64,000 nucleotides of DNA, taken from the NCBI GenBank assembly GCA_030148775.1, contig JASBST010000011.1, forward strand, positions 1 to 64,000, given 5' to 3'. The first letter of the stretch is position 1, and each line of letters starts with the position of its first letter. The notes beneath the pieces were generated by a model. That model was not told where the DNA came from, did no database searches, and saw only the letters and a program-made list of their open reading frames with translations. Positions 1 through 64,000 of the stretch are shown one piece after another. The position numbers and the translations under genes were made by a program. This stretch comes from Thiogranum sp. Its GTDB lineage: Bacteria > Pseudomonadota > Gammaproteobacteria > DSM-19610.

Positions 1-60
1 TAACGTACTCAGATTACAGAGCTTTGTTGATAAACGGTACCCCAAATCCGGTAAACTGGC

Positions 61-87
61 GAACTCTTAGGGGTTTTTCTGGTCTAG
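61..87 (+). promoter_or_regulatory. sigma-E (RpoE/AlgU)-type promoter of the rpoE operon
   Basis: GAACTC at 61-66 is followed after exactly 16 bp by TCTAG at 83-87. This fits the sigma-E/AlgU pattern GAACTT-N16-TCnnA with one change in the -35 box. Transcription would begin near 93-95, which makes the in-frame ATG at 95 effectively leaderless and favours the ATG at 131 as the rpoE start. Autoregulation of rpoE by its own product is established in E. coli and Pseudomonas; that it happens here is inference. Bases 1-60 hold no gene that I recognise. Confidence 0.7.
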
Positions 88-130
88 AAGTGGCATGCAA
101 GCCGTCCTGGAAAAAGAGAGGATAGCCCGA

Positions 131-724
131 ATGGGCGAACGCAATCTTGACCAGGATCTGGTCGAGCGGGTGCAGAGCGGGGAAAAGGCCGCTTTTGACA
201 TTCTGGTGCGCAAGTACGAGCACAAGCTCGCCAATGTCATCAGCCGTTACATCCACGACCCGACCGAAGTGCTGGACGTGGCCCAGGAGGCTTTCATCAA
301 GGCTTACCGCGCCCTGCCCAATTTTCGCGGTGACAGCGCGTTTTATACCTGGCTGTATCGCATTGCCATCAACACGGCCAAGAATTACCTGGTGGCCGCG
401 GGGCGGCGGCCGCCGAAAGATGATATTGACGCCCAGGAGGCGGAACAATTCGAAGCCGGCACCGGTCTGAAGGAATACGCCACGCCCGAGCGACTGGCGC
501 TCAAAAGCGAGTTGGCGAAAACGATCCAGGACGCGATCGATGAATTGCCCGAGGAGCTGCGTGTGGCGATTGTGCTGCGCGAACTCGAAGGGTTGAGTTA
601 TGAGGAGATTGCCGCCGCCATGGACTGTCCGATCGGCACGGTACGCTCCAGGATATTCAGGGCCCGAGACGCGATCGAGAAACGGATCCGTCCCCTGATT
701 GACGAATCCGACGCAGGTATGTAG
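131..724 (+). CDS. rpoE: RNA polymerase sigma-E factor (RpoE/AlgU)
   Basis: ECF (group 4) sigma factor of 197 aa that directs RNA polymerase to envelope-stress promoters. The N-terminus (DQDLVERVQSGEKAAFDILV) and sigma region 2 (DVAQEAFIKAYRALPNFRG, then FYTWLYRIAINTAKNYLV) are typical of RpoE/AlgU. Region 4 (ELPEELRVAIVLRELEGLSY followed by EEIA, then PIGTVRSRIFRAR) carries the helix-turn-helix. The reading frame is open from 95, but I start at 131: this gives the family's usual N-terminus, follows a GAGAGGA ribosome site, and lies downstream of the predicted promoter at 61-87. It heads an operon with rseA, rseB, rseC and mucD, so its activity should be set by proteolysis of the membrane anti-sigma factor RseA. 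Confidence 0.96.
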   Translation: MGERNLDQDLVERVQSGEKAAFDILVRKYEHKLANVISRYIHDPTEVLDVAQEAFIKAYRALPNFRGDSAFYTWLYRIAINTAKNYLVAAGRRPPKDDIDAQEAEQFEAGTGLKEYATPERLALKSELAKTIQDAIDELPEELRVAIVLRELEGLSYEEIAAAMDCPIGTVRSRIFRARDAIEKRIRPLIDESDAGM

Positions 725-726
725 CC

Positions 727-1293
727 ATGAAAGATGAAATTCGCGAACAACTGTCCGCCCTGGCGGACGACGAGCTGAGCGCTGCGGAACGGCCGTTGTT
801 GTTGGGCCGTATGCAGCGGGACCCGAGTCTGCGTGCCTGTCTGGGGCGCTATCAGCTGATTGGTGAAGTGATGCGTGGCGGTGACGTCGAGGCGGCCACG
901 CTCTGGGTGGCCGACCGGGTGCAGCGGGCCCTGGCCGACGATGCGCCGATCCGGGTTCACGGCGCCGGGGGCGGTCGCTGGTGGCGACCATTGGCCGGAT
1001 TGGCGGTCGCCGCCTCGGTGGCTCTGGTGGCGGTCTTGTCGGTGACCTCGTTGCGTACCGAAACCGGCGCCGGTCAGCCGCAGCTGGCGGCGACACAGCC
1101 GCTGAACCCGACGGTGGCGAGCGTGGCTCAGGTCAATGACGTCCCCGCCGACGACCGCTGGGCGCGCCTTGATCCGCATATCGATAAACGTCTGTCGGGT
1201 TATCTGGTGAATCACAACGAGTACGCCGCCAGCCGTGGCGTGCAGGGCGTTATGCCTTATGTGCGCATTGTCGGTTACGATACCAACGAGTAA
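727..1293 (+). CDS. rseA: Anti-sigma-E factor RseA (MucA)
   Basis: Single-pass inner-membrane anti-sigma factor of 188 aa. The cytoplasmic N-terminus (EQLSALADDELSAAERPLLL) is the RseA/MucA sigma-binding domain. One membrane helix follows at about residues 97-113 (PLAGLAVAASVALVAVLS), and the C-terminus is periplasmic and would meet RseB. The gene starts 2 bp after rpoE and its stop overlaps the rseB start by 1 bp, so the genes are likely translationally coupled. Regulated proteolysis of RseA by DegS and RseP is family knowledge; neither protease gene lies in this window. Confidence 0.93.
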   Translation: MKDEIREQLSALADDELSAAERPLLLGRMQRDPSLRACLGRYQLIGEVMRGGDVEAATLWVADRVQRALADDAPIRVHGAGGGRWWRPLAGLAVAASVALVAVLSVTSLRTETGAGQPQLAATQPLNPTVASVAQVNDVPADDRWARLDPHIDKRLSGYLVNHNEYAASRGVQGVMPYVRIVGYDTNE

Positions 1294-2267
1294 TGACGCC
1301 CGCGTTCTATCCCCTCCTGAGTGCACTGTTGCTGCTGCTGTATGTGCCGGCATTGTACGCCGATAGCTCGCAGGACGGCCGACAGTGGCTCGAACGCATG
1401 TCGAAGGCCGCACAGTCGCTGAACTACACCGGTATTTTCGTCTATCAGAACGAAGGCAAACTGGAAGCCATGCAGATCGTCCACGCCATGGACGAGAACG
1501 GGGAGCGTGAGCGGCTGATGTCGCTCACCGGTCCGCGGCGCGAAGTTTTGCGCGACCGCCAGGAGGTGACTTGTATTCTTGGCGACCGCCAGGCGGTGCA
1601 GGTCAACAAAAGCCGGCCGCGTACGCCATTCCCTTTCAGCCTGCCGACCGAGCTGATGCAGCTCGAGCGCTACTACCAGTTCCAGGTCAAGGGCGAAGAC
1701 CGGGTGGCCGGCCGCACCTGTCGTATCGTGGCGGTGAAGCCGCGTGACAGTCTGCGCTACGGTCGGCGCTTGTGCGTGCACGAACACAGCCACCTGGTGC
1801 TGCGCTCGGAACTGACCGATCCCAACGGTCGGGTGATCGAGCAGGTGATGTTCACGTCGGTGAATTTCCCCGCCCGCATCAACGCCGCGGATCTGTTGCC
1901 GGATCTCAGCGGGGCCGACTACACCTGGCAGCGTGAACCGGAGCAGCAGCCGCAGCGCGCCGGCAAGAAAGGGGTTTCGCGCTGGAAGGTGTTGCAGGTG
2001 CCGGAAGGTTTCATGCTGACCGATCACGGCTGGCACCAGCTTTCGGCCAACGAACCCGGTGTGGAACATTGGGTCTACAGCGACGGCCTGGCCAGTGTGT
2101 CGGTGTATGTGGAGGCCGCCCAGGGTCAGGACAACTATAATGGAGTCAGCCACCGCGGTGCGCTCAACGCCTATGGCACCATGGTGGACGACTACTACGT
2201 CACGGTGGTCGGCGAAGTACCGCGCCGTACCGTGGAAATGATCGGTAAATCGGTGCGCCCGAAGTAG
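1293..2267 (+). CDS. rseB: Sigma-E regulatory protein RseB (MucB)
   Basis: Periplasmic protein of 324 aa with a cleavable signal peptide (LLSALLLLLYVPALYA). It has the MucB/RseB fold, seen in WLERMSKAAQSLNYTGIFVY near the N-terminus and in the C-terminal domain ending near YVTVVGEVPRRTVEMIGKSV. In characterised systems RseB binds the RseA periplasmic domain, shields it from DegS, and is displaced by lipopolysaccharide or mislocalised lipoproteins. The start ATG overlaps the rseA stop codon by one base, fixing the start and implying co-translation. Confidence 0.93.
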   Translation: MTPAFYPLLSALLLLLYVPALYADSSQDGRQWLERMSKAAQSLNYTGIFVYQNEGKLEAMQIVHAMDENGERERLMSLTGPRREVLRDRQEVTCILGDRQAVQVNKSRPRTPFPFSLPTELMQLERYYQFQVKGEDRVAGRTCRIVAVKPRDSLRYGRRLCVHEHSHLVLRSELTDPNGRVIEQVMFTSVNFPARINAADLLPDLSGADYTWQREPEQQPQRAGKKGVSRWKVLQVPEGFMLTDHGWHQLSANEPGVEHWVYSDGLASVSVYVEAAQGQDNYNGVSHRGALNAYGTMVDDYYVTVVGEVPRRTVEMIGKSVRPK

Positions 2268-2271
2268 TGCC

Positions 2272-2730
2272 ATGATCGAGGAAAACGCCCAGGTCATAAG
2301 CGTCGAGGCCGACGACGTCTGGGTGGAGACGCAGCGCCGCTCCACCTGCTCGGGCTGCGCCGCGCACAATGGCTGCGGTACCGCCAGTCTGGCGAAAGTG
2401 CTGGGCAAGCGGCGCACCCGGATCCGCGTGCTGGCGGACATGCCGCTGGTGGTGGGCGATCGTGTCGTCATCGGCATCGGCGAACAGGCGCTGGTGCGCG
2501 GCTCGCTAGCCGTTTATGCGGTTCCGCTGCTGCTGTTGCTGCTGGGGGCCACGTTGGGTCGCCTGGGCGCGGGCAATGGTTTGTGGCACAGTTGCGAGAC
2601 CGCCAGCCTGGTGCTGGGCTTGGCGGGTCTGGCCGCGGGTTTGCTGTGGCTGCGGCGTTTCACCCGCCACATACAGCACGACCGCAACTACCAGCCGGTG
2701 GTGCTGCGCCGTCTGACGGCCACGGCGTGA
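2272..2730 (+). CDS. rseC: RseC/MucC family membrane protein
   Basis: 152-aa inner-membrane protein of the RseC/MucC family. The N-terminal part carries the cysteine cluster STCSGCAAHNGCG, followed by two hydrophobic helices (AVYAVPLLLLLLGATLG and LVLGLAGLAAGLLWL) and a short basic tail. RseC has been linked to sigma-E control and, with the Rsx/Rnf complex, to reduction of SoxR; which role applies here cannot be told. It starts 4 bp after rseB and lies inside the sigma-E operon. Confidence 0.9.
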   Translation: MIEENAQVISVEADDVWVETQRRSTCSGCAAHNGCGTASLAKVLGKRRTRIRVLADMPLVVGDRVVIGIGEQALVRGSLAVYAVPLLLLLLGATLGRLGAGNGLWHSCETASLVLGLAGLAAGLLWLRRFTRHIQHDRNYQPVVLRRLTATA

Positions 2731-2765
2731 GGCCGGACCGTCCTACTCGTAAATCAGGAGAGACT

Positions 2766-4208
2766 ATGAATTCCTTGGTAAATAAAAGCTGGATGATCGT
2801 GCTGCTGATGGCCGGCCTGATGGCCAGCCTGCAGGTCCAGGCGCGCGATCTGCCCGACTTCACCCAACTGGTGGAGCAGACCAGCGATGCGGTGGTCAAT
2901 ATCAGCACCACGCAGAAGGTCAAGACCGGCAGCATGAATCTGCCGGAGGGGATAGAGATCCCGGATCTGCCCGAAGGCTCGCCGTTCGGCGACCTGTTCA
3001 AACATTTCTTCGGCCAGCCCGGCGGTCCCGGCGGCGAGATGCCGCACGAACGCGAGGCCAAGTCGCTCGGGTCGGGTTTCATCATTTCCGAGGACGGCTA
3101 TATTTTGACCAACAAGCATGTGGTCAAGGGCGCCGAGGAGATCATTGTGCGCCTGGAGGACCGGCGCGAGTTGAAAGCCACGGTCATCGGTAGCGACGAG
3201 CAAAGCGATATCGCTCTGGTGAAGATCAAGGCCGACCATCTGCCGGTGGCGAAGATCGGCAAGTCCAAGGATCTCAAAGTCGGTGAGTGGGTGCTCGCGA
3301 TCGGTTCGCCCTTCGGCTTCGAGCGCTCCGCCACCGCCGGTCTCGTCAGCGCCACCGGACGCGCGTTGCCGCGCGAAAACTCTGTGCCTTTCATCCAGAC
3401 CGACGTTGCCATCAACCCGGGCAATTCCGGCGGGCCGCTGTTCAACCTCGACGGCGAGGTGGTGGGCGTCAACTCGCAGATCTACAGCCGCACCGGCGGT
3501 TATATGGGGCTGTCGTTCTCCATTCCTATCGAAGTGGCGATGGATGTCGCCAACCAGCTCAAGGAGCACGGCAAGGTCAGCCGCGGCTGGCTGGGTGTAC
3601 TGATTCAGGATGTGACGCTGGATCTGGCGCAGTCGTTCGGCATGAGCAAACCGCAGGGCGCGCTGGTGGCCAAGGTGCTGCCCGACAGCCCGGCGGCCAA
3701 GGCCGGATTCCAGGTGGGCGACGTGGTGGTGGCCTTCAACGGCAAGGACATCGAGCGTTCCTCCAGCCTGCCGCCGGTGGTGGGCAGTACGCCGGTGGGC
3801 AAGAAGGTGCCGGTGAAGGTGATCCGCAACGGTCGCAGCCAGACGCTGTGGGTGACGCTGGGCGAGTTGCCGGAGCAGGACAAGACGGTCGCCAAGGCGA
3901 CTGAGAATCCGACCACGGCGGATAATCGTCTTGCCTTGAATGTCGCCGACCTCACGCCGCAGCAGCGCAAGGAGCTGGAGATCGACGGCGGTGTATTGGT
4001 CGAGTCCGTCGGCGACGGTGCCGCGGCCGAGGCCGGTGTGCGCAACGGCGACGTCATCCTGCGCATCGACAGCAAACCGGTCGACAGCGCCGCCGGGTTC
4101 AAGAAACTGGTCGACAAGCTGCCGGCCGGCAAATCGGTGGCGATGCTGGTGCAGCGGCGCGGCGGACCGATCTTCCTGGCGCTGAAGGTACCGCCGGAGG
4201 CCGATTGA
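2766..4208 (+). CDS. mucD: Periplasmic serine endoprotease DegP/MucD
   Basis: HtrA-family protease/chaperone of 480 aa that degrades or holds misfolded envelope proteins. A signal peptide (IVLLMAGLMASLQVQA) precedes a trypsin-like domain with the full triad: His118 in TNKHVV, Asp148 in SDIALVK and Ser221 in NPGNSGGP. Two PDZ domains follow (GWLGV at about 278, then GDVILRIDSKPV near the C-terminus). The open frame extends back to 2583, but the ATG at 2766 gives the signal peptide and follows a good AGGAGA site. It is the last gene of the sigma-E operon proper, and its TGA overlaps the TTG start of the next gene. Confidence 0.94.
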   Translation: MNSLVNKSWMIVLLMAGLMASLQVQARDLPDFTQLVEQTSDAVVNISTTQKVKTGSMNLPEGIEIPDLPEGSPFGDLFKHFFGQPGGPGGEMPHEREAKSLGSGFIISEDGYILTNKHVVKGAEEIIVRLEDRRELKATVIGSDEQSDIALVKIKADHLPVAKIGKSKDLKVGEWVLAIGSPFGFERSATAGLVSATGRALPRENSVPFIQTDVAINPGNSGGPLFNLDGEVVGVNSQIYSRTGGYMGLSFSIPIEVAMDVANQLKEHGKVSRGWLGVLIQDVTLDLAQSFGMSKPQGALVAKVLPDSPAAKAGFQVGDVVVAFNGKDIERSSSLPPVVGSTPVGKKVPVKVIRNGRSQTLWVTLGELPEQDKTVAKATENPTTADNRLALNVADLTPQQRKELEIDGGVLVESVGDGAAAEAGVRNGDVILRIDSKPVDSAAGFKKLVDKLPAGKSVAMLVQRRGGPIFLALKVPPEAD

Positions 4209-4480
4209 CCCGCGACCCGGTCGAGCTGACCCTGTACTATCGGGAAGGCTGTCATTTGTGTGAAACCATGCAGCAGGCCCTTCGGGGCCTGCAATCACGT
4301 TTAGGGTTCGTCCTGCGCACGGTGGATATCGATCGCCAAGCGCGTTTACGCCGGCGCTACGACGAATGGGTGCCGGTGTTGTGTCATGGTGAGCGTGAAC
4401 TGTGTCATTATTATCTCGACGAGCAGGCGGTGAGCGCCGCTTGCGCCAGCGAGGTCCAGGGGACGGGGAGGGAAGCATGA
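4205..4480 (+). CDS. Glutaredoxin-like protein (DUF836)
   Basis: 91-aa glutaredoxin-fold protein. The motif LYYREGCHLC places a CxxC redox site in the usual position after the first beta strand; VDIDRQARLRRRYDEWVPVL contains the expected cis-proline region (WVPV). The start is a TTG whose last two bases form the TGA of mucD, a 4-bp overlap. No ATG fits the family N-terminus. A DUF836 gene between the degP homologue and lepA is common in gammaproteobacteria; its substrate is unknown. The stop overlaps the next start (ATGA). Confidence 0.82.
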   Translation: MTRDPVELTLYYREGCHLCETMQQALRGLQSRLGFVLRTVDIDRQARLRRRYDEWVPVLCHGERELCHYYLDEQAVSAACASEVQGTGREA

Positions 4481-5265
4481 GGCATCTATTCGTTTGGGTA
4501 CTGCTGTTCGCATTTGCCGGCGCCGGTCACGCGGCGCTGCGCGGCAAGGAGATCGTCTATCAGGTGGACGGCAAGGAGTTCACCGGTTATCTGGCCTGGG
4601 ACGACGCCGTCGCCGGCAAGCGGCCCGGCATTCTGGTGGTGCACGAATGGTGGGGGCACAACGCCTACGCGCGCCAGCGCGCCGACAAGCTGGCGGGGCT
4701 GGGTTATACCGCCTTTGCGCTGGACATGTACGGCAGTGGTAAAGTGGCCGACCATCCCGAGGACGCCAAGCGTTTCATGCAGGCGGTGATGAGCGATATG
4801 CCGGAGGCGGAGAAGCGCTTCGACAAGGCCAAGTCCATTTTGCAGCAACAACCGAGCGTCGACGCCCGGCACATCGCCGCCATCGGCTATTGTTTAGGCG
4901 GTGGCGTGGTGCTGCATATGGCGCGCATCGGCGCAAAGCTCGACGGCGTGGTCAGTTTTCACGGCAGTCTGGGCACCAGCGAACCGGCGCGCAAGGATCA
5001 GGTCAAGGCGCGGGTACTGGTGTTCACCGGTGCGGCCGACCCCTACGCCCCGCCCGAAACCGTGGCGGCGTTCGAGCAGGAAATGCGCCAGGCCGGCGCC
5101 CGTTTCCGGGTGATCAGCTATCCGGGGGTCAAGCACAGTTTCACCAATCCCGCGGCCGACGCCTACGCCGAGCGCTTCGATATGCCGCTGGCCTACGACC
5201 AGCAGGCCGATGAGGATTCCTGGCGCCGTACCCAGGCGTTTTTCAAGAAGATCTTTAAAAACTGA
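4477..5265 (+). CDS. Dienelactone hydrolase family protein, exported
   Basis: Alpha/beta hydrolase of 262 aa with a signal peptide (HLFVWVLLFAFAGAGHAA), so probably periplasmic. The Cys nucleophile elbow is GYCLGGG, the Asp lies in GAADPYAPPE and the His in GVKHSFTNP, the dienelactone-hydrolase-type triad. WWGHNAYARQRADKLAGLGY is also typical. The frame is open from 4402, but the ATG at 4477, overlapping the previous stop as ATGA, gives the signal peptide. Such periplasmic members rarely have a proven substrate, so no pathway is assigned. Its position at the end of the sigma-E operon suggests co-transcription with mucD. Confidence 0.85.
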   Translation: MRHLFVWVLLFAFAGAGHAALRGKEIVYQVDGKEFTGYLAWDDAVAGKRPGILVVHEWWGHNAYARQRADKLAGLGYTAFALDMYGSGKVADHPEDAKRFMQAVMSDMPEAEKRFDKAKSILQQQPSVDARHIAAIGYCLGGGVVLHMARIGAKLDGVVSFHGSLGTSEPARKDQVKARVLVFTGAADPYAPPETVAAFEQEMRQAGARFRVISYPGVKHSFTNPAADAYAERFDMPLAYDQQADEDSWRRTQAFFKKIFKN

Positions 5266-5318
5266 GTGAGTCGGAGGGGCGCCGGCGGCGCGACTTCCGG
5301 CGGGCCCCCGTTTAGGGT

Positions 5319-5324
5319 TATAAT
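5319..5324 (+). promoter_or_regulatory. Probable -10 box of a lepA promoter
   Basis: A perfect TATAAT occurs at 5319-5324 in the 147-bp gap between the hydrolase gene and lepA. The -35 side is poor (TTCCGG at 5295-5300, 18 bp upstream). The transcript would have a leader of about 80 nt containing the hairpin at 5360-5385. Confidence 0.5.
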
Positions 5325-5359
5325 CGCGCGTCAATTTTTTGAATCGTCAGGATTTTTCG

Positions 5360-5385
5360 GGATGGCGGCTGTCGGGCCGCCATCC
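5360..5385 (+). other. 10-bp perfect hairpin in the lepA leader
   Basis: GGATGGCGGC at 5360-5369 pairs perfectly with GCCGCCATCC at 5376-5385 around a 6-nt loop. It is followed by only four T residues (5389-5392), so it may be a weak terminator for the upstream operon, an attenuator, or a stabilising leader structure of lepA. It ends 28 nt before the lepA start. Confidence 0.6.
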
Positions 5386-5412
5386 TGCTTTTGGAATCAG
5401 GTAAGCGCCCCT

Positions 5413-7215
<1,803 letters not shown>

Positions 7216-7217
7216 CC

Positions 7218-8042
7218 ATGAATCTAGACTTTCCCACCATCCTGGTGGCTGCGACCTTCATCACCGGTTTGATCTGGGCCATGGATGCGGTGTTCTGGGC
7301 GCCCAGGCGCAAGCAGGCAGCCGCCGCGCTGGGCGCGGGCGGCTCGGCCGATCCGGACGCGGTGGCGGCGACGATGAAAGAACCGACCATCGTGGAGTAC
7401 GCCAAGTCCTTCTTTCCGGTGATTCTCGCCGTGTTGCTGTTGCGCTCGTTTCTGGTCGAGCCATTCCGCATCCCGTCCGGTTCGATGATGCCGACCTTGC
7501 TGGTCGGCGATTTCATCCTGGTGAATAAATTCGACTACGGCATCCGCCTGCCGGTGGTCAACCGCAAGATCATTCCCATCCACGATCCGCAACGGGGCGA
7601 TGTGGTGGTGTTCCGTTTCCCCAAGGATCCCAGCGTCGATTACATCAAGCGCGTGGTCGGCCTGCCCGGCGACCATGTGGTGTATCGCGACAAAACCCTG
7701 TTTATCAATGGCAAGCAGGTCGCGCAAATTCCCGCCGGCACCTATATCGGCACCGGTTCCGGGTTGTCAATGTCGGGCGCGGAAGTGCGTCGCGAGGCGC
7801 TCGGCGATACACAACATGATATTCTGGTGGCGCCGAATGTGCATGGTGTCGATGCCGACGTGATCGTGCCGGACGGGCATTATTTCGTCATGGGCGACAA
7901 CCGCGACAACAGTAACGACAGCCGCTACTGGGGCTTTGTGCCCGATCGGAATCTGATCGGCAAGGCGTTCATGATCTGGATGAACTGGGACTCTGCCGCG
8001 GGGGGCGTCGGCTGGGGTCGTATCGGAGACTCGATAGACTGA
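7218..8042 (+). CDS. lepB: Signal peptidase I (LepB)
   Basis: 274-aa inner-membrane protease that removes signal peptides of exported proteins. An N-terminal membrane segment (PTILVAATFITGLIWAMDAV) and a second one (FFPVILAVLLLRSFLV) precede the catalytic domain. The Ser is in PSGSMMPT and the general-base Lys in DYIKRVVGLPGD; the box E motif is GDNRDNSNDSRYWG. It starts 2 bp after lepA and lies directly before the DUF4845 gene, a conserved order. Confidence 0.95.
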   Translation: MNLDFPTILVAATFITGLIWAMDAVFWAPRRKQAAAALGAGGSADPDAVAATMKEPTIVEYAKSFFPVILAVLLLRSFLVEPFRIPSGSMMPTLLVGDFILVNKFDYGIRLPVVNRKIIPIHDPQRGDVVVFRFPKDPSVDYIKRVVGLPGDHVVYRDKTLFINGKQVAQIPAGTYIGTGSGLSMSGAEVRREALGDTQHDILVAPNVHGVDADVIVPDGHYFVMGDNRDNSNDSRYWGFVPDRNLIGKAFMIWMNWDSAAGGVGWGRIGDSID

Positions 8043-8056
8043 CGAGGGAGCAACCT

Positions 8057-8431
8057 ATGAAGACTCGGCATTACCAGAAAGGCATGACCGCGATCGGCTG
8101 ACTGTTGGTGCTGGGCCTGATTGCGTTTTTCACCCTGATCACGCTACGCCTGGTGCCGTTGTATCTGGAGTACGCCAAAGTCGATTCCGTACTCGAATCG
8201 CTGGAAGCCGAGCCCGGTATCACCACCAAGAGCCGCAGCGATATCGTCGGCCTGGTATCGCGCCGCTTCGACGTGAACGATGTCCGCGATGTCGACCCCA
8301 AACTGATCAAGGTCAGCAAGGACAAAGGTGTGCTGAGCGTCAGCATCCATTACGAACGGCGTGAACATCTGTTGGCCAATATCGACGTGGTCGCCACCTT
8401 TGACAAGAAGGTGGAGGTGGCCGCGCGTTGA
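8057..8431 (+). pseudogene. DUF4845 membrane protein gene with an in-frame TGA
   Basis: This frame encodes a 124-residue DUF4845 protein of unknown function, the family usually found between lepB and rnc. After MKTRHYQKGMTAIG the codon at 8099-8101 is TGA, then translation resumes with LLVLGLIAFFTLITLRL, the single membrane helix. In the family, as I know it, this position is Trp (GW before the hydrophobic stretch), so one G-to-A change of TGG explains the stop. A downstream TTG at 8105 could restart translation but would lose the basic N-terminus that orients the helix. It may be a real nonsense mutation, a base error, or tolerated UGA readthrough. Confidence 0.8.
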
Positions 8432-9105
8432 GTCGGCCCACCGATGCTCTGGCCAGATCCCTCGGCTATGAGTTTACCGATCCGGCGCTGCTCGATGCGG
8501 CGGTGACCCACCGCAGCGCCGGCAGCGGCAACAACGAGCGTCTCGAATTCCTCGGCGACGCGGTGCTCGGCCACGTGGTGGCCGAATGGCTGTTCGGCGC
8601 CTGTCCGCAGGCCAGCGAGGGTCAGTTGAGCCGTCTGCGCGCCTCCCTGGTCAAGCGCGAGACCCTGGCCGACATCGCCCGCGGTCTCGATCTGGGCGAC
8701 TATCTGCGTCTCGGCTCGGGCGAGTTGAAAAGCGGTGGTTTTCGCCGCGACTCGATCCTTGCCGACGCGCTGGAGGCGATATTCGGCGGCATTCTGCTCG
8801 ACGGCGGCTACGAGCCGTGCCGGGCCTGCATCCAGCGCCTGTATGCCGGTCGTCTCGAAGGTCTTTCCGCCGCCGATGAACTCAAGGACCCCAAAACCCG
8901 CCTGCAGGAGCATTTACAGTCGCGCAAGCTGGCGCTGCCGGTCTACACCATGACCCGGATCAGTGGCAAGGCGCATCACCAGCAGTTTGTGGTCGAATGC
9001 CGTATCGATGATTTGCAATGCGTGAGTACCGGCAGCGGCGCCAGTCGTCGCAAGGCGGAGCAATCGGCGGCGGTCGGTATGCTGGAGCAGCTCGGTGTCG
9101 GATAA
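8428..9105 (+). CDS. rnc: Ribonuclease III
   Basis: 225-aa double-strand-specific endoribonuclease that processes rRNA and mRNA. The RNase III signature is ERLEFLGDAVL, with catalytic acidic residues again in DALEAIFGGI. The C-terminal double-stranded RNA binding domain ends with SGASRRKAEQSAAVGMLEQL. The start is TTG at 8428, overlapping the TGA of the DUF4845 gene by 4 bp, which implies coupling to it. The 3' end overlaps era by 11 bp, as in many gammaproteobacteria. Confidence 0.95.
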   Translation: MSRPTDALARSLGYEFTDPALLDAAVTHRSAGSGNNERLEFLGDAVLGHVVAEWLFGACPQASEGQLSRLRASLVKRETLADIARGLDLGDYLRLGSGELKSGGFRRDSILADALEAIFGGILLDGGYEPCRACIQRLYAGRLEGLSAADELKDPKTRLQEHLQSRKLALPVYTMTRISGKAHHQQFVVECRIDDLQCVSTGSGASRRKAEQSAAVGMLEQLGVG

Positions 9106-9994
9106 CAACTTTCGCTGCGGCTTTGTCGCCCTGGTGGGTCGGCCGAACGTCGGCAAGTCGACGCTGCTCAATCGCCTGATCGGGCAGAAGATCAGTATCA
9201 CCTCGCGCCGGCCGCAGACCACGCGCCACCGTATTCTGGGTATCAAGACCCAGCGCGATTATCAAATTCTGTTCGTCGATACGCCGGGTCTGCACGCCAA
9301 ACAACCGCGGGCCATGAACCGTTATCTCAATCGCGCCGCCGCCGATAGTCTGCACGACGTGGACGTGGTGATTTTGGTCGTCGAGGGGACGCGCTGGCAG
9401 GTCGACGACGACTGGGTGCTGCAGCGGTTGCAGGGGGTGTCGTGTCCGGTGATCGCCGTGATCAACAAGATCGACCGGATCGAGGACAAGCAGAGTCTGC
9501 TGCCGTTCATGCAATCGCTTGCCAGCAGATACGCTTTCGTCGAGATCATTCCGCTGAGTGCCAGGACCGGCGATCAGCTGCCGCAGTTGGAGGCGGCGGC
9601 GGTGGCGCATCTGCCCTTGTCGGCGCCGTTTTACGCGCCGGATCAGGTGACCGACCGCAGCCAGCGCTTTATCGCCGCTGAACTGGTGCGCGAGAAACTG
9701 TTCCGCAAACTCGGCGAGGAAATCCCCTACGGCCTGACCGTCGAGATCGAAAGTTTCAAGCAGGACGGGCGCCTGCTGCGCATTCACGCGCTCATCTGGG
9801 TGGCCAAGGCGGGGCACAAGCCGATCGTCATCGGTCACAAGGGTCAGTTGCTCAAGGAGGTCGGTCGCGAGGCGCGCGAGGACATGCAGCAGACCTTCGG
9901 TCAGAAGGTGTTTTTGCAATTATGGGTCAAGGTCAAGGAAGGCTGGGCCGATGACGAGCGTGCCCTGCAGAGCCTGGGCTACGACGGCAGCTGA
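9095..9994 (+). CDS. era: GTPase Era
   Basis: 299-aa Ras-like GTPase needed for 16S rRNA maturation and 30S assembly. The G1 motif is GRPNVGKST, the switch I region ITSRRPQTTRHRILGI is an Era hallmark, G3 is DTPGLH and G4 is NKIDR. The C-terminal KH domain includes VIGHKGQLLKEVGREAREDM. The GTG start at 9095 lies inside the rnc 3' end. Confidence 0.95.
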   Translation: MSDNNFRCGFVALVGRPNVGKSTLLNRLIGQKISITSRRPQTTRHRILGIKTQRDYQILFVDTPGLHAKQPRAMNRYLNRAAADSLHDVDVVILVVEGTRWQVDDDWVLQRLQGVSCPVIAVINKIDRIEDKQSLLPFMQSLASRYAFVEIIPLSARTGDQLPQLEAAAVAHLPLSAPFYAPDQVTDRSQRFIAAELVREKLFRKLGEEIPYGLTVEIESFKQDGRLLRIHALIWVAKAGHKPIVIGHKGQLLKEVGREAREDMQQTFGQKVFLQLWVKVKEGWADDERALQSLGYDGS

Positions 9995-10005
9995 ACCCTA
10001 TAGTC

Positions 10006-10722
10006 GTGGGCGGCGAACGTATTCAACTGGCGGCGGGTTATCTGCTTCATCAGCGACCCTATCGCGAAACCAGCGCCCTGCTGGAACTGTTCACCGAGAC
10101 ACACGGCCGCATCGGGCTGGTGGCGCGCGGCGTGCGCTCGGCGCGCTCGCGCCAGCGCGGCGACCTGCAACCGTTCCGGCCCCTGCGCCTGTCCTGGAGC
10201 GGGCGCGGCGACCTGGGTACCCTGACCGCGGTGGAAAGCGACGGCGCCGATACGCTGCTCCAGGGCAGGGTGCTTTACAGCGGCTTTTATCTCAATGAGC
10301 TGCTGATGCGGCTGCTCACGCGTCACGATCCGCACCCGCTGCTGTACCGGTATTATCGCGACTGTCTGCGCCGGCTGAGTGCCGGCGAGCCGTTGGAGCA
10401 GACGCTGCGTTTGTTCGAAATACGCCTGTTGCAGGAAGCCGGCTACGGATTGCAGCTGGAGACTGAGGTCGACAGCGGCGAGACAGTGCAAGCCGATGCC
10501 CTGTACGATTACCACCTCGAATCGGGCCCGTCGCGTCTGGATAGTGCCAGCGCGACCGGCTTTGTATTCAGCGGCGCCAGTCTGCTGGCGATCGCCCGCG
10601 GCGATCTGACCGAGCCCGCGGTGGTGCACGACGCCAAGCGCCTGCTGCGCGCGGCGCTGAAACTATACCTCGGCGACAAGCCGCTGAAGTCGCGGGAATT
10701 GTTCAAGTCATTGGAGACCTAG
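10006..10722 (+). CDS. recO: DNA repair protein RecO
   Basis: 238-aa RecFOR pathway protein that helps load RecA on SSB-coated gaps. The N-terminal OB-fold reads [20 protein letters not shown] and [12 protein letters not shown]; the helical C-terminal part contains [18 protein letters not shown], typical of RecO. The GTG start at 10006 lies 11 bp after era. The order rnc-era-recO-pdxJ is standard; acpS, which often follows, is absent here. Confidence 0.92.
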
Positions 10723-10726
10723 AACC

Positions 10727-11476
10727 ATGTCAGCCATGCAGCCACTTTTGCTGGGAGTGAACATCGACCATATCGCCACCCTGCGCCAGGCCAGGGGCAC
10801 GCGCTATCCGGACCCGGTGCAGGCGGCCAGTGCGGCCGAGCTGGCCGGTGCCGATAGTATTACGCTGCATCTGCGCGAAGATCGCCGGCATATCCAGGAG
10901 CGCGACGTGGAGCTGCTGGGCGCTACCTTGCAAACGCGCATGAATCTGGAAATGGCGGTAACCGAGCAGATGCTGACGATAGCGGCCCGTGTACGGCCGG
11001 CCGATTGCTGCCTGGTGCCGGAGCGGCGCGAAGAGCTGACCACCGAAGGCGGGTTGGATGTGGCCGGACAACGCTCGCGGCTGCGCGAAGCGTGCGCGCG
11101 CCTGGCCGAAGCGGGCGTGCGGGTATCGCTGTTTATCGACGCCGATGCCCGTCAAGTGGAAGCCGCGCACGAAGTCGGCGCGCCCTGTATCGAGATTCAC
11201 ACCGGGCATTTTGCCGATGCGGCGGCCGCGGCGCGGCGCGCCGAGTATGACAAAATCCGCGACGCGGCGGCACTGGGTGACCGGCTCGGTCTGCAGGTCA
11301 ACGCCGGCCACGGCCTGCATTATCACAACGTGCAGGAGATCGCCGCACTGGCGCCGCTGCGCGAATTGAACATCGGTCACGCCATTGTCGCGCGCGCGGT
11401 GTTCACCGGCCTGGGCGAGGCGGTGCGGGAAATGAAACGGCTGATGTGTCAGGTACGCACAGGTGCCAGCGGCTGA
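10727..11476 (+). CDS. pdxJ: Pyridoxine 5'-phosphate synthase
   Basis: 249-aa TIM-barrel enzyme that condenses 1-deoxyxylulose 5-phosphate with 3-amino-2-oxopropyl phosphate to give pyridoxine 5'-phosphate. [17 protein letters not shown] at the N-terminus is the PdxJ signature with active-site His and Arg; [10 protein letters not shown] and [12 protein letters not shown] carry the other conserved residues. It starts 4 bp after recO. Its 3' end overlaps the convergent cyclase gene by 28 bp. Confidence 0.95.
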
Positions 11477-12435
11477 TGCATCTCCAGGCCGCTGTGCCGG
11501 TTCTTGGCCTCGTACATCGCCTGGTCGGCCGCGCGCAGCAATGTCTCTATATCCAAACCGTGATCCGGATACACCGCGATGCCGACGCTCGCCGCCAGGT
11601 GCAGTTGCTGATCCAGAATGGCAAAGGTCGATTGCAGTGCGGTCACGATCTTGTGCCCGGCGGCCAGCGCCTCCTGCCGATTGCGGACCTGTTCCAGCGA
11701 GATGATGAATTCGTCGCCGCCGATTCGGGATACGACATCGGTCTGACGCACCGTTTCGCGCAGACGCTGCGCCACGGCTTGCAGTAGGCGGTCGCCGTAC
11801 TCGTGACCGTAGCGGTCGTTGATGGGTTTGAACTGGTCCAGGTCGATGTAGACCACGCCCAGTTTGCGACCGAAACGATCGGCGCGAGCGATGCCTTTGC
11901 GCAGACTGTCGTATAGCAACGCGCGATTGGGCAGATCGGTAAGCTGGTCGTGTTCGGCCTTATAGGCCAGTTGCTGTGCCTGGCGCACCCGATCCGTGGT
12001 GTCCTGTATCACCAGTGTATAGAAGTGCCTGCCGTCGACGTGTCCCTGCGACAGGGCGATGTCGGAGGGAAAGCGTTCGCCGTTTTTACGCATGCAGACG
12101 ATGCTGTCGGTGCGAAAGCCGATCGGATTGTCACGCGCGATGCGTACCAGCGCGGCCACCCGGTGCTTTTCGCGCCGGCGAAATTCGGGACACAGCAGTC
12201 GGGTGAACGGCAGGCCCAGCACCGTCGACTGCCGATAACCGAACAGTTTCTTCGCACCCTGGTTGAACAGCGACAAGCGGTAATGGTCGTCGACGCAGAC
12301 TATGGCCAGATGGGTGATATTGAGCTGGCGAACACCGCTGACAATTTGTCGCAGCGAGGGGTTGTCTGCGGTCCGGGGGTGCGTCCGTGGAGGCGGTTCT
12401 TCCTGATGTGATGGCGGTAAATTCTGTCTCGACAT
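11449..12435 (-). CDS. PAS domain-containing diguanylate cyclase
   Basis: 328-aa cytoplasmic protein predicted to make cyclic di-GMP. The N-terminal half is one PAS/PAC domain ([20 protein letters not shown] to the PAC part ending [12 protein letters not shown]). The C-terminal GGDEF domain has [20 protein letters not shown] and the intact catalytic motif SRIGGDEF. An inhibitory I-site RQTD sits five residues before GGDEF, so product inhibition is expected. The frame is open up to 12513, but the Met at 12435 is the more natural start. It converges on pdxJ and is the only intact c-di-GMP enzyme in the window. Confidence 0.87.
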
Positions 12436-12649
12436 GGAATCGGACCGCAGCGGGCAAGCTAAACCGTTAATAGTTGGTATAATCCTGCCAAACGACCGGC
12501 CGGCCCTGATCATCCTGCAAGCGGGACGATCGGCGCTTGTGTCCGGGGCGGTATCGCCGCTGCTTTCCCGTACGGTTATTGTCAGTATAGCCGGCTTTTA
12601 TCCGGCTTGTTTCACGGGATCGCGGGCGACAATAAAGGTTATTGATTTT
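12436..12649 (+). promoter_or_regulatory. cysM upstream region with -10 box and hairpins
   Basis: TATAAT occurs at about 12478-12483, facing cysM, with a poor -35 side. Two structures lie in the resulting leader of about 160 nt. One pairs CAAGCG with CGCTTG around a 10-nt loop (about 12519-12540). The other pairs AGCCGG at 12589-12594 with CCGGCT at 12602-12607 and is followed by TTGTTT, a weak terminator-like form. I see no known sulfur riboswitch. Confidence 0.35.
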
Positions 12650-13540
12650 ATGGACTTTCCAACGATTGAACAGTTTGTCGGCAACACCCCGCTGGTGCGC
12701 CTGCAACGGCTGCCGGGCGACACCAGCAACCGGATCCTGGTGAAACTCGAAGGCAACAATCCGGCCGGTTCGGTCAAGGACCGGCCGGCACTGGGCATGA
12801 TTCGGGGCGCCGAGGCACGCGGCGAGATTCGTCCGGGTGATACGCTGATTGAAGCCACCAGCGGCAACACCGGCATCGCGCTGGCGATGGCCGCGGCCAT
12901 GAAGGGTTATCGCATGGTGCTGATCATGCCGGAGAACATGAGCCTGGAACGGCGTCAGGTGATGAAGGCTTTCGGAGCCGAGATCGTCCTGGTGACGCGC
13001 GAGCAAAGCATGGAAGGCGCGCGCGATCTGGCCAAGCAGATGGAGGCCGAAAGACGCGGACGGGTGCTCGATCAGTTCTCCAATCCGGATAATCCGCGCG
13101 CGCATTACGCGGGTACCGGACCGGAAATCTGGCGCGATACCGACGGACGCGTTACCCATTTTGTCAGCGCCATGGGCACCACCGGCACCATCATGGGTAC
13201 CTCCAGATATCTGAAGGAGCAGAACCCGAAGGTGCAGATCGTCGGCGTACAACCGGTGGAGGGCGCGTCCATTCCCGGCATACGCCGCTGGCCGGAAGCC
13301 TATCTGCCGACGATCTTCGAAGCCAGCCGGGTGGACCGCACCCTGGATGTGGGCCAGCAGGAGGCCGAACAGACGACGCTCGATCTGGCGGCGAAAGAGG
13401 GTATTTTCTGCGGTATTTCTTCCGGTGGCGCGGTCGCCGCGGCACTCAAGCTCGCCAGCGAGGTGGAAAACGCGGTGATCGTGGCCATCATCTGCGATCG
13501 CGGCGACCGTTATCTGTCGACCGGCGTGTTCCCGGGGTAA
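12650..13540 (+). CDS. cysM: Cysteine synthase B (CysM)
   Basis: 296-aa PLP enzyme that makes cysteine from O-acetylserine and sulfide or thiosulfate. The PLP lysine lies in NPAGSVKDRPALGMI and the loop SGNTGIALA binds the substrate carboxylate. GRVLDQFSNPDNPRAHYAGT and EGIFCGISSGGAVAAALKLA are typical of CysM rather than CysK. The frame extends back to 12434, but the ATG at 12650 gives the expected N-terminus DFPTIEQFVGNTPLVRLQRL and family length. Confidence 0.93.
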   Translation: MDFPTIEQFVGNTPLVRLQRLPGDTSNRILVKLEGNNPAGSVKDRPALGMIRGAEARGEIRPGDTLIEATSGNTGIALAMAAAMKGYRMVLIMPENMSLERRQVMKAFGAEIVLVTREQSMEGARDLAKQMEAERRGRVLDQFSNPDNPRAHYAGTGPEIWRDTDGRVTHFVSAMGTTGTIMGTSRYLKEQNPKVQIVGVQPVEGASIPGIRRWPEAYLPTIFEASRVDRTLDVGQQEAEQTTLDLAAKEGIFCGISSGGAVAAALKLASEVENAVIVAIICDRGDRYLSTGVFPG

Positions 13541-13548
13541 GCCTCGCC

Positions 13549-14325
13549 ATGCAGAATATTTTCGTCTTCGATATTGAAACCATTCCCGACGTCGACAGCG
13601 GCCGGCGTCTCCACCAACTGGGTGAACTCGGCGCCGAGGACGCGGCGAAAGCTATGCTGCAATTGCGCCAGCAGCAGGTGGGGCATGATTTTCTGCCGCT
13701 GCACCTGCATCGTATTTGCGCCATTTCGGTGGTGCTGCGCCACGGCGACAAAGTGCGCGTCTGGTCGCTGGGCGAGACCGAGGCGACCGAGGGCGAGCTG
13801 GTACAGCGGTTTTTCGACGGCATCGACAAATTCACGCCCACGCTGGTGTCCTGGAACGGCGGCGGTTTCGATTTGCCGGTTTTGCACTATCGTGCGTTGC
13901 TGCACGGTATTGCCGCGCCGCGCTATTGGGATACCGGCGGCGACGATCGGGATTTCAAATGGAACAATTACCTGAGCCGCTACCACGAGCGCCACACCGA
14001 TCTGATGGACGTGCTGGCCAACTATCAGCCGCGCGCCTGCGCCAAGCTCGATGAGATTGCCACCTTGCTGGGATTTCCCGGCAAGATGGGTATGAGCGGC
14101 GCGCATGTCTGGGACGCCTATCAGGCCGGTCAGATTGGCGCCATCCGCGATTATTGCGAAACCGACGTGCTGAACACCTATCTGGTGTACCTGCGTTTCG
14201 AATTGATCCGCGGACGCTTGACGCCCGCGGCCTATCGCCAGGAGATGGAGCTGCTGCGCACGACTTTGCAGGCGGACGGACGATCCCACGTCCAGGAATT
14301 TCTCGGCCACTGGGTGGAGACTTGA
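13549..14325 (+). CDS. Predicted 3'-5' exonuclease, PolB-like
   Basis: 258-aa DnaQ-like nuclease of the PolB-exonuclease type (PF10108-like). The acidic residues of the two-metal site appear in FDIETIPD near the N-terminus, SWNGGGFDLPVL in the middle and AIRDYCETDVLNTYLVYLRF toward the C-terminus. It is a stand-alone exonuclease domain with no polymerase domain. It starts 8 bp after cysM and is followed by rlmD after 46 bp. Its biological substrate is not established. Confidence 0.85.
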   Translation: MQNIFVFDIETIPDVDSGRRLHQLGELGAEDAAKAMLQLRQQQVGHDFLPLHLHRICAISVVLRHGDKVRVWSLGETEATEGELVQRFFDGIDKFTPTLVSWNGGGFDLPVLHYRALLHGIAAPRYWDTGGDDRDFKWNNYLSRYHERHTDLMDVLANYQPRACAKLDEIATLLGFPGKMGMSGAHVWDAYQAGQIGAIRDYCETDVLNTYLVYLRFELIRGRLTPAAYRQEMELLRTTLQADGRSHVQEFLGHWVET

Positions 14326-14371
14326 GACACCCCACGATGGCCGCGGTGTTTTCGGCTGCACGGAGTGACCG

Positions 14372-15700
14372 ATGAGCAGGCGCAGTCGGAAGGCGCGGCT
14401 GCCGAGCGAGCCCGTGCACGCCGGTATCGAATCGCTCAGTCACGACGGTCGCGGTGTTACGCGCATCGACGGCAAGACGACTTTCATCGACGGCGCCCTG
14501 CCGGGTGAGTCGATCAGCTTTATCTATAGCGGACGCTGCAAAAAATACGACGAAGGTCGCGTGGAGGAGATTTTCTCGCCCGCGGCCGAACGGGTGCCGG
14601 CGCGCTGTGCGCATTTTTCTCTCTGCGGCGGTTGCTGTCTGCAACACCTTGCCGGCGACCAACAAATCGCCGCCAAGCAACAAAGCCTGCTGGATAACCT
14701 CCAGCGTATCGGCGGGGTCGTGCCGCAGGCGCTGCTGGCGCCGCTGACCGGGCCTCTGTGGGGCTACCGCAATAAGGCGCGCCTCGGTGTGAAGTTCGTC
14801 CGCAAGAAGGGCCGGGTGTTGGTGGGCTTTCGCGAAAAACGCACCCCCTATCTGGCCGATATCCGCCGCTGCGAAGTTCTGCATCCGTCCGTCGGTGAAC
14901 GCATCGAGACGCTGGCGCAGCTGATCCAGGGGCTGCAGGCGCGCGAGCGTATCGCGCAGATCGAAGTGGCGGTGGGCGACAATGTCACCGCCTTGGTGTT
15001 GCGCAATCTGGACCCGCTGAGCGCGCCGGACCAGGCAGCGCTGATCGGGTTCGCCCGCGACACCGGGCTGCACCTCTATTTGCAGCCGGCCGGCCCCGAC
15101 AGTGTCGAATCGCTGTGGCCGCAGAATTCGCGGCTGACTTACCGTTTGCCGCGATACGACCTCGAGATGGTGTTTCTGCCGACCGATTTCACCCATGTGA
15201 ATCCGCACATCAATCAGGCGATGATCGACCAGGCGCTGGCGTTGCTGGAGCCGCAAGCCGACCACCGGGTGCTGGATCTGTTCTGCGGCCTGGGGAATTT
15301 CACTTTGCCGCTGGCACGCCGTGCCGCACGGGTGACCGGGGTGGAAGGGGACGCGGCACTGGTGCAGCGGGCGCGCGACAATGCCGCCGCCAACGGGTTG
15401 GGCAATGTCGATTTCCACGCCGTCGATTTAAACGAGGATGTCGCCGGTCAGCGCTGGATGCAGACCGACTACGACCGGATACTGCTGGATCCGCCGCGTA
15501 GCGGCGCGGCGAATATGATGCCGCAGTTGGCCGGAACGGGCGCCGGGCGTATTGTCTATGTCTCCTGCCATCCGGCGTCGCTGGCGCGCGACGCCGCTAT
15601 ACTGGTCGGGGAGCATGGCTACCGCCTGGCCGCCGCCGGCGTGATGGACATGTTCCCGCACACCGCGCACGTCGAATCCATCGCCTTGTTCGTCCGCTGA
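14372..15700 (+). CDS. rlmD: 23S rRNA (uracil-1939-C5)-methyltransferase RlmD
   Basis: 442-aa SAM-dependent methyltransferase of the RumA family. An N-terminal TRAM domain (ESLSHDGRGVTRIDGKTTFI) precedes the iron-sulfur cysteines in CAHFSLCGGCCLQH. The Rossmann fold has DLFCGLGNFTLPLA, and the catalytic Cys is in YVSCHPASLARD. Length matches the family. The start ATG at 14372 gives the basic N-terminus SRRSRKARLPSEPV. The gene is followed by a convergent DsbA-family gene with no clear terminator between them. Confidence 0.93.
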   Translation: MSRRSRKARLPSEPVHAGIESLSHDGRGVTRIDGKTTFIDGALPGESISFIYSGRCKKYDEGRVEEIFSPAAERVPARCAHFSLCGGCCLQHLAGDQQIAAKQQSLLDNLQRIGGVVPQALLAPLTGPLWGYRNKARLGVKFVRKKGRVLVGFREKRTPYLADIRRCEVLHPSVGERIETLAQLIQGLQARERIAQIEVAVGDNVTALVLRNLDPLSAPDQAALIGFARDTGLHLYLQPAGPDSVESLWPQNSRLTYRLPRYDLEMVFLPTDFTHVNPHINQAMIDQALALLEPQADHRVLDLFCGLGNFTLPLARRAARVTGVEGDAALVQRARDNAAANGLGNVDFHAVDLNEDVAGQRWMQTDYDRILLDPPRSGAANMMPQLAGTGAGRIVYVSCHPASLARDAAILVGEHGYRLAAAGVMDMFPHTAHVESIALFVR

Positions 15701-15737
15701 GCCGGGCGGCGTCGCTCGCGCCCCGGCGCGGCGCGAC

Positions 15738-16376
15738 TCAGGCCGGGGGTGTCGGTGGTGCTGTGGTTGCGCCGCGCGCCGCGGCCAGCAGGGATTCGAC
15801 CGGCACGGCGCCGGTGAGCCGTTGTTCGCCGATGAAGAAGGTCGGCGTGCCGGTGGCGCCGGTTTTTACCGCGGCGGCCAGATTCTGTTGCAGGCGTTGG
15901 GCGTAAAGCGGGTCCTCCCAGGCCTGCGCGACGGTCTGTTCCGGTACGCCGCATTCGGCGGCCAGCCCGCGCAGGATGTCCGCATCGCCGATGTTGTGCC
16001 CTTCGAGAAGAAAACTTTCGAACAGACGCCGGTGCAGCCTGTAGAAAATCTCCGCGCCTAGTGGTTTGCTGGCTTCGGCCAACAGCAGCGCGCGGCGGGA
16101 ATTGGTGGTGAAGGTATGCGGCGCCAGCTCGACGCCCTCGGCCTGCGCCAGTGTCTCCAGATCATCCAGCAGGCCGTGCAAACGCGACGGTGAATACCCC
16201 AGCTCGGCGACGGGTTTGCCCTCGGCCGGGCTTTCCGGATGGATTTCCACCAGCGCCCAGTTGACGGCTAACTGAAAATGCGCGCGCAGCTTCTCCAGGC
16301 GCAAATAGCCGATATAGCAGAACGGGCAGATGTAATCGCTGAGCACGGCCAGTTGCAGCGGCGGTTTGTCAGTCAT
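15738..16376 (-). CDS. DsbA family oxidoreductase (FrnE-like)
   Basis: 212-aa thioredoxin-fold protein with a helical insertion, the FrnE/2-hydroxychromene isomerase type. The redox site is SDYICPFCYIG (CPFC) and the cis-Pro loop is GATGTPTFFIGEQRLTGA. There is no signal peptide, so it is probably cytoplasmic. The frame is open to 16415, but MTDKPPLQLAVLSDY at 16376 is the likely start. FrnE of Deinococcus is a disulfide isomerase linked to oxidative stress; the role here is not known. Confidence 0.85.
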   Translation of the reverse strand: MTDKPPLQLAVLSDYICPFCYIGYLRLEKLRAHFQLAVNWALVEIHPESPAEGKPVAELGYSPSRLHGLLDDLETLAQAEGVELAPHTFTTNSRRALLLAEASKPLGAEIFYRLHRRLFESFLLEGHNIGDADILRGLAAECGVPEQTVAQAWEDPLYAQRLQQNLAAAVKTGATGTPTFFIGEQRLTGAVPVESLLAAARGATTAPPTPPA

Positions 16377-16509
16377 GATAAGCGACCTCGGTTGTCGACG
16401 CGGCTTCACCGCCACGCGCCTGCACGGCTAGGCCTGAGCATAGCGCATATCGCCTGCTCCACCCAGCCTGTAGAATAGGCGTCAGACCCTATAGGACCGT
16501 TAACTTATT

Positions 16510-18276
16510 GTGACGACTTACAATCTGAAATCGGTTTTGGCGATCGTGCGAGAGCACCGCCGGGAGCTGGTGGCTGCCAACATCATCGCGGTGTTCGCGG
16601 TCCTCGCCAGTGTCCCGCTGCCGCTGATGATGCCGCTGCTGGTCGACGAGGTGCTGCTCGACAAGCCGGGCCGGATGTTGCAGTTGATGGATGCCTTGTT
16701 TCCCGCCGCCTGGCGGGGTCCGGTGATGTATATCGGTGGCATTTTAGCGCTCACCGTGGTGCTGCGTCTGACCTCGGTCATGCTCAGTGTCTGGCAGACG
16801 CGCCAGTTCAGTCTGATCTCCAAGGACGTGGTCTACCGTATCCGCCGTGACCTGCTGTTACGCCTGCAACGCATTTCGATGAGCGAATACGAAGCTATGG
16901 GCAGCGGCGAGGTGACTTCGCACTTTGTCACCGACTTGAACGCCGTGGACGAATTCATCGGCATGACGGTGGCCAAATTCATTATCGCGGTGCTGTCGCT
17001 GGTGGGCGCCGCCGGGGTACTGTTGTGGATGCACTGGCAACTGGCATTGCTGATTCTGTTTCTGAATCCACTGGTGGTCTATTTCACAGTGGTGCTGGGT
17101 AAGCGCGTCAAGCACCTCAAGCGGCGCGAAAACCAGGCTTTCGAACTGTTCCAGGGCGCACTCACCGAGACCCTGGACGCCATTCAGCAGATCCGCGCGG
17201 CCAATCGCGAACGCCACTATCTGCAACGGGTGGTCGACAGCGCGCGCCGCATCAAGCACGATTCGGCGGCGTTTTCCTGGAAAAGCGACGCGGCGGGGCG
17301 GCTGTCGTTCCTCGTCTTCCTGGTGGGCTTCGATCTGTTCCGGGCCGTCAGTATGCTGCTGGTGGTGTATTCCAGCCTGACCATCGGCGAGATGATGGCG
17401 GTGTTCGCCTATCTGTGGTTCATGATGGCGCCGGTGCAGGAGGCGCTCAATATCCAGTACGCATTCTACAGCGCGCGCGCCGCGCTGGAGCGTATCAACC
17501 GGCTGCTGGCGCTGCACCAGGAGCCGCAATATCCGCACGAGCACAATCCGTTCGTCGGCCAACGCGGTGTGTCGGTACAGTTGCGCGACGTGCGTTTCCG
17601 CTATGGCCGCGGCGAGCCGGTGCTCAACGATGTCAGCCTCGATATCGCCGCGGGCGAGCGCGTGGCCCTGGTGGGCGCCAGCGGCGGCGGCAAGTCGACG
17701 CTGGTGCAGGTGTTGTTGGGGTTGTACCGGCCGGAGGCGGGCGAGATTCGTTTCAACGGCGTCGCCGTCGAGCGCATCGGACTGGATGTGGTGCGCGATC
17801 ACGTCGCCACTGTGTTGCAACACCCGGTGCTGTTCAACGACAGCGTGCGCAACAATCTGACGCTGGGGCGCGATTACAGCGATGCGGCGCTATGGCAGGC
17901 GCTGGAGCAGGCGCAACTGGCCGAAACTATAGACCAGACGCCGCTGCGGCTCGATGCGGTGCTGGGACGCCAGGGCGTGCGCCTGTCCGGTGGCCCGCGC
18001 CAGCGCCTGGCCATCGCCCGCCTGCTGCTGGGCGACCCGCAGGTGGTGATTTTCGACGAAGCCACCTCGGCGCTCGATACCGAGACCGAAGCGCGCCTGC
18101 ACCAGGCGTTGCGCGGCTTTCTCAGTGGCCGTAGCGTGATCATCGTCGCCCACCGTCTGAGCGCGGTGAAGCAGGCCGAGCGGGTGTACGTGTTCGAAGA
18201 CGGGCGCATTGCCGAGCAAGGCACCCATCGCGAACTGCTCAAGGCGGACGGGTTGTACAGCCGCTTGTACGGATAA
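16510..18276 (+). CDS. ABC exporter, fused permease and ATPase (MsbA-like)
   Basis: 588-aa half-transporter of the ABC exporter type with about six membrane helices in residues 1-310 and one ATPase domain. Walker A is GASGGGKST, Walker B is VVIFDEATSALD and the H-loop is VIIVAHRLSAV. The signature motif reads LSGGPRQRLAIAR, where the usual residue after LSGG is Gln; here it is Pro. The GTG start at 16510 follows a weak AGGACC site. The substrate cannot be inferred; neighbours give no clue. Confidence 0.88.
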   Translation: MTTYNLKSVLAIVREHRRELVAANIIAVFAVLASVPLPLMMPLLVDEVLLDKPGRMLQLMDALFPAAWRGPVMYIGGILALTVVLRLTSVMLSVWQTRQFSLISKDVVYRIRRDLLLRLQRISMSEYEAMGSGEVTSHFVTDLNAVDEFIGMTVAKFIIAVLSLVGAAGVLLWMHWQLALLILFLNPLVVYFTVVLGKRVKHLKRRENQAFELFQGALTETLDAIQQIRAANRERHYLQRVVDSARRIKHDSAAFSWKSDAAGRLSFLVFLVGFDLFRAVSMLLVVYSSLTIGEMMAVFAYLWFMMAPVQEALNIQYAFYSARAALERINRLLALHQEPQYPHEHNPFVGQRGVSVQLRDVRFRYGRGEPVLNDVSLDIAAGERVALVGASGGGKSTLVQVLLGLYRPEAGEIRFNGVAVERIGLDVVRDHVATVLQHPVLFNDSVRNNLTLGRDYSDAALWQALEQAQLAETIDQTPLRLDAVLGRQGVRLSGGPRQRLAIARLLLGDPQVVIFDEATSALDTETEARLHQALRGFLSGRSVIIVAHRLSAVKQAERVYVFEDGRIAEQGTHRELLKADGLYSRLYG

Positions 18277-18295
18277 GGCACGCGGGGACATCGTA

Positions 18296-19048
18296 TTGTT
18301 TCCGACTCTGATTCTGGCTTTCGCCTTTGTGATCGCCGCAATTGCCTGTTATCGGTTCGTGCAAAGGCGTCACGGATGGCCGCGCGTTGGTTGCGCGGCA
18401 CGCGATCGGCATGCGTGCGCAGCCCGGCACCCGGTCACAGCGAGGCGCCGGATCTGTGGTGCGGCGCGGTTCGACGGCATCGACGATGGTCTGGAGGTGC
18501 CGGTGCCCGCGGAGCAGAACTGGGGACCCGGGCAGAGTTTCAGCGTCGAATGCCGCTTCAGGGCCGCGGGGCGGATTCGTCGTCGGCCCGCCCAGGTATT
18601 GATCGGCCGCGACGAGTGGGCGCGCGCGACCGGGTCCGGCCTGCACTGGTGGCTCGGCCTGTGGGGAAAGCGCGCTGACCATCCCGGCATGGCCGGCAAG
18701 GCGGCCTGTGTGTTGCGCGATTGCGAGGGAAACTCGGTCGCGCTCAGCGGTCGACGCCGGCTCGATGACCGCCGCTGGCACCGACTGCTGGCGCACTACG
18801 ACGCCGCCGCCGACCGAATCTCACTTTATGTGGATGGCCGCCTGGAGGGCAGCGAATCGGCACGGTTTCCGGCCGGATTCGCATCGGCGATCAGTCCGTT
18901 CAACGTCGGTTGGTTGAACCATGCCATGCATGGCGGAAAAAATAACTACTACCGGTTTCATGGAGAACTGGATTGGGCGCGCGTGGGTAGTAAGGAATGC
19001 GCCGCGGTTGTGACTACTGCCGATACCAGCGCTTCCACAACGCCTTGA
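18296..19048 (+). CDS. LamG-domain (concanavalin A-like) protein
   Basis: 250-aa protein with an N-terminal hydrophobic segment (PTLILAFAFVIAAIACY) that should anchor or export it. A LamG/concanavalin A-like fold follows: FDGIDDGLEVPVPAEQNWGP, then FSVECRFRAAG, RRWHRLLAHYDAAADRISLY-like strand pairs and a C-terminal FHGELDWARV. Such domains bind glycans or act as adhesion modules. The start is a TTG at 18296, since the longer frame from 18209 overlaps the ABC exporter. The 3' end overlaps the convergent transglycosylase gene by 35 bp. Confidence 0.7.
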   Translation: MFPTLILAFAFVIAAIACYRFVQRRHGWPRVGCAARDRHACAARHPVTARRRICGAARFDGIDDGLEVPVPAEQNWGPGQSFSVECRFRAAGRIRRRPAQVLIGRDEWARATGSGLHWWLGLWGKRADHPGMAGKAACVLRDCEGNSVALSGRRRLDDRRWHRLLAHYDAAADRISLYVDGRLEGSESARFPAGFASAISPFNVGWLNHAMHGGKNNYYRFHGELDWARVGSKECAAVVTTADTSASTTP

Positions 19049-19583
19049 ATACCCGTTGCGGATACCACACCTTGCCCACGCTGCCGTTGTAGCGCGCCAG
19101 CGCTTTACCGCGGTCGCCGCGTTCGCGCTCGAGATAGAGTTTGAGGATGGTGCAGCCGAAACGCAGATTGGTGTGGATGTCGAACAGGTCGTCGCCGGGA
19201 CGACCGATTTCGTCCAGCCAGAAGGGCATCACCTGCATCAGGCCGCGTGCGCCGGCGCTGGAAATGGCGAAGCGGTCGAAGTTGCTCTCCACGTCGATCA
19301 CCGCCAGCACCAGCTCCGGCGGCAGCTCGGCGCGGGCGGCCTCGTAGTGCACGGTCTTGAGGATCTGCAGGCGTTCTTGCGGATCGGGGACTTTGCGTTG
19401 CAGCCGGTTGGACATGTCGCTGAGCCAGACCTCGGCGTCGTAACGGTCCTCGAAGCTGTCGGCCCCATTCACCGCGTCGATGAGCAACTGACGCATCTGC
19501 GCGTCCGGCCGCTCGGTGGTGGCGGCGAACGTCATGCCGCAGCACAGCGAGGTCAGCAGCAGCGTCCAGCGAAACAGCGACAG
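19014..19583 (-). CDS. Lytic transglycosylase (SLT/MltE-like)
   Basis: Peptidoglycan-cleaving enzyme with a lysozyme-like SLT domain. The catalytic Glu lies in AVIDVESNFDRFAISSAGAR, followed by GLMQVMPFWLDEIG and ALARYNGSVGKVWYPQRV, all SLT landmarks. Upstream in frame is a clear signal peptide (LFRWTLLLTSLCCGMTFA), but it has no ATG, GTG or TTG in front of it. The next in-frame ATG is at 19778, which would overlap proS by 125 bp with unconvincing residues. I place the start at a CTG (19583) provisionally; ATG 19535 would cut into the signal peptide. Confidence 0.75.
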   Translation of the reverse strand: MSLFRWTLLLTSLCCGMTFAATTERPDAQMRQLLIDAVNGADSFEDRYDAEVWLSDMSNRLQRKVPDPQERLQILKTVHYEAARAELPPELVLAVIDVESNFDRFAISSAGARGLMQVMPFWLDEIGRPGDDLFDIHTNLRFGCTILKLYLERERGDRGKALARYNGSVGKVWYPQRVFKALWKRWYRQ

Positions 19584-19653
19584 TCCCCGCGCGGCCGCAA
19601 CCCATAGGCGAAACGTGTCGCTACCCGAGGCAGCGCCGGCACGGCCGCTGGCG

Positions 19654-21369
19654 TCAATCCGCCCGGCTCGTCTGTTGCCGCAGAAACTCCAGAATCTGCT
19701 CGCGCGCGACCTCCTGATTGTCGCTACCGCGGCGGGCTTTGTACTCGACCAGACCCTTATCGAGGTTTTTCTCACCAATCACCACCCTGTGGGGAATACC
19801 GATGAGTTCCATATCGGCAAACATGACGCCGGGCCTTACATCGCGGTCGTCCCAGAGCACGTCGAGCCCGGCGCCGTGCAGCTGCGCGTACAGCTCCGCG
19901 CAGGCTTCGCGCACCCGCTGCGATTTTTTCTGGTTCATGCCGAGGACCGCCACCTGGAACGGCGCCAGTGCCTCGGGCCATATAATCCCTTTGTCGTCAT
20001 GGTTTTGTTCGATGGCGGCGGCCACCACCCGGGACACACCGATGCCGTAACAGCCCATGGTGACGACGATGTCCTTGCCGTTTTCATCCAGCACGCTGGC
20101 ATTCATGGCGCGGCTGTACTTGTCTCCGAGCTGGAAAATGTGCCCCACTTCGATGCCACGGGCGATACGCACCTCGCCCTGGCCGTCCGGGCTGGGATCG
20201 CCGGCCTGCAAATTGCGCAGATCGGCGGTAGCCGGTTCCGGACAGTCGCGGCCCCAGTTGGCGCCGCGCAAGTGCTGCCCGTCCTGATTCGCGCCGCAGA
20301 CAAAATCCGCCAGATGGGCGGCGGCGTGGTCGGCGATCAGTGGCACCTTCAGCGCCACCGGACCGATCGAACCCGGCGGGCAGCCCACGGCCGCCTGGAT
20401 CTCGGCGTCGCTGGCGAAGCTCAGCGGCTGTGCGATCTGTTCCAGCTTTTCCGCTTTCACCGTGTTCAGGGTGTGATCGCCGCGCAGGCAGAGGGCGATC
20501 ACGCCACCGTCGCGGCTTTTCACCAGCAGCGTTTTCAGGCATTGCGTCGGCGCGACGTTCAGCGTCGCGGCCAATTCGTCGATGCTGTGCACGCCCGGGG
20601 TGGCCACGGTTTCCAGCGCCGCGCTTGCCGGCGGGCGTTCGGTCGTGGGCGCCAGCGCTTCGGCCAGCTCCAGATTGGCGGCGTAGTCGCTGGCGCTGGA
20701 AAAGACGATGGCGTCTTCGCCGGAATCGGCCAGCACATGGAACTCGTGCGAATGTGCCCCGCCGATGGCGCCGCTGTCGGCGCGCACGGCCCGGAAACCC
20801 AGGCCCAGGCGGGTGAAAATGCGCGAGTAGGTGTCGTACATGACCTGATAGGTCTGGTCCAGCGAAGCCTGGTCGAGATGAAAGGAATAGGCGTCCTTCA
20901 TCAGGAATTCGCGCGCGCGCATGACGCCAAAACGGGGCCGGACTTCGTCGCGGAATTTGGTCTGGATCTGATAGTAGTTCAGCGGCAGCTGCTTGTAGCT
21001 GCGCACTTCGCGACGCAACAGATCGGTGATGATCTCCTCGTGCGTGGGACCGAAGCAAAATTCGCGCTGATGGCGGTCGCGCAGGCGCAGCAGCTCCGGT
21101 CCGTATCGTTCCCAGCGGCCGGATTCCTGCCACAGTTCCGCCGGCTGCACCGCCGGCATGAGCAGCTCGAGCGCGCCGGCGCGGTCCATCTCCTCGCGCA
21201 CCACCGCTTCGGCTTTGCGCAGCACCCGCAGGCCCAGCGGCAGCCAGCTGTAGATGCCGCTGGCGGTCTTGCGGATCATGCCGGCGCGCAGCATCAGCTG
21301 GTGACTGACGATTTCAGCGTCGGCGGGGGTTTCCTTCGCCGTGGCGAGGGGGAACTGTGAGACTTTCAT
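19654..21369 (-). CDS. proS: Prolyl-tRNA synthetase
   Basis: 571-aa class IIa aminoacyl-tRNA synthetase of the bacterial type with the editing (INS) domain inserted between motifs 2 and 3. Motif 1 region contains [20 protein letters not shown]; motif 2 is [20 protein letters not shown]; motif 3 lies in [20 protein letters not shown]. The C-terminal anticodon-binding domain ends near [20 protein letters not shown]. Length fits the 570-residue bacterial form. The ATG at 21369 is the family start ([20 protein letters not shown]). Confidence 0.96.
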
Positions 21370-21436
21370 ATTGATTCTGGGCCATTTTTCTGTCGAGCCC
21401 GGAATTCTAAGCGCAGCCGGGGTCCGAGTACAGTGA

Positions 21437-21778
21437 CTAGAAGGTGGCGCCGTTCCAGCCCCACAGATGGCGTTGGGCGTTGGCGAACTCTATATACACC
21501 CGCTCGGCGGCAACGCCCAGATGTTCGCCGATCAGCTGCGCCAGCGCGGCGGAGAATTCGCCGCTGCGGTTCTCGGGCAGGCCGATGCTTTTGAGCTCCA
21601 GATACGCCAGCGGCGCGTCGCTGGCGGCGAAACGCATGTTGGGATTGTGTTCCACGCTCACCATGACGTAGCGTTCGGGCTTGCCCAGCATGGCGGCGAC
21701 GGTGCTCGAGGCGGCGCTCGCCAGCGCTTGGCCGCCGGACGCCGTGTCTACATTGGTCTGGATTCTCAGCAGGGGCAT
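21437..21778 (-). CDS. Phenylpyruvate tautomerase/MIF-related protein
   Basis: 113-aa member of the MIF/tautomerase superfamily. Starting at 21778 puts the catalytic proline directly after the initiator Met ([10 protein letters not shown]). The family pattern continues with [19 protein letters not shown] and YLELKSIGL, ending [20 protein letters not shown]. The longer frame to 21934 overlaps the DUF4124 gene and would bury the proline. Bacterial MIF-like proteins have tautomerase activity, but the physiological substrate is unknown. Confidence 0.88.
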
Positions 21779-21782
21779 GGCG

Positions 21783-22232
21783 CTACTGCGGGTCGCAAAA
21801 GGTCTTCTCGGCCCGACGGTTTTTTTCCAGTTCGCGCTGCACGAAAGCGTCGTCCATCGCCTGGTAGCTGCCGTCGGGCATCTTGACCCGATGATGACCG
21901 CCTTTGCCCAGCAGCGCGATATTCTTGCGCGCATTGTCGCAATAGCGTTTACGCTGCGCGGCGTTCTGTTGTTTCTGCTGCGTCTCGGTCTCGCGCTGCG
22001 TTTGTTCGTCCTGGCGCTTTTCGAGTGCTTCGAGCCGCTCGCCAGGGGTCGCGTTCGCTGGCGGGGGGGGCGCTGGCGCGGGCGCGCGCTTCAGGCGTTC
22101 GGCCTCGACCCCGGGCGGCGGGCGCTGGCCGTATTGGGTGCGGCCCTGCGCGTCGGTCCATTTGAACATTTCGGCGCCCCAGGCGTTTACGGCCAACAGG
22201 AGCAGGAACGGAAAAAAGGCGGCTGGTCGCAT
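21783..22232 (-). CDS. DUF4124 domain-containing secreted protein
   Basis: 149-aa protein with a signal peptide (AAFFPFLLLLAVNAWGA) followed directly by the DUF4124 motif MFKWTDAQGRTQYGQRPPP. The middle is a charged, probably coiled region (RLEALEKRQDEQTQRETETQ). Periplasmic DUF4124 proteins are common in gammaproteobacteria and their function is unknown. It is followed after 4 bp by the tautomerase gene, so the two are probably co-transcribed. It is divergent from the ilv operon. Confidence 0.85.
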   Translation of the reverse strand: MRPAAFFPFLLLLAVNAWGAEMFKWTDAQGRTQYGQRPPPGVEAERLKRAPAPAPPPPANATPGERLEALEKRQDEQTQRETETQQKQQNAAQRKRYCDNARKNIALLGKGGHHRVKMPDGSYQAMDDAFVQRELEKNRRAEKTFCDPQ

Positions 22233-22379
22233 GGCGATCCCCGATTGCTGTTATGATTTCCGATACTTACCATGGTCCCGGGGCGGTCGACAAGGGCGCG
22301 GGCCACAGTTTTGCCGCCGCGCCGCGGGCCGGCGGGCCATGGCGGCGAGCCGATAGAGACTGGATTCCACGTCCTATCG

Positions 22380-22454
22380 ATGGCAATATTAGTCAGTTCT
22401 AACTCTGACATTGTGCATGTGCCCGATATACGGGCTTTTTTTTCTGGTTTTTAG
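22380..22454 (+). CDS. Possible ilv leader peptide
   Basis: A 24-codon frame starting at 22380 reads [20 protein letters not shown] and then FSGF before a TAG. Seven of the 24 residues are Ile, Leu or Val, including a consecutive Ile-Leu-Val at positions 3-5. It overlaps the terminator hairpin at 22421-22443, which precedes ilvI. This is the expected composition of an attenuation leader peptide, but there is no strong ribosome site. The frame also runs through the hairpin rather than ending before it, so I hold it as tentative. Confidence 0.35.
22421..22443 (+). terminator. Intrinsic terminator in the ilv leader (attenuator)
   Basis: GCCCG at 22421-22425 pairs with CGGGC at 22431-22435 around ATATA, followed by eight T residues (22436-22443). 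The gene to the left (DUF4124) is divergent, so no upstream transcript needs terminating. The structure can only act on transcripts heading into ilvI, as in branched-chain amino acid attenuation. Two upstream CGGGC copies (about 22324-22338) could pair with the 5' arm as an antiterminator. Confidence 0.72.
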
Positions 22455-22474
22455 CACCCGGGAGACGACAAGCG

Positions 22475-24169
22475 GTGGAGCTGACAGGCGCTGACATTTT
22501 CGTGCGCTGCCTTGCGGAAGAGGGCGTTGAATTCGTATTCGGTTATCCCGGCGGAGCCGTGCTGCCGATTTATGACGCGCTCTATCAGCAGGACAAGGTG
22601 CAGCATATCCTGGTGCGCCACGAACAGGCCGCCACGCATGCCGCCGACGGCTATGCGCGCGCCACCGGCAGGCCCGGTGTGGTCCTGGTGACCTCCGGTC
22701 CCGGGGCGACCAACGCCGTGACCGGCATCGCCACCGCCTATATGGATTCCATTCCCATGGTGGCCTTCACCGGTCAGGTACCTACGGCCATGATCGGCAA
22801 CGATGCTTTTCAGGAAGTCGACAATGTCGGCATCACCCGCCCCTGCGTGAAACACAATTTCCTCGTCAAGGACGTCAAGGATCTGGCCGAGACGATCAAA
22901 AAGGCGTTCTATATCGCCACTACCGGCAGACCCGGCCCGGTGGTGGTGGATATCCCCAAGGATATCAGCACGCACAAGACGGAGTACAAATATCCGCGGC
23001 GCATCAGTATGCGTTCCTACAGCCCGGTGACGCGCGGTCATCCGCGTCAGATCAAGAAGGCGATCGAACTGATGCTGACCGCGAAGCGGCCGATGCTGTA
23101 CACCGGCGGCGGTGTGGTGCTGTCGAACGCCAGCAAGTCGCTGACCGAGTTTGCGCGCAAGTTGGGCTATCCGATCACCAATACGCTGATGGGGCTGGGC
23201 GCCTATCCGGCGACCGACCGGCAGTTTCTGGGCATGCTCGGGATGCACGGCACCTACGAAGCCAACATGGCGATGCACAATTGCGACGTGCTGATCGCCG
23301 TCGGCGCGCGTTTCGACGACCGCGTGGTGGGCAACGTGGAAAAATTCTGTCCCACGGCGCGCATTGTCCACATCGATATCGATCCCGCGAGTATTTCCAA
23401 GACGGTCAAGGTCGACGTGCCGATTGTCGGGCCGGTCGACCAGGTGCTCAAGGAGATGCTCAAGCTGCTCAAGGAAAGCGGCGAAACACCCGACGCCGCC
23501 GCGATGAAGGCGTGGTGGAAGCAGATCGAGGAATGGCGCGCCATGGACTGCCTGAAGTACAAGCAGGACGACGAGGTGATCAAGCCGCAGTATGTGGTCG
23601 AAACCCTGTACAAGGTGACCGGCGGCGGCGCTTATGTGACCTCCGACGTGGGCCAGCACCAGATGTTCGCGGCGCAGTTCTACAAGTTCGATCAGCCCAA
23701 CCGCTGGATCAACTCCGGTGGCCTGGGCACCATGGGTTTCGGTTTTCCGGCCGCCATGGGTGTGCAATTCGCCTTTCCGGACGAAACCGTCGCCTGTATC
23801 ACGGGCGAGGGCAGCATCCAGATGTGCATTCAGGAGCTGTCGACCTGTCGCCAGTACTCGCTGCCGATCAAGATCATTAATCTCAATAACGGCTATCTGG
23901 GCATGGTGCGGCAGTGGCAGGAATTCTTCTACCAGGGCCGCTACGCCATGTCGTACATGGAATCGCTGCCGGATTTCGTCAAACTTGCCGAGAGCTACGG
24001 TCATGTTGGTATGCAGATCACCCGGCCGGCCGACGTCGAGGGGGCGCTGAAAGAGGCCATGGCGATGAAGGACCGGCTGGTGTTCATGGATTTTCTCACC
24101 GACAAGACCGAGAACGTCTACCCCATGGTACCGGCCGGTTCCGGCCAGAATGAAATGATCCTGGTGTAG
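22475..24169 (+). CDS. ilvI: Acetolactate synthase large subunit
   Basis: 564-aa ThDP-dependent catalytic subunit that makes acetolactate or acetohydroxybutyrate, first step of Val/Leu/Ile synthesis. The N-terminal domain has [16 protein letters not shown] and [19 protein letters not shown] with the ThDP-activating Glu. [20 protein letters not shown] is a family motif, and the ThDP-binding motif starts GEGSIQM and ends LNNGYLG. Glu in place of the usual GDG Asp is, to my knowledge, normal for this proteobacterial subgroup. The start is GTG at 22475. ilvH follows after 4 bp. Confidence 0.95.
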
Positions 24170-24173
24170 CCCG

Positions 24174-25719
<1,546 letters not shown>

Positions 25720-25726
25720 GGTTACG

Positions 25727-25746
25727 GGCCGCCGTCACCGGCGGCC
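25727..25746 (+). other. Intercistronic hairpin between ilvC and the psd-like gene
   Basis: GGCCGCCG at 25727-25734 pairs perfectly with CGGCGGCC at 25739-25746 around TCAC. No T-run follows, so it is not a classical terminator. It sits 7 nt before the next start codon, where a ribosome site should be. It could lower expression of the psd-like gene or protect the ilv mRNA 3' end. Confidence 0.5.
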
Positions 25747-25753
25747 GATCGCT

Positions 25754-26371
25754 ATGGCTGCAGGCCGCTATCCTTATTTCTCCCGAGTCGGTTGGCCGCC
25801 GCTGCTGGCTCTGATCGCCTTGGCGCTGTTGGTCGGGAAGCTGGCGGGATGGGGTTGGTCGCTGCCGTTCTGGCTGGCCTGCGTGATCGTGATTTATCTT
25901 TATCGCGATCCCCACCGGGAAATCCCCTCCAGTCCGCTGGCGGTGGTCAGTCCGGCCGACGGGGTGGTCCGATCGGTCGACGAAATCAACGATCCGTATC
26001 TGGAACGTGACGCGGTGCGCCTGGACATCCAGATGAGCCATGCCGGCGTATACAGTACGCGCAGTCCGGTGGAGGGCAAGATTCTGGAGCCGAAGAACTC
26101 CGTCAACGGCGACGATCAGCCCCATGGCGTCTGGCTCAAAACCGACGAAGACGACGATCTGGTGGTGGTCATGCACCGGGGGCTGTTGCGGAATCTGCCG
26201 CGTTGTTACGTGCGCGTCGGCGAACGTGTGGGCCAGGGGCAGCGTTGCGGCTATATTCAGACCGGCGGGCGGGTCGAGGTCTACCTGCCACGTCACAGCC
26301 GGGTGCAGGTCAGCAGCGGTTCGCGCGTCAAGGCCGGATCTGATGTAATAGCCACACTGGTGCACAAGTAG
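25754..26371 (+). CDS. Short-form phosphatidylserine decarboxylase homologue lacking catalytic residues
   Basis: 205-aa membrane protein related to the short phosphatidylserine decarboxylase proenzymes. Two helices at about residues 15-53 lead into YLYRDPHREIP and the conserved SPADGVV. Active members self-cleave at a Gly-Ser pair (typically FGSRVDVYLP), the Ser becoming the pyruvoyl cofactor. Here the same place reads TGGRVEVYLP, with Gly at 172 instead of Ser. The conserved His in the upstream DVHVNR-type motif is also replaced (GVYSTR, Tyr100). Pyruvoyl formation therefore looks impossible, so it is probably a pseudoenzyme or of changed function. It lies between ilvC and pssA, the usual place for psd. 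Confidence 0.75.
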   Translation: MAAGRYPYFSRVGWPPLLALIALALLVGKLAGWGWSLPFWLACVIVIYLYRDPHREIPSSPLAVVSPADGVVRSVDEINDPYLERDAVRLDIQMSHAGVYSTRSPVEGKILEPKNSVNGDDQPHGVWLKTDEDDDLVVVMHRGLLRNLPRCYVRVGERVGQGQRCGYIQTGGRVEVYLPRHSRVQVSSGSRVKAGSDVIATLVHK

Positions 26372-26409
26372 CCGGTTTTCCATTTTCAGGCCGAGGCGAG
26401 TTTCCTACC

Positions 26410-27189
26410 ATGGACGAACCCGAAGAGCAGCAACCCCGTAGACGCGGCATTTATCTCTTGCCCAATCTGTTCACTACAGCCGGTCTGTTCGCAGGGTTTT
26501 ATGCCATTGTCGCGGCCATGAGCGATAACTTCACCGCCGCGGCCATCGCCATCTTTGTCGCCATGCTGATGGACGGGATCGACGGGCGGGTTGCGCGCCT
26601 GACCAACACCACCAGCGAATTCGGCGTGCAGTACGACAGTTTGTCCGACATGGTGTGCTTTGGTCTGGCGCCGTCGCTGGTGGTGTTCGAGTGGGCCTTG
26701 CGCAGCATGATCGAGCACGGCTGGATCTGGTCGAAGCTCGGCTGGCTGGCGGCCTTTATTTTCACCGCCGGCGCGGCGCTGCGGCTGGCGCGTTTCAATA
26801 CCCAGGTCGGCAACGCCGACAAACGCTATTTTCAGGGGTTGCCGAGTCCATCGGCGGCGGCGGTGCTCGCCGGGCTGGTCTAGTTCAGCGAGGACAACGG
26901 GCTGGATGGCAGCAGCATGTGGGTAATCGGCGCGTTGCTTACGGCCGCCATGGGCCTGTTGATGGTAAGCAACGTGCGCTATTACAGTTTCAAGGAAATT
27001 GATTTTCGCAACCGGGTTCCGTTCGTGGCGCTGGTGATTGCGGTGCTGGTGCTGGTGGTGATTTCCAGTCATCCGCCGAGCGTGTTGTTTTTCGGTTTTC
27101 TGATTTACGTGATTTCCGGGCCGGTGCTGACCCTGCACCAGGTGCGTCAGCGTCGCCGGCAGCGCAAGGAACAGGCCTCCCAACCCTGA
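26410..27189 (+). pseudogene. pssA: CDP-diacylglycerol-serine O-phosphatidyltransferase, interrupted by TAG
   Basis: Membrane enzyme family that makes phosphatidylserine from CDP-diacylglycerol and serine. The CDP-alcohol phosphotransferase motif is intact (DGRVARLTNTTSEFGVQYDS, then LSD). After LPSPSAAAVLAGLV at residue 157 the codon at 26881-26883 is TAG. The same frame then continues for 102 residues with good membrane helices (WVIGALLTAAMGLLMV and VALVIAVLVLVVIS) to 27189. Homologues usually have Trp after AGLV, so TGG to TAG by one G-to-A change explains it. The 157-aa product would keep the catalytic motif but lose the last helices. Confidence 0.82.
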
Positions 27190-27234
27190 TTGCTGTCGCA
27201 TCAGCTCCTGCGTAGACCGTAGTCGCCCCGCCAT

Positions 27235-27855
27235 TCAGTGCCGCCGCTCCAGCATCCCTTCGCGTTCCAGAAATGCGACGACTATGTTCAACCCTTCGCG
27301 GTTCTTCAGCTGCGTGAACACAAACGGCCGGTCGCCGCGCATGCGCTCGCTGTCGACTTTCATGACTTCGAGCGAGGCGCCAACCATGTCGGCAAGGTCG
27401 ATTTTGTTGATGACCAACAGATCTGAGCGGGTGATGCCGGGACCACCCTTGCGGGGGATTTTCTCTCCGGCGGCGACGTCTATGACATAGATGGTGAGAT
27501 CCGCCAGTTCCGGACTGAAGGTGGCGCTGAGGTTATCACCGCCACTTTCAATAAAGACTACATCCAGATCCGTGAACTTCCGCGTCAGATCCTCGACCGC
27601 CGCCAGGTTCATGGAGGCATCCTCGCGAATAGCGGTATGCGGACAGCCTCCGGTCTCGACACCGACGATGCGCTGCGCGTCCAGCGCCTGTGACTCGGTA
27701 AGAATGCGTTGGTCCTCGCGGGTATAAATGTCGTTGGTGACCACGGCGATGTTGTAGTTCTCGCGCATGGCTTTACACAGTTGTTCCAATAGGGCGGTCT
27801 TGCCGGAGCCCACCGGGCCGCCGACTCCGACGCGCAGTGGCGTAGAACGTGTCAT
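27235..27855 (-). CDS. ureG: Urease accessory GTPase UreG
   Basis: 206-aa SIMIBI GTPase that delivers nickel to urease with UreF and UreD/UreH. The P-loop is [15 protein letters not shown], the nickel-binding motif is [13 protein letters not shown], and [18 protein letters not shown] and [11 protein letters not shown] complete the GTPase signature. It is the last gene of the urease operon, 12 bp after ureF, and converges on pssA. Confidence 0.96.
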
Positions 27856-27867
27856 TTTATCTCCTGA

Positions 27868-28596
27868 TCATGATCTGAATAAGCGGCTGTACTGGGTTTC
27901 ATGCAGGCTACTGGCGATGGCCAGTGCCGGCGTACTGGCGCCGATGGCGCTATCTTCAGTCGTGGCGGCCTGTTCGACGATAACGCCAATATCGGTACTC
28001 AATTCAAACAGCAAACGCTGTCCCCCGGTCTGTCCCAGTGGCACCAGTTTGATCGCGGCGGCCACCGCATTTTCCAGCCAGCTCCAGGTATAGCCCTGGA
28101 GTAGATCCGTCAGTTGGATATGCCAGTGCTTGGCCGCCAAAGCATAGCCGGCCAACTGGCATTGCCGCAGCGCATCGCGCCAGTCTTCAAGTTCACGCCG
28201 GTGTTCGCGGTCGGCCAGATTTACCAGCACGGCATCCAACGCCCGGGCGCGCTGCGTCTCCTCATCGCGCAGCTCTGAAGTTTCCCTATTGGCATACAGC
28301 CAGTGGCTCCAGTAGTGAAACATTTCGTGGTTATCTCCTTTCGCGGCTTCATAGAGCCGGATCAGCACGGGCAGTTCAAGGCATCGCAAGTTGCCGCTTA
28401 AAACCGATTGCAGCCAGCGCCGGGTATCGCCCTGATTCCGCACCCAGCCGCACTCGACCGCCCATTCCAGGCCCTGGGAATAGGTAAATGCGCCGGTGGG
28501 CAGGGCGGGGCTGATGAGTTGCAGCAAACGCAAACCAGGCAGGCATGAGTCGGACAAACTAAGGCCGTCACCAGATCGATAAAATGTCTTCGTCAT
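27868..28596 (-). CDS. ureF: Urease accessory protein UreF
   Basis: 242-aa all-helical accessory protein that gates GTP hydrolysis by UreG during nickel insertion. LLQLISPALPTGAFTYSQGL and EWAVECGWV are the UreF signature near the N-terminus; GQTGGQRLLFEL is the conserved C-terminal segment. The start ATG at 28596 overlaps the stop of the upstream hupE/ureJ gene by 4 bp. Confidence 0.94.
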   Translation of the reverse strand: MTKTFYRSGDGLSLSDSCLPGLRLLQLISPALPTGAFTYSQGLEWAVECGWVRNQGDTRRWLQSVLSGNLRCLELPVLIRLYEAAKGDNHEMFHYWSHWLYANRETSELRDEETQRARALDAVLVNLADREHRRELEDWRDALRQCQLAGYALAAKHWHIQLTDLLQGYTWSWLENAVAAAIKLVPLGQTGGQRLLFELSTDIGVIVEQAATTEDSAIGASTPALAIASSLHETQYSRLFRS

Positions 28597-29144
28597 TCAG
28601 ATGCACGGAGCCCAAAAAGCTCCGTCGCGCCGGATTCTGATCTGCGCGGGGTCGAAGCGCGGTGGGAAATCAACGCACACAGCCCCAGTATGAATGCGGA
28701 AGTCACCAGAAATCCGATCACGAACGAGCCCGTCATTCCACTGGCCTCGGTCCCGTGTGCCCAGCCGTGGGCAAGCATGAATAGTCCCATGGTTGCAATT
28801 GCCAGGTTCAGTCTGCCGGGTTGCCTGATCCATTGGAAGGCAATCGCGATTGGCACCGACAGTAACAGCGTAGTTTCAACCGCCGCCTGCGCCCCGGTTA
28901 AAATTCCGCCCACGGCGCCTAGTGCCAGTGCGCAGATCAAGCCCGCTACCGCCAAGTGCCTGCTCTTGGTCATCCGCCCGATCATAAAACCGGATAGCAT
29001 CAGGGCGGCGAGATGGTCGAGCCCGTTAAGCGGATGGGTCAGTCCGGCGAAGATGCCCGCCGCCATGGCGCCCTCATGTGCCTGCGCCAGCGACGCCGCC
29101 AGGCAGGCGGCAAGCCCGATAATCGTTTTAAAGGCTGTTTTCAT
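28593..29144 (-). CDS. ureJ: HupE/UreJ family nickel transport-related membrane protein
   Basis: 183-aa inner-membrane protein of the HupE/UreJ family, with a signal-like N-terminus (TIIGLAACLAASLAQA) followed by the family motif HEGAMAAGIFAGLTHPLNGL and DHLAALMLSGFMIG, then more hydrophobic helices. HupE is a nickel transporter in hydrogenase systems; UreJ is presumed to serve urease. The ATG at 29144 follows GAGGAGCTAT; the frame to 29246 overlaps ureE and is not used. Confidence 0.88.
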   Translation of the reverse strand: MKTAFKTIIGLAACLAASLAQAHEGAMAAGIFAGLTHPLNGLDHLAALMLSGFMIGRMTKSRHLAVAGLICALALGAVGGILTGAQAAVETTLLLSVPIAIAFQWIRQPGRLNLAIATMGLFMLAHGWAHGTEASGMTGSFVIGFLVTSAFILGLCALISHRASTPRRSESGATELFGLRASE

Positions 29145-29157
29145 GGATAGCTCCTCG

Positions 29158-29640
29158 TCATTGATCGGATGTATGTGGGAGAGTGTGTTCGTGTGCGTGA
29201 CGATGCCCATGCGCGGCTTGCTGGTAGGCGCCGGCTTCGGGTTCAAAGGCTGCTTGTTCGACTACAGGTTCCAGCCCCATCTGGCGCAACATCTCATCGA
29301 GAACATGGTCGTGCAGGTAACGCAGCATCCCCGATTCCACCTGTAACGGAACGTGGCGGTTGCCCAAGTGATAAGCTGCACGCGCCAGGCCGGCGAGGTC
29401 ACGGCAGTACACCGTGGTTACCTTTTCTTTGGCGGCAATGATTTCGACCACGACCCGTCCGTCGTCACTGGTCAGCCTGTCGCCCCCGCGCAGTAACGTG
29501 CCGCGAGGCAGGAACAAAGCGGTGTCACGGCCATCGTCCAGGGTGACGCGCAGTCGGCTGCGCACGCGTTGATCGATTGACAGAGTCACATAACCGTCAG
29601 GCTTGCGACTGTTGTCGATAATCTGCGTGAGTTCTAGCAT
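29158..29640 (-). CDS. ureE: Urease accessory nickel metallochaperone UreE
   Basis: 160-aa metallochaperone. The N-terminal peptide-binding domain ends near FLPRGTLLRGGDRLTSDDGR, and the metal-binding domain contains AYHLGNRHVPLQVE. The C-terminus is His-rich (HGHRHAHEHTLPHTSDQ), the nickel-storage tail. I use the ATG at 29640, 8 bp after the ureC stop; a TTG four codons earlier (29652) overlaps ureC. Confidence 0.93.
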   Translation of the reverse strand: MLELTQIIDNSRKPDGYVTLSIDQRVRSRLRVTLDDGRDTALFLPRGTLLRGGDRLTSDDGRVVVEIIAAKEKVTTVYCRDLAGLARAAYHLGNRHVPLQVESGMLRYLHDHVLDEMLRQMGLEPVVEQAAFEPEAGAYQQAAHGHRHAHEHTLPHTSDQ

Positions 29641-29648
29641 TGTCGCTT

Positions 29649-31352
29649 TCAAAACAGAAAATACCGCTGTGTCATGGGCAGGATATCGGCCGGCTCGCAG
29701 GTCAGAAGTTTACCGTCGGCGCGGACTTCATAGGTCTGCGCGTCGACTTCGATAGCCGGCGTGTGACCGTTGTGGATCATGTCCTGTTTTTTAACATTTC
29801 GGCAGTTTTTCACCTCGCTGACCGTTTTCCGCAGTCCTAATCGCTCGGCTACCCCCGCCGACATGGCGGCGGCGGAAACAAAAGTCAGACTGGTGGCTGT
29901 AACAGCTTTGCCGAAGCTGCCGAACATAGGCCGGTAGTGTACGGGTTGCGGTGTCGGAATCGAGGCGTTGGGGTCGCCCATCGCTGCTTGGGCGATCATT
30001 CCACCTTTGACGATCAGGGCCGGTTTTATCCCGAACAGTGCCGGCGACCACACTACCAGGTCCGCCAGCTTGCCGATCTCGACGGAGCCCACTTCGTGCG
30101 CGATGCCATGAGCAATCGCCGGATTGATCGTGTACTTGGCGACGTAGCGTTTTACCCGTTTATTGTCGCGTTCTACGCTGTCGCCTTTAAGCGCGCCGCG
30201 CTGTACTTTCATCTTATGCGCGGTTTGCCAGGTGCGGATTATGACTTCACCCACACGACCCATGGCCTGAGAGTCCGATGAGATCATCGAGAAAGCGCCC
30301 AGGTCGTGCAGAATGTCCTCGGCGGCGATGGTCTCTCGGCGGATACGCGATTCGGCAAAGGCAACATCCTCGGCAATATTGGCGTCGAGATGGTGGCAGA
30401 CCATCAACATGTCCAGGTGTTCGTCGATGGTGTTGATGGTATAAGGCCGGGTCGGGTTGGTCGACGACGGCAGCACATTGTCGAGGCCGCACGCGCGGAT
30501 GATATCCGGTGCGTGGCCGCCGCCGGCGCCCTCGGTGTGATAGGTATGGATGGTACGGCCCTCGAAGGCGGCAATCGTTTCTTCAACGAAGCCCGATTCG
30601 TTCAGCGTATCGGTATGGATCGCCACCTGCACATCGTAGTCCTGCGCTACATTCAGACAATTGCGAATGGCGGCCGGCGTGGTGCCCCAGTCTTCGTGCA
30701 GCTTGAGCCCCATGGCGCCGGCCTCGAGCTGTTCGCTCAGCGCCGCGGGAAGACTGGCATTGCCCTTTCCCATAAATCCCAGGTTCATGGGATAGGCGTC
30801 AGCGGCTTCCAGCATGCGCTGAATGTTCCACGGCCCGGGCGTGCAGGTGGTGGCATTGGTGCCGGTGGAAGGGCCGGTGCCTCCGCCTAGCATGGTGGTG
30901 ATACCCGACGACAGGGCTTCTTCGATCTGTTGCGGACAGATGAAATGAATGTGTGCATCAATGCCGCCTGCGGTGACGATTTTCCCTTCGCTACCGATCA
31001 CGTCCGTGCCGGGACCGATGACAATATCCACGCCCCGCTGCACGTCCGGGTTGCCGGCTTTGCCGATGCCGGTGATGCGGCCGTTTTTGATACCGATGTC
31101 TGCTTTTACCACCCCCCAGTGATCAATAATCAGAGCGTTGGTCATCACCAGGTCCACGACATTTTCGGCTATCGCCTGCGATTGCCCCATGCCATCACGT
31201 ATGACTTTTCCGCCACCAAATTTGACTTCGTCGCCGTAACGGGTGAAGTCCTGCTCTACCTCTATCCACAGCTCGGTATCCGCCAGCCGTACTCTGTCGC
31301 CGGTGGTCGGTCCGAACATCTCGGCGTAGGCCTGTCGACTCATACGGGTCAT
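29649..31352 (-). CDS. ureC: Urease alpha (catalytic) subunit
   Basis: 567-aa subunit holding the dinuclear nickel site that hydrolyses urea to ammonia and carbamate. Nickel ligands and partners are all visible: [14 protein letters not shown], the carbamylated Lys in [22 protein letters not shown], and the mobile flap Cys in MLMVCHHLD. The typical C-terminus MTQRYFLF is present. The start overlaps the ureAB stop by 4 bp. Confidence 0.97.
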
Positions 31353-31978
31353 GTGTTGTTCTCCAGCTCGCCCATGACGTGGCCTTGAAAACCGTATACG
31401 ACACGGTTGCCGGCGTAGGCGACCAGCTCCACGGTGCGTCGTTGTCCGGGTTCAAACCGCACCGCTGTGCCGGCCGGGATGTTAAGGCGGTAACCGCGGG
31501 TTTTGTCACGTTCGAATGCCAGCGCGCTGTTGGTTTCGTAAAAGTGATAGTGGGATCCGATCTGAACGGGGCGATCGCCGGTATTGGCCACTTCGATAGT
31601 CAGCGTGGGCAGGCCAGCGTTAAGTACTATGTCGCCTTCGGCGACTTTTATCGCCCCGGCCGTGGTGGTGTCTGTTGCAATAATAGGCTGGTGCACGGTG
31701 ACCAGTTTGGTTCCGTCGGGAAAAGTGGCCTCGACCTGTACGTCGTGGATCATTTCGGCGACGCCATCCATTACCTGGTCGGTGTTTAACAGCCTGCGGC
31801 TGTCGTGCATCAATGCCGCTACCGTGCGTCCGTCGCGCGCGCCTTCCAGAATGGCGGCGCTGATATAGGCCACCGCCTCCGGGTAGTTGAGCCTAACGCC
31901 TCTTGCCAGGCGACGTTCGGCCAGCAGTGCGGCGGTAAATAACAGCAGCTTGTCTTTTTCTCGTGGCGTCAGTTCCAT
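31349..31978 (-). CDS. ureAB: Fused urease gamma-beta subunit
   Basis: 209-aa fusion of UreA (gamma) and UreB (beta). Residues 1-100 are Ure[41 protein letters not shown] and [17 protein letters not shown]. UreB starts at about residue 110 ([16 protein letters not shown]) and continues with [17 protein letters not shown] and [17 protein letters not shown]. In most gammaproteobacteria these are separate genes; fused forms are known, e.g. Helicobacter UreA. The frame is continuous across the junction. The subunit assembles with UreC into the urease trimer. Confidence 0.95.
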
Positions 31979-32025
31979 AGGTGGTCTCGTCTTTTCACAA
32001 TAGGCGGCGATAGTTCCGGCGGTTA

Positions 32026-32039
32026 GTCATATGACGCAT
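32026..32039. promoter_or_regulatory. Repeat of a short palindromic motif upstream of ureAB
   Basis: GTCATATGACGCAT ends at the ureD stop, 48 bp upstream of ureAB. Nearly the same 14-mer occurs at 39932-39945 in the porin/kinase intergenic region, and CAAATGACTCAT occurs at 37201-37212 between urtA and urtB. All three share CAwATGACkCAT. It could be an operator for a local regulator such as the response regulator at 43512; this is inference. Confidence 0.35.
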
Positions 32040-32893
32040 CAGGTGGCCCAAATACGTGGCGCAATTGCGGGCCGTTCTAACAACTCCGGTCGTAGCGCTT
32101 TCCACGCCAGGATCATCGCCTGCTTCAGTGTTTCACTGTCTTGATGCAGCGCACGGATGATCAGGAGTCGGCCGACAAGAGTGGCGCCGGCTAGCAAGGC
32201 GGTGGATAGCGGGGCGAGTGTATCCCTGACTCTTTCGAGATGCCCGGCCGTACATGGAAAGGCGAGCAGAATTCCTTGCAACGGCTGGCCGCGCAGACCG
32301 GCGGCCGCATTCAGCGTCTGTTTATCGAATACCCGCTGGTGTTCTACCAATAGTAATTCGCGATTGTGGTGAAATGCGAGGTGTGCGCTGAACGCGCCGT
32401 GCTCGAAATGCTCCCGGTTGACCGGACGCCCCAGGCAGGTGATGTCCCAGCCGATAAATACCGCGTCGTCATCCAGCGCGATCTCGGTGGATGCCTGTAC
32501 CCGGGCGCCCGAAAACAGGATGTTTTCCTGTGGCAACCATTCCAGGCTGGCCCCTGCGGCGACCTGAAGACGTTGTTCGACCCGCGCGTTCGGACCGGCG
32601 CTAAGATAAAACTTGCCGGACCCGGGCGTGGTGCACAGTACCTGTGCGCCGCTTGCGACATCCAGCGAAATATTCAACCGGTCGCCCCCGACCACGCCGC
32701 CGGGTGGGTGCAAAATATAGACGTGAGCCAGGTCGCCCTCAGGGTAAAGTGGGCGTTGGACCCGCAACGGCCCTCTATGCCGGTTGTGTTCGAGCACCGT
32801 GCGTGTCCCGGCCCGCGAAAATTCCAATTCCAGGCTCGCCACCCAACCGTCGGGCGTTGTATTCGGTGCTGAGAACAGAGGAGCCGGAATCAT
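32039..32893 (-). CDS. ureD: Urease accessory protein UreD (UreH)
   Basis: 284-aa accessory protein that binds apo-urease and accepts the UreFG complex. Family landmarks are HRGPLRVQRPLYPEGD, HPPGGVVGGDRL, TTPGSGKFYLS and EWLPQENILFSGA. Its start overlaps the urtE stop by 4 bp, which joins the urea transporter and urease genes into one operon. A 60-bp gap to ureAB holds the ATG-palindrome motif noted at 32026-32039. Confidence 0.94.
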   Translation of the reverse strand: MIPAPLFSAPNTTPDGWVASLELEFSRAGTRTVLEHNRHRGPLRVQRPLYPEGDLAHVYILHPPGGVVGGDRLNISLDVASGAQVLCTTPGSGKFYLSAGPNARVEQRLQVAAGASLEWLPQENILFSGARVQASTEIALDDDAVFIGWDITCLGRPVNREHFEHGAFSAHLAFHHNRELLLVEHQRVFDKQTLNAAAGLRGQPLQGILLAFPCTAGHLERVRDTLAPLSTALLAGATLVGRLLIIRALHQDSETLKQAMILAWKALRPELLERPAIAPRIWAT

Positions 32894-33594
32894 ACGGTGA
32901 GGTATTCCTTGATGAGTGATCCCGAAAGTTCTTTCACATCGCCCTTGGCCACCGGCCGCCCGCGATCGAGTATGCAGAAGCGGTCCGCGACTTTTTTCAC
33001 AAAAGTCAGTTTCTGTTCCACCAACAGTACCGTCATCCCCATCTCGCGGTTGAGTTTGCCGATGATGTCACCGATTTCGGCAACAATATTGGGCTGAATG
33101 CCCTCTGTCGGCTCGTCCAGGATCAAAAGGTTCGGATCGATGACCAACGCGCGACCGATCGCCAACTGCTGTTGCTGTCCGCCGGAAAGGTCGCCGCCAC
33201 GCCGGTTTCCCATTTCTTTCAGCACCGGAAACAGTTCATAGATGAACGCCGGTATGGTTCGACTGCGGTCGCGGCGGGCCGGCAGACCGATTTCGAGGTT
33301 TTCTTCTACGCTAAGCAGGGGGAATATCTGTCGTCCCTGCGGTACATAGCCGATCCCGTGTCTGGCGCGCTGTTCCATCGGCACAGTATGCAACGGCAGG
33401 TCGTGGTAGATGATTTCTCCGGACGCCAGCGGCAGCGCACCCATGATGCAGTTGAGCAGGGTGGTTTTGCCCACCCCGTTTCGTCCCATCAGACAGGTGC
33501 ATTGCCCCGCGGGGACCTCGAGCTCGACGTCCCGCAGCGTGTGGCTCTGTCCGTAAAACTGGTTGACGTCTCGAATCGTCAGCACGTCATTCAC
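32890..33594 (-). CDS. urtE: Urea ABC transporter ATP-binding protein UrtE
   Basis: 234-aa ATPase of the LivF type, one of two energising subunits of the high-affinity urea importer. Walker A is GRNGVGKTTLL, the signature is LSGGQQQQLAIGRAL, Walker B is NLLILDEPTEGIQP. GYVPQGRQIFPLLSVEENL is typical of UrtE/LivF. The start is GTG at 33594 overlapping urtD; the longer frame to 33633 is not supported. Confidence 0.93.
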   Translation of the reverse strand: MNDVLTIRDVNQFYGQSHTLRDVELEVPAGQCTCLMGRNGVGKTTLLNCIMGALPLASGEIIYHDLPLHTVPMEQRARHGIGYVPQGRQIFPLLSVEENLEIGLPARRDRSRTIPAFIYELFPVLKEMGNRRGGDLSGGQQQQLAIGRALVIDPNLLILDEPTEGIQPNIVAEIGDIIGKLNREMGMTVLLVEQKLTFVKKVADRFCILDRGRPVAKGDVKELSGSLIKEYLTV

Positions 33595-34417
33595 CCAGAT
33601 ATACTTCAACGACACGCGGGTCGTTCTGCACATCGGCCATGCTGCCTTCGGCCAGGACGTTACCCTGGTGCAGGACGGTTACTTTGCGGGCAATGGAGCG
33701 GACGAAATCCATATCGTGCTCGACCACGACCACCGAATGTTTTCCGGCCAGGGAAGTGAGCAGTTCCGCTGTGCGTTCCATTTCCTGATGAGTCATGCCG
33801 GCCACCGGCTCGTCGACCAACAGCAGAGCCGGCTTCTGCATCAGCAGCATGCCGATTTCCAGCCACTGCTTCTGACCGTGCGAGAGTTTCCCGGCCGGAT
33901 CCGTCGCTAGCGCCTGCAGCCCGATGAGATACATCACCTCGTCGATCAGGTCGCGCTGCTCGGCCGACAGACGAGTGAGCAGCAATGGCCAGACCCGTTT
34001 GTCCTGGGCCATGGCCAGCTCCAGATTCTGGAATACGCTCAGCTTCTCGAACACCGTGGGTTTCTGGAACTTGCGGCCGATTCCGGCCTCGGCGATTTGG
34101 GGCTCATCCATACTCAGCAGATCGAGACGCTGCCCGAACCATGCCTGCCCGCTGTCCGGACGCGTTTTACCGGTGATGATGTCCATCATGGTGGACTTGC
34201 CGGCGCCGTTGGGGCCGATGATGCAGCGCAGCTCACCGGTCTCGATATAGAGATTCAGATTGCTGATGGCCTTGAAGCCGTCGAAACTTTTGTTCAGCGC
34301 TTCCAGGTAGAGGATAATATTGTGCCGGACATCGAGCTCCGGCGGTCGCGGTTTGATCAGGAATTCGAACACCTGGTCACGGCGTGTGAGTTCGCGCAGG
34401 GCCTGACCCGATTTCAT
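33587..34417 (-). CDS. urtD: Urea ABC transporter ATP-binding protein UrtD
   Basis: 276-aa ATPase of the LivG type. Walker A is GPNGAGKSTMMDIITGKTRP, the signature LSHGQKQWLEIGMLL, Walker B PALLLVDEPVAGMT. IGRKFQKPTVFEKLSVFQNL is characteristic of UrtD. Its start overlaps the urtC stop by 4 bp and its end overlaps urtE by 8 bp. Confidence 0.94.
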   Translation of the reverse strand: MKSGQALRELTRRDQVFEFLIKPRPPELDVRHNIILYLEALNKSFDGFKAISNLNLYIETGELRCIIGPNGAGKSTMMDIITGKTRPDSGQAWFGQRLDLLSMDEPQIAEAGIGRKFQKPTVFEKLSVFQNLELAMAQDKRVWPLLLTRLSAEQRDLIDEVMYLIGLQALATDPAGKLSHGQKQWLEIGMLLMQKPALLLVDEPVAGMTHQEMERTAELLTSLAGKHSVVVVEHDMDFVRSIARKVTVLHQGNVLAEGSMADVQNDPRVVEVYLGE

Positions 34418-35496
34418 GCTCGCTCCTCACGCATTCGGCGTAACCCGACGATGCCTTTGGGCAGATAGAGGGTGACGAGAACGAACAGCCCGCCGAGGGC
34501 AAACAGCCAGACTTCCGGCAGTGCCGCGGTGAAGTACGTCTTTGCATAGTTGACCAGCAGAGCGCCTACGACCGCGCCATACAGGGTACCGCGCCCGCCA
34601 ATGGCCACCCAGATGACCAGCTCTATGGAGTTCAGTGGAGAAAATTCACCGGGGTTGATGATGCCGACCTGCGGTACGTAGAGCGCACCGGCGATACCCG
34701 CCAGCACCGCCGAGTATACAAATACCCAGAGCTTGATGTTTTCCACCCGGTAGCCAATAAAACGGCTGCGGCTCTCGGCGTCGCGTATCGCGACACTGGC
34801 CAGTCCGAGGCGCGAACAGACAATGTAGCGGGTTAGCAGATAGGCGAGGCCAAGTGCCGCGGACGAGGCCAGAAACAGTCCGATGCGGGTATGGTCGGTC
34901 CGCAGGTCGAAGCCCAGCAGGTCCTTGAAATCTGTCAGTCCGTTGTTGCCTCCGAACCCCATCTCGTTTCTGAAGAACGCCAGCATTAGCGCATAGGTCG
35001 TGGCCTGGGTGATAATAGACAGGTAGACGCCGGTGACACGCGAGCGGAATGCCAGGAAGCCCAACACGTAGGCCAAAAGTCCAGGTACCAGCAGGACCAT
35101 CAGCGCGGCGAACCAGAACTGGTCAAAGCCGTGCCAGAACCAGGGCAGTTCGTGCCAGTTCAGGAATACCATGAAATCCGGCAATAACGGATCGCCGTAC
35201 ACGCCGCGCTCACCTATCTGGCGCATAAGGTACATACCCATGGCGTAACCGCCCAGGGCGAAGAATGCGCCGTGACCCAGGCTGAGAATGCCGAGGTAAC
35301 CCCACACCAGGTCGGCTGCCAGCGCCAGGAGGGCATAGGTAAGGTATTTGCCCAGTAACGTGACAGCGTAGGTGGACAAGTGAAAGGCGCTGTCCTGCGG
35401 CACCAGCAGATTCAGTACCGGTACCAGGACGCTTACCAGCAGCAGTGTCGCCAGCATCCAGCGACCGGCTTTGTCATTGCGTAGCAGATCCAGCAT
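34414..35496 (-). CDS. urtC: Urea ABC transporter permease UrtC
   Basis: 360-aa inner-membrane permease of the LivM type with about ten helices. Conserved parts are ADLVWGYLGILSLGHGAFFA, VTGVYLSIITQATTYALMLA and the C-terminal GGRGTLYGAVVGALLVNYAK. The frame continues upstream to 36015 without family similarity, so I use the ATG at 35496, 8 bp after urtB, giving LDLLRNDKAGRWMLATLLLV. Confidence 0.94.
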   Translation of the reverse strand: MLDLLRNDKAGRWMLATLLLVSVLVPVLNLLVPQDSAFHLSTYAVTLLGKYLTYALLALAADLVWGYLGILSLGHGAFFALGGYAMGMYLMRQIGERGVYGDPLLPDFMVFLNWHELPWFWHGFDQFWFAALMVLLVPGLLAYVLGFLAFRSRVTGVYLSIITQATTYALMLAFFRNEMGFGGNNGLTDFKDLLGFDLRTDHTRIGLFLASSAALGLAYLLTRYIVCSRLGLASVAIRDAESRSRFIGYRVENIKLWVFVYSAVLAGIAGALYVPQVGIINPGEFSPLNSIELVIWVAIGGRGTLYGAVVGALLVNYAKTYFTAALPEVWLFALGGLFVLVTLYLPKGIVGLRRMREERA

Positions 35497-35504
35497 GCCC
35501 ACCC

Positions 35505-37154
35505 CTAATCCTCCGCCGCACGGCCGCGTTGCGGAAACAGACCGGTAGGACGTTTTTGGATAAACAGGATGATAAATACCAGCACCAGGATTTTTGCCAG
35601 TACAGCGCCCGCCCATGGTTCCAGCAACTTGTTGATCACGCCAAGACTCATGCCGGCAACCAGCGTGCCCCATAGGTTGCCGACGCCACCGAATACCACC
35701 ACCATGAAGGAATCGATGATATAGGCCTGTCCCAGGTTGGTGCCGACGTTGGTCAACAGGCTCAGCGCCACGCCGGCCATGCCGGCGATGCCGGAACCCA
35801 GGCCGAAGGTGAGGGCGTCGACCCACTTCGAACGTACACCCATGGCGCGCGCCATCAGACGGTTTTGAGACACCGCGCGCACTTGCAAGCCCAGCAGGGT
35901 TTTCTTCATGACCAGTATCAGCGTCGCGAACACGATCAGGCAAAAAATAATGATGTATAGGCGGTTCCAGGTCAGCGCCAGCACTTCGTTGACCTGAAAG
36001 GCACCGGACATCCACTCCGGGGTTTCCACGCTGCGGTTGAGCGGCGAAAAGATCGAACGTACCGCCTGTTGCAGTATCAGGCTGACACCAAACGTCGCCA
36101 GCAGGGTTTCCAGCGGACGGCCATAGAGATGGCGGATGACGCTGAGCTCAATCGCCATGCCCACGAGCGCCGAGACAACAAAGGCCGCCGGAACGGCCAC
36201 GATCACCGACAGGCCGATATGACCGGGCATCAGTAACTGTATTACGTAAGTGGTGTAGGCGCCGATCATGATCAGCTCGCCATGCGCCATGTTGATCACG
36301 CCCATCACGCCAAAGGTGATAGCCAGACCGATGGCCGCCAGCGCCAGTACCGAGCCGAGGCTGAGGCCGAAGAAAACCATTTCGGCACGGTCGTAGCGTT
36401 CGCGCCGTTCATTGATGTTTCGGATCGCCGCGCTGGCCAGATTCTTCAGCGTCGCGTCGGTCGGCCGATAGGCGCTAAGTGCGTTCAATGCAGAGGGGTT
36501 CAGGCTGCCGGCCAGTTCGCTAATGGCTTTCCGCTGTTTATTTCTGTCGGTGCTATCGAGCTGATTAATCGCCAGTAGTGTGCGCATGGCGGTACGAACC
36601 TCAGGATCGGTTTCCTTTTTCACCACATCCTGTATCAGCCCGGCTGTTCCGGGATCGGGCCGTTTCAGTAATTCCTGAACGGCAGTCAGCCGCAGGTCGC
36701 GGTCGGGGTGCCGGAGTTGCAGTTGCGCCAGTGCCTGACGTAAGCGTGTTCTAAGTCGGTTGTTTATTTTTACTTTGTCGAACCCATGTTTGTTTGTCTG
36801 CGTTATGCTCTTTCCGCCAAACAGGGGCGTGAATTTATGGTTTTTGCCCTGTTTTTCCACAATAAATAGTGCCTTGTCGCGGGCGCTGAAATACAGTTTT
36901 CCCTCCAGCATGGCCTTCATGACAGGGTAGGCTTCGGCCGTGTTATTCCGGGCTATAATGGCTATCGCTTTTTCCTTGTTCCTATAGCTCTTGTCTGTCA
37001 GCGTTTTCCAGGCGTCCTGAAGCGTCGGTTCATCCGTTGCCTGGACCGCCGACAGCGACGGGCTGGGGCAGCCGCCGAGCAGGAAAAACAACAGCAGGGA
37101 TAACAGACTCCGAGCCATTGTTATTGTTGTCCGTTCACGCATGCGTTTTCTCAT
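35505..37154 (-). CDS. urtB: Urea ABC transporter permease UrtB
   Basis: 549-aa LivH-type permease. Unlike ordinary LivH it has a long N-terminal periplasmic part (about residues 25-250, with HEAT-like helices such as LRHPDRDLRLTAVQELLKRP), which is normal for UrtB. The membrane part contains GLAITFGVMGVINMAHGELI and GMAGVALSLLTNVGTNLGQA. The N-terminus resembles a signal sequence ending LLGGC. ATGs at 37154, 37142 and 37118 are all possible starts, with no clear ribosome site to decide. Confidence 0.93.
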   Translation of the reverse strand: MRKRMRERTTITMARSLLSLLLFFLLGGCPSPSLSAVQATDEPTLQDAWKTLTDKSYRNKEKAIAIIARNNTAEAYPVMKAMLEGKLYFSARDKALFIVEKQGKNHKFTPLFGGKSITQTNKHGFDKVKINNRLRTRLRQALAQLQLRHPDRDLRLTAVQELLKRPDPGTAGLIQDVVKKETDPEVRTAMRTLLAINQLDSTDRNKQRKAISELAGSLNPSALNALSAYRPTDATLKNLASAAIRNINERRERYDRAEMVFFGLSLGSVLALAAIGLAITFGVMGVINMAHGELIMIGAYTTYVIQLLMPGHIGLSVIVAVPAAFVVSALVGMAIELSVIRHLYGRPLETLLATFGVSLILQQAVRSIFSPLNRSVETPEWMSGAFQVNEVLALTWNRLYIIIFCLIVFATLILVMKKTLLGLQVRAVSQNRLMARAMGVRSKWVDALTFGLGSGIAGMAGVALSLLTNVGTNLGQAYIIDSFMVVVFGGVGNLWGTLVAGMSLGVINKLLEPWAGAVLAKILVLVFIILFIQKRPTGLFPQRGRAAED

Positions 37155-37183
37155 CTAGAAGCCGCTCTAGGAAACCCGGTTTA

Positions 37184-37237
37184 AAAAAATGCACAGAGTA
37201 CAAATGACTCATCAAACTGTGCGTTTGTACCCTGTGC
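37184..37237 (-). terminator. Terminator-like hairpin between urtA and urtB
   Basis: Arms 37191-37204 and 37224-37237 form a 14-bp inverted repeat with one mismatch and a 19-nt loop. Read on the minus strand, the second arm is followed by ATTTTTTTAAA (about 37184-37190), an intrinsic terminator. It lies in the 175-bp gap after urtA and before urtB. Partial termination here would give more binding protein than permease. Confidence 0.75.
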
Positions 37238-37329
37238 CTAATACCTGCTATTTTCCGGAGTCTCTTGTTTCGATTTCTCGTTCGTCATTGCGGTCAGGGG
37301 GCAGGCCCGTGCGCGTCAAAACCGTCAAA

Positions 37330-38625
37330 TCAGTAGTTCTGACCGCTGCACTTCTTACTCTTGACGTTATAATTCCCGCAGGACAGAGGCGCCCGCCAGT
37401 CGGAGATCAGGTCGCGTGATCCCGGCAGGTAATCCGACCATGCATCACCTGGAACCAGTCCGGAAGTTTTCCAGACGATGTCGAATTGGCCGTTGTCCTG
37501 GATTTCACCGATCAGCACCGGCTTGGTGATATGGTGATTAGGCAGCATGGCGGAGTAGCCGCCGGACAGATTCGGTACCGCCACGCCGATCAGCGCTTTC
37601 TGTACGGCTGCGGGATCGGTAGTACCGGCTTTCTCCACGGCTTTCACCCACATGTTGAAACCAATGTAGTGCGCTTCCATGGGGTCGTTGGTGACGCGCT
37701 TGTTGTCCTTGATGTACTGTTTCCAGGCGCTGATGAAGCCGTCGTTTTCGTCGGTATCGACACTCATGAAATAGTTCCAGGCAGCGAGGTGACCAACCAG
37801 CGGTTTGGTGTCTAGACCGGATAGTTCCTCCTCTCCCACGGAGAAGGCGATCACTGGAATATCCTCGGCGGAAATTCCCTGGTTACCCAACTCCTTATAG
37901 AACGGTACATTGGCGTCTCCGTTGATGGTGGAAACCACGGCCGTCTTCTTTCCGGCGGTGCCGAATTTCTTGATGTCGGAAACGATCGATTGCCAGTCGG
38001 AGTGACCAAAGGGCGTGTAGTTGATCATGATGTCGCCTTTTTCGACGCCCTTGGCGGTCAGGTAGGCTTCCAGAATTTTATTGGTAGTGCGCGGATAGAC
38101 ATAATCGGTACCCGCCAGTACCCAGCGGGTCACGCCGAGTTCGTTCATCAGATAGTCCACGGCAGGTATGGCCTGCTGGTTTGGCGCCGCACCGGTGTAG
38201 AACACGTTCTTTGAGGACTCCTCGCCTTCGTACTGTACCGGATAGAACAGGATGCTGTTGAGTTCCTCGAATACCGGCAGAACGGATTTTCGCGATACCG
38301 AGGTCCAGCAGCCGAAGGTGACTACCGCTTTATCCTTGGTGATCAGCTCGCGGGCCTTTTCCGCGAACAGCGGCCAGTCGGAGGCGGGGTCGACGACCAC
38401 AGGCTCGAGTTTCTTGCCGAGAACGCCGCCTTTTTTGTTCTGCTCGTCAATCAGCATCAGCATGGTGTCCTTGAGCGTGGTTTCGGAGATTGCCATGGTG
38501 CCGGACAAGGAGTGCAATATGCCTACCTTGATCGTGTCTGCGGCCCAGCTTAAGCTCGTGCCGGCCAGCGAAGTGGCTGTGACCGCCGCGGCGATAGCCA
38601 GGTTCTTCAGTCGTGTTTTAATCAT
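37330..38625 (-). CDS. urtA: Urea ABC transporter substrate-binding protein UrtA
   Basis: 431-aa periplasmic binding protein of the FmdD/UrtA type. The signal peptide is NLAIAAAVTATSLAGTSLSW then A; the mature protein begins DTIKVGILHSLSGTMAISET. TFGCWTSVSRKSVLPVFEEL and LFYPVQYEGEESSKNVFYTG are typical of UrtA, as is PNHHITKPVLIGEI. It lies 24 bp downstream of the porin gene, suggesting one transcript. Confidence 0.95.
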   Translation of the reverse strand: MIKTRLKNLAIAAAVTATSLAGTSLSWAADTIKVGILHSLSGTMAISETTLKDTMLMLIDEQNKKGGVLGKKLEPVVVDPASDWPLFAEKARELITKDKAVVTFGCWTSVSRKSVLPVFEELNSILFYPVQYEGEESSKNVFYTGAAPNQQAIPAVDYLMNELGVTRWVLAGTDYVYPRTTNKILEAYLTAKGVEKGDIMINYTPFGHSDWQSIVSDIKKFGTAGKKTAVVSTINGDANVPFYKELGNQGISAEDIPVIAFSVGEEELSGLDTKPLVGHLAAWNYFMSVDTDENDGFISAWKQYIKDNKRVTNDPMEAHYIGFNMWVKAVEKAGTTDPAAVQKALIGVAVPNLSGGYSAMLPNHHITKPVLIGEIQDNGQFDIVWKTSGLVPGDAWSDYLPGSRDLISDWRAPLSCGNYNVKSKKCSGQNY

Positions 38626-38649
38626 GTTTCACTCTCCTGGTATGGGTGC

Positions 38650-39786
38650 TTAGATCTGGAATTGAACGCCAAAGGTCAGGGTATCGGTGTCATTACCCTT
38701 AGCGCCGCTGGCGTTTGCATCACCGCTTGTGAAATTGAGGTTTAGCTTCAGGTTGTGACCGGAGATGACGTAGTTGGCGCCCAGTTCAATCAGGTCGCTG
38801 TCGTCACCGCTTGAGGGATCGTTGCGGGTATAACGGACGTAGGGCTGGAGGCGGCCCGGCCCGTGACTGCCGGGAAGCAGGTAGGCGGCGGAGGCAAAGT
38901 AGGCCTCCCCGTCGAACATCGAAAAGACGGGAACCGGCGCATTGGTATCGACTTCGAAAGACTTGTATTCGCCTTCGACGGTTAGCACGCCACCGTTATC
39001 CAGCGGTTTTTCGAACAGGCCATCGATGGCGTAGCCGCCAAAGGAGCCTTCTTGCACGGCGGTGCCATAGCCGTCGTCCTGGTACTGGGCCGAAACGGCC
39101 AGTGTCAGAATATCACCAGCTTTTCCATAGTAGGTGCTGCTGGTGTAGTAGCCTGGGTTGGCTTCCTTATTAAGGAAATTGTAGGCCAATCGGGTGGCAT
39201 ACAGAAGCGCGTCGCTTTGGTTCTCGGCACCGCTGTAGCCGTCGAAGGCCCCCAGCGCATATTGGAATTTACCCAGAGAGCCCCAGACGGTGACGCCTTC
39301 GTCACGTCCGAAGGTGCCGGCGACGCCGTCGGCGCCGTTGTTGATATCGTTGTCGGATGGGAACAAGGGAACCGTGTACTGCCCCCAGGTCAGACCGTAA
39401 AAAGGTCCGTTCATTTCGATACGGTCGGCGGGCGTCAGCATGCGGCCAACCCAGACGTTGAAGGCCTTACCGGGTTCATACTGAACAATGGCATCCAGTA
39501 CCCCATACTCCCCCCACATCTTGTCGGTGCCGAAATAGAACTTAAAGTCTTTGGTTACCTGGCCGGAAACGTACAGACGCATATTTTCCAGCGTGAAGTC
39601 CGTGCTCCTGCCGCCGTCCGGCGCACCATCACCGGCCGATGAGACCGAGGTGCGTATACCGGCGCCGAAGCTGACCCAGCGGATATCGTCAATGGCGATC
39701 TTCCCCGCGGCCAGCACGGAGTTGGCGCAGATGAGCAGTAGACTGCCAGCAAGTGACGACTTTCCAATGAAATTGTTCATTTGCAT
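38650..39786 (-). CDS. Outer-membrane porin upstream of urtA
   Basis: 378-aa beta-barrel porin. The signal peptide is LAGSLLLICANSVLA; alternating strands fill the rest, e.g. ENMRLYVSGQVTKDFKFYFG, FNVWVGRMLTPADRIEMNGP and the C-terminal strand TLTFGVQFQI. It resembles OprO/OprP-type or phosphate-selective-like porins in layout, but the position in front of urtA suggests that it admits urea or short amides. Start alternatives 39786 and 39780 differ by two residues. Confidence 0.85.
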   Translation of the reverse strand: MQMNNFIGKSSLAGSLLLICANSVLAAGKIAIDDIRWVSFGAGIRTSVSSAGDGAPDGGRSTDFTLENMRLYVSGQVTKDFKFYFGTDKMWGEYGVLDAIVQYEPGKAFNVWVGRMLTPADRIEMNGPFYGLTWGQYTVPLFPSDNDINNGADGVAGTFGRDEGVTVWGSLGKFQYALGAFDGYSGAENQSDALLYATRLAYNFLNKEANPGYYTSSTYYGKAGDILTLAVSAQYQDDGYGTAVQEGSFGGYAIDGLFEKPLDNGGVLTVEGEYKSFEVDTNAPVPVFSMFDGEAYFASAAYLLPGSHGPGRLQPYVRYTRNDPSSGDDSDLIELGANYVISGHNLKLNLNFTSGDANASGAKGNDTDTLTFGVQFQI

Positions 39787-40133
39787 TGTGGGATTCCTGT
39801 TGTTGTGGCCAGCGGCCGGTTGAAAGGCGATTCAACGCTTCGGAAAGTTGATGAATTGCAGAACTTTCATGTTGGGTGAGTCTATCCGTGCACCGGCTGG
39901 GGTAGAATTCGGTAAGTGCGCAGGGATATACGTCAAATGACGCATGGCGCAACTGCGGCGTTTAAAGTATTTGAAGTAGGGGAAGGACGGATCAGCCACC
40001 GTACCGGTGAGCGACGGTATGCAGCGCCTTCAAGTCCGTCAGGAACGCTCTTTGCCGCCGAAGTGCTAGCGGGGGCTTAAGTGTTGAATCGATCGCCTGA
40101 AGCCGACGACAAGACAGGTATGATGAACATCCA
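39787..40133. promoter_or_regulatory. Divergent regulatory region between urea operon and sensor kinase
   Basis: This 347-bp gap must hold the promoters of both the porin-urt-ure operon (left) and the kinase-regulator pair (right). I see no clear sigma-54 or sigma-70 boxes. It contains GTCAAATGACGCAT at 39932-39945, nearly identical to the motif upstream of ureAB, inside the near-palindrome CGTCAAATGACG. I see no coding potential in it. Confidence 0.6.
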
Positions 40134-43100
40134 ATGAATATCAACAAGGATCCCCTGCGGATCCGGCGCGAATACAATCAGTGGGTGGCGAACGAGACGC
40201 TGGAGGATTATGCCCTGCGTTATACCGCCAAGCGCGCGCGACGTTGGTCGACCGGCTGGGTCGCCAATACGGCGCTCGGCATTGTTTCATTTCTGGCGCT
40301 GGAGGCCATCGGCGGGACTATTACGCTCAACTATGGATTCGACAATGCCATGTGGGCGATTCTGGCGGTCGGCGCCATCATTTTTCTGTCGGGTCTGCCG
40401 TTGGCCTATTACGCCGCGCGCTATGGGGTCGACATCGACCTGCTGACCCGCGGCGCTGGTTTCGGTTATATTGGCTCGACGATTTCGTCGTTGGTCTACG
40501 CCTCGTTCACCTTTATTTTCTTTGCCCTGGAGGCGGCCATCATGTCGATGGCCATCCACATGGTGGCGAATATCCCGTTGTCGGTAGCGTACGTCATCAG
40601 TACCTTGGTGGTGATTCCCTTGACGACGCACGGTATCAGCCGTATCTCCCGGTTTCAGGCCTGGACGCAGCCGCTGTGGCTGGTGTTGCAGCTCATTCCA
40701 TTAGGGTATATCGCATTACACGAATCGGATGCATTTCAGCAATGGGTTGAGTTCGGCGGTACCTCGGGACAGGGTGGTCAGGGATTCGAACTGGCGCTGT
40801 TCGGCGCCGCGGCCGCTGTGATCTTTCCGCTTATCGCGCAAAACGGCGAGCAGGCCGACATTCTGCGATTTCTGCCGGAAATAAACCGGCAGAATAAACT
40901 CTACTGGTGGCTGGCGATGGCTGGCGCCGGGCCCGGCTGGGTAATATTCGGTATGCTTAAATTGTTTTTTGGCTCGTTTCTGGCGGTGCTGGCCCTTCAT
41001 CACGGGTTGTCGCCGGCGCTGGCGGACGACCCTGCGCATATGTACGCCGTAGCGTTTGGTTATATTACCGCCAACCCGCATATGGCGCTGTGGCTGGCGG
41101 GCGTTTTTGTCGTGATTTCGCAATTAAAGATTAATGTCACCAATGCTTACGCCGGTTCGATCGCCTGGGGAAACTTCTTTTCGCGGCTGACCCACAGCCA
41201 CCCGGGCCGGGTGGTCTGGCTGGTGTTCAACGTCACCATCGCCTTGATGCTGATGGAGCTCGGACTCTATCAGGCGTTTGAGTCGATTCTGATCATCTAT
41301 GCCAGCCTGGTGGTGGCCTGGGTCGGCAGTGTCGTGGCGGATCTGGTCATCAACAAGCCGCTTGGTTTGAGCCCGCGGCATATCGAGTTCAGACGAAGCC
41401 ATTTATATGACATCAATCCGGTCGGTGTCGTTTCCATGTTCGTCGCATCCAGTGCCGGTATTGCGGCGAATCTGGGCGTTTTTGGTGTCCAAGCGGAGGC
41501 GTTGGCGGCTTTCATCTCGCTGTCTATCCCCTTTATCACTGTACCGCTAATTGCCTGGCTGACCGGTGGCCGCTTCTATCTTTGCCGCGAAGAAGATCAG
41601 GGCATGGGCGAGGTAGAACAACAGCAATGTGTCATCTGTGAAAATCATTTCGACGGCGAGGATATGAGCCAGTGCCCCACCTACGAGGGCGCGATTTGTT
41701 CGCTGTGCTGTGCGCTGGATTCCCGCTGCGGCGACCGCTGCAGGCCGGATGCCCATATCGGCGCACAGGCCTCTGTACTGTTTGGTCGGATACTGCCTCC
41801 GTCTATCAATAGGCGGTTGCATTCCGTTACCGGTCATTACCTGGTCGTTTTCATGGCGACCACCGGAATTATCGCCGGCCTGCTGGCGCTCGTGTTTTAT
41901 GCCCAGCAGAGCAGGCACGTGGCGAACATCGGCATCATCGGCGACGTACTCTGGCAGGTGTTTTTTCTCCTGATGCTGGTCACCGGCGTGTTAATCTGGC
42001 TCTATGTGCTGGCGCAGAAAAGTGCCCGGTTTGCGTTGAGTGAAGCCCGGCTACAGGCTGAACTGATGCAACGCGAAGTGATGGCGCATGAGTTGACGGC
42101 AGTGGAGCTTGCGAAGTCCCGAGATACGGCCAATGCCGCCAACAAGGCCAAGTCGCGCTATCTGTCCGGCGTAAGTCACGAACTCCGAACACCGCTTAAT
42201 ACGATTTTCGGCTATGCCAGACTGATGGAAATGGATGAGTGCGCGGACGAAAAGGTCCGCAGGATCTCCACGGTGATCAGGCACAGCAGCGAACACCTTT
42301 CGGACGTTATCGAGGGTCTGCTGGAGATCTCCAAGATCGAGGCGCGCAAATTGGATTTACAGCGCCATACCGTGGACCTGCGCTCTCTGATCCAGCAGCT
42401 CGACGACATGTTCCGGCCGCTGGCCGCTGACAAGGGGCTCGAGCTGCGCGTCAAGTGTCAGCGGGAGCTGGCGCGATTTGTTTCGGCGGACGAAAAACGG
42501 CTTCGTCAGGTTCTGCTGAATCTGTTATCCAACGCGATCAAATTCACCCAGGCAGGAGCCGTCGAGCTGCGTATTACCTACCGCAACCAGGTGGCGCGCT
42601 TCATCGTGCGGGATACAGGTATCGGTGTTGCCGAGAACGACCAGGCCAGGATATTCGAACCTTTCGAGCGGGTGCGTAGCGATCAGACAAAACTGATTAC
42701 CGGTACCGGCCTTGGCCTGTCCATCAGCCGTATTCTGGTCGAGATGATGGGCGGCAACCTCGCGCTGCAAAGCCAACCAGGTGAGGGAACCGAGTTTTGT
42801 CTGAGCTTGTTTCTTCCCGTTGTGGCTGGCGGCATGGTGACAGCTGGCCAGCACGCCAGAATCCGCGGCTACGAAGGGCGTACGCGCCATATTCTGGTAG
42901 TGGACGATGAGGACAGTCACCGCGACCTGATCCACGACTTTCTCTCCCCCCTGGGTTTCATGGTACATCGCGCTGCTTCGGCCGAGCAGGCGCTGAATAT
43001 GTTGAATGCTCGCGCGATGGATCTGATGTTGCTCGACATCAATATGCCGGAGAAGAATGGCTGGGAATTGCTGGCCGAGCTTCGCCAGCGCGGGTTTGAC

Positions 43101-43508
43101 CAACCTGTGGTTATTCTGTCCGCGGACCCGTACGAAAATGTTTCGCCGTACCAGGAGGGCCGCGACTTCGAGGCGTATATCGACAAGCCGGTACGAATCG
43201 AGAAGTTACTGGAACAACTACAGCGTTGTCTTGCTTTGCGCTGGTACGACATCGCGAAGCCGGAGAACCGGCCCGAGCAGGCCGCAGGCCTCGAAACAGA
43301 GCCCATATTCGAGCCCGACGCGGATGTCCTGAACGAGCTGGAGCGTTCAGCCCGAATCGGTTACCTGACGGGCGTGATCGAATGTACCGAGCAGTTTGAG
43401 TCAGAAGCACCTGCCTCGCCGCGGGTAAAAAAACTCAGGGTATTGACACAGCGTTGCGACCTGGAAGGTATTGTCCAATGGGTTGATAAAACAAAAGGTG
43501 GCCTCTGA
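40134..43508 (+). CDS. Transporter-like (NCS1) hybrid sensor histidine kinase
   Basis: Exceptionally large 1124-aa membrane sensor. Residues about 1-480 look like an NCS1-family (purine/cytosine/allantoin) permease with about 12 helices (GFDNAMWAILAVGAIIFLSG, FPLIAQNGEQADILRFLPE). Residues about 483-536 form a cysteine cluster (CVICENHFDGEDMSQC, then CSLCCALDSRCGDRC), probably metal-binding. Two more helices and a coiled coil lead to HisKA (SHELRTPLNTIFGY, His at about 682) and HATPase_c (N-box NLLSNAIKF, DTGIGV, GTGLGLSISR). A receiver domain follows (ILVVDDED; phospho-Asp in LLLDINMP, about 968), then a short tail. It is divergent from the urea operon and 3 bp from its response regulator. 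Sensing urea or a related nitrogen compound is inference. Confidence 0.85.
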   Translation: MNINKDPLRIRREYNQWVANETLEDYALRYTAKRARRWSTGWVANTALGIVSFLALEAIGGTITLNYGFDNAMWAILAVGAIIFLSGLPLAYYAARYGVDIDLLTRGAGFGYIGSTISSLVYASFTFIFFALEAAIMSMAIHMVANIPLSVAYVISTLVVIPLTTHGISRISRFQAWTQPLWLVLQLIPLGYIALHESDAFQQWVEFGGTSGQGGQGFELALFGAAAAVIFPLIAQNGEQADILRFLPEINRQNKLYWWLAMAGAGPGWVIFGMLKLFFGSFLAVLALHHGLSPALADDPAHMYAVAFGYITANPHMALWLAGVFVVISQLKINVTNAYAGSIAWGNFFSRLTHSHPGRVVWLVFNVTIALMLMELGLYQAFESILIIYASLVVAWVGSVVADLVINKPLGLSPRHIEFRRSHLYDINPVGVVSMFVASSAGIAANLGVFGVQAEALAAFISLSIPFITVPLIAWLTGGRFYLCREEDQGMGEVEQQQCVICENHFDGEDMSQCPTYEGAICSLCCALDSRCGDRCRPDAHIGAQASVLFGRILPPSINRRLHSVTGHYLVVFMATTGIIAGLLALVFYAQQSRHVANIGIIGDVLWQVFFLLMLVTGVLIWLYVLAQKSARFALSEARLQAELMQREVMAHELTAVELAKSRDTANAANKAKSRYLSGVSHELRTPLNTIFGYARLMEMDECADEKVRRISTVIRHSSEHLSDVIEGLLEISKIEARKLDLQRHTVDLRSLIQQLDDMFRPLAADKGLELRVKCQRELARFVSADEKRLRQVLLNLLSNAIKFTQAGAVELRITYRNQVARFIVRDTGIGVAENDQARIFEPFERVRSDQTKLITGTGLGLSISRILVEMMGGNLALQSQPGEGTEFCLSLFLPVVAGGMVTAGQHARIRGYEGRTRHILVVDDEDSHRDLIHDFLSPLGFMVHRAASAEQALNMLNARAMDLMLLDINMPEKNGWELLAELRQRGFDQPVVILSADPYENVSPYQEGRDFEAYIDKPVRIEKLLEQLQRCLALRWYDIAKPENRPEQAAGLETEPIFEPDADVLNELERSARIGYLTGVIECTEQFESEAPASPRVKKLRVLTQRCDLEGIVQWVDKTKGGL

Positions 43509-43511
43509 GTC

Positions 43512-44432
43512 ATGCACAAATTCAAGGGCAAGACGACGGTATTGGTTGTTGACGATTCCCCTGATTCACTGGGGATGATCAACATGGCGCTGGATGACGC
43601 CGGTATCGCGGTACTGATAGCGTTGAATGGTCAGCAGGCCATGAATGTACTTGAACAGATTGTGCCCGACGTAATTCTGATGGATGCTGTGATGCCGATA
43701 ATGGACGGTTTCGAGTGTGCCCGCAAGGTGCGCAAGAAACTGCCGTTGGTACCGATTATTTTCATGACCGGGCTGAGCGAGGTGGAGCATATCGTCAAGG
43801 CGTTCAATGCGGGAGGCAACGATTACATCGTCAAACCCATGCATCCCGACGAGTTGCTGGTACGTATCCACCAGCATACCCACAGTGCCCGGATGTTGAT
43901 GGAGGCGCAGAAGGTGCTGGACGCCATGCGTCAGTATGTGTTTTGTATCGACGGCAGTGGTGCGGTGTTGTGGGCCACCCCCGAGGCGCAGGGGCTGCTG
44001 GATCAGTACCAGAAGAATATGGGGGCGGACAGTGGTGAACTTGCCAGCAGGTTCAGTCGCTGGCTGTCCACCGGTCGGCAGGGGCATAACCTGTGCTTGC
44101 CTATGAGTGATGGCTCCACGGGTCTGATTGTGTGCTACTTCAAGCAGTCCGAAGAAGATGTCTATCTTCTGAAGATCCAGTCCGACAATGTTGAGATCGA
44201 GCCTGCGATCCTGGAAGACAGCCTGTCTATAACCCGTCGTGAAGCCGAAGTTCTCCTGTGGCTCGCGCACGGCAAGACCAATCGCGAAATTGCCGAAATC
44301 CTTGATATGAGCCCGAGAACAGTCAACAAGCATCTAGAGCAGATGTACCCCAAGATCGGCGCCAGCAACCGTACGGCGGCCGCTTCGGTGGCGATACAGC
44401 GAATTCTGGGGGGGCGCATCGGTCAGCCATAA
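43512..44432 (+). CDS. LuxR-family two-component response regulator
   Basis: 306-aa regulator. The N-terminal receiver (TTVLVVDDSPDSLGMINMAL) has its phospho-Asp in VILMDAVMP and the conserved Lys in DYIVKPMHPDEL. Residues about 140-230 may be a degenerate PAS-like or linker domain (YVFCIDGSGAVLWATPEAQG). The C-terminal helix-turn-helix is LuxR/GerE type (TRREAEVLLWLAHGKTNREI, SPRTVNKHLEQMY). Starting 3 bp after the hybrid kinase, it is its likely phosphotransfer partner and the probable regulator of the urea operon. Confidence 0.9.
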   Translation: MHKFKGKTTVLVVDDSPDSLGMINMALDDAGIAVLIALNGQQAMNVLEQIVPDVILMDAVMPIMDGFECARKVRKKLPLVPIIFMTGLSEVEHIVKAFNAGGNDYIVKPMHPDELLVRIHQHTHSARMLMEAQKVLDAMRQYVFCIDGSGAVLWATPEAQGLLDQYQKNMGADSGELASRFSRWLSTGRQGHNLCLPMSDGSTGLIVCYFKQSEEDVYLLKIQSDNVEIEPAILEDSLSITRREAEVLLWLAHGKTNREIAEILDMSPRTVNKHLEQMYPKIGASNRTAAASVAIQRILGGRIGQP

Positions 44433-44532
44433 AACCGCTGACAGTCCCGCATAACCGCAGTACAGCGGTGCTGCCCGCACGATTTTTAGTGCCGGTTACG
44501 CGTGCCAGTCTTCGCCTGGGCGAGGTCTACGT

Positions 44533-46605
44533 CTATTGCACCCACTGCGACCAGTCCGCGCGGTTTTCCGCGACATGGAACAGCGCGGCCACCACCTGTC
44601 GGTCGTATTTGGCGGGGCTTTCGCGCAACAGCTGTTCCAGCGCTTCGTGCAGGCCGACGGGGCCGCGGTAGGCGCGCGGACTGAGCAGCGCGACAAAGGC
44701 GTTGCTGACCGCGAGGATTCGGGCGGTCAGCAGAATGTCGCCCTCGCGCAGGCCGTCGGGATAACCGCTGCCGTCCGGGTGTTCGTGCTTCTGGGCGATG
44801 GTATCCACCACCGGTCCCTCGAATTCGAGGTCGGCCAACAACTCGGTGCCGAACAGGACATGGCGCTGCACCAGCGCCTGTTCGGCTTCGGTCAACGGTT
44901 CGGTCTTGGTCAGCACTTCGCGCGGCACGAAGATCTTGCCCAGGTTGGCCAGACTGGCCGCCAGATCGAGGGTGCGTCGATCGGCGGCACTGAGGCGCAG
45001 CTCGCGCCCGATGGCGTTGGCCACTTCGGCCACACGGGCGGAATGATGGGCGGAGTTGGGGTCGTGCAGATCGACCACATGCATCAGCGTGTCGACCAGT
45101 TTGCGCATCAGCGCCGCGTGTTTACGCTGCGCCTGTTCCAGCTCGGTGGTATCGTGCAGCACCAGGAGAATGGCGTGGTAGCGCTCGCCAATACGGTCGA
45201 CCGGCACCAGGGAGCATTGCAGACTGCGTGTTTGTGTTCCCAGCGCCATGGTCACGCTACAGCGCCTGATCGCGGGGGCCGCTTCCACGCCGGCCAGCGC
45301 TTCGGTCAGCGGTTCGACGTTGGCGGGGCCGAGTACGCCCGCCAGTGAGTTGCCGACCAGCTCCTGCGCGCCGGCGCCCAGTTTGTCCGCCAGCGGGGCG
45401 TTGGCGAACAGCACGCGCTGTTGCGCGTCCAGCAGCAAGACATAAGCGTCGGCATTGTCGGTCACCGCGTGCAGCAGTTCCGTCTGTTTTTCCAGTTCCA
45501 GGGTCTTTTGTCGCAAACTGTCGGCGTCGTGGCGGGCGCGCACGCTGCTGCCATGGCGCCAGGCGGCAACCAGTATCGCGACGAAGAAGAACAACAGCAG
45601 CGAAAAGGTCGTGATGAGAAACTGCCGGTGTCGGTCGGATTCCGATAACGCCCGTCCGGCTTCCACCTCCTGCAATACCAGCCAGGGCGTGCTGCGCAGT
45701 TTACGGCTGGTGGCGAGCACTTCGTGTCCCTGGTAGTTGAGGTACTCGCCGAAAGCGCCGGGTCGGCGCAAAGCCGCGGCGGCGGCCAATCGGTCGCGGT
45801 CCATCGGCAGCGTCTTGCGGGTGGGTACGCCGCCATCGACGGTCGGCGATAGATAGACGACCTGTTGGCCGGATTGCGAGATCAGCAGCGAGACTTCGCT
45901 GGTCATCGTCGGCACTCCGGCCTGCAACAGTGGGTACAGGGAGCGTTCGGCGTTAACCACGGCGAGTACCACGCCGCTGTAGGCGTCGGCCGCCTGTGAG
46001 CCGATGACCCGGGGTACCGGCACCGCGATGCCCAGCAGCACCCGTTCGTGCGCGTCGGTCACCAGCGTGCTGAAGGCCGCCTGGCCGGTTTTGAGCGCTT
46101 TTTTTATCGCCGCCTGAAACGCCGCTCCGATCTCCGGCATGCCCTTGGTCGAAACCACATGGCGTCCCCTGGCGTCCAGCAGTGCGAGTCCGGCGTCGTA
46201 GCGTTGCGGCAGATTGGCGGGGATCTGCGGCTGCTGCGCCTCCGGCAGGAAGCCGTTGCGACTGGCGCTGGCCAGTACCAGATTGCGCAGATAGCTGAGC
46301 TGGGCGGGCTCGACGCTGTGATCCTGCTCGTCGCGACCCGCCAGTTGCCACAAATAGAGCTGCAACGAGGCGTTATTGGCCAGTTCGTTCAGGGCCGATA
46401 CGCGCCCGTCGAGCCAATGTTCGATAGCGTTGACGCGTGTTTCCGCCACCAGTCCCAGACGAATCGCCCAGTTGTCGAGATCGCGTTGACGCTCGTTGTC
46501 GACATACACGGAAATCAAATAGGCGCCGCCCAGGACCAGCGCCAGCAGCACGGCCAGTCCGGCGATGACCGGTTTACGAGTGGTGGTGGTAGCGGGCGTG
46601 GGCAT
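44533..46605 (-). CDS. Membrane HD-GYP protein with degenerate active site
   Basis: About 690-aa sensor: membrane helix at about 14-34 (VIAGLAVLLALVLGGAYLIS), a large Cache-like periplasmic domain, a second helix (TTFSLLLFFFVAILVAAW), a PAS domain (AVTDNADAYVLLLDAQQRVL) and a C-terminal HD-GYP domain. In the latter the HD dyad is replaced (LANLGKIFVP, about 548-553, where LHDIGK is expected). The first His of HHE is Lys (KHEHPDGSGYP), and the VaDvfDAL segment reads VSNAFVAL. Most metal ligands of c-di-GMP phosphodiesterases are thus gone, while GYP remains. GTG at 46629 is an alternative start. The end of the LapG-like gene touches or overlaps this start. Confidence 0.88.
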   Translation of the reverse strand: MPTPATTTTRKPVIAGLAVLLALVLGGAYLISVYVDNERQRDLDNWAIRLGLVAETRVNAIEHWLDGRVSALNELANNASLQLYLWQLAGRDEQDHSVEPAQLSYLRNLVLASASRNGFLPEAQQPQIPANLPQRYDAGLALLDARGRHVVSTKGMPEIGAAFQAAIKKALKTGQAAFSTLVTDAHERVLLGIAVPVPRVIGSQAADAYSGVVLAVVNAERSLYPLLQAGVPTMTSEVSLLISQSGQQVVYLSPTVDGGVPTRKTLPMDRDRLAAAAALRRPGAFGEYLNYQGHEVLATSRKLRSTPWLVLQEVEAGRALSESDRHRQFLITTFSLLLFFFVAILVAAWRHGSSVRARHDADSLRQKTLELEKQTELLHAVTDNADAYVLLLDAQQRVLFANAPLADKLGAGAQELVGNSLAGVLGPANVEPLTEALAGVEAAPAIRRCSVTMALGTQTRSLQCSLVPVDRIGERYHAILLVLHDTTELEQAQRKHAALMRKLVDTLMHVVDLHDPNSAHHSARVAEVANAIGRELRLSAADRRTLDLAASLANLGKIFVPREVLTKTEPLTEAEQALVQRHVLFGTELLADLEFEGPVVDTIAQKHEHPDGSGYPDGLREGDILLTARILAVSNAFVALLSPRAYRGPVGLHEALEQLLRESPAKYDRQVVAALFHVAENRADWSQWVQ

Positions 46606-46607
46606 GA

Positions 46608-47261
46608 TCAATCGGGCAGATAGAGCCACCAGTGCAGCTCATTAATGGCGTAGACGGGGGCATAATGCACGATATTACGCTGCGAGACGACTTCCTGTAT
46701 CTGATTATCGAGGATTTTCACGTCGTCGTCCGTCGCCACCGCCAGTACCGCGTGGGGGACGCGCAGGTTGGTGTCCTGCAGAACCACGATGCGCAGATCC
46801 GCCATCGGCACGCCCAGCCAGCGCAGCGAAAAGAACTTGGTGATCGCGTAGTCTTCGCAGTCGCCGTTGTTGTAGAGAAACTCGCGCGGCACCGCCCAAT
46901 AGTCCTCGACACCGTAATTCTCGATATCCAGGACATAGGGTTTGCGGTTGGCGTAGCGATTGACCGCCTCCAGCTGCTCGGCCAGCGGGCGCCCGCGCAA
47001 GGTGTCCAGGAAGGCCAGCCAGGCGCGCAAATGGCACTGATTGAGCATTTTCTCCTGACAGTACCCCTCTGGCACGTCGAGTCGAACGTGGCGCTCAAGT
47101 ACTTGAATCCACTGGCCGAAAGTCTGGGTATCCGGCTGCTCGATGGCGTTGTAGCCGAACAGCCGTGGGGGGAATACCAGTGCATGCGCACTCGTCGTGA
47201 ACAACAAGCCCAGGCTGCCGATAAGGGCCCACAGTGGGGCGAATATAGGGAATTTAGCCAA
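46608..47261 (-). CDS. LapG-like periplasmic cysteine protease (BTLCP family)
   Basis: 217-aa bacterial transglutaminase-like cysteine proteinase. A signal peptide (LIGSLGLLFTTSAHA) precedes the catalytic domain: Cys in NNGDCEDYAITK, His in RVPHAVLAV and Asp in KILDNQ. This matches LapG, which clips large adhesins from the cell surface under control of the c-di-GMP receptor LapD. No LapD (GGDEF-EAL) gene lies nearby; instead the next gene in the operon is the degenerate HD-GYP membrane protein. No adhesin target is in the window. Confidence 0.88.
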   Translation of the reverse strand: MAKFPIFAPLWALIGSLGLLFTTSAHALVFPPRLFGYNAIEQPDTQTFGQWIQVLERHVRLDVPEGYCQEKMLNQCHLRAWLAFLDTLRGRPLAEQLEAVNRYANRKPYVLDIENYGVEDYWAVPREFLYNNGDCEDYAITKFFSLRWLGVPMADLRIVVLQDTNLRVPHAVLAVATDDDVKILDNQIQEVVSQRNIVHYAPVYAINELHWWLYLPD

Positions 47262-47361
47262 TTGTGTTTATCGGTTACTTTATTTACTATCGCTGAATTC
47301 TGAAGCTAACGACATAAACTATTGTATGTATAAGTGGTTTTACAATAAACGGGGAACGGCC

Positions 47362-48657
47362 ATGGATCAAGTACTAAGAAATCGCAGCCTGTGGATGGGG
47401 TTACTCCTGTGCGCGGCGGCCGGTTTCGCGCGGCCCGTGTTCGCGGCGGCCGGCGAGAATCCGGATCTCGAGGCGCAGTTTGAGCAGGGCATGGAAGCAT
47501 TGGAACAGGAGCACTATAAAAGCGCCATCGAAACGTTCCGCAGCATCCTCACGCGTGACACCAGTCTGGACCGGGCGCGGCTGGAACTGGCGCTGTCCTA
47601 CTATCGAACCCTGCGCTACCAGGAGGCGGAGCGTCTGGCGCAGGAGGTGCTCGACAATCCGCAGACACCGCCCGAAGTCCGGGTGACAGTGCTTGCGTTT
47701 TTGGCGCAGGTGAAACGGGACTCCGAGCGTTACGGCCAGAAACATGAAGTGACACCGCATCTGTCGATCGGCGTCATGCACGATTCCAACGTCAACATCG
47801 GTCCGACGGATGCGCTGATCCGCTTCGATCTCAACCCGCTGCCGGCATCGGCGCTGAAGCGTTCCGGCAACGCGGCGGTAGGCACGGTCGGTGTGGATCA
47901 TCTGTACCAGTCCGGCCGTCGTGTCGAGCTTGGGCAACGCACCGGCATGCTGGTATGGCAAAGCGGGGCCAACCTCTACTGGCGTCGCTATCACGATTTC
48001 AATGATTACGATCTGCTGGTGGCCAGCGTCAACACCGGTCCGGCGGTGTTGTTGCTGCGTCATTGGCGCGCCTCGCTGCAATTGCGCTCGGAGTTCCTCG
48101 ACCTGGGCGCCCGCGCGCTCGGCTGGTTTCACTCGGTCAATCCCTCGATCACCTGGCAGTTCAAAAATGGCGAGTTGAACTGGGATACGCTGTATACGCG
48201 TCGCTCCTATTACCGTGACAGCGATTCCGGGCGCGAAGGGGATTATGTGGCCACGGGTCTGAATCTGGGGCATTACTTCAACAACCGGCGGGGTACCGCC
48301 ACGGTGGGTGTGCGCGGGATCCGCTTTTTCGCCGACGCCGACCAGTTTGCTTACAGCGCCGCTCAGGTCAGCGCGGGCTTGAGCACCCGTACCTACAAAA
48401 ACGGCTCCGCCTATGTGCGCGGCCGCTTCACCTATTATGACTACGACGGCGACGACCCGATCTTCCTCAAGCCGCGCCGCGAGAAGGAGTACGTGGGCAC
48501 GGTGGGTCTGACCCACGAGTTCAAACAACCGGACGATCTGCTCAAGGGTTGGGTGGCCAACCTGTTCTGGGAAGGCACGCACAACGATTCCAATATTGGC
48601 CAGCTGTTCAGTTACGGTCGCAATCAGACCATGTTGATGCTGTCGCGGGACTTTTGA
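47362..48657 (+). CDS. TPR plus outer-membrane beta-barrel protein (DUF560/Slam-like)
   Basis: 431-aa exported protein. A signal peptide (GLLLCAAAGFARPVFAA) is followed by TPR repeats over residues about 30-125 (FEQGMEALEQEHYKSAIETF, ARLELALSYYRTLRYQEAER). A C-terminal barrel of about 14 strands ends with Phe (MLMLSRDF). HLSIGVMHDSNVNIGPTD starts the barrel in the manner of surface lipoprotein assembly modifiers (Slam). Function as an exporter of a surface protein is inference. The start ATG at 47362 gives the signal peptide; it is divergent from the lapG-like gene. Confidence 0.8.
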   Translation: MDQVLRNRSLWMGLLLCAAAGFARPVFAAAGENPDLEAQFEQGMEALEQEHYKSAIETFRSILTRDTSLDRARLELALSYYRTLRYQEAERLAQEVLDNPQTPPEVRVTVLAFLAQVKRDSERYGQKHEVTPHLSIGVMHDSNVNIGPTDALIRFDLNPLPASALKRSGNAAVGTVGVDHLYQSGRRVELGQRTGMLVWQSGANLYWRRYHDFNDYDLLVASVNTGPAVLLLRHWRASLQLRSEFLDLGARALGWFHSVNPSITWQFKNGELNWDTLYTRRSYYRDSDSGREGDYVATGLNLGHYFNNRRGTATVGVRGIRFFADADQFAYSAAQVSAGLSTRTYKNGSAYVRGRFTYYDYDGDDPIFLKPRREKEYVGTVGLTHEFKQPDDLLKGWVANLFWEGTHNDSNIGQLFSYGRNQTMLMLSRDF

Positions 48658-48688
48658 GCGGGTACGCGACAGTTGAGTAGGTTTGAAA

Positions 48689-48713
48689 CGGGCCTCGATG
48701 GCCCGTTTTTTTT
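48689..48713 (+). terminator. Intrinsic terminator after the Slam-like gene
   Basis: CGGGCC at 48689-48694 pairs with GGCCCG at 48700-48705 around TCGAT, followed by eight T residues. It lies 32 bp after the stop codon. Confidence 0.9.
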
Positions 48714-48957
48714 GTGCGGATGTCGCCCTGGTGTCGCCAAATGACGAAAACCGTCGGAATTATTTACGTCATCTGAAGAAATCGAATAGTTGCGAATTTT
48801 CAATTCAAGTCATTGAAAAATAGAGTGTCTGTGCACGCTTTCCGGCAGGGCGTTCGACCCCGGAATGTCGGATTTATTGACATTTAATCTCCAGAGGCTT
48901 GAGTTTTCTTCTGTCGCTTGGTTGTAAGTCTTTAATTAGTCTGCTAAATATAGATTC

Positions 48958-48973
48958 AGGCACGGTCGTTGCT
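48958..48973 (+). promoter_or_regulatory. Sigma-54 promoter of the PEP-CTERM operon
   Basis: AGGCACGGTCGTTGCT matches the sigma-54 consensus TGGCAC-N5-TTGCw at all but the first base. The invariant GG is at 48959-48960 and GC at 48971-48972, with the required 10 bp between. Transcription would start near 48984, about 53 nt before the ATG at 49037. PEP-CTERM genes in Zoogloea are known to be driven by RpoN with PrsK/PrsR. Confidence 0.78.
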
Positions 48974-49036
48974 TTAGGGGACTCAGGACACAACATTGAA
49001 TCATCCGAGACACCCATCGCGTAGGAAGTTAGGCTT

Positions 49037-49372
49037 ATGAATCAGGCAATGATAAGGACAGCACTGTTGCTCGCGGGCGTTGGACTCACCTTGGGCCAGG
49101 GCGTGCAGGCGGCCCAGCCGAAAGAAGGCGATTCAGTTTACCGTTGGGGTCGTTGGGCGGTGCTCAGTCCGGCCGCCGGCGGTAACGAGCCTTTTGTTGC
49201 GGCGAATATGCCGGCCACACAGTATAATCCTCTGCCCTGTGATGCCGGCTTCTGTCCCGAGGTCACGCTGCAGCCCGAAACGCCACCGCCAACGGACGAC
49301 CCCCGGGACCGGTTGCCACCGCCGCCACAAGTCGTGACGGACGATCCGCGGGATCGGCTGCCGCCGCGATAA
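49037..49372 (+). CDS. Small secreted protein with DDPRDRLPP repeats
   Basis: 111-aa protein of no family I recognise. It has a signal peptide (ALLLAGVGLTLGQGVQAA), a short central part with two cysteines (CDAGFC), and a Pro/Asp-rich C-terminus in which TDDPRDRLPP occurs twice. It is the first gene after the sigma-54 promoter and lies 58 bp before the PEP-CTERM gene, so the two are likely co-expressed. It has no PEP-CTERM signal of its own. Its role is unknown. Confidence 0.7.
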   Translation: MNQAMIRTALLLAGVGLTLGQGVQAAQPKEGDSVYRWGRWAVLSPAAGGNEPFVAANMPATQYNPLPCDAGFCPEVTLQPETPPPTDDPRDRLPPPPQVVTDDPRDRLPPR

Positions 49373-49430
49373 GCGTCGCACAGGCCGCGTAACGTCAAGT
49401 CACTGCAGTAGGATTTGGAGAGAGATCAAA

Positions 49431-50105
49431 ATGAAAAAATCAGCTACGGTTTTCCTGGCCCTCGGCCTTTTTTCCCTGCAGGGGGTCGCCGCGCCGGTGA
49501 CCGAATCGGTGACCGGTGAGACCTTCGCCGGTTATGCCAACAGCGTGCTGGGAAAAAACGGCACCTTCCTGACCGATCTGGGCAATTCCAGTTCCGGCAC
49601 CAATTGGTCGTCCAACAGTTCGGACATCGATGCCCGCATCACCGATACCAGCGCCGGCAGTAATATTGTGGGTACCAGTGACGGCGCCTGGATCGACCTG
49701 GGCTTCGACATGCCGGTCGTCGACGGGGTCGGTAACGATCTGAAACTGTTTTTCGTCGGCAACAACGGGCACAAGGTGGACGTCACCATTGGTGGTGCGA
49801 CCCAGTCGTACACCCTGGCGCCGGGTGCCAACGCCACCGGTTTCTTCGATCCGGCCTATCCCACCGACCCGATTATCGCCCTGAACGTCGATCTGGCCAC
49901 CTTCAGCGGGCTCAGCGGCAGTGCTTTCAACAGCATGCGGCTCATGATCGGCAACGGTTATTGCGACGACAGCGCCGGTCCCTGCAGTGCCGTGCCGTCC
50001 TTCGTCGGTACTTACAATACCGCCGTCGTCCCGGTGCCCGCCGCGCTCTGGTTGTTCGGCTCCGGCCTGGTCGGCCTGGTGGGTTTCATGCGCAAGCGTA
50101 GCTGA
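49431..50105 (+). CDS. PEP-CTERM sorting domain protein
   Basis: 224-aa exported protein. A signal peptide (VFLALGLFSLQGVAA) is followed by a low-complexity, Ser/Asn/Gly-rich body. The C-terminus has the tripartite PEP-CTERM signal: VPVPAALWLFGSGLVGLVGF, then MRKRS. Such proteins are processed by an exosortase and released or anchored as part of extracellular matrix or floc. The exosortase gene is not in this window. The ATG at 49431 follows GGAGAGAGAT. Confidence 0.88.
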   Translation: MKKSATVFLALGLFSLQGVAAPVTESVTGETFAGYANSVLGKNGTFLTDLGNSSSGTNWSSNSSDIDARITDTSAGSNIVGTSDGAWIDLGFDMPVVDGVGNDLKLFFVGNNGHKVDVTIGGATQSYTLAPGANATGFFDPAYPTDPIIALNVDLATFSGLSGSAFNSMRLMIGNGYCDDSAGPCSAVPSFVGTYNTAVVPVPAALWLFGSGLVGLVGFMRKRS

Positions 50106-50128
50106 GACGATCTCAACACTCTGAAAAA

Positions 50129-50154
50129 AGCGCCTTCATAGGGCGCTTTTTTTT
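50129..50154 (+). terminator. Intrinsic terminator after the PEP-CTERM gene
   Basis: AGCGCC at 50129-50134 pairs with GGCGCT at 50142-50147 around a 7-nt loop, followed by a run of T to 50154. Preceding A residues extend the stem against the T-run. Confidence 0.9.
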
Positions 50155-50319
50155 GATTGGCCGCGGGAGCCGAACGGTCGGTGTCGCTATCGACCCATCG
50201 GCGCTGTTCCCGCTTTCGGGCAATATCCCTGTATTTACCTTGAATTTGATGCGCTTGGGGCGACGCCTTTGCTATGCTTTGGGCGCGCTTTGCGGCGAGG
50301 GCCGCGTCGGAGCAAAAGC

Positions 50320-51864
50320 ATGAGCAGTGACCGTTTGATCATTTTCGATACCACCTTGCGCGACGGCGAGCAGAGTCCCGGCGCCTCCATGACCCGTGAT
50401 GAAAAAGTCCGTATCGCCAAGGCGCTGGAGCGGATGAGCGTCGATGTGATCGAAGCCGGCTTTCCCATCGCCAGCGGTGGCGATTTCGAGGCGGTCCAGG
50501 CCGTCGCCCGCGCGGTCAGGGACGCGACGGTCTGCGGCCTGGCGCGGGCGGTGGATCGGGATATCGATCGCGCCGGCGAGGCGTTGAAACCGGCGGCGGC
50601 CGCGCGCATCCATACCTTTCTCGCCACCTCGCCGATCCACATGAAGATGAAGCTGCGCATGAGTCCCGACCAGGTGCTGGAACAGGCGGTGAAGGCGGTG
50701 ACCCGGGCGCGCAAGTATACCGACGACGTCGAGTTCTCGCCCGAGGACGCCGGGCGCTCGGAGCTGGACTTCCTCTGCCGGGTGCTGGAGGCGGTGATCG
50801 GGGCCGGCGCGACCACCGTGAATATTCCCGATACCGTCGGCTATAACCTGCCGCACCAGTTCGGGCAGTTGATCCACAACCTGATCGAACGCGTGCCCAA
50901 CGCGGACAAGGCGGTGTTTTCCGTGCATTGCCACAACGATCTGGGTCTCGCCGTGGCCAATTCGCTATCGGCGGTACTCAACGGCGCGCGCCAGGTCGAG
51001 TGCACCATCAATGGCCTGGGAGAGCGCGCCGGCAATGCCTCGCTCGAAGAGGTGGTGATGAGCGTGCGTACGCGCAAGGATGTCTTCCCCTGCGATACCG
51101 GGCTGGACACCACCCAGATCATGACCTGCTCGCGTCTGGTTGCGGGTATCACCGGGTTCGCCGTGCAACCGAATAAGGCGATCGTGGGCGCCAATGCCTT
51201 CGCCCACGAATCGGGCATCCACCAGGACGGCGTGCTGAAGAGCCGGGAAACCTATGAAATCATGCGCGCGCAGGACGTGGGTTGGAGCGCCAATCGTATC
51301 GTGCTGGGCAAACACTCGGGCCGCAACGCGCTGCGCACCCGTCTCGACGAACTGGGCATCAGCTTCGAGTCGGAAGAAGCCCTGAACGAGGCGTTCTCGC
51401 GGTTCAAGGACTTGGCCGACAAAAAGCACGACATTTACGACGAAGACTTGCAGGCATTGGTGACCGAGGCGAGCCTCGACGCCGGCAACGAACAGTTCAA
51501 ACTGGTCTCGCTGCGGGTCTGCTCCGAGACCGGCGAAACGCCCGAGGCGGCCATCACGCTGAATATCAACGGCGAGGAACGCAGCGCCAACGCCCCCGGC
51601 AGCGGGCCGGTGGACGCCGCTTTCAAGGCGATCGAGGCGATCGTCGACAGCGGTACCGAGCTGCAATTGTATTCGGTGAACAACATCACCAGTGGCACTG
51701 ACGCCCAGGGCGAGGTGACCGTGAGGCTGGAGCGCGGCGGCCATATCGTCAACGGCCAGGGGGCCGATACCGACATCGTGATCGCCTCGGCGCGCGCCTA
51801 CGTCAACGCCCTGAACAAAATCATCCGGCCCGATCGGGCGCACCAGCAGCGAGGAGACGTCTGA
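50320..51864 (+). CDS. leuA: 2-isopropylmalate synthase
   Basis: 514-aa enzyme that condenses acetyl-CoA with 2-ketoisovalerate, the committed step to leucine. The TIM barrel has [32 protein letters not shown] and the metal-binding [16 protein letters not shown]. The C-terminal leucine-binding regulatory domain contains [14 protein letters not shown]. The frame is open from 50269, but [14 protein letters not shown] at 50320 is the family start. It is about 25 kb from ilvC, whereas the two are often adjacent in related bacteria. Confidence 0.95.
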
Positions 51865-51866
51865 GG

Positions 51867-52637
51867 GTGGCGGGAAACGTTCACAGAGCCGCTCGCGGCA
51901 GTCGTGTCGCCTATCTCGGCGCCATGGGCATTCAGGTTTGGGCCAACCGCGGCACGCCGGCGGCGGTTGCTGTCGACCCGGCTGTGCCCGCCACGGCACT
52001 CGTCGGTGGCGCGGCCGTCGCCGGAGCAGCGGCCGGCGGGGCGGAAAGCGGGAACTCGCGTCCGGAGATCACGCATATGGATTGGGAGGCGCTGCAACAG
52101 ACCGCCGGCGACTGCCGTTTGTGCGAACTGCACGGTAGCCGTACCCAGGTGGTGTTCGGCGTGGGTGACCGCGGCGCCGACTGGCTGCTGGTCGGGGAGG
52201 CGCCCGGCAAGGACGAGGATCTGCAGGGCGAGCCCTTCGTCGGGCGGGCGGGTCAACTGCTCAACGCCATGTTGCAGGCGGCCGGCTTGCGCCGCGAACA
52301 GGTCTATATCGCCAATATCCTCAAGTGCCGGCCGCCCAATAATCGCGACCCGCGGCCCGAGGAAGTCTTGTGCTGCGAGCCTTATCTGGCGCGCCAGATC
52401 GCCCTCGTGCGGCCGCGCATTATACTCGCGCTCGGCCGCGTCGCCGCGCAGAACCTGCTGAAAACCGACACGCCGATCGGAAAATTGCGCGGCACGGTGC
52501 ATCGTTATGCCGATACCGGTATAGCGCTGGTGGCGACCTATCATCCGGCCTACCTGTTGCGTTCGCCGCTGGACAAACGTAAAGCCTGGGCCGATCTGCG
52601 ATTGGCGCTGGCCAACGCCAAGGGGCCGACGCCGTGA
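51867..52637 (+). CDS. Uracil-DNA glycosylase, family 4-like
   Basis: 256-aa DNA repair enzyme. The glycosylase motif is [20 protein letters not shown] and the second motif is [17 protein letters not shown]. Cysteines CRLC near residue 88 and [18 protein letters not shown] suggest the iron-sulfur cluster of family 4. The first 70 residues include [10 protein letters not shown] and a low-complexity Ala/Val/Gly linker, as in proteins annotated as DNA-polymerase-related. The start is GTG at 51867, 2 bp after leuA; rimI overlaps the 3' end by 4 bp, a common pairing. Confidence 0.88.
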
Positions 52638-53104
52638 GCGCCGTGGTGGCCGGAAACGCGGCGCAGATACGCCCTCTGCTGGCTGGCGATCTGGACGCGG
52701 TGATGGAAATCGAGAAACGCGCCTATGCCTATCCGTGGACGCGGCGTATTTTCAGCGACTGCCTGCGTGTCGGCTATTGTTGCTGGTGCTATGCGCTCGG
52801 CGAGGAAATCCGCGGCTACGGCGTGATGAGCGTGGCCGCCGGCGAATCGCACCTGCTCAATCTCACGGTCGCGCCGGAGGCGCAGCGCCAGGGCGTGGGT
52901 ACGCGTCTGCTGCATCACTTCATGCAGCTAGCCGGCAGGCACAATGCCGACGTTCTGATGCTCGAAGTGCGTCCCTCGAACCGGCCGGCGTTGGCGCTGT
53001 ATGGGAAACTCGGCTTCAATGAAATCGGGGTGAGGCGCGACTATTATCCCGCGCGACAAGGGCGCGAAGACGCCTTACTATTGGCACGCAACCTGTTGGA
53101 CTGA
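52634..53104 (+). CDS. rimI: Ribosomal protein S18-alanine N-acetyltransferase RimI
   Basis: 156-aa GNAT enzyme that acetylates the N-terminal Ala of S18. The acetyl-CoA motif is VAPEAQRQGVGTRLLHHFM, and LEVRPSNRPALALYGKLGF is typical of RimI, as is the earlier EKRAYAYPWT. The GTG start overlaps the stop of the glycosylase gene. Confidence 0.92.
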   Translation: MSAVVAGNAAQIRPLLAGDLDAVMEIEKRAYAYPWTRRIFSDCLRVGYCCWCYALGEEIRGYGVMSVAAGESHLLNLTVAPEAQRQGVGTRLLHHFMQLAGRHNADVLMLEVRPSNRPALALYGKLGFNEIGVRRDYYPARQGREDALLLARNLLD

Positions 53105-53228
53105 AAGAATCCAGCGATTTCAGCGGCATAGCCGGATCTTTTGCGGCTTCGACCGGCGCCGGGGCAAGTGTTATAGTAGTTTTGCAGGTGCCGGAGAGAG
53201 CCTGCGGCGATCACCATCGAGTCGACAC

Positions 53229-53618
53229 ATGATCAGAATAATAACGACAACAGTTCCCACTATCGCTTTCGCCGGTGTTTCCTTCCTTCTCGGTGCCGGG
53301 ACCGTGGCGGCGGTCTATGCAGCGGAGAACCCGGCCGCGCGAACGCCGGTCGCGGCGGCGGCTGCATCGGCGCCTCCCGCCACCGCGGCGGACGCCGCGC
53401 CGCCCAAGCTGGAACCGGAGATTCGACGCGCGCTCGGGCGGATGCTCGACACGTCCTCGGCGGGGCTGGTGGAGCGGACCCATGGCGGTGTCACCAGTGT
53501 CGAGCTGGGGCGTCGGTTTCATATGGCGCCGGTCGCCACCGTCGACGCCAAGGGCGATGTTCACATCAGGGAGTATTCCGACCTGCCAGAGGAACCGGCA
53601 CAAGCCAACCCGCCATGA
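53229..53618 (+). CDS. Hypothetical exported or membrane-anchored protein
   Basis: 129-aa protein not assigned to a family. It has an N-terminal hydrophobic segment (VPTIAFAGVSFLLGAGTVAA), an Ala/Pro-rich linker, and a compact C-terminal part (RRALGRMLDTSSAGLVERTH, GRRFHMAPVATVDAKGDVHI). Its stop overlaps the metalloprotease start as ATGA, so the two are coupled; a role linked to that protease (for example inhibitor or export partner) is only a guess. A plausible promoter has TATAGT near 53172, about 50 bp upstream. Confidence 0.7.
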   Translation: MIRIITTTVPTIAFAGVSFLLGAGTVAAVYAAENPAARTPVAAAAASAPPATAADAAPPKLEPEIRRALGRMLDTSSAGLVERTHGGVTSVELGRRFHMAPVATVDAKGDVHIREYSDLPEEPAQANPP

Positions 53619-55555
53619 CATCTGCGCCGGCGCTCCGTCTCGCGGCGCTGCTCTGGCTGGGTGCATTCGGTCTCAGCGCGCAGGCCACGCAAATCGTGAT
53701 CGCCAACCAGGACGGTGCCGGCGAGGGTTTCAACGATAGCACCCCGGTCGAACCGGTCGGCGGCAATCCCGGCACCACGCTGGGACAACAGCGGTTGATC
53801 GTGTTTCAGCACGCGGCCAAAGTCTGGCAGGCGGTCCTCGACAGCACTGTCACCATCACTGTGGCGGCGCAGTTCGATCCGTTGACCTGCACGGCGAGTC
53901 AGGCGGTTCTGGGCTCGGCGGGCACGACGTCCATTCACCGAAATTTCCCCGGGGCGGCGCAGGCAAACACCTGGTATCCGCAGGCGCTCGCCAACAGCCT
54001 GGCCGGTTCGGATCTCGGCGCGTCGGCGGATATCTCCGCGACGTTCAATGCCGACATCGATAACAACAACAATTGCCTGAACAACACCAATTGGTACTAT
54101 GGCCTCGACGGTAACAAACCCGCCGGCAGTATCGAACTGTTCAGCGTGATTCTGCACGAAATCGGTCACGGGCTGGGCTTTCAGACCTTTGTCGATCTCA
54201 ACACCGGCGCGCGCTTCAACAATCTCAACGACGCCTACATGCTGAAGCTGGAGGACCACAGTCTGTCGCCGGCGCAGACCTGGGATCAACTCAACAACAA
54301 CGGTCGCCTGGCCTCCGCCAGCAATACCGCCTACCTGCACTGGGTCGGGCAGCAGGTGACCGATCTGGTGGCCAATTACAGCGGCGGAATCAATCAGGGG
54401 CATGTGCGTATGTATGCCCCGGCCACTATCAGCGCCGGGTCCTCGGTCTCCCACTTCAGCAACAGCGTGACGCCGAACGAACTGATGGAGCCCTTCGATA
54501 CCGGTCCCAAGACCGGGCCGGGGCTGTCGCTGTCGCTGCTGCGGGATATCGGCTGGCAGGTGCCGCCAACGGCGCCGCCGGTACTCGCGGTGCTGGGCGA
54601 GCAGTCGGCGCAGGATGGCCAGACGATTGGTGTTCCAGTCCTGGTGCTCGATAACGACACACCGCTAGGCAGCCTGACGTTGAACGCGCAGTCTTCCGAC
54701 AGCGCCCTGGTCGAACCCGCCGGATTGTCGTTCAGCGGCAGCGGCAGGCAACGTACGCTCTGGATAACGCCGAAAACAGGCAGCGCGGGCGACGTCACGA
54801 TTTCGGTCAGCGCCGACGACGGCGGTAACAGCGACACGGAAAGCTTCGTTCTGCACGTCACGCTGAACAATCCGCCGCAAGTGACGATCTCCAGTCCGAC
54901 GGACAACGCCGCCTTCCTCGATAGCGACTTGGTCAGTCTGCAGGCCAGCGCCAGCGACGCCGAGGACGGCGATCTCGGTTCGCTGATCAGTTGGACATCG
55001 AGTCTGGACGGTTTGCTGGGTAGCGGCAGCAGCCTCAGCGTGCAGCTCGGCGAAGGCACGCACACGCTCACGGCCACGGTCAGTGACAGCGGCGCAAAAA
55101 CCGCTGCCGCCAGCGTGACAGTGAACAGCTATGGCGGCGGCGATTCCGACGCCGACAGTCTGCCCGACAACTGGGAGTTCACCCATTTCGGCGACCTGGC
55201 GCAGACGGCGACCGGCGACGCCGACAGCGACGGACTGGACAACCTGGGTGAATACAACGCCAGCGCCGATCCCAATGATCCCGACAGCGACGCCGACGGG
55301 CTCAGCGACGGCGATGAAGTCAACGTCTACGGTCTGGACCCGACCCGTTCTGACAAGGGTGACATCGGGCCGCGCGCCGCCCCCGACGGCCTGCTCAACG
55401 CCGGTGATCTGGTAGTGATGACGCGGCTGGTCGCGGGGATTATCGTGCCCAGCAGCCTGGAGTCCGCGCTGGCCGATATTAACCGCGACGGCCTGCTCAA
55501 TGCCGCTGACCTGCTGCTGTTGCAACAGGCAATCCTCAACGACACACCACTGTAG
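53615..55555 (+). CDS. Secreted metalloprotease-like protein with TSP3 and dockerin-like repeats
   Basis: 646-aa exported protein. A signal peptide (LAALLWLGAFGLSAQA) precedes a catalytic domain with HEIGHGLGF (His181, Glu182, His185), a metzincin-like zinc site, and a later MEPFDTGP turn. Residues about 325-505 are Ig/cadherin-like repeats (VTISSPTDNAAFLDSDLVSL). Asp-rich thrombospondin type-3 repeats follow (DSDADSLPDNWEF, DPDSDADGLSDGDEV), then a dockerin-like duplicated calcium loop (NAGDLVVMTRL and DINRDGLLNAADLLLLQQAI). It would act outside the cell or at the surface. No cohesin is visible. Confidence 0.85.
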   Translation: MTSAPALRLAALLWLGAFGLSAQATQIVIANQDGAGEGFNDSTPVEPVGGNPGTTLGQQRLIVFQHAAKVWQAVLDSTVTITVAAQFDPLTCTASQAVLGSAGTTSIHRNFPGAAQANTWYPQALANSLAGSDLGASADISATFNADIDNNNNCLNNTNWYYGLDGNKPAGSIELFSVILHEIGHGLGFQTFVDLNTGARFNNLNDAYMLKLEDHSLSPAQTWDQLNNNGRLASASNTAYLHWVGQQVTDLVANYSGGINQGHVRMYAPATISAGSSVSHFSNSVTPNELMEPFDTGPKTGPGLSLSLLRDIGWQVPPTAPPVLAVLGEQSAQDGQTIGVPVLVLDNDTPLGSLTLNAQSSDSALVEPAGLSFSGSGRQRTLWITPKTGSAGDVTISVSADDGGNSDTESFVLHVTLNNPPQVTISSPTDNAAFLDSDLVSLQASASDAEDGDLGSLISWTSSLDGLLGSGSSLSVQLGEGTHTLTATVSDSGAKTAAASVTVNSYGGGDSDADSLPDNWEFTHFGDLAQTATGDADSDGLDNLGEYNASADPNDPDSDADGLSDGDEVNVYGLDPTRSDKGDIGPRAAPDGLLNAGDLVVMTRLVAGIIVPSSLESALADINRDGLLNAADLLLLQQAILNDTPL

Positions 55556-55616
55556 CCGCAGCAAATACAGCGCCGCTGGGTTACACTAACGGTTTGACCA
55601 GTTTCGGCCCGACCGT

Positions 55617-57197
55617 ATGAGCAGTCTCATCGAACAGGCGCAAAAGCGCCGCACTTTCGCCATTATCTCCCACCCCGACGCGGGTAAAACCACACTCACC
55701 GAGAAGCTTCTGCTGTTCGGTGGCGCCATTCAGCTCGCCGGTACCGTCAAGGGGCGCAAGGCGGCGCGTCACGCGACCTCGGACTGGATGGAGCTGGAGA
55801 AACAACGCGGCATTTCCGTGACATCGTCGGTGATGCAGTTTCCCTACCGCGAGGCGATCGTGAACCTGCTGGACACCCCAGGTCACGAGGACTTCTCCGA
55901 GGACACCTACCGCACCCTGACCGCGGTGGATTCGGCCCTGATGGTGATCGACGTGGCCAAGGGGGTCGAGGCGCGCACCATCAAATTGATGGAAGTGTGC
56001 CGCTTGCGGACCACGCCGATATTCACCTTTATCAACAAGCTGGATCGCGAAGGCCGCGATGCCATCGACCTGCTCGACGAGGTCGAGTCGGTGCTGGATA
56101 TCCAGTGCGCGCCGGTGACCTGGCCGATCTGCATGGGTAAGCGTTTCAAGGGTGTTTATCACATCGAGCAGGACAAAGTCTGCCTCTACCAGCCGGGCGA
56201 CAGCAGCAGGCGCCAGGATGTCCGAACGCTGCAGGGACTGGACAACCCGCTGCTGGACGAACTGCTCGGTGGACAGGCCCAGGAGCTGCGCGATGAAATC
56301 GAGCTGGTGCGGGGTGCGAGTCACAAGTTCGAGCGTGAGGCCTACCTGCGCGGCGAGTTGTCGCCGGTGTTTTTCGGTTCAGCCATCAATAATTTCGGTG
56401 TGCAGGAGCTGCTGGATTATTTTGTCGAATACGCGCCGCCGCCGCTGCCGCGGCCGACCCAGACCCGCGAAGTCGATCCGCACGAGGACAGGTTCACCGG
56501 CTTCGTTTTCAAGATTCAGGCGAACATGGACCCGCAGCATCGCGACCGGATCGCGTTTCTGCGCGTCTGCTCGGGTAGTTACACCAAGGGCATGAAGATG
56601 CGCCACGCGCGTATCGGCCGCGATGTCCAGGTATCGAATGCGGTCACGTTTCTCGCCGCCGACCGCGGCCATGTGGAGCAAGCCTGGCCCGGCGACATCA
56701 TCGGCCTGCACAACCACGGCACCATTCGCATCGGCGACACCTTCAGCCAGGGCGAAGACCTGAAATACACTGGCATTCCCAATTTCGCGCCGGAATTGTT
56801 CCGCCGCGCGGTGCTCAAGGACCCGTTGAAGATGAAAGCGCTGCAAAAAGGGCTGGAGCAGCTGAGCGAGGAAGGGGCCACACAGCTGTTCCGGCCGCTG
56901 AAAAACAACGACCTGATTCTGGGCGCGGTGGGGGTACTGCAGTTCGACGTGGTGGCGCAGCGCTTGCGCGACGAATACAAGGTCGAGTGCGTGTTTGAAA
57001 ACGTCGCGGTGGCGACGGCGCGCTGGATCGCCGGCGACGACGCCGGCGTGCTGCACAAGTTCCGCGAAAAAGCTTATGAATACCTGGCCATCGATCAGGC
57101 CGGCGAGCTGGTCTATATCGCGCCGACCCGGGTCAACCTCGACCTGGCGATCGAGCGCCATCCGCAGATCACCTTCACCGCCACCCGCGAAGTCTGA
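55617..57197 (+). CDS. prfC: Peptide chain release factor 3
   Basis: 526-aa translational GTPase that recycles RF1/RF2. G1 is [10 protein letters not shown], followed by the RF3 hallmark [20 protein letters not shown] and [11 protein letters not shown]3 is DTPGHEDF and G4 is NKLDR. The C-terminus ([16 protein letters not shown]-like, ending [14 protein letters not shown]) is standard. It is followed by a 236-bp gap that holds the candidate small RNA. Confidence 0.96.
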
Positions 57198-57303
57198 ATC
57201 GCTGCTGCATGCGGGTGCGGCGGTTGTATCACGGTGGTGCACCCGATGGCTGCCAGACTCTGCGAAAAGTTGTAATCCATTGACTGAAAAAGAAATGTAT
57301 TTC

Positions 57304-57319
57304 TGGCATGACGAATGCT
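57304..57319 (+). promoter_or_regulatory. Sigma-54 promoter of a candidate small RNA
   Basis: TGGCATGACGAATGCT has the sigma-54 GG (57305-57306) and GC (57317-57318) at the required 10-bp spacing and matches TGGCAC-N5-TTGCw except for two tolerated bases. Transcription would start near 57330. No open reading frame begins in the next 75 bp; a strong terminator does. Confidence 0.68.
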
Positions 57320-57329
57320 AGTGATACCG

Positions 57330-57400
57330 CGTAGTCATTGTAATATCTCCTCCATCCGAAAGGTGGTTCAGGGTGCCGGCGCACAGGCACCCTTTTTTTT
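57330..57400 (+). ncRNA. Candidate sigma-54-dependent small RNA (about 70 nt)
   Basis: Between the sigma-54 promoter and a strong terminator is a 70-nt transcript without a reading frame. It has an open 5' part, a single-stranded CU-rich segment (ATCTCCTCC at about 57346-57354), a small hairpin with a GAAA tetraloop (CC-GAAA-GG at about 57356-57363), and the terminator stem. The UCUCCUCC stretch can pair with Shine-Dalgarno sequences, as in target-repressing small RNAs. I know no named family that it matches. Start position is inferred from the promoter. Confidence 0.6.
57371..57400 (+). terminator. Intrinsic terminator of the candidate small RNA
   Basis: GGGTGCC at 57371-57377 pairs perfectly with GGCACCC at 57386-57392 around an 8-nt loop, followed by eight T residues to 57400. 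It lies 174 bp after prfC and 34 bp before the GNAT gene. Confidence 0.92.
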
Positions 57401-57433
57401 ACCCGCAGCCTCGGCTGCGTGTAAAATTCGCCT

Positions 57434-57922
57434 GTGAAAACCGCAGACTCCATTCGCCTGGCCTCGCAGCGCGACGCGCTGACGATCGCCGAGATGTCGC
57501 GTACGCTGATCGAGGTCGGCCTCGGCTGGAGCTGGACGCCCAAGCGCGTCGTCCGCAGTATCCAGCACCCGGATATCAACGTCGCGGTGGTCTGCAGGGC
57601 GGAGCGCGTCATCGGTTTCATCATCGCCCAATATTGTCCCGACCGTCTGCATATTCCCTTGTTCGCGGTCGAACGCGGTATGCGCCGACAGGGTATCGGC
57701 AGCGCGCTGCTGCGCTGGGTGGAGACCACCGCGCTGAGCGCGGGAATCGGCCTGATTCGCCTGGAAGCCCGGCGCTCGAACCTCGCCGCCCGGGCTTTTT
57801 ACCGGGCCGCGGGTTACCGGGAGATCGGCGCCGATCCGCGCATGTATCGCGGCCGCGAAGCCGGCGTCAGGCTGGCCAAGGACCTGTGGAGCGCGAACAC
57901 CTCGCGCGCGGACAGCCTATGA
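57434..57922 (+). CDS. GNAT family N-acetyltransferase
   Basis: 162-aa GNAT protein. The acetyl-CoA-binding segment is AVERGMRRQGIGSALLRWVE, followed by RLEARRSNLAARAFYRAAGY. The substrate is not predictable. The start is GTG at 57434. Its 3' end overlaps the mutarotase start by 4 bp, so the two genes are coupled. It lies just after the small-RNA terminator and needs its own promoter, which I could not identify. Confidence 0.85.
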   Translation: MKTADSIRLASQRDALTIAEMSRTLIEVGLGWSWTPKRVVRSIQHPDINVAVVCRAERVIGFIIAQYCPDRLHIPLFAVERGMRRQGIGSALLRWVETTALSAGIGLIRLEARRSNLAARAFYRAAGYREIGADPRMYRGREAGVRLAKDLWSANTSRADSL

Positions 57923-58821
57923 ATCTGGAAGCCTTGAACCGCCGTTTCGCCATCGACGATCAGTTGACGGTGCGTGCCGGGCCGGGCCATTTCCCGCTGC
58001 TTCAGATCGATAACGAGAACGCGACGGCGGTGATATCCGTCTACGGCGCTCAGGTCCTGTCCTACCGCCCGCTGGACGAGTCGCAGGACCTGTTGTTTGT
58101 CAGCCCGGCGGCCTATTACCGCGAAGGCAAGGCCATCAAAGGGGGCATTCCGCTGTGCTGGCCCTGGTTCGGCCCCGACCCCAAGAACAGCGGGCGCCCG
58201 GCGCACGGCTTCGCGCGCAATCTGTTCTGGACGGTGGTGGCCACCGAGGCAGTCGACCCGGGCACCACGCGGGTGCTGCTGGGTCTGGAGCCGACCGCGG
58301 CCACGCGGGCAATCTGGGACCACGAGTTCAGCCTGCAACTGGAAGTGGTGGTCGGTAGCCGCCTGGACCTTGCCCTGAGCACCCGTAATCGCGGCAAGGC
58401 CACCTTCCATCTGACTCAGGCGCTGCACACTTATTTCGCTATCGGCGACATCGAACAGGTGCGTGTGCATGGGCTGGACGGCACCACTTATCTGGACAAG
58501 GCGGGTGACGGCGGGCGCCGTGATCAGTCGGGCCCGGTGACGGTCGCCGGCGAAGTCGATCGGATTTATCTGGGGGTCGACGAGCCGCTGGTGATCGAAG
58601 ATCCGGTTCACGCGCGGCGTATCCGCATCGAGGCCGCAGGCAGTCACACCGCCGGGGTGTGGAATCCCTGGAAGGCGATCGCTGCCCGCATGGGGGATCT
58701 AGAAGACGAGGATTACCGGCGTTTTCTCTGTGTCGAGACCGCCAACGCGGCGAGCGAAGTGATCCCGCTGGCCCCGGCTGAGCTCTATCGTATCGGCGCC
58801 AGCTATCGCGTCGAACGCTGA
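57919..58821 (+). CDS. Glucose-6-phosphate 1-epimerase (D-hexose-6-phosphate mutarotase)
   Basis: 300-aa aldose-epimerase fold enzyme of the YeaD type. ISVYGAQVLSYRPLDESQDL, GGIPLCWPWFGP and RPAHGFARN carry the conserved residues that bind the sugar phosphate. TQALHTYFAIGDIEQVRVHG has the catalytic His, and WNPWKAIAARMGDLEDEDYR with CVETANA is the C-terminal signature. It converges on opgH, with 19 bp of overlap at the 3' ends. Confidence 0.92.
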   Translation: MNLEALNRRFAIDDQLTVRAGPGHFPLLQIDNENATAVISVYGAQVLSYRPLDESQDLLFVSPAAYYREGKAIKGGIPLCWPWFGPDPKNSGRPAHGFARNLFWTVVATEAVDPGTTRVLLGLEPTAATRAIWDHEFSLQLEVVVGSRLDLALSTRNRGKATFHLTQALHTYFAIGDIEQVRVHGLDGTTYLDKAGDGGRRDQSGPVTVAGEVDRIYLGVDEPLVIEDPVHARRIRIEAAGSHTAGVWNPWKAIAARMGDLEDEDYRRFLCVETANAASEVIPLAPAELYRIGASYRVER

Positions 58822-60932
58822 GCGCGATCGCAGTCGACGCGCGCCAGACGGCGACCCCACCAGGAGTCCACCGGACTGGACCAGACGCGATGGTGCAGCT
58901 CGCGCAGGCTCTCCCGGTCGCCGCACAGGCGCGACAGCTCCCGCATCGACAGCGCCTGCGGCCCCTCGGACAACATGCGTTCCAGACTGGCGTCCAGTTG
59001 CTGCAGACGACGAAGACGGGCGCTGCGCGCGCGCGCCAGCGCACTCTGCTGGTGATTGCTGATCGGATCGATCACCGCGCGCTCCACCGCGCTCATGCCA
59101 TTGCGCCCGGGTAGCTTCGGCGCGCTGTCGAGCTCGTCGAGCAGGGGCGAACCGGTGACTTCCTCGGCCGTGCGGAACAGACCGATGGCGGAGGCCTGGC
59201 GACCGTTTTCGACCCGTCCGAGCCACAGCGAAGTCGGTGCCGCCAGTAACAACGGAACCGCGACCGGCAGCGACCAGTAGAAGAACATCGGATCGAGCCA
59301 ATAAGTGAACGAGGCCCAGCCCGCGGCGATCAGGGTGCCGGGCAGGTGTTGCACCACGGCGTCGCGCCAACGGGTCTCTTCGGTGCGGTTCTGGCCGGCC
59401 CAGGACAGGCGCAGATTCAATAGGGATTCCAGCACATAACGGCTGTGCGCGAGCATGCGGATCGGCGCCAGCAACGCCGAGATGACAATTTCGCCGATCA
59501 CGCTCAACGTCAGTCGGCCGGCGCCGGCGAACTCGCGCTGCCGGCGGGTGAGCAGAATGTCGATAATAGCGAGAAACTTCGGCAGAAACAGCAACACCAG
59601 CGTACTGCCGGCGAGCGTCGCCGCCCATTGCGGGTTCCACTCGGGCCACAGCGGGAACAGGCTGTGCTCCTGCGGGAAATAGTTGATCGGCCACAACACC
59701 AGACGGGTGGCTTCGATGGTGGTCAGAATCAGAAACGCCAACCACAACGGCGAGGTCAGGTAGGACATGATGCCGTTGACGAATGCCAGTCGGTGCGCCA
59801 GACGCAGGCGCCGGCCGCGCAGCAACAGCCAGACGTGCTGCAAATTGCCCTTGGCCCAACGTTTGTCGCGCGTCAGATCGTCATTGAGCGTGGGCGGCGA
59901 TTCCTCGTAGCTGCCGTCGAGCGCCGGCTCCAGCCATACTTCCAGTCCGGCGCGGCCCATGTAGGCGGCTTCGACGAAGTCGTGACTGAGAATCGGCCCG
60001 TTGAAAAGCCCCGGTCCCTGCAGCTTGCGCAGTCCGCAGTGGCGCATGAAGGACTCGATGCGGATGACCGCGTTATGCCCCCAGAAGGCGGCCTCGCCCA
60101 GTTGCAGGCCGGCCAGACCGGTGGCGAACAACGGGCCATAGGCGCGGTTGGCGAACTGCTGTACCCGGGCGAACAACGAGCGACCGTTGATCAAAGCCGG
60201 TGCGCTTTGCAGAATGCCCACACGTGGTTCCAACTGCATCAGACGCACCATATCCACCACCGTGTCGCCGGCGACCAGGCTGTCGGCGTCCAAGACCACC
60301 ATATAGGTGTAGCGACGGCCCCAGCGGCGTAGAAAATCCGCGACGTTGCCACTTTTGTAGTTCAGGTTAATCGCGCGGCGGCGGTAGAACAGGCGGCCCT
60401 CGGCGCCAAGTTCGCGGCACAGCCGCAGCCAGGCGGCCTGTTCGCGCAGCCACACCTCCGGGTTGCGGCTGTCGCTGAGGACGTGGAACTCGAAGTGCTC
60501 GATCTGTCCGCTGCGCTCCAGCGAGCGGTATACCGCGCGCAGACCGTTGAAGGAGCGATCGATCGGTTCGTGGTAGAGCGGCATGACCACGGCCGTTCTG
60601 GCCAGCGCCGTGGCGGCGCGCTCGGCGGGCGGGTGACGTACGCACAGCGACAGCGCGTCGCCGCCGCGCCGGCGCAGCATGAAGCCGTAAACCGCGATCC
60701 AGAAACCGACGCTGATCCAGCAGAACAGCAGGCCAAACATCACCAATATGGCCGCTTCCACCATGTTGCCACCGTGGTACGGCAACACGCGCGAGAGGTA
60801 GTAGCAGGCGACCGCGGTCTGAGTCAGCACCGCCAACGTCAGCCCGAGGCGACGCCAGGCGGCGCGTTGTTTCCAGTGCCCGGACTCGGCCGCCGACTCT
60901 GTCAGCCCGGGGGGGATGGATTTCATGGTCAT
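58803..60932 (-). CDS. opgH: Glucan biosynthesis glucosyltransferase H (OpgH/MdoH)
   Basis: 709-aa inner-membrane glycosyltransferase that polymerises beta-1,2-glucan for osmoregulated periplasmic glucans. Membrane helices flank a GT2-type domain with VVLDADSLVAGDTVVDM, the acceptor-site LSHDFVEAAYMGRAG, and KRWAKGNLQH. The frame is open to 61037, but the ATG at 60932 overlaps the stop of the upstream small gene (ATGA) and gives a credible cytoplasmic N-terminus. Confidence 0.94.
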   Translation of the reverse strand: MTMKSIPPGLTESAAESGHWKQRAAWRRLGLTLAVLTQTAVACYYLSRVLPYHGGNMVEAAILVMFGLLFCWISVGFWIAVYGFMLRRRGGDALSLCVRHPPAERAATALARTAVVMPLYHEPIDRSFNGLRAVYRSLERSGQIEHFEFHVLSDSRNPEVWLREQAAWLRLCRELGAEGRLFYRRRAINLNYKSGNVADFLRRWGRRYTYMVVLDADSLVAGDTVVDMVRLMQLEPRVGILQSAPALINGRSLFARVQQFANRAYGPLFATGLAGLQLGEAAFWGHNAVIRIESFMRHCGLRKLQGPGLFNGPILSHDFVEAAYMGRAGLEVWLEPALDGSYEESPPTLNDDLTRDKRWAKGNLQHVWLLLRGRRLRLAHRLAFVNGIMSYLTSPLWLAFLILTTIEATRLVLWPINYFPQEHSLFPLWPEWNPQWAATLAGSTLVLLFLPKFLAIIDILLTRRQREFAGAGRLTLSVIGEIVISALLAPIRMLAHSRYVLESLLNLRLSWAGQNRTEETRWRDAVVQHLPGTLIAAGWASFTYWLDPMFFYWSLPVAVPLLLAAPTSLWLGRVENGRQASAIGLFRTAEEVTGSPLLDELDSAPKLPGRNGMSAVERAVIDPISNHQQSALARARSARLRRLQQLDASLERMLSEGPQALSMRELSRLCGDRESLRELHHRVWSSPVDSWWGRRLARVDCDRAQRSTR

Positions 60933-61204
60933 GCCGGTTCTCCGTAACAGATGCTGCCACGCCGCAGCGGCGGAGCGCACGGCGGTAAAGCGGCCGGTGG
61001 CGGCAGAAAACGCGGTCGGATCTCGTCGATCAACCACTCCAGCAGATCATCGGGGTGTGACTGTAAACCTTCCTGCAGCAGGCCAAGAATCTGCACGCAG
61101 GTGGGGGTGTCCGCCGCCACGCCGCAAGCCTGCAGGCAGGTGCCGACCCGCTCCAACGCGGTTTCCATCTGGTTCCAGCGATCGGGCTGGTTGCTGACAG
61201 TCAT
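60929..61204 (-). CDS. Small hypothetical protein between opgG and opgH
   Basis: 91-aa protein that I do not recognise. It is mostly helical in its first 65 residues (MTVSNQPDRWNQMETALERV, CVQILGLLQEGLQSHPDDLL) with four Cys, and ends in a Pro-rich tail (RFLPPPAALPPCAPPLRRG). Its ATG overlaps the opgG stop by one base, and its TGA overlaps the opgH start, so the arrangement strongly suggests a translated gene. In E. coli opgG and opgH are adjacent with nothing between. No signal peptide or membrane segment is visible. Confidence 0.7.
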   Translation of the reverse strand: MTVSNQPDRWNQMETALERVGTCLQACGVAADTPTCVQILGLLQEGLQSHPDDLLEWLIDEIRPRFLPPPAALPPCAPPLRRGSICYGEPA

Positions 61205-62757
61205 CAGGTGGCGTCGTCGCGGATGTCGTTGTCGGCCGGCAGGTGATAGGTCCAGGTTTCCGAGACCGCCTCGCCGTCGTGTTTGAGAAAAGCGCGCAGC
61301 CCCAGCGGGCGGCCGCCGGCCGGCCGGGCCAGAATCGACAGCCGCCAGGCTTTCAGCGGCGCATTGTATTCGACAAATTGCTCGATCACCTGGGTTTCGT
61401 CGATTCCGGTTACTTCGGCAGTGACTTTGGCCGAAGCGTCGAATTTGTCGAGCGGCCCGCCCTTGAGATCGACCACCACGCGGTACGCGTTCTTGGCTTT
61501 GCCGCCGCCGACAATGTCGCCGGCGCCGACAAAGGTATTGACCGTGCGGCCCAGTGGCGGCGCCACAAGCTCGGCGCCGCCGAATTTCAGCGTGTAGTCG
61601 AATTGATAGGCCTGACCCGGCTTGAGTTTCTGTTGCGGAGTCCAGAAGGCGACAATGTTGTCGTTGGTCTCATCGGGCGTGGGCAGTTGAATCAGTACCA
61701 CGCTGCCCTTGCCCCAATCGCCCCCGGGTTCGACCCAGGTGCTGGGACGCAACTCGTAGCGCGCGCCCAGGTCCTGGTAGTCGGTGAATGCGCTGTCGCG
61801 TTGCAGTAGCCCGAAACCCTGCAGCCGTTGGACCTGCAGATAGTCCGTCTGCAAGCCCTTGGGATTGAGCAGCGGTCGCCACAGCCATTCGCCGCTGGCG
61901 GCGTTGTGGATCAGCAGCCCGTCGGAGTCGTGTACCTCGGGACGCCAGTGGCCGTGCGAACGCGGTGTGTTTTCGCCGTGCAGGAACATGCTGGTCAGCG
62001 GGGCGATGCCCGTCAGGTCTATTTTCTGCCGTGGAAACAGTGTCGCCTTCACTTCCAGGCGGGTCACTTCGCCCGGGTGGACGATGATCTGATAAGCCCC
62101 GCTGAGACTGGGGCCGTCCAGCAGCGCGTATACGGTCATGCTGCTGGCGTCAGGCGAGGGCCGGACCAGCCAGAATTCGGTAAACGAGGGGAACTCCTCG
62201 CCACTGGTCAGCCCGGTATCCAGCGCGATTCCGCGCGCGGAAATGCCGAAGCCGTTGCCGCTGCACACGGCGCGGAAATAACTGGCACCGGCGAAAACCA
62301 GAAACTGGTTGGCGGAATCCTGGCCCTGAAAGGGAAAGGTGAGCTTGAACCCGGCGTAGCCGAGATCGGCGGGGATGCGTTTTTCCAGATCGGCGTCGGC
62401 GACATTGAACAGGCTTTTATCGAAACCGACCGTGGAGACACCGGAGCTTTCCACCAGATTAATAGTCACCGGATGGGTATAAAACAATCCGGCTGGCACC
62501 AGCATCACCTGAAAGCGGGTGCGGCTCTCGCGCCACAGGCTCTTGGCGGGGTCGAAGCGAATCTTCTGATAGTTTTCATAGCCCAGGTCTTTCAGCCAAT
62601 CGGGAATCTGATCGGGCTTGCTGTAAGGGGCGGCGGCGGTTTTTTCCGCTTTCTCGAGCACGTCCTGGTAGCCGAACGCCTGCACGGCAAACGGAGACAG
62701 CAGTAGAAGCGTCACTGCACAACTGATGGCACGCCTGATCAACACGGTTTCTCCCAT
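61204..62757 (-). CDS. opgG: Glucan biosynthesis protein G (OpgG/MdoG)
   Basis: 517-aa periplasmic protein needed for backbone branching of osmoregulated periplasmic glucans. The signal peptide is RAISCAVTLLLLSPFAVQAF. FGYQDVLEKAEKTAAAPY and LGYENYQKIRFDPAKSLWRE are typical N-terminal features, SMFLHGENTPRSHGHWRPEV and HDSDGLLIHNA lie in the middle, and a C-terminal Ig-like domain follows. The frame is open to 62826; the Met at 62757 is the natural start before the signal peptide. Confidence 0.94.
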   Translation of the reverse strand: MGETVLIRRAISCAVTLLLLSPFAVQAFGYQDVLEKAEKTAAAPYSKPDQIPDWLKDLGYENYQKIRFDPAKSLWRESRTRFQVMLVPAGLFYTHPVTINLVESSGVSTVGFDKSLFNVADADLEKRIPADLGYAGFKLTFPFQGQDSANQFLVFAGASYFRAVCSGNGFGISARGIALDTGLTSGEEFPSFTEFWLVRPSPDASSMTVYALLDGPSLSGAYQIIVHPGEVTRLEVKATLFPRQKIDLTGIAPLTSMFLHGENTPRSHGHWRPEVHDSDGLLIHNAASGEWLWRPLLNPKGLQTDYLQVQRLQGFGLLQRDSAFTDYQDLGARYELRPSTWVEPGGDWGKGSVVLIQLPTPDETNDNIVAFWTPQQKLKPGQAYQFDYTLKFGGAELVAPPLGRTVNTFVGAGDIVGGGKAKNAYRVVVDLKGGPLDKFDASAKVTAEVTGIDETQVIEQFVEYNAPLKAWRLSILARPAGGRPLGLRAFLKHDGEAVSETWTYHLPADNDIRDDAT

Positions 62758-62983
62758 GATTTTTACGTTAAGAATTGGCGGGTTCCTACAGCGCCCCGGA
62801 ATGACCCGGCGGTCCGTCGTGCGCACCTCTTCGCGGCTGCTATAGTAGGAACAGACGGCAACCGACGGCTACATCATCTGTTAATACCAAGCCGCTGCCG
62901 AGGGAAATATCAGCGAGATCCGCGACGCCTGTCGGTGGCGGGCGCGGGTCCGATACCGCCTCGGCGGATATCGCACCCGGGCA

Positions 62984-63011
62984 TGGAACTTACCCGGCTT
63001 TGCGCTGTCGG
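62984..63011 (+). promoter_or_regulatory. Sigma-E-like promoter upstream of the peroxiredoxin gene
   Basis: GGAACTT at 62984-62990 is followed after 16 bp by TCGGA at 63007-63011, in line with the sigma-E pattern GGAACTT-N16-TCnnA. The start would be near 63018, about 23 nt before the ATG, leaving room for the AAGGAG ribosome site. The -10 box is less than ideal. The rest of the 283-bp gap back to 62758 holds a TATAGT at 62840-62845 but nothing else that I can name. Confidence 0.55.
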
Positions 63012-63040
63012 AGAGATACCTTTAACACAAGGAGTCCATC

Positions 63041-63676
63041 ATGAGTTTAAGACTAGGTGACACGGCGCCCGACTTCAGCGCCGAGACAACTGAAGGCAAG
63101 ATCAACTTTCACGAATGGATAGGTGACAGCTGGGCGGTATTGTTTTCCCACCCGGCGGATTTTACACCGGTTTGTACCACTGAGCTGGGCGAGACTGCAC
63201 GCCTGAAAAGCGAATTCGACAAACGCGACTGCAAAGTGATCGCCATTTCGGTCGATTCGGTGACCGATCACCAGGCCTGGGTCGGGGATATCGAGGAAAC
63301 CCAGGGTTGTGCGGTCAATTTTCCGATTATCGGTGATACCGATCACAAGGTGTCGCAGTTGTACGACATGCTGCACCCGGGCGAGGGCGATGCCTCGACG
63401 GTGCGTTCGGTATTCCTGATAGATCCGAAGAAAAAGATCCGCATGACACTGACCTACCCGAAGAGCGCCGGACGCAACTTTGACGAGATACTGCGGGTCA
63501 TCGACTCGATTCAGCTGACGGACGGTTACAAGGTCGCCACGCCGGTCAACTGGAAAAACGGTGACGACGTCATCATCGTGCCGACGCTGAGCGATGAGGA
63601 GGCCGAGCAGCAGTTCCCGCAAGGCTGGAAAACGCTCAAGCCCTACCTGCTGGTCACCCGTCAGCCCAATCTCTGA
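63041..63676 (+). CDS. 1-Cys peroxiredoxin (Prx6 type)
   Basis: 211-aa thiol peroxidase that reduces hydrogen peroxide and organic peroxides. The peroxidatic Cys is in HPADFTPVCTTELG, with the conserved Arg later in DPKKKIRMTLTYPKSAGRNF. FPIIGDTDHKVSQLYDML and the long C-terminal domain (WKNGDDVIIVPTLSDEEAEQ) mark the Prx6 group. Length and start (ATG after AAGGAGTCCATC) fit the family. A sigma-E-like promoter precedes it. Confidence 0.93.
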   Translation: MSLRLGDTAPDFSAETTEGKINFHEWIGDSWAVLFSHPADFTPVCTTELGETARLKSEFDKRDCKVIAISVDSVTDHQAWVGDIEETQGCAVNFPIIGDTDHKVSQLYDMLHPGEGDASTVRSVFLIDPKKKIRMTLTYPKSAGRNFDEILRVIDSIQLTDGYKVATPVNWKNGDDVIIVPTLSDEEAEQQFPQGWKTLKPYLLVTRQPNL

Positions 63677-63771
63677 CGCCGCCTGCGGCCGACCGCCGGA
63701 AGCCAGGGGTTCCCGGCGGCGGCCGCTTCGGCCGGGCCCTGGCCGCGGCCGCCGTGCCCACGGCCGCGTTT

Positions 63772-64000
63772 TCAGCGTTCGCGGCTTTTCGCCTTGGACT
63801 TTCCTTTCTTCTTTTTCGCGACGCTTTTCTTCGCCGGGCCCCGGGCGGGCGCGGTTTTCTTCTTCGCGTCGTCCGCCATCGGCTGTATCTCCAGCCGCTG
63901 CTGACATACACGCGCTTTTTTTAAGGCAAAATAGGTTTCTTTCGGCATTCCCGCGGGCAGATCGACGGTGCTGAAGTCGGTGAAAATCTCGATGTGACCG
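63772..64000 (-). CDS. DEAD-box RNA helicase, C-terminal fragment (runs off the window)
   Basis: The last 229 bp on the minus strand encode 76 codons ending at TGA 63774-63772, with the 5' part outside the window. GHIEIFTDFSTVDLPAGMPK, ETYFALKKARV and CQQRLEIQ match the end of the DbpA-type RNA-binding domain of DEAD-box helicases. A Lys/Ala/Arg-rich tail follows (KKKTAPARGPAKKSVAKKKK). GC-rich inverted repeats between this gene and the peroxiredoxin (about 63713-63760, e.g. GGCCGCTTCGGCC) may end both convergent transcripts. Confidence 0.78.
   Translation of the reverse strand, partial: GHIEIFTDFSTVDLPAGMPKETYFALKKARVCQQRLEIQPMADDAKKKTAPARGPAKKSVAKKKKGKSKAKSRER

What the first reader, a model, noticed from the sequence alone, without database searches (positions are those of the whole stretch)
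44533..47261. Degenerate HD-GYP membrane sensor paired with a LapG-like protease: a possible LapD analogue on a different fold
Seen: two abutting or overlapping minus-strand genes. One encodes a LapG-type periplasmic cysteine protease (Cys in NGDCEDYA, His in VPHAV). The other is a two-helix membrane protein with a large periplasmic domain, PAS, and an HD-GYP domain in which HD is AN, the first His of HHE is Lys, and the VaD..D ligands are VSN..V, while GYP stays. Known: LapG is held by LapD, whose inactive EAL domain senses c-di-GMP and signals through its periplasmic domain. Inference: here an inactive HD-GYP could be the c-di-GMP receptor and the periplasmic domain the LapG dock. I know of no described system of this kind.
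Basis: partly seen in the sequence, partly recalled or inferred. Interest (0 to 1): 0.86.

Follow-up and report, generated by a model that had tools for sequence, protein, structure and literature searches.

The report
Protease switch for secreted surface protein
A sulfur bacterium pairs a LapG-type protease with a worn-out c-di-GMP enzyme that is probably its sensor, a pairing already known from Desulfovibrio, but here the likely target is not a giant adhesin: it is a small exported protein next door that carries the protease's cutting motif and has its own outer-membrane exporter.

Summary
In detail: window 44533-47261(-) encodes a LapG-type protease (BTLCP) and, two bases downstream, a dCache-PAS protein with a catalytically dead HD-GYP domain. 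DvhD/DvhG of Desulfovibrio vulgaris (PMC13090378; PNAS 2024 cited there) is this arrangement, and the DvhD crystal structures are the best PDB matches (E 2e-43, next 1e-23). The new part lies outside the given coordinates. In 17 of 17 public loci with enough flank, and 7 of 7 more from an even draw of the class, the pair is linked to a small exported protein with a conserved DSVxxWGxWxxLx[P/T]AAG motif just behind the signal peptide or a short N-terminal domain. [T/A/P]AAG is the LapG cleavage consensus. In nearly all, a Slam/type XI (T11SS)-like barrel is there too. LapD is absent from the whole genus. Twenty-one LapG-LapD loci and nine Dvh-type loci have neither the barrel nor the exported protein. 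The best reading is a Dvh-type c-di-GMP switch that controls proteolytic release of a T11SS-like cargo. No paper in the searched library describes this. Cleavage, export and c-di-GMP binding are inferred, not shown.

The parts
46608..47261 (-). LapG/DvhG-like periplasmic cysteine protease (BTLCP, Peptidase_C93), signal peptide, catalytic C-H-D and DCED calcium motif
   Evidence: LapG structure 4fgo E 9.6e-19; CystProtLapG E 1.5e-24
44533..46605 (-). DvhD-like receptor: TM, periplasmic dCache, TM, PAS, catalytically dead HD-GYP
   Evidence: (DvhD structures 9rc0 1.9e-43, 9rbz 2.6e-39)
47363..48657 (+). Slam/T11SS-like outer-membrane protein: signal peptide, TPR repeats, 14-strand beta-barrel; divergent from the protease
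   Evidence: TPR_Slam 16/18 and SlipAM 10/18 homologues; AF2 pLDDT 87.7; profile match to annotated Slam proteins, 99.7%
48685..48709 (+). terminator-like hairpin after the OMP gene
48958..48973 (+). sigma-54 (-24/-12) promoter-like site AGGCACGGTCGTTGCT upstream of the cargo, 11 of 12 consensus positions
   Evidence: score >=11 in 0 of 500 random stretches
49037..49372 (+). candidate substrate/cargo (111 aa): type I signal peptide, conserved DSVYRWGRWAVLSPAAGG, Pro-rich tail; the long C-terminal domain of the longer homologues is missing here
49160..49183 (+). LSPAAGG segment holding the [T/A/P]AAG LapG-type cleavage consensus
   Evidence: consensus in PMC13090378
49431..50105 (+). PEP-CTERM/VPLPA-CTERM surface protein, probably in the cargo transcript
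   Evidence: such a gene within 2.5 kb of 18 of 32 listed cargo genes, 0 of 22 control LapG loci

Best explanation
A Dvh-type c-di-GMP switch rewired to a type XI-like (Slam-like) secretion route. The dead HD-GYP domain binds c-di-GMP in the cytoplasm; the signal passes through PAS and the membrane helices to the dCache domain, which restrains the periplasmic LapG-like protease. [quoted passage not shown] The TPR-barrel protein next door is the probable exporter and anchor. SHOWN: gene content and linkage, dead active site, closest PDB kinship of the receptor to DvhD, conserved motif, absence of LapD. INFERRED from DvhD/DvhG and LapD/LapG: c-di-GMP binding, restraint of the protease, direction of control. 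INFERRED from sequence and linkage only: cleavage of the cargo, export by the barrel, retention by the N-terminal segment.
For: Receptor: best PDB matches are DvhD PAS/HD-GYP 9rc0 (152 bits) and HD-GYP 9rbz (138) against 86 for the next HD-GYP. Canonical-site residues are mostly kept: L577 and R650 39/39, Y621 37/39, Y/W652 39/39, M/L646 39/39. Linkage: HD-GYP in 21 of 22 public loci, OMP in 18/18 and cargo in 17/17 with enough flank. In an even draw of 369 class genomes made with the protease alone, nine new loci of this protease clade gave HD-GYP 9/9, OMP 7/8, cargo 7/7 (L112 read by eye). Controls: 21/21 LapG-LapD loci and 9/9 Dvh-type loci have no OMP or cargo; some Dvh-type loci sit beside T1SS genes. 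LapD 0 of 20 in genus and family (one genome 100% complete), found in 5 of 19 other class genomes. Cargo motif: 28 of 32 distinct sequences have PAAG or TAAG; the varying first residue (P or T) is one the LapG consensus allows (consensus). One cargo copy in each of 13 genomes of the genus, none in a genome without the protease (against 26). OMP profile match to annotated Slam proteins that sit beside TbpB-like cargo: 99.7%, E 1e-26. Longer cargos match slam_lipo, best 5e-8, and TbpB_B_D 1.3e-4.
Against: No biochemistry. The window's own cargo is a short form (111 aa, Pro-rich tail) without the barrel that Slam exporters recognise; long and short forms occur in the same genus. The segment before PAAG is only about 20 residues in most cargos, not a folded retention domain, and lacks the 'DP' of the LapA consensus. 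Four of 32 cargos deviate (PAAA twice, PAAM, PLAG). At the bridging c-di-GMP site K520 is H and R569 is E in most homologues, and in the window Y523 is N and K582 is Q. slam_lipo matches are far below cut-off and seen in 4 of 14; profile comparison of the cargo with annotated TbpB-like cargo was weak (2.9%); the AF2 cargo model failed (pLDDT 31). The genome is 86.7% complete. L106 and L201 lack the OMP nearby, and L201 also the cargo.
Confidence: 0.6

Rival explanations
1. An ordinary Dvh-type pair that controls an unlinked giant T1SS adhesin elsewhere in the genome; barrel and PAAG protein are neighbours with another job.
For: DvhD/DvhG and LapD/LapG act on large T1SS adhesins, which may be unlinked (PMC13090378). 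Gamma loci L115 and L116 and Desulfobacterota locus L203 have such pairs beside T1SS genes.
Against: No LapA-type retention module above cut-off in 17 genus genomes (weak hits read as FecR-type proteins). OMP and cargo occur only in genomes with the protease and not beside T1SS-linked pairs or LapD-type loci. The cargo's one conserved stretch holds the protease consensus.
Confidence: 0.15
2. The protease matures the cargo constitutively (propeptide removal), and the receptor responds mainly to a periplasmic ligand through dCache, so c-di-GMP does not gate it.
For: The candidate site lies close behind the signal peptide in most cargos; dCache domains usually bind ligands; the bridging c-di-GMP site is not conserved.
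Against: Canonical c-di-GMP residues are kept in a domain that lost catalysis; the closest characterised receptor is a c-di-GMP switch. In L009-L011, L015 and L020 an extra N-terminal domain of about 95 residues precedes the site, more like a retention domain than a propeptide.
Confidence: 0.15
3. The WGxW...PAAG segment is a recognition or docking signal for the barrel exporter or another partner; the resemblance to a LapG site is coincidental.
For: W-G-x-W is as strongly conserved as AAG; four cargos deviate at PAAG.
Against: The motif was found only in genomes with this protease clade, and the changes at its first residue stay within the LapG consensus.
Confidence: 0.1

Closest known systems
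DvhD/DvhG of Desulfovibrio vulgaris Hildenborough (DVU1020/DVU1019; PNAS 2024 doi 10.1073/pnas.2320410121 as cited in, and Nat Commun 2026, PMC13090378)
   Same: dCache-TM-PAS-dead HD-GYP receptor encoded beside a LapG-like protease; DvhD is the best PDB match; HD and HH metal ligands lost in both (SQ/MN in DvhD, AN/KH here)
   Different: DvhA operon encodes a T1SS and a giant adhesin; here a Slam-like barrel and a small PAAG protein. Protease has a signal peptide, not a TM anchor with long linker. Bridging c-di-GMP site residues differ
LapD/LapG/LapA of Pseudomonas fluorescens
   Same: LapG-type protease, membrane receptor with a degenerate c-di-GMP domain, substrate with a [T/A/P]AAG site
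   Different: LapD has LapD_MoxY and GGDEF/EAL domains; none in this genus. Substrate is not a giant T1SS adhesin
Slam / type XI secretion (DUF560, PF04575) with TbpB-like cargo
   Same: TPR plus 14-strand barrel OMP with a nearby exported protein; longer cargo homologues carry a C-terminal domain that resembles the Slam-cargo barrel
   Different: Cargo has a type I signal peptide and no lipobox; N-terminal PAAG motif; linked protease and receptor; window OMP below the Pfam cut-off; short cargos lack the barrel
RpoN-dependent PEP-CTERM (floc) genes, PrsK/PrsR (PMC9850573)
   Same: sigma-54-like promoter ahead of the cargo and a PEP-CTERM gene just after it; PrsR above cut-off in 13 genus genomes
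   Different: Lap-type protease control has not been linked to this regulon in what I read; PrsR above cut-off not found in the window's own incomplete genome

Membership tests
DvhD/DvhG receptor-protease pair | Receptor with periplasmic dCache, two TM helices, PAS and HD-GYP | tested here: met
   dCache_1 E 1.4e-5 is below the curated cut-off
DvhD/DvhG receptor-protease pair | HD-GYP without metal ligands (no hydrolysis) | tested here: met
   HD and HH ligands lost in 39 of 39 homologues; hydrolysis itself not tested
DvhD/DvhG receptor-protease pair | Receptor is a closest relative of DvhD | tested here: inconclusive
   DvhD is the best PDB match; two sister groups with long branches and only one active outgroup
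DvhD/DvhG receptor-protease pair | Adjacent BTLCP with C-H-D triad and calcium motif | tested here: met
DvhD/DvhG receptor-protease pair | Binds c-di-GMP at canonical and bridging sites | tested here: inconclusive
   canonical residues largely kept, bridging K520 and R569 not; binding itself not testable here
DvhD/DvhG receptor-protease pair | Operon with T1SS and giant adhesin | tested here: not met
   window and relatives carry a Slam-like OMP and small cargo instead; no retention module above cut-off in the genus
LapD | LapD_MoxY_N periplasmic domain and GGDEF-EAL module | tested here: not met
LapG | LapG-type BTLCP catalytic and calcium residues | tested here: met
   (86 bits, far below the equivalog cut-off of 320)
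LapG | Cleaves substrate at [T/A/P]AAG | not testable with these tools
   motif present in the neighbouring cargo; cleavage not shown
Slam/T11SS outer-membrane protein | N-terminal TPR plus 14-strand barrel | tested here: met
   (pLDDT 87.7); PDB fold search gave only general porins and TPR-barrel exporters
Slam/T11SS outer-membrane protein | Pfam PF04575/PF24575 or profile kinship to Slam | tested here: inconclusive
   window copy below cut-off, homologue L022 above it; profile match to annotated Slam 99.7%
T11SS cargo | C-terminal TbpB-like barrel | tested here: not met
   window cargo has a Pro-rich tail; 15 cargo homologues in other genomes have a long C-terminal domain, with slam_lipo matches in 4 of 14

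The most novel reading that the evidence does not exclude
A third kind of Lap-type module: c-di-GMP, read by a dead HD-GYP receptor, gates a LapG-like protease that releases a non-lipidated T11SS (Slam) cargo from the cell surface, in gammaproteobacteria and in some deltaproteobacteria and Desulfobacterota, co-expressed under sigma-54 with PEP-CTERM matrix proteins. It would be the first link that I know of between c-di-GMP-controlled proteolysis and type XI secretion.
Probability: 0.5. Interest if true: 0.85.

Novelty: new variant of a known kind. Interest (0 to 1): 0.72.

Why it matters
Lap-type control is known for giant adhesins exported by T1SS or type Vb systems. If the same protease switch acts on a Slam-type cargo, c-di-GMP control of surface display extends to a further secretion route, the cargo gets a release mechanism that replaces a lipid anchor, and the module supplies a short defined substrate that makes the control of LapG-type proteases by HD-GYP receptors easy to test. 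It also shows that DvhD-like receptors are not confined to Desulfovibrionales.

Tried and rejected
Canonical LapD or second LapG in the genome: none found. LapA-type retention module in the genus: only sub-threshold hits, which read as FecR-type proteins, in one case beside a different Slam-like OMP. AF2 model of the long cargo: failed. PDB fold search with the OMP: no specific Slam structure among the top hits. Profile comparison of the cargo with annotated TbpB-like cargo: weak. PHROGs: nothing. Receptor tree: the Slam-linked receptors are mostly one group, but L111 falls with long-branched T1SS-linked receptors, so a single origin of the Slam-linked type is neither shown nor excluded. Literature: no paper holds both LapG and 'surface lipoprotein assembly modifier'; the two T11SS surveys mention neither LapG nor HD-GYP nor c-di-GMP in their main text. 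The 2024 PNAS paper is not in the library and was taken from its citation in PMC13090378; that paper's class-level distribution figure could not be seen, so it may already list gammaproteobacterial pairs.

Full report
OBSERVATION. The protease ORF (46608-47261, minus strand) has a signal peptide and matches Peptidase_C93 (E 1.9e-19), LapG structures (4fgo E 9.6e-19) and NCBIfam LapG (E 1.5e-24, far below its equivalog cut-off). Two bases after its stop an ATG opens the receptor (46605-44533), with dCache_1, PAS_4 and HD_5 matches.

KNOWN KIND. One exists: DvhD/DvhG of Desulfovibrio vulgaris (PMC13090378). DvhD has a periplasmic dCache, a PAS and an HD-GYP domain in which HD is SQ and HH is MN; it binds c-di-GMP, does not hydrolyse it, and controls the LapG-like DvhG when reconstituted in P. 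fluorescens (2024 PNAS study cited there). Our receptor's best PDB matches are the two DvhD structures (152 and 138 bits against 86 for the next HD-GYP). In 39 homologues the metal ligands are lost throughout, while canonical c-di-GMP residues L577, Y621, R650 and Y/W652 are kept; bridging-site K520 and R569 are replaced by H and E in nearly all. Binding is therefore likely, but its cooperativity may differ.

SURROUNDINGS. The protease sequence found 22 relatives in public genomes, among them Thiogranum, Thiohalobacter, other gammaproteobacteria, a deltaproteobacterial MAG, Desulfocapsa and an Amphritea MAG. The nearest are Thiogranum MAGs (L002: protease 88%, LeuA 96.5% identical), so the window is probably from a Thiogranum-like gammaproteobacterium. 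Twenty-one carry the HD-GYP gene beside the protease. A TPR-barrel protein lies next to the pair in 18 of 18 loci with enough flank, usually divergent from the protease, and a small exported protein lies next to it in 17 of 17 (in L022 some 5 kb away). In the window these are 47363-48657 and 49037-49372.

THE EXPORTED PROTEIN. Its lengths and C-termini vary widely, but one short segment is conserved: DSVxxWGxWxxLx[P/T]AAG, lying just behind a type I signal peptide or, in L009-L011, L015 and L020, behind an extra N-terminal domain of about 95 residues. The LapG consensus is [T/A/P]AAG with cleavage between the alanines (PMC13090378). Of 32 distinct sequences 28 have PAAG or TAAG; the exceptions are PAAA (L015, L020), PAAM (L200) and PLAG (L112). 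The 'DP' of the LapA site is missing. About half the homologues have a long C-terminal domain that in the best cases matches Slam-dependent lipoproteins (slam_lipo 5e-8; TbpB_B_D 1.3e-4; HpuA structure E 0.009). The window's copy and several close relatives end instead in a Pro-rich tail.

THE BARREL. AF2 gives TPR helices and 14 strands at pLDDT 87.7. Sixteen of 18 homologues match TPR_Slam and 10 match SlipAM at E <= 0.01, one clearly above the SlipAM cut-off (L022); the window copy itself does not reach the cut-off. The nearest plasmid-borne relatives with informative annotation are 'surface lipoprotein assembly modifier' genes directly after a 'transferrin-binding protein-like' gene, and the profile comparison with them is 99.7% over nearly the full length.

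CONTROLS. In 369 genomes drawn evenly from the class and searched with the protease profile, hits split into a clade above 290 bits and the rest below 206. Nine new clade loci gave HD-GYP 9/9, OMP 7/8 and cargo 7/7 where the contig reached (L112 by eye). Fifteen ordinary LapG loci gave 0/15 for all three and 15/15 LapD; six more from the Desulfobacterota draw gave the same. Nine loci with HD-GYP receptors of the T1SS or Desulfovibrio type (L115-L117, L203-L208) have neither OMP nor cargo; L115 and L203 have TolC/HlyD or HlyD/ABC genes beside the pair. So LapG-type proteases come with LapD, with a Dvh-type receptor (in some cases beside T1SS genes), or with the present set. L106 lacks the OMP nearby, and L201 lacks OMP and cargo.

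GENOME CONTENT. LapD_MoxY is absent from all 20 genomes of the genus and family searched, including one 100% complete, and rings in 5 of 19 other class genomes, so the search works. The window's genome has one BTLCP. Retention_LapA gives nothing above cut-off in the genus. Close OMP and cargo homologues are found only in genomes with the protease: cargo in 13 genomes of the genus, one copy each, never without the protease.

REGULATION (lead). A sigma-54-like -24/-12 site ends 63 bases before the cargo start in the window (48958-48973). Scores of 10 or more of 12 occur before 15 of 31 distinct cargos, 0 of 34 OMP genes and 13 of 500 random stretches (sequences are related, so the Fisher value overstates it). 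A PEP-CTERM gene lies within 2.5 kb of 18 of 32 listed cargo genes and 0 of 22 control LapG loci. RpoN dependence of PEP-CTERM genes with PrsK/PrsR is known (PMC9850573), and PrsR is above cut-off in 13 genus genomes, though not in the window's own.

MECHANISM. Shown: content, linkage, dead active site, motif, absence of LapD. Inferred from the Dvh and Lap systems: c-di-GMP binding, restraint of the protease at high c-di-GMP. Inferred from sequence and linkage only: the protease cuts the cargo at PAAG, the barrel exports or anchors it, cleavage releases it. I put the whole chain at 0.6; the pair as a Dvh-type c-di-GMP receptor and protease would stand at about 0.85 on its own.

VERDICT. New variant of a known kind. 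The pair alone is a further member of the DvhD/DvhG kind; the replacement of T1SS adhesin by a Slam-like exporter with a PAAG cargo is, as far as the searched library shows, undescribed.

Noticed in passing
window 40134-44432 (+): A 1124-aa hybrid histidine kinase whose N-terminal half looks like a multi-spanning nucleobase-permease-type transporter (no Pfam match there), followed by a LuxR-type response regulator; a urea/amide-type ABC binding protein (Peripla_BP_5) lies upstream on the other strand.
   Followed up: no
L162 (4285-7387) and L161 (4682-7368): Another Slam-like TPR-barrel gene lies next to a FecR-domain exported protein with no protease nearby; in L162 that protein also has a barrel-like C-terminus. 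Possibly a separate T11SS-like pair.
   Followed up: partly
L115 and L116: Gammaproteobacterial Dvh-type pairs (BTLCP plus dead HD-GYP, with S in place of the first His of HHE) beside TolC and HlyD-type genes: a T1SS-linked version outside Desulfobacterota.
   Followed up: partly
L022 640-2977: Amphritea locus with two tandem cargo genes, both with TAAG in place of PAAG, about 5 kb from the OMP and protease.
   Followed up: partly
L023 3419-5678: Candidatus Odyssella MAG with two BTLCP-type matches in tandem and no HD-GYP neighbour.
   Followed up: no
window 49290-49372: The short cargo ends in repeats of DDPRDRLPP; why some members of the genus carry this tail and others a long C-terminal domain is unexplained.
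   Followed up: no
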